Assembly (NCBI GenBank): GCA_020631605.1
Contig: JAHDGZ010000007.1
Coordinates: forward strand, 1-43,667
DNA from: a bacterium
Lineage (GTDB): Bacteria > Patescibacteriota > Gracilibacteria > Absconditabacterales > Absconditicoccaceae
Length of the DNA stretch: 43,667 nucleotides
Direction of reading: 5' to 3'
The notes under the pieces were generated by a model. That model was not told where the DNA came from and made no database searches. It saw only the letters and a list, made by a program, of their open reading frames with translations. The translations under genes and the position numbers were made by a program. Below, piece after piece: positions 1 through 43,667 of this stretch; the stretch's first letter is position 1; each line of letters opens with the position of its first letter.

Positions 1-410
1 AACAAAAAATCCTCCCCGTAAGCATGCTTCCCCAAGAGTATAAAAATGAAATAGCCAACATACTCAATCAACTAGATCTCTATGATAAAAAAGATGAAAA
101 AGCAGGTAATCTTTCGTGAGGTCAGATGAGATTACTCGAAATAGCAAGACTCTATCTACAAAATACAAGGCTCTATCTTCTTGATGAGCCTACTGCTTGA
201 GTATCACCCAAACTAAAATGAAAAGTCATAGAATTGTTGAATAAAATAATCGCAACCGGCAAGATGGTAATGATAGTGGAGCATGACTTTGCCTTTTTGG
301 GTGAGTTTGTGGATAAGCTCTATGTGATGAACTCAGGTACCATAGTAGCTCATTGAAGCTACGAGGAGGTTAAGTGCAGTGACTTGGTGAGAAGTATCTA
401 CTTTGGGTAA
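1..410 (+). CDS. ABC transporter ATP-binding protein, C-terminal part (5' end outside window)
   Basis: The reading frame starts at base 3 and ends at TAA 408-410. Seen in order are the signature LSGGQ (its first glycine is TGA), Walker B LYLLDEPTAG, and the switch histidine in VEHDF. This is the second half of an ABC ATPase, which hydrolyses ATP at the inner face of the membrane to drive transport. The wording DEPTAGVSP and the short tail after the H-loop resemble LivF/LivG/LptB-type import or lipid ATPases, but the Walker A half is missing and the substrate cannot be named. At least three glycines are written TGA, so under the standard code the gene would appear broken. Confidence 0.9.
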
Positions 411-438
411 TCTCTTTTTATTATATGATTGATATACA

Positions 439-789
439 ATGTTGAATTTTTTGAAAGAAAGAAACCCAGAATATGCTAGAGCAGTTACAACGAACAATCA
501 GACACTCGTATGAGTCTTTGCTAAAGATATACCAGAAATTGAGAAGGTGTTTCTGTGTAGTAGTGAGATTGTTGGTGCATCTGAGATTGAGAGTAAAGCT
601 ATGTTATTTCTCGTGCTAAAACCAGAGACAGATAGGGTAAGAAAGAGTGATGTTGCTTACCGATTGAAGGAAGCGGTATGATTGCAAAGCTGAAAGGCGT
701 TGGAGATACTCTTTAAGTGATTTGATCTGAATCCGGTACTAGAGCATAAAGCAGAATCAGAATGAACACTTCTGTATCAAAAGGCCTAA
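439..789 (+). CDS. Degenerate minimal-nucleotidyltransferase-like protein, 116 aa
   Basis: The ATG lies 28 bases after the ABC gene and probably belongs to the same transcript. The layout resembles MNT-type nucleotidyltransferases: residues 37-59 (VFLCSSEIVGASEIESK followed by a hydrophobic strand) align with the family pattern 'vylFGSrArG..SDiDL', and the C-terminus (FDLNPVLEH, then EGTLLYQ) resembles the usual 'dLn.....i..eG.llY' ending. The expected Gly-Ser is Ser-Ser (41-42) and the metal-binding SDxD is replaced by ESKA (51-54), so it is probably not catalytic. MNT proteins often pair with HEPN toxins; no HEPN gene is visible here. The family call is my reading of a weak pattern. Confidence 0.55.
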
Positions 790-852
790 GGCCATATACA
801 CACAATGTATACCAAAAACAGAATAGAGAAAAAGTCAACTTTTGATTGAAAT

Positions 853-880
853 AGATAGATTTTTAGCTATCTTTTTTTCT
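853..880 (+). terminator. Weak candidate terminator
   Basis: A 6-bp stem AGATAG (853-858) / CTATCT (867-872) with an 8-base loop runs into a T-rich tract (872-878). It lies between the nucleotidyltransferase-like gene and the next gene. The stem is short and AT-rich, so function is uncertain. Confidence 0.35.
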
Positions 881-900
881 CTTATATAAAAAAAGATGCA

Positions 901-2397
901 ATGTGAGGAATAAATGGTCTATGATTTGAAGGTTTTTTTAAGACACATTCGAAAAGTACTGTTGAGAAAGCATTCAGATCAGCAATGGGTAATGCATTCA
1001 ATGTTCAGAGAAAGTTGAGTCCAAGAGAGCAAAAAATAGATGCTTTTGATAAGAGCTTGCAAGCTAGACTGATAGATATTATGGAAGTACCAAAGTTGGG
1101 TTTTACAAAAAAGATGGTCGCAGAGAGAATTGCAAGATGCGATGCCTTACGATTAGAGTGTCAAAGCTCTCCATTAAGAGTACCTAGTAAAGATGTTCAA
1201 GAAAGGCAAAGACAGTCGTTTGAGTCAGCAAAAAATGATCTAGTGACAACACTTATCTACTTATCTCAAGTGCCAGTCGCTTGAAAGTGAGAAGAGCCAA
1301 GATTGCCTCTGCAATCATTTGATGCATGCTTTTATACAGAAGAAGATCTACTAGCTGAAAAAGAAATCACGAAAAGACTTATTCCTGAAATTAGGAAAAA
1401 GTTAGAGAAAACAGGTGTCCAAGAGGAGAAAGAGGATGAATATAGTTTCATGTTGGAGGAATATGCAGATATTTTTGTTGATGCTATGTGGAAGTGAAAG
1501 AATAGAGTTACTGAGGTGAGGAAATTAAATAGGTTGTGACCCAAAGACTATGTTAAGGCGGTTATAAAAACCATATACAAGGAAGCAGTCTTAGTTTATG
1601 TACAAGAAAATATAGTAAGTCGATGACAGGAATGGAAAGAAGATATCAGAAATCAATTAGGAAAATTTTTTGCTGATGCAAAAAAATGATACTATATGTT
1701 GGACAAGAAGAAGCAGTTATTAGAACGAACAGAGGGTATGTGAGATGCAGTAGTAGATCTTTATGGTCATACGCAGTTTGGAAAAGAGGTGCTCAGTCTG
1801 GTGATGAAGGATTTGAGAAAACAACTGGCTGACATAGAAGATAATCACTATTATTTTTTGGAAACCTATTTATTGTTACATCCAAAACAGGTAAAAGAGA
1901 TTGCAAAAATCCACATAACCATGTCGATAGGTGAACTCCTCGAAAAAGAGCAGAATACGATCAATGACAGAAGAGAAGCTGATAAAATTCGTGAGCAAGA
2001 AAGACAAGAAAAAAGAGATGCTAGAAAAGCCAAACACATTACAACCACTCAGGCTCCTGTAATTAAAAAACAGCCACAAAAAAAGATAGTGCCTGAGTAT
2101 GTGACAAACTTTGCTGCACTTGTATGCAGAGGAATCAAACAAAAGAAAGCTGCAACAGAAAATAGTGTAACAAGAACAGTGCTAAATGATTATCCACTTG
2201 ATGTCCAAGCAGTGTATGCCAAGGCTGGATTGAGTTTGGACAATAGTACATACAAGATAATTTCACAAGCTGCAGATCTAAATAACATTCAAATCAAGGA
2301 GCGAGAAGAACCAAAGAAGAATAGCCTACGGTGAAAAAAAGAGGGTTCAAAGAAGTCAAAGAAAAGAAGCAAAGGAAAAAAAGGAGTCACTAAATAA
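901..2397 (+). CDS. Hypothetical charged helical protein, 498 aa
   Basis: The ATG at 901 is the first in frame. With TGA as Gly the frame is open to TAA 2395-2397. The N-terminus is glycine-rich (MGGINGLGFEG), followed by long Lys/Glu-rich amphipathic stretches and a coiled-coil-like segment with runs such as DKIREQERQEKRDARK near residues 355-380. The C-terminus is strongly basic (KKSKKRSKGKK). There is no signal peptide, membrane segment or known catalytic motif. A strong hairpin terminator follows directly. The basic tail could bind nucleic acid or acidic polymers, but I do not recognise the family. Confidence 0.8.
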
Positions 2398-2421
2398 TCC
2401 ACTGAAAAAATATATGAAACT

Positions 2422-2449
2422 AAAAAGAAGGAGCTTGCTCCTTCTTTTT
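2422..2449. terminator. Bidirectional rho-independent terminator
   Basis: Perfect hairpin: AAAAAGAAGGAG (2422-2433), loop CTTG, CTCCTTCTTTTT (2438-2449). A-run and T-run flank the GC core, so it can work on both strands. It separates the convergent 498-aa gene and the secreted beta-rich protein. Confidence 0.9.
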
Positions 2450-2470
2450 GTCTATGCTAATTAAGTCTCC

Positions 2471-3469
2471 TTACTTGAGTTCGAATGCCAGCTGTAGGTA
2501 TCCATTGATGTTCTTGTTCACCACATCATATGCAGATCACATGGTGATGTCTATCGGGGTATCTCCTAGCTTAGTAGATCCTGCCACTAGTGCACCAAAT
2601 TCAGTGTTCATTGCTTTGTCTTCTTCTAGATTAAGATCTCGGTTTTGCACTCCGTAGAGTATTAATGTTGCATCTTTTCCTGTAAGATCAACTGCATACG
2701 AGAGTTTGTATCCCAATGCTTCTGAGTCTGGATTGTTGTTGTATACTATCGCACCAGAAACATTGTCATAGGTGGCAATCATCACTGCTCCAAGTATATC
2801 TTTGTTTTGGTACCATCCAGCAAGATTGATGTTTTTTTCTTCGCTAGGTGCGTATCCAATTTTTGCTCCGTATTCTAGGTTCTCTCATCTATCAGCAATT
2901 CCTAGAGATCAGTTGAATGTTCCTTTCTTGTGTAAGTTGACTCCCATTCACCCTCAAGCGATCAGCGCATCGGTAGATGTTTCGAAGTGTCATAGACCTG
3001 ATATCGGGTTAGGGCGCAGTGCTGTAGCAGGTACAGGTTGTTTTCATGCGCTTATACTCATCTTGTCTCCTAGTTTCTGCGAGACAGATGTGAATCGCAA
3101 TGGTGATGCTTGTAGTTCCAAATCAGATCATCTTTCTACCGTAAGGGCAGTAAGCATGTTGAGTGATGTTCCTTTAGTGATATCAAAGGAAGCTATTCAT
3201 CAAGCTCTCGTAGAAGAGTATACACCGGTATCATCGATATCATCTGCAGCCATACGAGTAGCAGTCAATTGACCAGCATAGGCTTTTTTGATAGTGAATG
3301 GATTGATTGTTTGTTCTTCTTCTTGAGCTAAGCTATCTTGATAGCTAAGTTCAGTTTGAGAAAGACTGTCCGAAAGATCAGCTCTAGTTGATTCTTGTAT
3401 TTCTTGTCATTTTACTTGCAAGAAAGCAAGAAGAGTAAGTCAAGTAAGCATCATGTTTTTGAAGTTCAT
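2471..3469 (-). CDS. Secreted beta-rich, porin-like protein, 332 aa
   Basis: The minus-strand ATG is at 3467-3469 and TAA at 2471-2473. The N-terminus is a signal peptide: MNFKNMMLTGLTLLAFLQV, then a polar mature region. After a low-complexity Ser/Gln/Glu stretch (residues about 25-55) the protein is a series of short alternating polar/hydrophobic strands rich in Gly, Thr, Tyr and Asn, ending in an amphipathic strand (GYLQLAFELK). This is the texture of small outer-membrane barrels or secreted beta-sandwich proteins. The family is not recognised. A porin would be odd in a lineage thought to have a single membrane, so a surface or secreted role is equally possible. The gene is separated from the upstream 891-aa gene by a structured spacer. 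Confidence 0.75.
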
Positions 3470-3483
3470 GGTTATGAGTAGTA

Positions 3484-3527
3484 TGTGATAAAACCATCCG
3501 TGGATGGTGACTCGAGAGTCAATCACA
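3484..3527. other. Nested inverted repeats (possible three-way junction / terminator)
   Basis: The outer arms TGTGAT (3484-3489) and ATCACA (3522-3527) enclose two hairpins: ACCATCC/GGATGGT (3493-3499/3502-3508) and GACTC/GAGTC (3509-3513/3516-3520). On the minus strand the ACCATCC hairpin is followed by TTTTATC, so it may terminate the 891-aa gene's transcript or form the leader of the secreted protein gene. Confidence 0.55.
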
Positions 3528-3574
3528 TGATAAAATATAATGCACCATAAACAAGATATGTCAAGTGTGTTGTG

Positions 3575-6250
3575 TTACTCGTTGGGAGTAGACGATGGAA
3601 TCTGGAGATGTTTCTTGATGTCTTCTCGAACAACTTTCCCCAGTTTGACAGTTGGATTGCCATATGTTTCTTCCATGATTCTTTCTACCTGTTGTCTCAT
3701 AAGTGAATTGGCCTTTTGGTATGTGATATCTTTTTCTACATAGTCTAATGTTCTCATTTCACCAGTAGTAGGTCTGAGCTTCTCCGCATAGAGTTCTCTA
3801 GTGATGTGATCTCTCAGTGCCTCTGCATCTTCCACATATCTGTTTGCAGAAACTACTGTTTGAAGTCATCATTTTTGTAGTCATACATAGACACTATACG
3901 TAATTCAATCAGATCATGTATATACTAGTCATGGGTCTCGCTCTCTTTCTCATGAATCATTGAGTGATCGTAGAGATAGAATTGATTCAGCGTTCTCTGA
4001 TACATTTTCTGTTTGCAAGCCAGCAAGTATAATGTCATCAAATTCTCCGAATCACTGTGGTGATACTTGTCGTAGAGAGTAAATATCTAAGTGACGAGAA
4101 AGTCGACTCTGAGCCTCCTCATGAGAGCTGATCTGTTGAAATTCTCCTATCTCTTCTTTTAGTGAACGATCCTGAGTCAAAGGATTCTGATCCATCTCCA
4201 AAAAATAGTGAAAGATTTTTTTTCTCATGTCAGAGGTAGATTCAATGCTATTACCAAGATCATCTCTAGACAGAAAGTAATCTCCCACAAGTTTCAATTG
4301 TGGTCATATGCTCATATGACTGTCTGCATCAAGGAAATAGATATTGCTCAAAAAGGTATGCAGAATAAGATTAGTTTTTGCATCCGATGGTTCTGCCATA
4401 ATCCTAGATTGAGGTGTAAAGACATCAAAATGATTAGTAAAATCATACTCTCCATTGGCTACAAGCAGTGTTTTGTATATATGCGGCTCCAGCTCAGTTG
4501 CATACTTTATGTTTGTGGTATTTGCTTTAACCTCTTCGTACGAATCATCTCCTGTTGTTTGGTGTATGGTGACGAGACTTTCAGCATTGATATCGCCTCA
4601 GATAAGATTGCTCTCTAACGCTCACCATCCAAAACGATATGACGCTTCTTCAGTGATTTTTGCAAGTGCACCTACGTCCGGAAGCAGCTCTCTGTTGTTT
4701 AATAACACATCAGCAAATTTTGTGTTTTCTTTTGCCAGAAAGTCATAAAACATATCAGCCAAAAAAAGCTGCCTTCATTCTTTATTCATCTGGAGTCCTC
4801 ATTGTCACTGGTACTTGTACATCCCACCTGGATGTGATGAGGAGAGTAGATTTATTTCCTTCATGTTAGTTTTGATATAGTTCATGATGCAGCTCTCTAA
4901 GGTAGAACGATCATCCGTACTCATTGCATCTATTCAATAATTATCTTGTAAATCATCTAGCAAGTCTGCAACAAGTTCCTTTTGTAACCTATGGAAATAT
5001 TCAACTCCCAAGTAGTTATTATCACTTTGGTTAATTACTTTTTCATAGGTCTGAAAGTATGCATCACGTTTGTTTTTCTTGCTGATGGTATTGTAGAGAG
5101 GTGTAATAGCCATAAAGAGTGCCAACAGTACAGCAGCTCATACTCTTTTTTGATGACTCGTCTTCTTAGGTGTATTGTCTAGCATCACACCACTGACCTT
5201 ATTTTGTGATTCTTGGCTAAAGGTAGAATGAAATCATCTTTTACGAAAACCATCTTTGAATGTGTCAGTGCTTCTTCTATGTGAGGTATTGATGATGGTT
5301 TTTTGACCAGGTCTGATCCCAAACGTAGGTGGATCAGTTTCTTCTCCATTCCAGCTATCATTCCACGTAAGAGAGACAACAACAGCTTCTTGTGTATCAG
5401 ATCGTTCCGCTGCGTAGGTTGCATTGTCGACTAACTGATCGGGGATGCCTAATCTTTTCATTCATTGTACGACAAATGCTTTGGAATATGGTCAAGCATA
5501 CATCTGTGCATGTTGCTCTTTTGCCTCTTGATTGTCAGGCACAGGAAAAAAACTCGTAAAAATGTTATCTCATTCACGAAACCAACTGGGACGCGGTAAC
5601 CATCTATCATAGTCGTTATGGATTTTTTCCATCGGAAACATTCCTACGTTTAGTAGGTTGATATATGAAACAGGCTCTGAAATATCAAGAATACGCTTTA
5701 ATGAGTTTCATGTATCGGTAGAGTGAAGATGACGACGCTCTAGTTTATTAAAGTCTTTTTCTTGGACTGTTACACTAAGCATAGGAAACTTCACTGAAAG
5801 ACGATTTTTTGCTTCAAATGCTTGTTCTCCAGCTATATCAATAAGAATAAGTTCCTTTCCCATAAGTTCTTGAGGATCCATTTGAGAAAGAAGAAGCTCA
5901 GTGTCATGTCAATCAGCATCTCACAAGATAACAATCTTCTTGTGCAGTTGAGATCCAATATTTTCCCCATGTTGTTCAATGAAGTCTTTTTGCCACTGTT
6001 CTGCTAGATATTCACCAGAATTCATGAGATCTTGTCGGAGCTTTTTTCATTCTTCACCGATCCACAGAAATCAAGGGTCTACCTCTTTTTGGTTGAAGGT
6101 ATCGGTACTGGCATTATAGTCTCCTAGTAGCTTTGTCAGAAATTCACGTTGGGTGGCAGTATGGTCTAATGAGTTGTTCGAGTTAGAAATATGAGACACA
6201 TCATGGTGCTCTTCTCATCATTTCCCTAGTCCATTTGCTCGCCTTGCCAT
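3575..6250 (-). CDS. EgtD-like methyltransferase domain fused to a membrane segment and unknown C-terminal domain, 891 aa
   Basis: The ATG (6248-6250) overlaps the regulator's TAA by one base (TAATG), so translation is probably coupled; TAA is at 3575-3577. Residues about 60-335 look like a SAM methyltransferase of the Methyltransf_33/EgtD type: a motif I-like loop ILGDADGHDTELLL near 105, an acidic second strand (LILIDIAGEQAF), and a late segment FGIRPGQKTIINTS then STDTFKDGF that parallels the family's 'F..GE.I.tEnS.Ky....f' region. A single hydrophobic helix (GAAVLLALFMAITPLY, about 369-387) follows, then about 500 residues I cannot assign, containing Gly-rich loops (HPGGMYKYQGQGG). The methyltransferase side is probably cytoplasmic and the C-terminal part outside, by inference. 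EgtD trimethylates histidine for ergothioneine; whether this domain does so is unknown. The open frame is certain, the family call moderate. Confidence 0.75.
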
Positions 6251-7017
6251 TAGTATGTCCCTCGTAACAAATCAAAAATACTGACGAGACTATCGTGGAA
6301 GAATCTACTAGTCATAACAACTGCGTACTGTGACTCAGCTGAATACGAGACAAATGAGATTTTATCATTGTCATAGAGGTCAATTTCATTCCATAGTGCA
6401 AATCATTGGTGACGTATGACTTTGGTCTCTGTATAGTCAGTTTTGATGATGTTATCCTCATGTCATCCATAGCGTTGTGCATTACCTACAGAATCACACA
6501 TGAGTACTTGTGCATGTATTTCCAATGCCATTCTCCTGGGCATAAAATCATCATTGAGTCGTTTTGCGAGTAGTGGTTCTGCAGTAGACGGTCACAGAAA
6601 CGAACGCATACCGGTCTTTGAGTGAAGGAGTGTCTCATAGAACTGCTTAAGTCATGCTGTTCATTCATAGTACACTACTTTGGGTGTTCTCTGGAAAGGA
6701 TCTTTAAGAGAAGCGAAGTCAGGCAAGAGGCTTTCAAAATGTTTTTCAAGTTCTGAAAAGAAGACCTTTTTTTGAGCGAGTAGTGATTCAGGTGGTATAA
6801 CGCTATAGATAGTTTCTTTTCCAGATGATGTTTTGTGTGCAATTCACCTTACGACAAAATCTTGCAGGATTGAGTATGCAGTAGCTCTCTTTATTTCTGC
6901 TTTTCTGCCAATTGCACTTGCTTGTCAGCTTCACAACACGAAAACTGCGAGGTAAATAGCCGCCTCTTTTTCACTCATTCCCCACTCGATCAGTGCTTGT
7001 TGTAGTTTTTTGTGCAT
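6250..7017 (-). CDS. TrmB-family transcriptional regulator, 255 aa
   Basis: The ATG is at 7015-7017 and TAA at 6250-6252. The first 65 residues are a winged helix of the TrmB type: LQQALIEWGMSEKEAAIYLAV, then a recognition region (IGRKAEIKRATAYSILQDF) and a basic wing. Residues about 95-255 form a larger effector-like domain beginning PKVVYYEGTAGLKQFYETLL, as in many TrmB/TrmBL relatives that bind small molecules. It has its own promoter and heads a two-gene unit with the 891-aa methyltransferase fusion, which it probably controls together with itself. TrmB-like regulators in bacteria often sense sugars, but no ligand can be read from the sequence. Confidence 0.85.
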
Positions 7018-7050
7018 ATCTGTGACTTATCCAAAAAGAATAATCACCTA

Positions 7051-7079
7051 ATTATAGCTCTACAAAAGGTTTTATGCAA
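7051..7079 (-). promoter_or_regulatory. Sigma70-like promoter of the TrmB unit
   Basis: On the minus strand, TTGCAT (7079-7074) and a perfect TATAAT (7056-7051) are separated by 17 bases. The predicted start near 7044 gives a leader of about 27 bases before the regulator's ATG. Confidence 0.7.
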
Positions 7080-7124
7080 ATTATAGAAAAGTAAGAAAAG
7101 TAATAAATATGGATCTAAAAATAA

Positions 7125-7832
7125 TTAGAAGAATCAATTGAGTAGAGAGTCAAAATTGGTGATTCAGACCGCATGAGAATAGAGTTTGTATCATTCTCCA
7201 TAGTGTGTCCCAATACGATGACCATGAGAGATGTGTCTAGCTTCTACATAATCCAATCATCGACTATTGGTATCAAACTGAGATTTGTAGCAAGTGAACG
7301 CTTTCATTTTTTGTTGAAAGACTTTTTCATCAAGATTGAATATGAAGTCTGGCTCAAACTCTTGTCGGATCATATAGTGCAGCAGTAATCTGGGTTTGTG
7401 TGGTGCTAGTCAATTAATTTCAACTTTTTCAAGACCTGCAACAAAAACAGCATTTTTCACAAGTTGTGCAGTTGCTTCATGGTCTGGATGTCTATCAGAG
7501 GTCCATGGCATCATAACTATTTCTGGTTTATGTTTTCTTATGTAACTAGCTAACTCCTTTCTATTTTCCGCTGAATCTATGATAGCTCAATCTTCCCACT
7601 GGAGATTGATTCTCTGTTGGACGCGGAGGACATCACCAGCGCATTGTGATTCCATTTCTCTGGTGGTGGGGTCGCCATGAGTAGATAACTGAGATGGACT
7701 CAAGTCTATGATAGTGTTAGATTTTCACTCAAGCGCTGATTGAAAAAGTGCGCCACCACAACCAATTTCTACATCATCAGGGTGTGGGCCTATAGCTAGT
7801 ATATAGGTGTTGTAGTCGTGTGTTTGTTTCAT
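7125..7832 (-). CDS. PIG-L family (LmbE-like) N-acetylglucosaminyl deacetylase, 235 aa
   Basis: The ATG is at 7830-7832 and TAA at 7125-7127. The zinc-binding signature is intact: AIGPHPDDVEIGCGG near the N-terminus, PWTSDRHPDHEATAQ in the middle, and a late HISHGHRIGTHYGE histidine cluster. Enzymes of this family remove acetyl groups from N-acetylglucosamine conjugates (BshB and MshB in thiol synthesis, also chitooligosaccharides and lipid precursors). The PHPDDVEIGCGG wording is close to BshB1-type bacterial members, but substrate cannot be settled by sequence reading alone. It lies 107 bases upstream of the TrmB-type regulator and just downstream of a putative cysteine-responsive attenuator, which would fit thiol metabolism. 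Confidence 0.92.
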
Positions 7833-7850
7833 TATGATAATTTTATAGAT

Positions 7851-7989
7851 AAAAAAATATCCACCTGTATCGAGGTGAAGGAGGGTGAGTTGTAGCTGTT
7901 TTTAATCTACCTCAAAGTATCCTTCACAAAGGAAGAACAACAACAAGTAGAACTAAAAGAAAGATACAACATTGTCTAGGTGTAAGTTA
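7851..7989 (-). promoter_or_regulatory. Putative transcription attenuator in the PIG-L leader
   Basis: Read on the minus strand. A promoter-like pair TTGCTC (8024-8019) / TACTAT (8001-7996), spacer 17, would start RNA near 7989. Then come a 21-codon leader peptide with three adjacent Cys codons and a hairpin UUCACCU/AGGUGGA (7879-7873 with 7866-7860) followed by a T7 run (7857-7851): an intrinsic terminator about 20 bases before the PIG-L start. An earlier segment TTGAGGT (7915-7909) can instead pair over 7 bp with ACCTCGA (7876-7870), removing the terminator's 5' arm. That alternative segment overlaps the leader stop codon, the classic attenuator arrangement. A separate outer pairing GAAGGA (7925-7920) / TCCTTC (7882-7877) is also possible. 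It could alternatively be a free-standing small RNA of about 140 nt. Confidence 0.5.
7907..7972 (-). CDS. Candidate leader peptide with Cys-Cys-Cys
   Basis: ATG 7972-7970 to TAG 7909-7907 encodes 21 residues, MLYLSFSSTCCCSSFVKDTLR written as MLYLSFSST-CCC-SSFVKDTLR. The three TGT codons occupy 7945-7937, upstream of the alternative RNA hairpins. No clear Shine-Dalgarno precedes it. It is judged only on arrangement: a ribosome waiting for Cys-tRNA would leave the antiterminator segment free. Confidence 0.4.
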   Translation of the reverse strand: MLYLSFSSTCCCSSFVKDTLR

Positions 7990-8045
7990 AATGGTATAGT
8001 AAAATAACTATATATATCGAGCAAAGAAGATGCAAATTTATTAGA

Positions 8046-8073
8046 TTGCCATAATGATGTTTAGTGATATATT
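8046..8073 (+). promoter_or_regulatory. Candidate promoter for the methyltransferase gene
   Basis: TTGCCA (8046-8051), 16 bases, TATATT (8068-8073), about 86 bases before the ATG at 8160. The gene-free stretch 7833-8159 holds this promoter and the divergent attenuator; I see nothing recognisable in 8025-8045 or 8074-8159. Confidence 0.4.
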
Positions 8074-8159
8074 GTGAGCATCATGTTTGAGCTGACATAA
8101 GAAAATTATCTCTTAGTCACCTATTCTTGTGTGTTTAAATCCCTTTTTGAGAGGCTATT

Positions 8160-8759
8160 ATGTTAAGTAAATTATTCGCTAGATTCTACGATTATTGAAT
8201 GAGAAGATCTGAGAAGAAATATTTTTCTCAAAAAAGAAAAAAGATAACAGACCTGAGTGGAAAGATAATGGAATTGGGTTGTGGCACTGGAGTCAATTTT
8301 TTATACTACAGTCCGAAGACACACATACTAGCACTAGAGCCATCTAGCCACATGGCCAAGCGTGCTAGAGCAACGATACGCTCAGATCAAGATATTGTAG
8401 TAGAGGAACTAACATTAGAACAGGCCCAATCACATGGCATTGTAGAAGAGTGAACATACGATGCGGTAGTATGTACACTAGTGATGTGTAGTGTGCCGGA
8501 GTATGAGAAAACACTAGAAAAAATGATGAAAGTACTCCGTAAATGAGGCAAGTTGTTTATAGTCGAGCATATCAAATCTCAAAGTCCAATCATTGCATTC
8601 TTGCAAAACATCTTCACTCCAATCCAACGTGTTATCGCAGATGGATGCCATCTCAATCGCGCTACTGATAGTTTTGTGCATACTTTGTCTTTAAAATGCA
8701 TCGAAGAAGAGTATTTTTGAACATACAAAACATATTACTACTGATTGTTCCAAAAATAG
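8160..8759 (+). CDS. Class I SAM-dependent methyltransferase, 199 aa
   Basis: ATG 8160 to TAG 8757-8759. Motif I is IMELGCGTGVNFLYY (about residues 36-50); the acidic loop after strand 2 is LALEPSSHM; motif IV is YDAVVCTLVMCSVPEYEKTL; motif V is LRKGGKLFIVEHIKS with its first Gly written TGA. The pattern is that of UbiE/METTL7-like small-molecule or lipid methyltransferases, including the C-terminal Cys/His-containing strand region (DGCHLNRATDS) typical of METTL7 relatives. The acceptor is unknown. The next gene follows after 81 bases and may be co-transcribed. Confidence 0.88.
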
Positions 8760-8840
8760 CTGACTACATCAATGAAACAAAAAATATGAGTAAAGTGACT
8801 AAGCCAATAGCTCCCTTTTTATTCATACACAGAAACGAAG

Positions 8841-9647
8841 ATGATTGAGCCAAGAGTAGTAACCATAGACTCTAAAAAACCCTGAAAGCATACGATCATC
8901 ATGTGATGAATTCATGGTGATGAAAAATCGTGATTTGAAGTAATAGAAAGACTTATCAAAGAGTTGATTGTAGACACCTGAAAGGTCACTTTGATACAAG
9001 CGCATCTCGAGGCCAAAGACAAGAATCAAAGACAGATAGAAGAGAACTTGAATAGGTGTTTTGGAGTCCCATGAACATCTTTGGAGCACATACTAGCACG
9101 TCATATAGAGATTTGTTTAGATCAAGCAGACTGTCTGCTTGATATTCACAATACAGTCAAAAATGAGTCTCCAAGATTTACAGTTTTGGAGGAGCCCAAG
9201 TTAGCAAAGTTATTCAACGTTGATAAGGCTACGTTTGGATTGTTGAATATGTACGGGAATTCCTCTTGTGGGTATATGGTAGCCCAAGGAAAAGAGGCCA
9301 TTACGCTAGAGGCCGGATGGACAGAGACGAATCCAGTAGATAATATGAAATTTGCTTATGATGCAGCTATCAATTTCTTGAAATACACGAAGAATATTCA
9401 ACAAGAAGAAGTATACTATGAAAAGCCTGAGGCATTAACTTTTGATTACCTGTATAGAAACTCCTGAGTATTTACTGTCGCAAAAGCATTTAGAGACTTC
9501 ACTGAATTGAAAGAAGGTGATTTGATTGGGATGGATGGAGATATGGAAGTCAGAGCACAAAATGATGGATATCTCTTGTTTGCAAATAATTATAGTGAGC
9601 CAAATTCAGAGTGTTTCCTTTTTGGTCACAAAGAGAAGGCTAATTAG
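8841..9647 (+). CDS. Succinylglutamate desuccinylase/aspartoacylase-family zinc hydrolase, 268 aa
   Basis: ATG 8841, TAG 9645-9647. The frame is open only when TGA is Gly. The family's zinc site is seen as MGGIHGDEKSG (His and Glu ligands) near residue 21, followed by ENLNRCFG, matching 'DlNR.FpG', and LLDIHNT, matching 'DlHn/s'. A later ITLEAG carries the catalytic Glu position. Enzymes of this M14-like family remove acyl groups from amino acids or peptides. The C-terminal strands (LKEGDLIGM, then GYLLFAN) form the usual beta domain. An upstream ATG at 8787 opens another short frame and is not used. The physiological substrate is unknown. Confidence 0.85.
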
Positions 9648-9652
9648 AATTG

Positions 9653-9695
9653 CCTATACGACAAAAGTTCTTACAGTGTAGTCGTAAAAGGTAGG
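9653..9695 (+). other. Inverted repeat in folD leader
   Basis: TACGAC (9657-9662) pairs with GTCGTA (9681-9686), and outer CCTA (9653-9656) with TAGG (9692-9695) after a 5-base bulge. A 15-codon open frame (9698-9745) follows and ends 5 bases before the folD start, so the element could influence folD translation. It matches no riboswitch I know. Confidence 0.35.
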
Positions 9696-9750
9696 AAATG
9701 AGTTGAGTCTCTTTCTTTGATACCGAAGTTTATCTAATTGCATAAAAAAA

Positions 9751-10626
9751 GTGACAAGATTATTGCTAGGAAAACCAGTAGTAAAAGCACTGGTAGAAAA
9801 ATTATCCCAAAATGTCAAAGAACAAGAATTGGCAGCTAAGTATATTGCAATCATACTTATTGGAGAGAACAAAAGCTCTGAGGTCTACATTAGGATGAAA
9901 CAAAAGTTTGGAGAAAAAATAGGGATAGGAACAAAGGTATATCGTGATAGTGATATTTTTAAGTGAAATAATAAAAAATCTGATATTGTTTCTTTTATTG
10001 AGGTTTTAAACAAGGATGACGATTGTATAGGAATTATCATCCAATTGCCACTTCCAAAGTATCTCAGAGAGTATACAGATGATATGTATGCGCACGTAAG
10101 TCCATTAAAAGATGTCGATGGTTTGGGTGGGAAGATCCAAATCATTGCAGAAGATAGTGGATTGGATTTCATGCCAGCAACTGCATCTGCAGTCATGACT
10201 TTATTAGATTTCTATGATCATAAACAGTTTGAGTGAAAGAAAATTGCGGTGCTTGGTCAAAGTAACTTGGTCGGAAAGCCTCTTTCTCTCCATCTAATGA
10301 GACAGTGAGCAGTAGTTTTTTCATTCAACGAAGAGTCAAATCAAGAAGAGATGAGAGAGATATGTACTGGATGTGATTATATAATCTCGTGCACATGACA
10401 GATACATTTGATAGACCAGGAATTTATTGGAAAATCGAACAACCAAGTGATTGTCGATGTGGGATATGGTCATCTAGATGGAAAAGCAGTAGGTGACGTT
10501 GATTTTGCTAAGATAGTGGATAAGGTATGAACTATAACACCAGTGCCATGATGAGTAGGTCCTCTCACTGTGGCCGAATTGTTCTCAAATGCTATAAAGT
10601 TGTATATCCATAGCCGTGAGCAATAA
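9751..10626 (+). CDS. folD: Methylenetetrahydrofolate dehydrogenase/cyclohydrolase FolD, 291 aa
   Basis: FolD interconverts 5,10-methylene- and 10-formyl-tetrahydrofolate with NADP. Seen: SSEVYIRMKQK with the catalytic Tyr and Lys, IIIQLPLP, LKDVDGLGG, the dinucleotide loop LGQSNLVGKPLS, and PVPGGVGPLTVAELF whose two adjacent glycines are both TGA. The length is typical of the family. The start is set at GTG 9751 because MTRLLLGKPV matches the usual N-terminus; the frame is open further upstream without a good ATG. Translation may be coupled to the short upstream frame. The gene probably supplies one-carbon units for purines and formyl-Met. Confidence 0.95.
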
Positions 10627-10681
10627 ATTGTGTAAAGAGGAGTAATAAAAGATGTAAGAGATTTATGTGTTGTTGTGATAA

Positions 10682-12220
10682 ATGCGAAAAAGTAGCGTAG
10701 TCTACATGGTATGAATAATAGCTTTGATAGGTCGAGTCACCTATCTTTTTGTGCAAGAAAAAGATGTGTCAGGGATAGGAAATTTCGTCACTCAAAGCTC
10801 ACAATGAGCTCAAAATGATTTGTTCAATGGACAAAAAAAATCACTAGATACTGCAGTAGATCAAAAAATACAGCAGCAGTGGGACAAAATACAAGATGAC
10901 ACAGATTTGGAAAAGGCTGCAGCTCAGTTGGCTGCAAACGAGTATAGTACAACATCATTGCATGTTGATCAAGGTACCTATGACATTGAGTTGTTGGAGC
11001 AATTATACAAAGATGCGCCATCAGATATGTTAGCAGCATTGTTGTTGCAATACTACAGACAAGAGTTTTGGCATGATGAAGCACGAAATCTTTTGGAAAA
11101 ACATCCGAATCTGCTTCCCAATCAAATCACACGACAAGAGGCATTGCATCTCTATGCAAATACAAGTGCAATCACAGTAGCTCAACCCAATAGTGTTCTC
11201 AAATTACAAAAAAAAGCTCATGATCGAGCAAGAGAAAATAAAATATCTGCACAAGATAAGTTACGATATGATGCATTGGTGCAATTATGGCAAGGTGGAA
11301 CACAGACATTTGTTGAGTCTATGCAATGAGTTGATGACATCTACTATACAGCAACACAAGAAGCACTGAGTCTTGATCAGAAATATGCTCAGTGACAAAA
11401 AGATGTACCTGATTATTATCAACAAGCACTTTTTGGATTAACACTACTGCAGCATCAGTATCTACCTTTTGCAGAAAAGATATCGTTAGAAGTGATAGCA
11501 AAAGATCCAAACTACGTATTACCATACCAGATACTAGCTTATACAACATTCCTTCAACGTGACCGAGCACAGTCTACAAACTATATACGTGAGTTGTTGG
11601 CACGTGATAGTCTCCAAAGACCGATGTATCAGTTTATGTTGTGAGTGATTGCTTTCCGACAATGAAACTATCAAGAAGCAATACTATATTTTCTCTGAGT
11701 TGAGGACAAAGAGCTAAATCAGGATGTACTGAGGTATTTAAGTTTAAGTTATATCGCAGTAGGTGATATGCCTCAAGCAGCGTGATCATTTAGAAAAATG
11801 GTGACAAATTACGATCTTCAAGCAAGCGATTATTATCATTATTTTTATAACGCATACTTTCATCCTTATCGTTGAAATGTATCCTATGAGTTGTTAGAAG
11901 AAGATCGTGAACTGGCGCTCCTTTATCATCAATCATGTAAGCAAAAAATAAGTGAACAACGAGTATATATATGCGATTATGGTGAAGTTGGTCAGTTGTT
12001 GGTCAATAGGCAGTATGATCAAGCATTCAAAAGATTGCTCTATTTAGCAAAGTATTATCCACAATCATATTTCTTTGAGGCACTAGGTGATTATTATGAA
12101 AGGCAATGAAAGACTCAGGATGCTATCATGTATTATCTACAGGCAATTCGTTTCACAAAAGACACAGTAGAAATGATAGATGCAAAAAGAAAAATACAAG
12201 ACCTGATACAAAACCAATAG
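10682..12220 (+). CDS. Membrane-anchored helical repeat (TPR-like) protein, 512 aa
   Basis: ATG 10682, TAG 12218-12220. The N-terminus MRKSSVVYMVGIIALIGRVTYLFV is an uncleaved signal anchor (written here as two parts: MRKSSVVYMVG and IIALIGRVTYLFV). The rest is alpha-helical with repeated helix pairs in the style of TPR/SEL1: patterns such as ALLLQYYRQEFWHDEARNLL, LGVIAFRQGNYQEAILYFL, LLVNRQYDQAFKRLLYLAKY and GDYYERQGKTQDAIMYYL. TPR proteins act as scaffolds for protein complexes; the anchor suggests work at the outer face of the membrane. The gene sits between folD and secD, and the SecD neighbour hints at envelope assembly, but no partner can be named. Confidence 0.8.
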
Positions 12221-12271
12221 AAAACTCCATAAGCTTGCAATAGCGGTTTAAAATACTACTCTCATGCCATT

Positions 12272-12293
12272 GCATTTTGAATGCCATTTTTTT
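12272..12293 (+). terminator. Candidate terminator before secD
   Basis: GCATT (12272-12276) / AATGC (12280-12284) with a 3-base loop, then CA and seven T (12287-12293). The stem is only 5 bp, so it is a weak call. Confidence 0.4.
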
Positions 12294-12319
12294 ACTCACA
12301 TTAGCTAACAACAGACATC

Positions 12320-14515
12320 ATGAGCACACAAAAAAGAAATTTTCTTATTCGATGAGTCTTACTAATCATCTCACTAGTTTTGATTCTCTTTACCGGACGA
12401 GAAAAAGATGCTGAAGGGCAAACTACCCTTGGCTTTGCAGCAGAAGGATGGGAGTCATTCAGGTTAGGTATGGATGTTGCATGAGGTACAAGGCTAACAT
12501 ACAAAGTAGACTATAGCAAATATAGAGAACAATTCACTGACCAATTTGCATTCAACCAAGCAAAACAGGACGCGGAAACCATAATCTTGCAACAAATTGA
12601 TGGGAGAATATCAAAGCTAGGTGTAAGTGATTACAATGCGAGACCAGTCACACTAAATAACGAGCACTATATCCAAATAGAGTTATGATGAGTACAAGAT
12701 ATAGAGGAGGCAAAGGCAATTATTGGTAAAACAGTTGAGCTAGAATTCAAACTAGCAAACACGATAGAGCCATCTGATGAAGAATATCAGAATAGAAAGG
12801 AACGTGCACAAGCTCTTTTAGATAGTGCTCTAGCAAATCCATCATCATTTGATTCGATAGCAACTAATCGTCAGTCTGATGATATTACTTTCACGCAGTG
12901 GCCAAGCTCTACTCTTGCTCAACTTCCTAGTTTCTATGCAGAGATGGATTTGGATGCTATGGAAAAATGAGAGATCTACCCAACCTTAGTAGAGTGAGTA
13001 TATCAAGATTTCCCTACAGAGCTAGAAGCACAAGGTTACCAAGATCTCTTGTGATTCACGTTGGTGAAACTCATCGATGTGACTACGCAAGATACTGAAA
13101 CAGTTTCATCACAGCAGTTAGTGGAATATGCTTCTACAAATAGTCTAGATATCCAAAACACTATAGTAGATCAAGAGCCAACAATAGCTGCCAATGAATT
13201 TGGATACAATGAGAATAACAAACTAGTAGAGTATAACGCAGGAGAAATATTGATAGGACAAGCTGGTTATGATGTAAAACTATATCAATCTACATGAAGC
13301 ATTGATGATCTACTGAATCAAGCTAAAGCAGAAGACGGAGGTGCTGCTATTCAATACGAATGACGAATCAATGAAGAACAGGTAAAACAATTTGTTCCAG
13401 ACTTTGTATATGAAGAAGATAAACAGTTTTATGAAACAATAGTAACATGAGGTGCACTACTCTTAGAGGTTGTAGAATCTAAAGCTGTAGAAGATAGGCG
13501 TTATGCATTGTTCACTATGGCTGACATAACAACAGAGCAGTTTGCACAAATGGAATCTGATCTGAAAAATCAGAAACTATATACTATCGAAGAAATCTTC
13601 GTAAAAGATAGATCTTCTCGATTGACTGCGATAGATCCTAAAACATCAGAAGCATTGGATGCGAAACATTTCGAAATCGCAAGAGTATCAGCAGATCAGT
13701 TGTGAGCACAAGTAACATCGATCACATTCAACGAAGCAGGAAAACGTATATTCTGTAATATAACAGAAGCAAATATACAAGAGCAATTGGCTATCTTCGT
13801 ATGAGGGACGCTCGTGTCAGCTCCAGTGATACAAGATAAAATATGTTGATGAGAAACAATGATAAATGGTGATTTTACAGGTCAAACATGTTACAACAAA
13901 GATGGTTCAACATACCCTGCAGCGACACACAGAGAAGGAACACAATGTATGGTAGAAAACCTTAACGAATGAGCATTGCCAGCACCACTTATCTTGACTC
14001 AAGAAGAGAAAGTAAGTCCTACCCTATGAGGTAAGTCATTAAGAGGTGTTATTCGAGCATGAGTCATATGATTTGTAGCGATTTTCTTGTACATGATGTT
14101 CTTGTATGGAGTGAGGAGAGCTTCAGTGTCATTGATTGTGTTGGTGAGCTTTATGATATTCTTGCTAGCTCTGTTGAAATTGATGTGATATGTTATTTCC
14201 ATGAGTTCATTAGCTGCCTTGATTCTGACCATAGGTATGAGTGTAGATGCAACTATTCTTATGTTTGAGAGAGTCAACGAAGAAGCAAAGAATCAGCCAA
14301 TGGAGTCAGCAATTATCGATGGTTGTAAAAGATCTCGACCAGCGATTAGAGATGGAAACTTGAGTACTGGTTTGATAGCATTACTTCTCTTCATGATGTG
14401 AGTAAATGTGTTCAAGTGATTTTGATCAATGATGATCATCACAATCATTATCATTTTGGTGATGATCGTGCCAGTGACAAAGATGTTGCTGTTGTGGTTA
14501 GAAAGAAGAGATTAA
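12320..14515 (+). CDS. secD: Protein translocase subunit SecD, 731 aa
   Basis: SecD with SecF uses the proton gradient to aid protein release outside the membrane. Seen: an N-terminal membrane helix with RGVLLIISLVLILF, the first periplasmic motif GLDVAGGTRLTYKV (read here as GMDVAGGTRLTYKV), a long external region, the P1 head ending EGALPAPLIL, then several membrane helices with the diagnostic GMSVDATILMFERVNEE. Glycines in the conserved motifs are TGA. No secF follows; the C-terminal helices end in VTKMLLLWLERRD. The external region is larger than usual and includes a short Cys-containing insertion (about residues 510-552) just before EGALPAP. A strong terminator follows. Confidence 0.95.
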
Positions 14516-14533
14516 AAATAGAACAGAGTAAAG

Positions 14534-14561
14534 AAAAAATCCGACCAAGTCGGATTTTTTT
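14534..14561. terminator. Bidirectional rho-independent terminator
   Basis: AAAAAATCCGAC (14534-14545), loop CAA, GTCGGATTTTTT (14549-14560) plus one more T. It serves secD and the convergent small membrane protein gene. Confidence 0.92.
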
Positions 14562-14590
14562 AATTAAAATAAAGATGATGATAATTGAAA

Positions 14591-14965
14591 TTATCACTTA
14601 GCGATAAATTGTACAAGCTTGATAATTGAATAAGCAAAAATGACTAGTAAGAATCCGATAACAGCGTATCACATACCTTTCTTTCCATTTCATGCCATTC
14701 CTTCGTTTCATTGCATACCTCACATGATCATCATGATGGCAGAAACAATAAACGATACAACTAAAACAGTTCCAATAAAGGTAGTCGCACCCAATGTAAT
14801 ATCTTGTAGGAAAATACTAGGAGATGGGTCAGGATTTGATTGACGAATGCCAACAAGTTCATAGACATCTAATCCGCATACGCCATCAATGAGACATCAT
14901 GTATTGATTTCTATTCCTGCGACATCGTTACCAACGATGAGACTATCACTAGCAATCTGCTTCAT
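14591..14965 (-). CDS. Small two-helix membrane protein, TrbC/VirB2-pilin-like, 124 aa
   Basis: ATG 14965-14963, last sense codon TGA (Gly), TAA 14593-14591. A polar N-terminal half with two Cys (CLIDGVCGLDVYELVG) is followed by two hydrophobic helices (TTFIGTVLVVSFIVSAIMMI and AVIGFLLVIFAYSIIKLVQF) joined by a short Gly/Asn/Lys loop. This size and layout recall VirB2/TrbC pilins and the small two-helix membrane proteins that are widespread in CPR bacteria. No secretion-system ATPase or other conjugation gene is nearby, so a pilin role is only a possibility. Confidence 0.8.
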
Positions 14966-14996
14966 AGATCTCTGAAAAAGATAAATAGATGATCTA

Positions 14997-15024
14997 ATAA
15001 TACAGATCATAGCGAGACTGTCAA
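14997..15024 (-). promoter_or_regulatory. Promoter of the two-helix membrane protein gene
   Basis: On the minus strand TTGACA (15024-15019), spacer 16, TATTAT (15002-14997). The start lies about 30 bases downstream. A small inverted repeat TAGG-AAA-CCTA (15028-15038), flanked by ACTGT and ACAGT, lies just upstream. Confidence 0.6.
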
Positions 15025-15111
15025 ATTTAGGAAACCTACTAACAGTTGCTTTTCTCTAAAGGCTACATACAAACACAGGAAGAGATATGTTTAGATTTAA
15101 AACCAAAACAG

Positions 15112-16044
15112 ATGGAACAGAATCAGTTGCAATTTTGACCAATAAGATGGATACACTATACGAAGCCCAAGCCAGATGAGATTATGAGTATTTGTGATAA
15201 ATATATGCTGCATGATCTAGTAGTGGAAGATATGTTAGAGTCTCATACACAGGATAAGATTGACGTATATGACGATCATCTTTTTTTAGTGGTTCATTTT
15301 CCTAAGTACTCGCTTGCTCGCAAAAAATATATACTCAATGAATTCAATATTGTGATCAAACAAGATAGCATCATTTCTTTTTGTACGCATGAGACAAGTG
15401 AAATCGAAAAGATCGCAGATATGTGTAAATCAATGATGGAAGAGAGTCTTGGTGAAGAGGATGAGAAGCATATTATCTCTCCTTACTTTATTGTATATAG
15501 ACTGCTTGATGGGATGTATAACAAGGCACTTCTCTCCTTAAAAAAATTTACCAGAGATCTCATGGGTCTAGAGGAAGAAATTTTTGATACTACCCACCTC
15601 CATAAGGAACTCTTAGAAAATCTGATGATAAAAAGACGTAACAGTATTTTTCTCAAACATACTTTTGTTCCACATGATGAAATCATGCAAGAGTTGCATG
15701 AGGCTACAGTCAAATTGTTTGAGGGAGAGTTGGATGTCTACTTTGAAGATCTGCAGTATAAAATTGATAGGATCAACTATCAAATACAGTGACTGACAGA
15801 CAATATTGCTTCATTGGCTGACACCTACAATACGCTCATGAACATGAGAACAAATACAATTGTTGGAAGGCTAACTATCCTAACGGTAATCGTTTGAGTT
15901 ATGACCTTAATAACAGGTCTATATGGCATGAACGTTCCATTGCCTGGATCTGAGTATAGTTGATCATTCCTTATTATTGCAGCAGTAGTGGTCTTTTTGG
16001 CATGATTAATGTATATCTTTTTTATGAGAAAGAGGCGAGTGTAG
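15112..16044 (+). CDS. corA: CorA-family magnesium/divalent metal transporter, 310 aa
   Basis: ATG 15112 begins MEQNQLQFGPIRWIHYTKP; TAG 16042-16044. The N-terminal cytoplasmic funnel (HDLVVEDMLES, then DVYDDHLFLVVHFP) and the long helix before the membrane match CorA. The diagnostic GMN sits in LYGMNVPLPGSEY between two C-terminal membrane helices (TILTVIVGVMTLITG and FLIIAAVVVFLAGLMYIFF), and the protein ends with a basic tail. CorA forms a pentameric channel for Mg2+ or Co2+. An ATG at 15087 opens a different short frame and is not the start. Confidence 0.95.
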
Positions 16045-16074
16045 TAGTGAAAAAATATTATTAGTGCTCAGAAT

Positions 16075-16104
16075 TTGACAAAAAAAGGATAATAAGCATA
16101 ATAT
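16075..16104 (+). promoter_or_regulatory. Strong promoter of the giant surface protein
   Basis: Consensus TTGACA (16075-16080), 18 bases, TAATAT (16099-16104). The ATG is at 16143, about 38 bases after the -10, so the gene probably has its own transcript. Confidence 0.65.
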
Positions 16105-16142
16105 GTGAGACATGATGGTTTTATCTCTTCATTTTGTTTCAC

Positions 16143-19100
16143 ATGAAAAGTACTTATTTATTATTGCTTAAGAAATGGTTTAGTGTAGTGGCTACTATAT
16201 TCTTATGAGCTCAGATGTTTAGCCCAGTTGCGCTCTATGCAAATTTTGTTCAGGATGATGAAAGTGGATTTTATCGAGAGAATTTTTTATGAAGTGATGC
16301 ATGAATCCAAGCTTCGAATAATGTTGAGATCGACTTGTCCGCCTGATTAGCATATACTGATGGGAATAGTCCATCGAATGTTACACTGTCAGATGTTGAA
16401 GTAGCATCAATTCATGCTCGAACAGAGATAGAGGTAAAAGGAGTTAATACAGAAAATAATGTAACAGTAACAGTAAGTGAGTGTTGATGATGAAATTTGA
16501 TTACATCTACAGTAGGAGCAAATGGTTTAATTGATATATCTTCTATACCATCTACAGTTGCATGTATCACGACAGACGTTTCATGGACAGTCTCAAATGT
16601 GGTTTTACAAGACATCTATATACGCTGGGTGCCATTGCCAGTTTTTCTGCTAGATTTACAATGACAAGCAAGTATTCCAGCAGGTGAATGTAATGTACAT
16701 GATGTTTTATGGTCTTTAAGCTATGTTGATGAGGAGGATATTGTTCTATACGCAGAGCTTCCTTCAGTAGCTGATGGTACAGTCACTGGTTTTAATCCTC
16801 TGTACTGACAGTATCCAGCAACACATGATCTTATTTTATCATTGATTACCAATGGAGGAGAATACACTGCCGTAGCAACAACTATCAACGGTATTTCTAT
16901 CCCTGCAAATAGTGTCTATTGGGACGTAGGAGATCGTCCATTGTGATCAACCTATAAATATTCTGTTGTGCTCTGTAGTACAAATTTGAGTGAAGATACT
17001 ATTAACTATAGCCTTGATGCTCATATTTATGGTGCATTAGCTGAAGATAAACATGATTCAGAAACATCAAGTATATATTCTGTTCCTAATCCAAACCTTA
17101 ACCCAGATTCGCCAACTATTGCATACTTGGGAGGAGGGACAGAGTTTATTACAGGAGACCTTGTTAGCTACCATCAGTTGATTGATATAGCCTTGGCTAG
17201 CAAAGTAGTAACCTATGTCATGAGTGCTACCAATCCAGTAGCCACTTTTGGAATAGAAGATATATTCAATCCATCACTAACACTCAATTTTAATGATGTA
17301 GCAGCTGGACTTGCAGCGGCAGCTTGTGATGCAAGCGATATCCAAGCGAGAACTACTCTAGCTCCAGATTGGTCTTGGTGATGACCGAGCTTAGCAGTCT
17401 ATGATCCAGCGGCAGCAACACCTACACGATCTACAGCTGCAGGAGTGAACAATAGTCAATATCAGAATTCATTTACCATAGACTATTCTGATTGTACAGA
17501 TATTAGTGATACTTATGATGTCGATCTAGTATGGGATGGAGATAATATGTCACCACTGACATACACATACAAGGTAGAGATCAATACACCACCACCACCA
17601 GCGCCTATTTGTGGGGATGGAGTTGTAAATCAAGCAAGCGAACAATGTGATAATCCAGATACATCAGGATGTGCTAGTGGAGAAATTTGTACAACATCTT
17701 GCCAATGCCAAGCAACAGGATGATGAGGTTGATGATGAGGTTGATGATGAGCTTGTCAATGAGCTTGTTGGTATAATAAATGTGTTACAACTGATTTTGA
17801 CTATGAGAACGACGGTGTAGGAACTTATACCCATGACAATACTATCTGTTATGATGGTTTCAAAGCTTGAGGTGCCACGCCTTTTGGACAGGATCCTACA
17901 ACAGGGGATCATCCATATACCAGTGCAAGTTTCTATTACAATGACTATGTCTATTCGCTTGTTGTAGACAATCAGTCTTGGACTCAAAATGCTGGAGAGC
18001 CAAGACGTTCAATTTGGATGCAGGATGATTTTGAAAATGATATGGATAATTCAGCAGGTTATGATTGGATTGTAGAAGAAATTTGGATAGAGGCGAGAGA
18101 GTGATCACAGCGATTGAGTTCAAATGTGGCAGAATCACAAAAATATTACAATGATAGAGAGCTTGCGACAAATGTTCCAAATTATAATCGACAAGATTGG
18201 ACAGACGTAGATGATTGGGCCAAGATATTCTATAGCTCAAACTTGACACCAGCAGCACCTACGGCAGCAGACTTCACTGGTCTAGGATGATCAGCAAATA
18301 TGCCTACTTCAGTGGGTGCAGATTGGCTAGACAACATGACACTTTCAAGCGTTAAGTCAGTAGGGCTGTATATTCCATGTCTGAATTACAAAAACGACGG
18401 AGCTGTAGCATGAACAAGTTGTGAATGAGCACCTGACAGTGTTATGGTCAAGTTTAAGATGAGATGGGATGATCCTACAAATCTAGCATGTTCAGCACCA
18501 TCACCGACATGATTTACTATTATCAATGATAGTGAACTCTATCAATTCCATGATCAATCAGGAACAGACAATGATGATAACATTGTGGCATTGGGGACGC
18601 CATTAGTGGACAATGACAAAGGAGTACAAGTAGATGTCCTCAATCCATACGCATATCCGAATCCACTACCTGATGTTTCAAACAGTTATCATGATGCTTT
18701 TGCTTCATGATCACAAGTAGGATTAGTCACTGCAGAATTCAATATTTATGATTCTATGAAGACTCAAGTAGATAGGTTTGGGGATGTTACATGATTTACT
18801 GTAGATATGGAAGGTAATGTAACAATTGATCTTCCTCAACAATGTGGTGTCACAGCAAACACAGCCTGAACTGCAGCTTATTCATTTGATGGCTATGAGG
18901 CAACAAACACGACAGTGCCTGTAGGCGATGTATGTAACCAATTTGGAAATGGAGCAGGGCTGATTGCTCAGTGGCAAGCAGACGATCTCATACCATCAGC
19001 AGCAACGAATATTGTCTGTGACTATGAATTTGATTTAACTAATGGATATATTATTAGTTGTGAGTGGAGTTTAAATGGGCAAGTATCTACAAACAATATT

Positions 19101-22100
19101 ATCAATATTGATGTGCCATTGAATCTTCACTACAATGAAGTTCAATTCGAAGAGTGTATAACAAATGGCGGAGACCCAGATGGCTGTTATATCAGATCTA
19201 TTGGAAACTTGATACAATATTGCTACGAGCCATGATGTGAGATAACTAAGCAGTCAACTCCACTAGAAATTGCAGAATGTGCACTTCCAAGTTGTTCTTA
19301 TGATGAATGTATGGCGTCATGTGCTGCCGATCATGATACTGCCACTTGTGAGCAAAAGATCTGTGGAGGTATAACAACTACGATTGTGTGAGCAGGAGCA
19401 TATTTGAATAATGCTAACCTGGATTACAGTATAGAAACTATAGATGCCTTTTCTCAATGTGTTTTTGAAAATGGATATATGACATATCCACAAGTATCAA
19501 ATAATGGACCGCTATGGACATATCACCTAACCATTGATGACACGGGAGTGACATGAATAGATATTGATTATCAAACTCTTGTTAATCCAATTACAACAAC
19601 AGCAACAATAAATCTACTTGGTGTGGTAAGCGTGCCAGTTGAAATACCAGGAAGAAATGATAATGGACTTATCTATGTCTCAGCAGAATATGCCTATCCA
19701 GGATGAGCATGTCTAGAAGATGCTATGCAAGCTTGAGTGTCATTTGAAGTAAATAACTATATCAGGTATGATGATGCATGATGTGTATCAATAGGTGATG
19801 GGGATATCCCACCTGGGACATTCCCAACACCTCTACCGCCTTCTTTCCCACCTGCGCCACCAACACCACCGACACCATCCTTTGCTACAGTGAATCCACT
19901 CATGGTAACGGAAAAATATCATGATAGTATGATCATCGATACAGCAGGAACAGTGAAATACTATATTGAGACGATGTCATGGTGAGCTTTGGTAGATAAC
20001 ACATTTGTTTTCGACAAGATTCCTGATGGTACAGATTTTGTAAGCGCATATACAGATGGTATGTTCCCAGCTGGATCAATGATTGAGAATGCAGATGCAG
20101 ACGGATATGTCTGTGAGGGATGTACTGTATGGTTTTATGGAAGTATGTCATGATGACCATGGGACTACTATAGTCCATGAGTAGGTTATGATCCAAATAA
20201 CCCAATTCCAAACGATCCAGCAAGTCTGTGATTCCAACAAGGAACCGAAACATCTCCTGGAATCTGGGCACCACCAACTGGGATGACACCAAGCACAGTA
20301 GAGTGGTTAGCATTTGGAATTAATAATGTAGATCCAGGAAGGAGTATCATATCAGATCCTTGGCTACAATCATATGGTTTTGATGCGGTCAATTCTAGCA
20401 ATGTAGCTGGTGATTTGATCTACAATGACACTGCAACCAATAGTGATGTTTTGATTCAATCGGTAAGTAATTATGTAGTGACTGCACTTATCCCTACTCA
20501 TATTTATGACTTAGCTTTGATCAAAGAGTTTGGGAGTGGATATAATGGAAATGTAACAGCAGGAGATACCGTATGATTTACTCTAACAGTACACAATCAA
20601 GGGACCTTGCCAGTTTGGAATATTCAATTAAGTGACTATTATCCTAGTGAACTAACACTAATAGAAACAGGATGATGGATGGATGTGTCATGAACAGCTC
20701 AATATATGATCACAGATATTATACCAGCAGCTAATTCAGTCAGTGTTGATGTTTTCTTTACGGTAAACGCCACACCAACAAGCGAAATGCCAAACCGAGC
20801 AGAAATATCTCAAGACAACAGTGCTTCATATGCTATGTCAGATTCAGATTCAACACCAGATGCGACTAATGCTGATTGTTTCTTGCTAGACAATAGTCTT
20901 ACAGGTAATGCTCTAGGGGATCCTACATGTGATGGGGTTGAAGATGATGAAGATGATCATGATGTGGAATATATTGGTAGTCAAATAGGTGAATGTGGAT
21001 CGACATATGGATGAGCAACGCTATATGACTTTGACAACAATGGTGATATCATTGATATAAATACAGCATGATTATGTGATGTGGGTACAGCAACATGATT
21101 CAGTTATAACACAGGAACACATACCTTTGCTTGGACCTGTGATACTCCAGGAGAAGATGCTAGTTGTTCTGCAACAGAAAGTCGATGTGGGGATGATATT
21201 GTAGGAGAGTGAATATGATATACAGACCAAGAAGAATGTGATGATGGATCGGCAAATAGTGATAGTTCACCCGATGCATGTAGAACAACTTGTGAAAATC
21301 CATCATGTGGAGATGGAGTACAAGATACAGGAGAAGCATGTGATGATGGTAATAATACTCCAGGAGATGGTTGTGATGATGTTTGCCAAGCTGAGTATGT
21401 TTGTGGAGATTGAGTACAAGAATGACCAGAAGCCTGTGATGATGGTAATGTAGTAAGCTGAGATGGATGTACTGATATGTGTATTGTTGAATATTGTGGA
21501 GATGGAGTAGACAACAATGGAAGCAATGAAGCTTGTGATGATGGCAATACAGATGAAAATGATTTGTGTAATAATTCATGTGAGATTACTACTTGTGGAG
21601 ATTGAACCATTCAAAGTCCAAATGGAGCTTGATCTGATGGAACTACGAATACAGGAGACGAAGAATGTGATGACGGAGCAGCAAATAGTGATAGCTTGCC
21701 AGATGCATGTAGAACATCCTGTATAGATCCATCATGTGGAGATGGAGTGCAGGACGCTGGAGAAGCTTGTGATGATGGAGCCAATGGTGATATTTGAGAT
21801 GGATGTAATGACGCATGTGAAATAACAGTAAATGCTGAATGTTGATCTGCATACTCAGGTGCATTACTCTATGATTTTGATAATAGTGGAGATCTCATTG
21901 ATGAAAATACATCCGGATTATGTGATGAATGAGCAGTAGTAGGTTTTGCCTATGATAGTGGGAATCATGCTTGGAGTTGGAATTGTGATACCAATGGACT
22001 AGATGCTACATGCTGAGCAACAGAAAGCCGATGTGGAGATGGATCTATAGGGACAGGAGTTGGCTACACAGCTGGGGATGAGGTATGTGATGATGGAAAT

Positions 22101-25100
22101 AATACTGACTATGATGGATGTTCTGGTCTTTGTGAGGCTGAGTACTGCTTAATTGATGGGTACCTTTATATTGATGTGAATAACAACGACAACTATGATC
22201 TAGGAATAGATACTCCAATTGATGGTATTGATGTAACTCTAGAAAGTGCTGCAGGAAACATAGTGTACGAAACAAGCACAATAGCATGAACTGATGATAG
22301 AACAACAGATGATGATGGGTACTATAGTTTTGAAAGCTTAGATTGTCTTCATGATTATACATTAACTTATGACAACACTACTGTATATTATGCAGACAGT
22401 GCACAACATGAACAAAGCACACAGCAACCTAGTCAAGAAAATACTCTAGTAGAAGATTCTTTCTTTACTGCTACATTGTATGAATCTAACAATAACAACT
22501 TCTGACTTACTTTGTATGATTTGAGTATAACAAAAGCGATTTCTTGAACTGCATACTATTCAGGAACAGATCTAATTCCATTTAACTTAGATGGGGTAGT
22601 CTGAGGTGTCAATTATACGATGGTAGAAGATGGTGATATTGTTTACTATACGCTAACCTTTACTAATGCAGGACCTACAGACGCACTCAATGTGACTGTA
22701 AGAGATTGGTTTGATGCAAACGAGATTCAAGTCTTGAATGTTTCTCCACTATCAGTACCAAATGGGGCAACAGTAACAACAACAATAGACAATACTTTGT
22801 GAATGCTAGCAATAGCTCTTGATCAAGCATTCCACCAAGGAGATGTGTATGTGATGGAAGTTGAAACACAAATCAGTGGTCTTGACGATCAAGTAGTAGA
22901 AAACAATACAAGTGTCTACACCCCATGAGGGACAGGAGATGCAGTTGAGCAACACTATAGTCCAGGAGACGACTTTGAAAACAATGAAGATGATGTGAGT
23001 TTAGCGATTAGATGATGTGATATTTATGGATATGTCTATTTGGATATAGCAGATAATGATCAATATGATACTTCTGTGGATACTGCGCTACAATGAATCA
23101 CGGTGACTTTGAGTAATGGAGAAACAACTCTAACAAATGGAAATGGTTACTACGAGTTTACTGAACTTAGTTGTAGGCCAATATATACAGTGTCATATGT
23201 TGACCATGCAACATACGAAGAAGATTCATCTCAGGATCAGTATACAAGTCCAGGACGAGCTCCAGGTGCAGATGAGAAGACAATTGTTGTTCGGCCATCA
23301 GAGTTCTTTGATGGATACAAAAATGAAGAAGTAAGTGAAGATAACAACTTCGGTCTAGTAGCATATGATTTGACAGTTGTAAAAGAAGTAGATACAGTAA
23401 GAACAACAACATTCACTGATACGACATCTAATGGGACAAAAGAACCAGCACTAACATTCACAGATGTAGATATTGAGTATGAATTAACGATAGGAAATGT
23501 TGGTCCTACTACTGCATACAATATCAGAGTGACAGATACATTTGATCCTAGTCAATTGACGATTGTGTCAGTAGATGCAACAAATCTACCTGGATCACCA
23601 GTAGTAACAATTGATAATACAATTGGTGAAGTAGTCATTAGTGGTATAGATTCTATTGATGCAGATGATTCATACGTGATCACTATGGTAGCCCAAGCAG
23701 ATGCACCAGCTGGAACTGTAATCGATAATACAGTAGAGATATACACAGAGGATTACTACGATGCAGCGATTGAAAACGATACTGAAGATCCAAAAGAAGA
23801 GCCAGGAGATAATCCTAGATATGAGAATAATGAGTACCTATCTCAGATTGAGATAGAGGCTACATGTGCAATCGATGGATTCTTGTATATTGATGTGACT
23901 AACAATGAAGTATACATGCCAGATGCAAACCCAGGAGATCTTGCATTCCCAGTGAGTGCCATACCAATAGTCGTAACTGATGCTGGAGGAACAGCTGTGA
24001 TGACTGTGGATGGGACTAGCGCAGATACACAGACAACCACTGATTCATACTACTACACTGATAGACTAGATTGTTTGGAGTCTTACATTGTATGTTATGA
24101 TCAAAGTATGTGATTCTTAGCAGATCATAGCCAATTTGAGCATGATATGTCAAGTGATACAGACAACCTGACAAGACATTGTATCTCTGTGCCAGCATCA
24201 GCATTTGATGAGCCTACTACACAAACAATTGTATCACCATTTGCAGATAGCACGCAAAGAGCTCAATACACAGATGATGAGACGCAGAATATCTCGCCAA
24301 ATAACAACTTCGGTATAGTACAATATGATCTCTATATAGACAAGACATTCGTATCAAATAGTTTTGGTGGACAAACACGAGCAAATACTTTTGTTTCAAA
24401 TGGAACAGCATATGATGCGATTGAAAGCGAAGATGTAGTCATTTATGAGATTGTAGCAGGTAACAATGGTCCTGCACCAGCAATGAATGTAACAGTTACT
24501 GACTATATCCCAACGAATCTTACTGTAACAGATGTGCGCCTGACGAATAGTGTTGTATCTACTCTGGTTGACGTGAGTGATCTAGTGATAGATCGAACAT
24601 CTACACCAGGAGAGATTATCATTACTATGCCACAGTTCATGTTTGCAGATGATGTCTATACCTTTGAGGTAGAGGGGACGATGATCGGTGATCACGAAGA
24701 AATTATCAACAACCTTGCTACAATTTACACTCCAGCAGGAACAGATGATGTGATAGAAGCGAACTATAGTATTGGATGAGATACTGATGGAGACGGAATA
24801 GATGAAGACTTCGATAATAACGAAAGTGATATAGATATTATCGTAAGACACTGTACAACAGACGGAGAGGTATACTTAGATATCGCCAATGATGATATAC
24901 GTAATACACTAGACGAAGAGCAATCATGACAACTCATCACATTTAGCTCAGACCATGAGAGCTTCACAACAACAACAAATGATGATGGATATTATGAATT
25001 TGCAGAACATTCATGTAGATATGACGTTGAAATAACTTTCACTAACACAACTGAATATGGAGAAGATTCAGCACAATATGAACAAACTACACAACAGACT

Positions 25101-27248
25101 GATCCTCTTCTTATAGAGGTACCTCAATCAAGTTATATATCAGACGAACTAAGTATATCAAATAATTTTGGTGTAGTCTTGTATAACTTAGCTATTCAAA
25201 AATGGGTAGAAGATGTGAAAGAAATTGAAGTGTACAATTACTCACTAGTACGTTTCACTATAGAAATCACCAATGAATGACCAACAACGGCATATGATGT
25301 GGTAGTAACAGATACAACAAATGATTATGTTACCCCAGCGATGAACACACTAGTATGAGTGCCTAGTTCTTATGTGTCACCACTCAATTGAAATGAATTT
25401 ACGATTACATTCCCAAGTTTAGAAGCAGGAGAGACTTATATGATTGAGTATCTTTGATATGTAGAAGACCCAATCAATCTTGAAGAAGTAACAGGAACAA
25501 ACGATGCATCTATCTATGTAGGAGATCCGATGACAGATCCAATAGAAGACAACCATAATGAAGAATTTACAGACAATGATGATGCAAACATCTTGACTAT
25601 TATACCTGTCGCAATAGGTAATGAGCTGCCACAATCATTCTGTGGGAACGAAAGAGTTGATGATGGAGAAGAATGCGACGAAGGTCCAATTAATGGTCAA
25701 TACAACAGATGAGCAACATGTAGTGCAGTTTGTAAGTTACCGGTATGTGGAGATGCATTCCTAAATGACGAGACGGAACAATGTGATGATGGAAATCTCA
25801 TGAATGGTGATTGATGTTCTGAAACATGTCAGATAGAAACATGTCAAGATGGTGTATATGACAAAGAAACTGAAGAATGTGATCCAAACGATCCAGATAA
25901 AACAAACCGATCTGAGGACGGTATCGGATGTTCAGAAGAATGTACATTGACTCACCAAGCACCTAAGGTATGTGTGATTGATGGACATGTATATCACGAT
26001 AGTGGCGACTTAGATGGAGATGATAGTTACAATGGAGACAATGAAATAGATACTGTTGAGGTAATGCTAGAATCTTCTGATGGAGAGCTTCTAAATATGC
26101 AATCAACAGATGACGATGGATACTATATGTTTGAGGTTGATTGTGATGAGGATCACGTAGTAGTGCTTGGAGAAACACCATGATACGAGAAAGATTCTGC
26201 ACAGCGTATGCAAGAAGAACAGCAAGAAAAAGAAGGAAGAATTGAGATCCCAGCAACATATTTTGAAGAAGAAGAACTAGTGCCAAACAATAATTTTGGA
26301 TTAGTCTTAGAAGAGCTCTTAGGTGAATCTCCATTTGTGATGCCAACACTTCACCTAGATACCGGAACACCTGATCAGTTTAGTACTATGCTCAGGGATG
26401 CTAACATCAAAACATATGAAGGAAACCCAAGAGTAGGTACTAAGTCAGCGTCATGGGCGCATATCCCAACTGAAGTAACAACATTTGGCTATTGGATGGA
26501 AAAAATGCCTTCTGAGTATCATGGAGCAGAATACTATGTGAACGTTGATGCATTGGGGATCATGTATCCAGTATGAACCTTGACAGACAAGGCAGCAACA
26601 GATTATTCAGAAAGAGAAATGCTAGATGCACTCAAAAATGGAGCTCTTCTGATGCCTGGTACATTGAGACCACAGGATTCATTTGAAGGAACAACATCTC
26701 TAGTAGGACATGCAGCTTCTCTCCTAACTGAAGGAATTGATGAAGATCTTCAAGCTATCTTTGAAACACTACCTTTTGCTAAAGAAGGGATGCATATTAG
26801 AATCTTTGCTAGAGATGCTGCAGGATCGTATACAACATATGAATATGAAGTGATAGAGATTATGAGAAATCTTACTAAATACGATATGTCCAACTATGAA
26901 AAATATGAAGGGCAAGATACCTTGCATTTGATCACTTGTCGATGGGAAGAAGATAAGTTTATTGGTAATCTGAACGGTAGACTTGCTGTGATTGCCAAGC
27001 CAGTAGGAGAACATAAAGTAGAACATTATGTTGCACCTAATCAAGAACAAAAACAAAATTCTACACTAGGTGCAAGATATATGGAGGTAATTGATGCTTT
27101 TGTCGAGGCTCTTGAGCCAGAAAGATACTCAGAAGTGGTGGAGAAAGTAGAATCTCTCATGGAAGGACTCTCATCTATGTGATTATCAGCCGAAAAAGAA
27201 AGCTTGATGAGATGAGTACTGCAATATCTTGTTAGCAAGTTGGAATAG
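16143..27248 (+). CDS. Giant modular surface protein with its own C-terminal sortase domain, 3701 aa
   Basis: One frame runs from ATG 16143 to TAG 27246-27248 with no TAA or TAG. Residues 1-33 are a signal peptide (VVATIFLGAQMF, then ALYA). Modules seen: a beta-rich N-terminal third; a Cys-rich motif near 490-525 followed by eleven Gly; a Pro linker (about 1220-1247); a first DUF11-like domain near 1460; a run of Myxococcus-type CGDG...CDDG repeats (about 1680-2000); then SdrD/CnaB-like modules starting at Cys 2002, 2292, 2575, 2904 and 3277 alternating with DUF11-like domains (SITKAIS, TVVKEVD, YIDKTFV, AIQKWVE). Residues about 3396-3640 form a sortase fold: GH at 3522-3523, TLHLITC ending at Cys 3599, and Arg 3613 in NGRLAVIAKP. 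A helical tail follows; no C-terminal membrane helix or LPXTG-like anchor is apparent. It is probably an adhesin or filament. Confidence 0.92.
17718..17750 (+). repeat. Poly-glycine linker written mainly with TGA
   Basis: Eleven consecutive Gly codons inside the giant surface protein, of which eight are TGA, two GGT and one GGA; the DNA is a near-tandem repeat of TGATGAGGT. It connects a Cys-rich motif to the next domain. Confidence 0.85.
21184..22146 (+). repeat. Cys-rich CGDG/CDDG repeat array in the giant surface protein
   Basis: Seven units with the pattern C-G-D-[GD]...E.C.DDG...DGC...C start near 21187, 21310, 21403, 21499, 21595, 21736 and 22033. The last is separated from the sixth by a spacer that itself recurs (compare 20995-21183 with 21838-22032). 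Further single units lie at about 17611 and three more at about 25641, 25747 and 25845. The pattern matches the Myxococcus cysteine-rich repeat. Paired cysteines and Asp-rich loops suggest disulfide- and Ca2+-stabilised modules. Confidence 0.8.
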
Positions 27249-27264
27249 TACTTAGTAATAAAAA

Positions 27265-27316
27265 CTAAGAAAGATTAAAAGAAAGAAGCCCTATGGATAC
27301 GGGGTTTTTTTCTTAG
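27265..27316 (+). terminator. Terminator after the giant surface gene
   Basis: The inner GCCC...GGGG hairpin (27288-27304) is followed by seven T; an outer 8-bp pairing CTAAGAAA (27265-27272) / TTTCTTAG (27309-27316) encloses it. The inner stem has a mismatch, so the exact form is uncertain. Confidence 0.55.
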
Positions 27317-27344
27317 CTCTAAACGTATGGATCATGAGGAGATA

Positions 27345-27372
27345 TTGCAATACACTAGGTATTATCTAATAC
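27345..27372 (+). promoter_or_regulatory. Candidate thrS promoter
   Basis: TTGCAA (27345-27350), spacer 16, TAATAC (27367-27372), 34 bases before the thrS ATG. Confidence 0.4.
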
Positions 27373-27406
27373 TAGCATCACATTTATGTCTTTATAAAAA
27401 AGAACT

Positions 27407-29302
27407 ATGGCAGATCCAAAGGTATTCCCACTAGAAACTATTCGTCATACACGAGCGCATCTTTTGGCTCAAGCAGTCCAAAGATATATAGATGCTAACG
27501 TACAACTAGGAACGGGACCTTGGACCGATACCTGATTTTATTACGACATGCTTTTTTCAGAGTCAGTCGAGTTTGGAGAAAAACAGCTAAAAGAGTTAAC
27601 AAAATCGGTGAAGCAGGTAGCAAAAGAGCCACAGTCTTTTGTATTCTTTGAGTGCGATATTGATGATGGATACACTATCAACAAACTAACCAATCAAACA
27701 TTCAAGGATGAATTATTGGATAAATTTATAGCAAAAGGAGAGACTAAAATAAGCTACTATCTGAATGTGGTGCCTCAAGCAGTACTAGATAATATGCGCA
27801 ATACAAAAGATTGATATATCGAAATGTATCAATGAGTAACAGATTTTTTTCGTTGAAAGGAAACGATAACAGCAGAACAAGGAGTAGTGTTTTTAGATCT
27901 CTGCGCTTGACCTCATGTAGAGCTAACCAAAGAAGATCTCAATGCTCATGGGATGAAGTTGAATAAGTTGGCAGGTGCGTATTGGCAGGCAGATGAAAAG
28001 AATGCACAGATGACCAGGATATATGGTTTAGCATTTGAGGACAAAGAAGCCTTGTCATCTTATGAAGCTATGATGGAAGAGGCAAAGAAAAGAGATCACA
28101 GAACACTAGGGCAAAAGCATGAACTCTTTGCTTTTGATGATGAAGTAGGACCTTGATTACCATTGCGATTACCCAATGGTGCAGTCATCGTAGAAGAGCT
28201 TGAGAGATTTGCAAAAGAAACAGAAGAAGGTTACTGATATAAACGTGTACGTAGCCCACATATAGCAAAGGATAAGCTCTATATCAGATCATGACATCTG
28301 CCGTATTATGAAGAAGATATGTTCCCTCCTATGGAGTTAGATAATGAAAAATATTATCTCAAAGCAATGAACTGTCCGCATCATCATAAAATTTTTGGGG
28401 CGTTTCCAAAAAGTTATAGAGATCTACCGGCAAGATATGCAGAGTATGGGCACTGCTATAGATACGAAGACAGTGGATCGCTGTTTGGTTTGATGCGTGT
28501 GAGATCTTTGTGTATGAATGATGCACATATCTATTGTACGCCAGAGCAGTTTGAAGAAGAGTTTGTGAAGGTGATAGAGATGTATCTCTATTATTTCAAA
28601 ACATTTGGAATAGAGAAGTATGAGATGAGATTATCAAAACACAACAAAGAATGACTATGAAAAAAATATGTGGATAATGAGGCATTGTGGATTCAAACTG
28701 AGGAGCAAGTAAGAAAAGCGCTAGTGGCATCAGGTGTGCCTTTCGTTGAAGCGGAATGAGAGGCGGCATTCTATGGGCCAAAAATAGACGTTCAAATATG
28801 GTCAGCAATCTGAAGAGAGTTTACACTAGCAACAAATCAGTTAGACTTCGCAGTTCCAGAAAGATTCAACCTGACATATACTGATCAGGATGGTGAAGCA
28901 AAAACACCGATATGTATACACAGAGCACCATTAAGTACTCATGAAAGAATGGTATGATTTTTGATAGAAGAATATGCAGGTGCATTTCCCGTCTGGTTGT
29001 CACCTGTACAAGCAAGAGTAATCCCTGTTGCAGAGACATTCAATGAATATGGACAGATAGTGGTACAAAAGCTGAAAGAAGCGTGAATTAGAGTAGAAAT
29101 AGATGATTCAAGTGACTCATTTTCAAAAAAGATTAGAAATGGAGAGATGATGAAAGTACCCTATCTCTTGGTTATCGGTCAGCAAGAAGTAGATAATCAA
29201 TCAGTTAATGCCAGAAATTTCAAATCCAAAGATCAAAAAGAATTGGCGCTCGATGTCTTTGTTGCTCAGATTGTAGACGAATATAAGAACAGAGTTATCT
29301 AG
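27407..29302 (+). CDS. thrS: Threonyl-tRNA synthetase without TGS domain, 631 aa
   Basis: ThrRS charges tRNA-Thr. ATG 27407 puts the editing-domain motif HTRAH at residues 14-18, so the N-terminal TGS domain of typical enzymes is absent; TAA in the sequence before this ATG rules out a longer start. The editing site DLCAGPHVE (Gly=TGA) is present. The catalytic core shows KAMNCPHH, motif 2 [15 protein letters not shown] and motif 3 [20 protein letters not shown], and the anticodon-binding domain starts at [13 protein letters not shown]. After motif 2 the usual GFTQDDAH is SLCMNDAH here. The stop overlaps the end of the convergent HD gene by 8 bases. Confidence 0.96.
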
Positions 29303-30035
29303 TGAGCAGTGGCTGATTTTTAAGGTTTTCTAAATTGACCTTAAATTGTTGATAGAATCATCAAGGTATGTGGAAATATTTTTCAGTAAGTACATTTTCA
29401 AGTGAGAGAAGACTTTCAAGAAATGGAACACTAGTAGCCACAAATTCTTCTATTCAAATAGGCTCTTGTCATGAGATCATATTTGTTTCTTTGATGAGAT
29501 TTTTTGAATTAGTGAAAAAAACCTCTCGTTTAGCTCATAGTCATCTGGTATCAGAAGCTCTAGAAATTTTCTGCATTTCAGAATCAAAGTCTCTACTTGT
29601 AAGATCTGTCGCTAAAATACCAAGAGAGGTAAGTGCTATTCTTCCATCTCACAGAGATCTTTCTGAAGCATCTTTCAGATACAGATCATTGCTATATTCT
29701 TCTTTTGACTTGAAGCCTAGTGATGTATGGTCTTTATGAAAACCAGCATCGTGTCGCATTCATTCATCAATCAGAAGTGGCAGTAATTCTTCTTGTCACA
29801 GCTTTTGGGCTATCATAAGGCTAGCATTTGTTTTAGTTAATGCATGTCCTATATTGTGATATGGAAGATCTATATAATGTTTTTCTACACGTGAATAGAT
29901 ATCCTTTAATTCGTTAAAGAGATCTTTTCTTCATCTGAGAAGAAAGGCAGACCATTGCCAATTCTTCGCTACTAATGTGTTAAGATCGTTAAAGTCTTCT
30001 TTGTCAAAAATTGGATATTTAGTGAAATCAGCCAT
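29295..30035 (-). CDS. HD-superfamily predicted metal-dependent hydrolase, 246 aa
   Basis: ATG 30035-30033, TAA 29297-29295. The metal-binding residues of a small HD hydrolase are visible: YHNIGHA with His 60 and His 64, and EGMRHDAGFHKD with His 95-Asp 96. The surrounding helices and the C-terminal region (FVATSVPFLESLLSL) fit an all-helical HD fold. Family members hydrolyse phosphate esters of nucleotides or second messengers; the substrate is unknown. It has no RelA/SpoT-type synthetase part. It is convergent with thrS with an 8-base overlap of coding ends and no terminator between. Confidence 0.8.
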
Positions 30036-30143
30036 TGTGTATATTCGATAAATATTATGAATAAGATAAACATGATGTCAACCAAGTCAAAAGATTATGT
30101 ACTGACTGATAACTTGCAAATTACGAAAAGAACTATACTATAG

Positions 30144-30168
30144 TAGCACCTTTATATATTACGTGCTA
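30144..30168. promoter_or_regulatory. Inverted repeat just before htpX
   Basis: TAGCAC (30144-30149) and GTGCTA (30163-30168) are perfect 6-base arms 13 bases apart, ending 7 bases before the ATG. It could be an operator or a hairpin over the translation start. The second arm overlaps TGCTATAAT (30164-30172), an extended -10-like sequence too close to the ATG to act as a usual promoter. Confidence 0.35.
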
Positions 30169-30175
30169 TAATCTA

Positions 30176-31084
30176 ATGACAAAAACACTAAGAAGATGGG
30201 GATTGTTCATTGTTACCAATATCGCTATTATAGTGATGATAAGTATAGTGCTACGAGTACTAGAAGCATATTTTGGAGTACAGATTTCAACTGGATGATA
30301 TTCTGGACTATTAGTATTTGCCGCTATATTTTGATTTGCAGGAGCATTAATTAATTTACAAATCAGTAGGTGGCTCGCCAAAAGAGCGTATAAGATTGCG
30401 CTTATTGATCAAAATATTGCTACAACGGACCCTAAGCTAGCTATAGTCTATAATACGGTTGCAAAAATAGCGACACAAGAATGAATTACTATGCCAGAAG
30501 TGTGATACTATCAACAAAAATCACCAAATGCTTTTGCAACTGGGCCCAGTAGGAACAAATCATTAGTAGCAGTTTCGACATGACTTATGTCAGCAATGAC
30601 AGAGAATGAAATAGCAGCTGTAGTAGCTCATGAAATGACGCATATAATGAATGGAGATATGGTAACCATGACACTCCTTCAATGAATTATGAATACGTTT
30701 ATTATTTTCTTTTCTAGAGTTGCAGCACAAGCAGTATCTGCAGCATCGAGAGATAGTGGAAGATGAGGTCTAGGTTGAATGTCTTACTTTCTTCTTGTGA
30801 TAGTCTTTGATGTGGTATTGGGATTCTTGGCCTCATTTATCCTTATGGCATATAGCAGAAAAAGAGAATTTAGAGCAGATGCTGGCGCAGCAGGATACGT
30901 AGGAAGCAACCATATGATTGATGCGCTACGTAAGTTAGGAGATTTCAAGAATACTAAAGCAAAACAAGATGGGTTCGCTATCATGAAGATATCATGAGGA
31001 AAGACATGGATGAACTTGATGAGATCACACCCACCAATCGAGAAGAGGATAGAGGCGCTACAAAATTTGCAGTATTCGTCATAA
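30176..31084 (+). CDS. htpX: HtpX-family membrane zinc metalloprotease (M48), 302 aa
   Basis: HtpX degrades misfolded membrane proteins. Two N-terminal helices ([17 protein letters not shown] and [18 protein letters not shown]) precede the catalytic domain. The zinc site is [14 protein letters not shown] with His 152, Glu 153 and His 156, and the third ligand is the Glu of [15 protein letters not shown]. Two further helices flank a Gly-rich loop (residues about 195-230). The [11 protein letters not shown] ending is typical. At least six glycines are TGA. An inverted repeat lies directly upstream and may control stress expression, by inference. Confidence 0.95.
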
Positions 31085-31136
31085 AACGATACACTCTCGT
31101 TGTGAGCATACTTTTATACATTTTTTGATACTTACT

Positions 31137-31676
31137 ATGGAAGAAGCAATACAAGTACAACAGCCCTCACAATGACTAGCTATAGCAGCAATGGTCTGTG
31201 CAATAGTCTGACTTATTCTGACACTAACTGTCATAGGTTCTTTTATAGGAGTGCCATTGATGATTATCGCTCTTGTTTTAGGTATCGTTTCCTTGGTACT
31301 GAAGAAGTGATGAAAATGAATGGCAATTACTTGAGTAGTCATCTGATTGCTATGAGTGATATGAGTAGTTGTTGCAGGATATTTTGTAGGTAATATTGCT
31401 CAGGATGTATTTCCTATGGTAACAGACTTTGCTGAAGAAATGGAAACAATTGTGGAGAACGATCCAGAGTTAGCTCAGTTGATGGAAGATCCTTATTTTC
31501 AAAAGAAAGTAGAAAATTTAACGGAGGAAAAACTCATAGAAGAATTTGCGAATATTGGTGAAGATGATTTTGATATGGATCAACTCCCTTGAGTAGTAGA
31601 ACGTGCACTGGAAACATACAAGGAATCTCTAGAAGAACTAAAGGTAGAACATGTGCAAGATGAAGCAATAGAGTAA
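31137..31676 (+). CDS. Small membrane protein with DUF4190-like helices and acidic tail, 179 aa
   Basis: ATG 31137, TAA 31674-31676. Residues about 13-90 hold three hydrophobic Gly-rich helices (LAIAAMVCAIVGLILTLTV, VPLMIIALVLGIVSLVL, AITGVVIGLLGVIGVVVAGY) of the kind found in DUF4190 proteins, where 'lai.slvlgiig' pairs occur. Several glycines are TGA. The remaining 90 residues are acidic and helical (ENDPELAQLMED, then EEKLIEEFANI). Function unknown; it may be co-transcribed with htpX (52-base gap) and pyrH (28-base gap). Confidence 0.8.
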
Positions 31677-31704
31677 TTTTCATTTAGTTAAATGGACACC
31701 CATC

Positions 31705-32403
31705 ATGGAGTGAAAAAAGAGAATATTTCTGAAAATCTCAGGGGAAGCTTTGGGTGGAGAGAAAAAGGATGGTATTGATCATGACTATATTAGGAAGCTC
31801 AGTCATGACATACAAGAAATCCAAGATGCATGATTCCAGATAGCATTGATGGTGGGAGCATGAAACATTTTCCGCTGACGTGAAGAGTGAAGATGAATTG
31901 ATCCTGCAATAGGTCATTATTCAGGGATGCTTGCTTGAATCATCAATAGCCTCAATGTACAAAATATTATGTTTCAAGAGTGACTACAGTCATCTGTGTT
32001 CAGTGCAGTTCACATCCCGAGAATGCTGAAAACTTTTAATAAAATTGCAGCAATCAGAAGGCTTGAGTGAGGCACTATTATTATCTGTGCAGGTTGATCA
32101 GGGAATCCATTCTGTTCCCATGATTTATGATCAGTAATTAGAGCTCTTGAGTTGGATTGTGAGATTGTCATCAAGTGCACAAATGTTGATGGTGTCTATG
32201 ACAAGAATCCTCAGAAACACTCAGATGCAAAAAAATATAAGACTATCAGCTACGCTGAAGCAATGGAAAAAGGACTTAAGGTAATGGACCTTAGTGCGTT
32301 TGGTATGGCTAGTGAAAACAATTTACCAACATTTGTCTGTCATATAGATGATATGACCAAATGTATCACATGACGAGACCATGGTACTATGATAACAAAT
32401 TAG
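31705..32403 (+). CDS. pyrH: UMP kinase PyrH, 232 aa
   Basis: PyrH phosphorylates UMP to UDP. ATG 31705 gives MEGKKRIFLKISGEALGG, the amino-acid-kinase phosphate loop. VGAGNIFRGRE follows near residue 52, and IICAGGSGNPFCSHD near 140 corresponds to the usual 'if.gGtGnPffTTD', with Ser-His in place of Thr-Thr. KCTNVDGVYDKNPQKH is the conserved nucleotide-binding loop. The length is normal. The stop codon overlaps the end of the convergent DciA-like gene by 4 bases. UDP is the entry to UTP, CTP and the UDP-sugars needed by MurC-dependent wall synthesis in this window. Confidence 0.95.
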
Positions 32404-32675
32404 AGCAGTCTAATGCTTTTGATTGTTTCGTTAAAATCTTGTTGTTTTAGGTAATCATTAAGAGTTGAGAGAATCTCAAGTTGTTTCTGATGTATGTCAA
32501 TACGTAGACTCTGGTCATATGTTTTGATGAAAATAACGTTATTTTTGACATGCCCATCAATATCATCACGTCACATGATTGTGTTGATTTTTTTTATAAC
32601 CATGGTTCCTAATACAACTTTATCAAGTTTTTGTTGCTTGAGGCGCCTAATAAAAAGCTTGCGAATACTAGACAT
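32400..32675 (-). CDS. Small DciA/DUF721-like protein, 91 aa
   Basis: ATG 32675-32673 to TAA 32402-32400 with one TGA=Gly. The C-terminal half (HVKNNVIFIKTYDQSLRIDI, then HQKQLEILSTLND) has the pattern of the DciA/DUF721 core 'l.v.v.ssaw..eL......ll..ln', ending in a short basic strand. DciA helps load the replicative helicase in bacteria without DnaC. The frame is open further upstream to 32843, but those residues look non-coding, so the internal ATG was chosen. The family call is tentative. Confidence 0.55.
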
Positions 32676-32725
32676 AGGTAGACATGATGCTAAATATTTC
32701 CAGATCATACAGAAACAACTAGCAT

Positions 32726-32753
32726 TTGCAATTACTGACACCCTAGCTATACA
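32726..32753 (+). promoter_or_regulatory. Candidate pnp promoter
   Basis: TTGCAA (32726-32731), spacer 16, TATACA (32748-32753). The start near 32760 would give a leader of about 105 bases before pnp, containing a weak CTTC/GAAG hairpin (32819-32837). Confidence 0.45.
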
Positions 32754-32864
32754 TTTACTAGTGGCATTTATCGTCTTGAGTGGAAGCAAAGATCTGTAGC
32801 TAAGGTACACTTCTTTTCCTTCGTTCAGGATGAAGCCCTGTCTTTATCTAATGACAATATACTC

Positions 32865-35006
32865 ATGACAATTGCAACCAGACAGTTTGACGAGGTCAAA
32901 CAAGATTTTGCACGATGAAAAGATTCATTGTGATTTAGTACATGAAAAATCGCAGTTATTGCTGATGGTTCTGTGACTATTAGCTTTAACAAAAATGTTT
33001 TTCTTGTCACAGCAGTAATGAATAAAGACCCGGACATGGGAAAAGATTACATGCCATTGATGATAGATTTTAGAGAAAGTTTTTCTGCAGCTGGTAAAAT
33101 TGGTGGAGGTCGTTTTCGTAAGAGAGAGGGTAGACCATCAGATGAAGCTATTCTCTATTCAAGAATGACGGATAGAGCGCTACGCCCTTTGTTCCCTAAA
33201 GGAATGATTAACGATTTAGTGATTTCCTTGTCTCCTTTGTCGTTGGATCTAGATCAGGATCTAGGTGTGATGAGTATCATTGGTGCATCTGTAGCAACAA
33301 CACTTGCAGGTGTCCCATATGCAGGACCAGTAGGTGCAGTGAGAATAGGGTATGTTGATGGTGATTACGTCATCAATCCTACGAAAGAACAAATTGAAAA
33401 AGGAGAGATGAATTTATTGGTTGCTGGACCTCGTGATAGCATCAATATGATAGAAGCAGATGGAAAAGAGGTAGAAAATGATATTCTTGAAAAAGCATGG
33501 GATATCGCGATAGAACATATAAACCAAGTGATAGACTGGCAAGAAGAGTTTACGAAACAAGTGACTATAACAGACAAGTCAGACAAGGTTGCTTTCAATA
33601 AACCTTCAGAAGATCTGATTAGTTGGGTTTCGACAATACTCACGGATGATGAACTAACAGTAGTGACAAGAAAAGACACAAGAAAAGAAGATTTTGGTGA
33701 AATATATGCAGAGTTGGAGACCAAGGTTTTCGATGCATGAGCTGATAAGATGGCCAATGATGAAACAGGGGAATACACTAAGCATAATATCAAAACAGCA
33801 GTATTCACGGTGTTGAAAAAGTATATCAGAAAAAATACTATTAATGATGCAGTACGTTTGGATGGGAGAAGTCCTCTCGAAATTAGACCGCTCTATTGTG
33901 AAGTCGACATTGTCCCACAAGTACATGGAACAGCATTGTTTTGGAGAGGAGATACACAGGTACTAGCAAGTACCACTCTTGGATCACCGAGTGACGGTCA
34001 GCTCAAAGATACAATGGAAGCTAGTGATGAGACAGATACATTTATCCATCACTATAACTTCCCACCTTTTTCTGTAAATGATGCGAGAGGTACAAGAGGA
34101 GCATGACGTAGGGAGATAGGTCACGGAAAACTTGCTGAAAAAGCACTAGAGTACATGATACCAGCCAAGGAGGTTTTCCCTTATGTAGTTCGTGTGGTTT
34201 CAGACTGTATGTGATCAGGTGGTTCAACATCTATGTGATCAGTATGTGCATCAACCATGAGTTTGATGGCAGCATGAGTGCCTATCAAGGAACCGGTAAG
34301 TGGAATTGCTATGTGATTGATGACAGAGCTTGATGCAGCTGGTAAAGTAGAAAAATACCAAGTACTAGATGATATCATGGGGACAGAAGATTTCACAGGG
34401 GATATGGACTTCAAGATCGCAGGAACAAAAAATGGGATGACAGCAATTCAGTTAGATACTAAACTTCATGGAATTCCTGTTTCTATTATCAAAGAAACAA
34501 TGACCAGAGGAAACAAAGGAAGATTAGATATCCTTGACTTCATGCTGAAGACGATAGACCAACCAAGAGGAGCGGTTTCAGAATGGGCGCCAAAGATCGA
34601 AGTAATGCAGATAAATCCAGATAAAATCAAAGAAGTGATCGGTCGTGGATGAGAAAATATTAATAAGATAATCGAGTTGGCTGACGGCATCAAGATTGAT
34701 ATCGATGAAGACGGAACTATCTTTATGACTCACCAAGAAGCTTCTGCTATCGCAAAAGCGAAGAAGATGATAGAAGATATCGCAGTAGAATTGGAGCCTG
34801 GAACGAAACATGCTGCCAAGATATCAAGAGTAGAAAAATATGGAGTGTTTATTAAATTATCAAATGGAAAGTGAGGTCTCGTGCATGTATCTAAGCTATG
34901 AGCATGAGTATCTGATCCTACAGCTAAATTCAAAGAAGGTGAGGCTATTGACGTGATCTACAATGGAACAGACAATCAATGAAGAATGAACTTTGCTAAG
35001 GCATAA
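32865..35006 (+). CDS. pnp: Polynucleotide phosphorylase PNPase, 713 aa
   Basis: PNPase degrades RNA 3' to 5' using phosphate. ATG 32865; TAA 35004-35006. Two RNase PH domains are seen: the first with [20 protein letters not shown] and [11 protein letters not shown], the second with [52 protein letters not shown], and the catalytic-site region [19 protein letters not shown] domain (VIGRGGENINKII, residue about 592) and an S1 domain ([16 protein letters not shown]) close the protein. Length and order are those of bacterial PNPase. About ten conserved glycines are TGA. A terminator follows. Confidence 0.97.
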
Positions 35007-35027
35007 AGAAAGTACAATAGTAGAAAG

Positions 35028-35059
35028 AAAAAACACAACCAGCAATGGGGGTGTTTTTT
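35028..35059 (+). terminator. Terminator after pnp
   Basis: AAAAAACAC (35028-35036) pairs with GTGTTTTTT (35051-35059), with an inner CC/GG extension, and ends in a T-run. Confidence 0.8.
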
Positions 35060-35086
35060 GCTTTTTTAAAGAAAAAGTAATATAAT
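35058..35086 (+). promoter_or_regulatory. Promoter of the 109-aa / 1947-aa gene pair
   Basis: TTGCTT (35058-35063), spacer 17, perfect TATAAT (35081-35086). The -35 shares bases with the pnp terminator's T-run. The first ATG is 32 bases downstream of the -10. Confidence 0.5.
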
Positions 35087-35117
35087 TAGATAATATTTAG
35101 TAAGTTTATGCAACATC

Positions 35118-35447
35118 ATGCAAAAAGACCGAGAACTAATTGGCATAGGACAGAAGAGGAAGGCTGTGAATCGATTTATGACTGAAAAAGTTTTATTGAC
35201 GTGAGTCAATATTGATCTCCTAGAAGATGATGTAGTTGAACTAATATTCTCGCTTATGATCGAGCAAGATCAACAAGAAAGAGAAAAAATACGAAAAATA
35301 CTATCGCAAAAGTGATGAGCGCTTGTAAATGAGTTTAAGCATGCAAAATCAGCTATGCTAACATATATGAAAAAACTCAATGAAATAGTGAGTGATTATC
35401 AAGAAAAAGAAGAGATAGAGGTACTAGAAAAGGCAATGAAAGAATAG
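35118..35447 (+). CDS. Small charged helical protein, 109 aa
   Basis: ATG 35118 and TAG 35445-35447. It is entirely helical and rich in Lys and Glu, with heptad-like stretches (LMIEQDQQEREKIRKILSQK and EIVSDYQEKEEIEVLEKAM). No signal peptide, membrane segment or known motif. An earlier ATG at 35108 is in another frame that stops early. It lies 24 bases upstream of the 1947-aa gene, most likely in one operon, and could be a partner of that protein. Confidence 0.75.
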
Positions 35448-35471
35448 TATTTACTTGTAAGATCAACTGAA

Positions 35472-38400
35472 ATGAAATTAGAAAATAAAGATAAAAGCAC
35501 CATCAGTAGTGAACTAAAAAAAGAGCATAAATCTTTCACCGATGGAAACTGGTATGCCGATGAGATGTTTAAGGCTTCAGAGTCTCTAACCAATAAGTAT
35601 GATGCAAATTTTCAAGATAAATTACTAGAGTTAGATGAATGTGGTATTGCAGATGAAGAAAAGACAGAATTAGTAAATGAAAGAAATGATCTCAGAGATA
35701 AGCTTAAGGTCATGACTGCATCCTTAGGGACCTACGAGTGGACTTTTAAACATAGTCAAGTTATTGATGACTTGGCCTGAGCTATAGACGTCTGGGAGAA
35801 TGAGATGATTAGAGCTATAGGTGATATAGAAGAAACACAAAGAGTGCAAGACAAGGTAGATCAGGTGCATTCAGAAGTAGAATATATACAAGAAAAAAAA
35901 GAAAAAAATTATATGAATCAAAATGCAGATTGATCGTATACTCTCACGAAAGAGACAAATAGACCAAAGATACATGAAGTGTTAGGCAAAATGATCCAGC
36001 CATGACAATATTGGGAGGTTGATTATGCTGGTGTTCAAGAGCATAATCCAAGCTTGTATAAGAGAATGGTTGCCGCTATTTGATCGGAGAAGTGTATGAT
36101 TACCTACGGTGAAGATGCGAAAGGAAACAAAAACACATTTGTTTTGATCAATGCTCAGACACAAGAAAAGCTATCTCAAAGAGCACTGATTCGAGAGTGA
36201 CTCAAACTAACTCCATGAGCAGTTATGCAATGAAATGCACGTAAAGCTTTGAGTAAAGGAGAAAGAGAGGAAAATCTTAATGATGAGAAGAAGATGTCAG
36301 CAGAAATTATAAAGGACAATTCACTACGAGAAGAGGAAATTAACTTAGCTAAGGACAAGAATATCTGATGAGAGTTGTATGCAAAATTACTAGAAGCATC
36401 GAAGAGTGACGAGAGTATATACAATGACTTTTTCGTCAAAACTAGTCAAAGATTAGATGATATTGTTCAGTCTTATTTGCCATTGGGCTATGAGTTGCAG
36501 GTAGAGCCTGTATCCAAGGATGGAAATTACTCAGCGCTTATGGAGGTTCATTTGATTAGAGATGGATCCGAGACTACAATATTTATATGGAACAATAAGG
36601 CTGATCTATGAAACAATAAATTATATGACATATTGGATGTAAATGAATGAGATTACAAACAATATTTAACCGCATTACTACAAAAAAAGTGGTCAGAGGC
36701 AGAAAGCACACTTGCTCCAAGAAAAAGGCTTGTAAAGGAACTCACTAGCGAGCAAATGAAAGAAATGCTCTCACCAGATCAGAAAGAAAAAGCTACCTAT
36801 GGACTACAAAATTTAAAAAAGATTGTGAAAAGCTTAAGAGTTGAGACCGGTGCGACATGGTTGGATGATGATCAAGAGCTTGTAGTGTTGTTACACAATA
36901 TACAAGATATACAATTTACGATAGATCAATGAGTAACTACAGAGCAACTGTCTGATATGATGGATTGATTATGAGAGTTGTGTCGAACATATATCAATTG
37001 GGATATGGGTATTCCACAGTCTTGATTTTCTTCTTTATCACAGACAAAAATGTCTCTTAATGAGTTGATGTCAGCAGATAGAGGAAGACAAATAGAGATT
37101 TTGAGAAACTTTGGAGAGTCACAATCTATCTGATCAAATACACACACAAGTTATATAGCTGAAGATATCATTGCTCTTGATGATTTTGAAATAAGTGAAA
37201 GAGAATATAATGACTGTTTGGTTGCCATAGGAAAGAATCTGACACTCTGAGAGTCTGACATGCCACTACTAGATGATAATCCTAAGAAATTACTCATAGA
37301 TAGTTTTTATGCTACGAGAGATGGGAAGTGAGTATTCAATCTACTACTAGAGAATAATATGTTGCCTGAGTGAGCAACATTTGAAGATGATGACATAAAT
37401 GAACTTTGTACTGAATTGTTTACATGATTTCAGGAGAAGGAAGAGTCAATTAACTCATGTGAAATAGGTGTCGAAGAACAGTTACAATCATATAAAAAAC
37501 AGAAAAATGTGATCCTAGCGAAGGATAATCCATCAGAAGAGGAATTAGCGTTAGTAAGTTATATTGGTATCATCGAGGAACATCCAGAAGAGATTTTGTG
37601 AATAGCATCAAAAGAGTCTATAGAGCTAACAAAATATTGAGGTGTAGACATGCTTGTGAAATCTTCCGTAGTGCCACGAGCAGCAAAAAGTGCTTGAGAT
37701 ACATCAAACGAAATATTTGACGATATCAAAGGAGTAGGTAGATGGTATGAATTTTGGAATCTTTCAGACGAGAATGCAGTGAAGACACAAGCATTTGTTA
37801 CAGCACTAGCCGAAGAAATTGCTATCATGGTAGTAGTTGCAGCACTGGTTGCATCATGAGTTGGTGCTCCTGCATGAGCAGCCTTGATGGCATGAAGAGT
37901 AGCTAGATGGTGATCCAGAGCGAGAAAGGTGGTGTCTCTAGCAAGACCAAGTAAGTATATACAAAAAATGCGTCAGTTGAAGTGGGTAAAAAACTTAAAG
38001 ACACCAAATGTGGTAAGAAAAATCTGAAATAGCAAACTGGTTAACAATAAGGTATGAAGATGGGCATGAAGACATGTGGATGACTTTGGACTTGCTGTAG
38101 ATAGAGGAATTGTTCACACAATGATATCCAATACCTATAGATGAGAGTGGGACAAAGATTTTGATCAACATTTGGTAAGTGTACTCAAAAACACATGACT
38201 ATATTTTGCGCTATGAGTGGCTGGGACATCTATGAAAACTGGATCACTACAAAAGTTCTGTTCAAGCAGATGATGGATAAAAACAGTTGAGCAATGAGGG
38301 AAACAAGTACCAAAGTTAACAGGAAAGGCGACGATAACTCAAGTGTTTGCAGAAGAGTTGATTATGAATCCAGTAGATATTATTGTGGACTGAACATTGT

Positions 38401-41315
38401 GAGATTGAATCAATATGCAGTCAGTCTATCAAAATCTTGGTTTATGAATCGCTCTTTGATTATTGCCTTGAGTCAAGAGTCTTATTATCAAAGATAAGTC
38501 TATTGAGGTCAATGGAACAGCGTTTAGTCTTCAGGAAGCCAATAATCTTGTCTGAGACTTAGCTGCAAGAAAATGACAAGAGTGAGTCTATGGAAGAGAT
38601 GCAACATTAGATCAATTACAATGAGAAAAAAAGAGATTAGAGGAAAGATTAAAAGATGAAACCAATCCGAAAAAGAAAGAAATCATGAAAAAAGTCATTG
38701 AGTGATTTGAAAGACGTATCAAAGAGCATCCTGTGAAATCAAAAGAGAGGTTACTCGAAATGAATCAAAAAATTTATCAAAAAAGAATGGAGAAAGCAGA
38801 TTTAGAGTCGAGACTAAGATCTCGCTTATTGGTTGAAGCTAATGCCTCCAAACGAGAAAATATACCAGTTAATAAGCTTAATGACTTTAATGCATGAGAT
38901 ATAGTTGTTTCAAAAAATGGAAAAAAATGAATAGTAGTCTGAAAAAATCTTACCACAAAAGAGGTCTTAGTGAAGTATGATGGCTGAGGTCAACTTGCTA
39001 CCAAAGTGGCAAATGTTAAAATTAGTAAAAAAAGGTTGAAGTGAACAAAGCTCACAGTTAACTGAAAATTTCAAGAGAAAAAACGAGAGAATCTACCAAC
39101 CAAGAAACTTAATGATTTTGAGGTATGAGATGTAGTAGTTTCAAGGAAGGGAAAAGAATGAGTAGTAGTATGAAAGAATCATGCAACAAATGAGATCTTG
39201 GTAAAATATGATGATTGAGGTCAAATTGCTACGTGAGTTCTAAATATGAAAATAGCAGAAAAAGTAGGGGTTAGAAAAAAAGTAGCTAAATCCCCTGAAG
39301 TGAAAAATCTAAGAGACAAGATAGAAAAACTAAATGAGGAGATAAAAAGATTAGAAGATAAAGCTCGAGAGCTGGATGCAGCATCAAGGAGAACTCCAGA
39401 CCAACCGTATAGAGTAGAAGAACCACCAATTGCTCAAAGTGTCGTTGATCAAAGAAAACAAGAGATTCGAGTAAGGTTACAGAATAGATATAAAAAAGAG
39501 TATTCGCTAGCGCAGAAGAGAGTTACCTTATTTGGTGCAGAAGACTTAGGACCAGCATGGGAAAAACTAGTGATGAATAATGCTGAGTGAATGACAAGGG
39601 CTGACATTAAAATTATTCAAAGACAGGTGTGAATTGTTGGGAAATGAGTAGATGGAATTTTGGGTCCAAACACGCTAAAAAAAATAGAAGACTATTTGAT
39701 CTTGAGGGATAAAGCTCTAAGTCCATTGTTGCCAAACAACAAGATTCCAGAGACACCATGACAACTGAGACAACTTTTGGAGAACATTCAAAGCTATCTA
39801 GGGAAGAAATGGGAGTGACTAAAAAGAAGTGTAAGACAATCAATTGCAGGACTTCTGTTGATTCTCAAGTTGAGGTTTTGAAAAATGAAAACCAAGAATT
39901 CTCAGTTAGAAAAAGATCTCTCTAAAACAATAGACGATGTTGACAATGCTGAGGCAATAGAAGATGCCTTTGAGATAACATGAGGAGATGTGAATATTAC
40001 TCAGGGTGCAGAAAATGTTGTTAGAGGCCTTTCTCCAGAAGATCAACTAAAGATAGTTAAGATTGAGAGTGAAATTAAGCTTTTAGAGAAACAAAGAAGA
40101 GACGTGTTTGATTCTCGCAAAAATAAACCACTTTCTTCATTGATGATGGAGGCTTGAATCAAAAAGGGCCACAAGCTATCAAAGGCTTGAGATACGAGTG
40201 GTAAATACAAAATCATAGAAATTAGCAATACAGGTGTGAAAGTGTTCAATGAAAAAACAAGAGATGTATCACAGATATCATGAACCAAAGATTTTGTAGA
40301 TTGATGATGGAGAGTGGTTAATCAGAAGAGTCAGGCAAAGTTTGACACAGCATTGAAAAATAATCAAAAGATACCTTCACTGCAGTCGTTGCAAAACAAA
40401 AAGACCAAGTTGGAGCAGGATTTGAAATACTTGAGGTCAGAGTTGCTCAAGATTGAGTGAAACAACAGTCCTTCTATGAATCGTTACTTTAGAGACAATG
40501 TTCAGAAGTTGCATGGAAAAAATCTCTATCATGATGGAGTCAAATTTAGAGCAAGAGTTATAAATCAGACATTGCATCTGAAAAAGGCTGATGGAAATGA
40601 AAATAGAACAATGTCATCTTTTTCTGAGTTGGCTAGTTCAGGTTATCTAATGTTTGGGCCACAAGGGGCAAATAGTAGAACTACACTCAGTGATGCAGAA
40701 ATAAAAGATCATGCACTACTAAAATGATTGGTTGATGGTGAGAGTAAACATATGACCGAAAGAGCAAGCAATAAAACAGAACTTCAGAATGAGATAGATA
40801 CTAAGAATGAAGAGCTAGCAAAGGTTAATGAATTGTATATAGAGTCAAAAGCAGTAGACACAAAGAATAAAAAGATAGCTAATGATGCCGCAGAGATAAC
40901 TAAAAAGATTAATGAGAAGAAGAAAGAAATTGATTCGATAAAAGACTGAAAACAAACAGCAAAGAAGGGAGCTATTGAATCATCACCAGATAGTAAAGTG
41001 GATGAGATTGTAAAAGATGTTACTGGTTTGGTAGATGCTTTAGAGAGTAGACTATTGGATCTAGAATGAGGAGCAAGAATCGATGAACGGAATCATTTTG
41101 GAGATATGTTGAGAGATGCTAGAAACAATATTGATGAGCAGAGAATATCACTAGAATGAGCTGGTACAAGTGGTGAGGTACTTGATAATGCTCAAAAGAG
41201 AATAGATGAGTTAACTAAACGTTATGAACAACCTGAAAGTGTCTTACCTCCAGCCGAAGTTAACCAAGGTAGCGCAGCTGTTGAGGGAGAGGTAGAAATT
41301 GTGGTTTCCCCTTAA
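35472..41315 (+). CDS. Very large unknown protein with peptidoglycan-binding-like motif, 1947 aa
   Basis: ATG 35472 to TAA 41313-41315, a single frame when TGA is Gly. There is no signal peptide. Residues 1-770 are charged and helical. Hydrophobic stretches occur at about 774-810 (EIAIMVVVAALVASGVGAP), 902-920 (TGLYFALGVAGTS) and 987-1006 (LGLGIALGLLPG). Two tandem SH3/KOW-like repeats lie at 1133-1190 and 1210-1267 (LNDFNAGDIVVSKNGKKG, LNDFEVGDVVVSRKGKEG). At 1373-1409 is a peptidoglycan-binding-1-like motif, IIQRQVGIVGKGVDGILGP followed by NT. The last 500 residues hold coiled coils (TELQNEIDTKNEELAKVNEL). I do not know the family; the motifs suggest an envelope-associated structural protein. 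Confidence 0.8.
38868..39272 (+). repeat. Tandem SH3/KOW-like repeat inside the 1947-aa protein
   Basis: Two copies, 38868-39041 and 39099-39272, offset by 77 codons. Shared pattern: K-LNDF..GD-[IV]VVS..GK.G-[IV]VVGKN..T.E-[IV]LVKYD.GGQ-[LI]AT. Several glycines in both copies are TGA. Confidence 0.85.
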
Positions 41316-41342
41316 TGCCTCTAGATGGATGTAGTATATGAT

Positions 41343-41374
41343 AAAAAAGAGAGCTTGTCAGCTCTCTTTTTTTT
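41343..41374 (+). terminator. Rho-independent terminator after the 1947-aa gene
   Basis: Perfect 13-bp stem AAAAAAGAGAGCT (41343-41355) / AGCTCTCTTTTTT (41360-41372), loop TGTC, then more T. It can also act on the opposite strand for the convergent 98-aa gene. Confidence 0.93.
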
Positions 41375-41401
41375 ATCTTATTATCTTAAACAAAACATGT
41401 A

Positions 41402-41698
41402 TTATGAAATCTGTATGTTGTTTTTTAGAGTAGTTGCACTAGTTTCGCTCTCTGTGTATGCTTCAAGGCTTAGTTCTTTCTCCCAAAATTCATTGGTAGC
41501 ATACGCCATTTCACCTTCCTCCTTATGTGCAAGTGATTCTAAGTCTTTCTCAATTTTTTCTTGATCACCTTTCATGTCAGGAAACTCTTCTGGTCTTTCT
41601 TGCATAAATCCCATCAATTCTTTGAACGATTCATCATCAAGATATTGTAGTGTCTCATCATTCAAATCGAGATTGTGATCAAGTTTTTCAATTCACAT
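41402..41698 (-). CDS. Small acidic protein, 98 aa
   Basis: ATG 41698-41696, second codon TGA (Gly), TAA 41404-41402. The product begins MGIEKLDHNLDLNDETLQYL and is strongly acidic and helical throughout (EELMGFMQERPEEFPDM-like composition, many Glu and Asp). No membrane segment, signal or known domain. A consensus-like promoter precedes it, which supports a real, well-expressed gene. It is divergent from murC and convergent with the 1947-aa gene. Function unknown. Confidence 0.78.
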
Positions 41699-41739
41699 TG
41701 TATCTTTCTGTCATCATAGAGATAAAATCTATTGATATA

Positions 41740-41768
41740 AATATAGTGTTGAAGATCTATTCTGTCAA
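41740..41768 (-). promoter_or_regulatory. Promoter of the small acidic protein gene
   Basis: On the minus strand, perfect TTGACA (41768-41763), spacer 17, TATATT (41745-41740). The start near 41733 leaves a leader of about 35 bases. Confidence 0.65.
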
Positions 41769-41856
41769 ATTTTGGAGGTCAAAGAGTAGTCCATAAACTT
41801 GCATGCCGAAACAAAAAACCTAGAGTATATGAAATATTTAGTAATCAAGAAACCAA

Positions 41857-43311
41857 ATGGCATTTCAGTTGAACAATATAGTCTTGGTAGGTATATGATG
41901 AACCGGTATGTCTGCGCTTGCACGTTTGTTTCATCAGACATGATTTACGAACATTGTTGGTATCAACAACAGCAATAACCAAATGACCGATGAGTTGACT
42001 AAGTTGTGAATAGAGATGCGCTTCGAGCATGGTACATATGACGTGCAACCAAATGATGTGGTTATCTATTCAGATATAGAAGCAATCAAACTCACAAAAG
42101 AACTGCAGCAATCATTTGCATACGAAAGCCAGAATCTCAAACATCATCATCGTCCCTGGACATACAATGAGTGTATAGCAGAGATCAGTAAGCTATTTGT
42201 CACAGTAGCAATCACATGAACAAACGGAAAGAGTAGCACGACATGAATGGCTATCAAGGTAACACAAGAGCTATTGCCGAATTTTTGATTATGAATTGTA
42301 TGAGCTTTGTTGGTTGATTATGATAATACGAACCTCATTCTTTCAGAAAAACAAGGAACAAGGAACGATATCCAAAAGTTAGTCACGCAGATGCTCACAG
42401 GGAAATTAGTAGATTCTGCATTGATTAAAAAATATCTTTTCATCTTGGAAGCGTGTGAGCACAAAGAACATATGCTGATGTATGACTATGATCATCTACT
42501 CATCACCAATATTGGATATGATCATCAGGACTACTACACAACCCAAGAGCACTACTATGATGCAATGGTTAAAGCAATCTTGCAATCAAAAAAATCAGTA
42601 GTGGTTCTCAAGGAAGAAAAGAGTATAAGTAAGGCTATTCAGTGATCATCATTGTCTCAAGCATTGCAGAAAGAGGCTATGGAAAAGACTACCTTTGTAG
42701 ATCTTCGACAAGGAAAGTGTGATAGATTGTTTGGTTATCATCGATCATTGAATGGCTGACTCACAAAAGGTTTGTTGAAGCAAATAGCAACCATACAAGA
42801 GGAGAAGATAGATGAATCATTGCAAAGTTTTTCATGATTGTGAAGAAGGATGGAGTTTTTAGGAAAAACCAGTTGATGAGCAAGTGTCTATACAGATTAT
42901 GGACATCATCCTGCTGCGATCAAGCATGCACTTTCATCACTCAAGGAAGAGTTTCCAGACAAACAAATCGTGGCAGTTATCGAACCACATCAAGCACAGA
43001 GGCTCTTGTCGCTTTGGGACTGATTTGGAGAAGTATTCACCGTTGTTGACAAACCATATATGATGCCGGTATATCATGCGAGAGAGTCATTTGATGATAT
43101 TAAACCACTAGCTGACAAAGTTTTCGGTGTTGGAGAGGTGCAATCTTTTACACAATTGCATGCTACAGTAGCGACATCAGTGGGCGCTACCTTAGTAGTA
43201 GAAGAGAGAGAACTTCATCAGATGTTTAACAAGACAAGTAGTGATGACGTTGTGATCGTTTTTTCTGCCTGATTGCTAGATGCAAAAACTAGATCATATT
43301 TTGTATGATAA
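41857..43311 (+). CDS. murC: UDP-N-acetylmuramate-L-alanine ligase MurC, 484 aa
   Basis: MurC adds L-Ala to UDP-MurNAc in peptidoglycan synthesis. ATG 41857 gives MAFQLNNIVLVGIGGTGMSA, the Rossmann loop of the N-terminal UDP-binding domain (both central Gly are TGA). The ATP loop AITGTNGKSSTTG is at about 118-130, the central-domain LEACEHKEHML near 207 replaces the usual 'EaDE.d.sfl', ITNIGYDHQDYY follows, and the C-terminal domain shows VYTDYGHHPAAIKHAL and AVIEPHQAQRL. The last sense codon is TGA. An ATG at 41829 opens a different frame. A wall ligase fits the peptidoglycan-binding-like motif in the neighbouring large protein. Confidence 0.94.
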
Positions 43312-43390
43312 CAAGCGAGAAAACTTGCATTTAGAAGCGATAAGTGTAGGTTACATCTAAAGATATTTTACTCAATTGTGAATCAAAAAA

Positions 43391-43633
43391 ATGAAAAAAG
43401 CATTTAGACGACTATTGTTGCTTCTAATCATTGTCCTAGTTGTACTACGACTGACAGGTGTATTTGGATCAAAAGATGCTGTAGTAGATACAGTTCTCCC
43501 TACTAATAACGGAGAAGTTGTTGAAGTAGAATGAGAAGCAAAAGAAGAAATTACTGAGGATGATCTAGAGATGATTGAAGACTTCCTAGACGAAATTGTT
43601 GAGGCTGTAGAGAAAGAAGAAGCAATACAATAA
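43391..43633 (+). CDS. Small membrane-anchored acidic protein, 80 aa
   Basis: ATG 43391, TAA 43631-43633, one TGA=Gly. The N-terminus MKKAFRRLLLLLIIVLVVLR is a basic start plus one hydrophobic helix, an uncleaved anchor by appearance. The rest is a Glu/Asp-rich tail (EGEAKEEITEDDLEMIEDF) predicted helical and exposed. It follows murC by 79 bases. No family recognised. Confidence 0.72.
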
Positions 43634-43667
43634 TGATTGCTTACCTTTACCACTCATAGCAAAGACA

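Follow-up and report, generated by a model that had tools for sequence, protein, structure and literature searches.

Does the minus strand ahead of a PIG-L deacetylase gene carry an attenuator that responds to cysteine, as was predicted from the sequence of a 43,667-nt stretch of DNA (the whole stretch analysed, hereafter the window)? If real, such an element would be evidence that a reduced, recoded CPR lineage controls a gene through coupled transcription and translation according to the supply of an amino acid, and it would link cysteine status with an enzyme of the bacillithiol type. The source genome, 1.1 Mb in 51 contigs and 87% complete, contains genes that are open only if TGA is read as glycine (code 25), the code of SR1 and Gracilibacteria. 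Genome-wide counts were worked from stretches totalling 919 kb. We consider a ribosome-mediated transcription attenuator reading charged tRNA-Cys to be plausible and, by a narrow margin over an ordinary 5' flank, the leading explanation of the locus, with a probability somewhat below one half. The weights given to this reading and to the two rivals discussed below are judgements and were not computed.

Candidate leader peptide and alternative hairpins

On the minus strand, the leader elements are followed by the deacetylase gene (7832-7125), a gene for a TrmB-type regulator (7017-6250) and a gene for an 891-aa protein. The latter gene (window 3575-6250, minus) abuts the end of the regulator gene, and its product had no match in Pfam or NCBIfam. 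The neighbour on the other side of the leader is a methyltransferase gene (8160-8759), which is divergent, so that a minus-strand terminator at this locus has no upstream gene to end, a point in favour of an attenuator.

The candidate leader ORF (7907-7972, minus) was read codon by codon as 21 codons plus a stop, MLYLSFSSTCCCSSFVKDTLR, from the ATG at 7972 to the TAG at 7909-7907. Three adjacent cysteine codons, TGT TGT TGT, occupy codons 10-12 (7937-7945), and both the peptide and the cysteine run were found exactly where the original prediction had placed them. The ORF has no TGA and is therefore unaltered by code 25; it also includes a (TTG)n-like stretch. The start context of its ATG is uninformative, with 25% of background ATGs scoring as well. 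A repeat or mobile element was rejected as an explanation because the leader is single-copy in the genome, and no tRNA was found in it.

Folding of the minus strand yielded a terminator-like hairpin at 7860-7879 with a 6-nt loop and a stem of 7 pairs including one G-U (7879-7873 with 7866-7860; -7.5 kcal/mol). A UA spacer separates this stem from a run of seven T residues (7851-7857, minus), located at -25 to -19 relative to the ATG of the deacetylase, which could serve as the U-tail of a terminator, as a T-rich initiation element, or as both. The competing helix that had been proposed, between 7909-7915 and 7876-7870, does form 7 pairs (-5.5 kcal/mol) and overlaps the leader stop codon by one base; it is, however, the weaker of two antiterminators. 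The stronger one, absent from the original prediction, joins 7920-7927 to 7875-7882 by 8 Watson-Crick pairs, its 3' arm overlapping the 5' arm of the terminator. Together with its inner helices (7914-7911/7889-7886 and 7910-7907/7895-7892) it reaches -14.6 kcal/mol, versus -7.5 kcal/mol for the terminator. The minimum-free-energy fold of the whole leader (-30.3 kcal/mol, z -1.94 relative to shuffles) consists of the terminator-like hairpin and a 1:2 hairpin at 7889-7970 (minus), which would leave the terminator free to form in the absence of a stalled ribosome.

Where transcription would begin is a point on which the sequence offers little guidance. A possible promoter, TTTGCA-18-TATAGT, is located at 8007-8036 on the minus strand, with 9 of 12 consensus positions and an RNA start that would be near 8000. 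A sigma-70 promoter scan gave little enrichment over shuffles, in which such matches were about as frequent, and the motif is thus weak evidence; promoter scanning was rejected as unusable. TATAAA and TAAAAT occur at -15 and -13 of the deacetylase start, and no hexamer peak was seen at this position before the divergent genes of the genome, so that a leaderless start of the deacetylase just 3' of the hairpin is neither supported nor excluded.

Ribosome position and chance expectation

To follow the two pairings during translation of the leader, we calculated ribosome-masked partition functions codon by codon, using a footprint of -13 to +15 relative to the P site. The terminator probability was 0.97 in the absence of a ribosome and 0.004 with the first cysteine codon in the A site. 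When the A site held the second or the third cysteine codon it was 0.30 or 0.37, respectively, and these are the only positions at which the 7915-7909/7876-7870 helix became dominant. For codons 13-20 in the P site the probability was 0.92-0.98, and at the stop codon it was 0.76. This is the order of values expected for trp-type attenuation. The value for the first cysteine codon stayed at or below 0.01 for 4 of 5 footprint sizes and rose to 0.27 for the shortest (-10 to +12). In silico, the antiterminator and the terminator are thus predicted to be mutually exclusive, with the position of the ribosome setting which of them forms. The switch was also opened by stalls elsewhere, for example with the P site on codons 2-3 and 6-8, and the specificity for cysteine therefore rests on the codon run alone.

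Under the attenuator reading, an RNA initiated upstream of 7972 would be presented to a ribosome that translates the 21-codon leader. If Cys-tRNA were short, the ribosome would pause with the first cysteine codon in the A site and cover the 1:2 hairpin on its 5' side; 7927-7920 could then pair with 7882-7875, the hairpin at 7879-7860 would be blocked and the deacetylase gene would be transcribed. If Cys-tRNA were ample, the ribosome would reach the UAG and cover 7925-7897, and the hairpin with its seven U residues would end transcription.

How often such an arrangement arises by chance was estimated from shuffles in which the terminator was held fixed and the part upstream of it was shuffled. 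A leader with a run of three codons for any one residue and an antiterminator was found in 0.135% of 20,000 such shuffles and the same combination with a cysteine run of three in none of the 20,000, while a ribosome-dependent switch was found in 9 of 2892 (0.3%); these and the following chance figures overstate the independence from chance, since the arrangement had been pre-selected by the original prediction from the tail of the distribution. Among 370 upstream regions from the 919 kb, the combination of terminator, leader ORF, run of three and antiterminator was observed twice in sense and once in antisense orientation, and not at all in 20 shuffle passes. When 849 upstream regions from five genomes were screened on both strands, a switch at a codon run was seen in the leader of the window alone; one further region switches and has no codon run. 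A candidate before an mraY-like gene (G000 C40) contains a leader, a run and an antiterminator and was rejected on failing the switch test. The trp-type geometry hence turned out better than had been claimed for it, as a clean switch by ribosome position that is rare both in shuffles and in real regions. The same rarity counts against the explanation that the locus is an ordinary 5' flank, in which the hairpin, the ORF and the pairings are a coincidence picked out by the original prediction.

The T-rich start context and local terminators

A Shine-Dalgarno-like motif precedes only 46 of the 622 genes of the source genome. Instead, a T-rich, G-poor stretch is located at about -24 to -17 before the start codons, with T frequencies of 0.47-0.57 and a depletion of G at -21 to -17. 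It is present before divergent and distant genes as well as before operon-internal genes (<40 nt behind a co-directional neighbour), and three further family genomes show it too. Because the operon-internal genes have it, the stretch is most simply explained as a translation-initiation element, and a U-rich signal for translation initiation is likely in this Shine-Dalgarno-poor genome with TGA as glycine and in the three family genomes. The T7 of the window falls squarely on this element, and the deacetylase ATG scores above 97% of the genes for T-rich context.

That the T7 is such an initiation element in an ordinary 5' flank is accordingly a serious possibility, to which we give almost the same weight as to the attenuator. 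The hairpin fits this explanation. The organism does use intrinsic terminators, which we identified at 41 of 278 convergent 3' ends as compared to 5 in shuffles, with a median of -12.3 kcal/mol and with the T residues mostly placed directly on the stem. On the same scale the hairpin of the window, with its UA spacer, reaches -6.7 kcal/mol and is weaker than 40 of the 41. The hairpin and the T7 of the putative terminator are present as placed by the original prediction, but the stem is weak for this genome and the T7 is unattached to it and can be explained otherwise. Searches for homologues of the leader in the source genome and 49 family genomes gave only short, mostly low-complexity matches, and none of six inspected loci had a comparable leader, which is also what an ordinary flank would predict. 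Against it stands the association of hairpins with T runs. Among 237 divergent genes, hairpins of at least this strength immediately ahead of the start were found for 3 of the 28 genes that have a T run and for 0 of the 209 that lack one; one of these three cases follows a tRNA-like stretch. In these genomes, a hairpin before the common T-rich start element can mimic an intrinsic terminator.

Terminator-like hairpins were also in excess before divergent genes generally (7 versus 1.0 in shuffles). This excess, the many leader codons at which a stall opens the switch, and the occurrence of a hairpin and T run before aspS in the same genome are in line with a second rival: a real terminator or structured RNA that answers a signal other than Cys-tRNA, such as a general slowing of ribosomes, a protein or another ligand, or else the end of a small RNA from the divergent region. 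Taken jointly, these variants appear rather improbable to us. A T-box, a riboswitch or another Rfam leader was rejected, as no Rfam family reached its gathering score and permissive matches were at chance level, and this result speaks against the second rival, even though the end-to-end alignment of one permissive match, RF01859 (Phe_leader), extends from the ATG of the leader as far as the T run (16.2 bits versus a gathering score of 55).

Other possible leaders were observed as well. The gene that reads as aspS (aspartyl-tRNA synthetase; L134:10910-12691) in the source genome is in a divergent context, and a 10-bp hairpin with a T run, ending 20 nt ahead of its start, may belong to a regulated leader. 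Homologous ABC transporter genes from two genera (L104:5679-7445 and L211:2000-3778) have leaders of about 250 nt with strong hairpins of -15.3 and -13.8 kcal/mol, respectively, each followed by a T run and situated 23-27 nt ahead of the start; an attenuated leader may be conserved here.

The deacetylase, its relatives and known cysteine leaders

The deacetylase gene (7125-7832, minus) encodes 235 aa in code 25. Its product passes the curated cut-off of TIGR04001 (BshB1) with 211.8 versus 182.5 bits and matches Pfam PIG-L with 79.2 bits. Judged from the sequence, a cysteine run before a BshB1-type gene is a functional match, and we counted it in favour of the attenuator. The original prediction had further suggested a role in the synthesis of low-molecular-weight thiols. 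In the source genome (87% complete) no match to BshC was found and no BshA above the cut-off, the best BshA-like match having 86.6 versus 273.7 bits; the best-matching relative, G011 (97% complete), likewise yielded no BshC and no BshA above the cut-off. A role of the enzyme in making bacillithiol is for this reason unlikely, and its substrates may be other conjugates of GlcNAc or of thiols. The assignment to the BshB1 type holds, while the proposed thiol synthesis is unsupported.

Two other relatives, G038 and G041, contain bshB1, bshA and bshC, in G041 on a single contig. These recoded relatives apparently carry a complete bacillithiol pathway. Many in-frame TGA codons were observed in the bshB1 and bshA genes at L004:1492-3412 (G041 contig 49), L005 (G038 contig 58), L096 and L097. 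In the literature searched, bacillithiol in CPR bacteria was not found discussed, save for one paper on mercury genes in which both terms occur.

Conservation of the leader had been put forward as a check. Among the 49 family genomes, a BshB1-like relative (E below 1e-20) was present in only three others, at 36-39% identity, and the search of 353 genomes of the class yielded no deacetylase relatives beyond these. The gene is situated within about 70 nt of a co-directional upstream gene in all three, and a cysteine leader was seen before none of them; with identities of 36-39% and none of the three from the same genus, this comparison has little power, and the absence does not amount to a refutation. 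Contigs of 84,980 species provided distant homologues at no more than 39%, planctomycete and latescibacterial ones among them, which are too remote for a comparison of leaders, and viral contigs contained no relatives of the deacetylase.

The terminator, the conservation, the transcription start and the metabolic logic are thus each a weak point for the attenuator, despite its unusually good geometry. The full picture, a trp-type cysteine attenuator in a Shine-Dalgarno-poor, Gracilibacteria-like bacterium with TGA reassigned to glycine, controlling a BshB1-type deacetylase whose remaining pathway has been lost and using one U-run both as terminator tail and as initiation element, is in our view less likely than not.

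Several known systems resemble the putative attenuator. It has the leader peptide and the alternative 1:2, 2:3 and 3:4 pairings of the trp- and phe-type attenuators of enteric bacteria, with the stop codon in segment 2 or next to it. It differs from RF01859 (Phe_leader) and its kin in that it is no member by sequence or model, has a weak terminator and would read cysteine. In Rhodobacterales, the uORFC-8-2 motif ahead of cysS has a short ORF with tandem cysteine codons (14-15), two stems and a terminal U-run, with 145 conserved examples, and ribosome-mediated transcription attenuation has been proposed for it (PMC8632094). The window shares the short ORF, the tandem cysteine codons, the two stems and the terminal U-run, but represents a single unconserved case with three cysteine codons before a BshB1-type gene, in another phylum with another code. 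In actinobacteria, the cys and cbs operons have leader peptides with cysteine codons and no obvious terminators (PMC1262725), and mycobacteria have leaderless polycysteine sORFs that respond to cysteine and are reported to act at the level of translation (Canestrari 2020, as cited in PMC9031893 and PMC13236596). The window has in common with these a short ORF with a cysteine run upstream of a sulfur- or thiol-type gene and, unlike them, has a terminator-like hairpin. If it works, it would be a further cysteine-leader attenuator, of a kind already known, with a new gene and in a new phylum.
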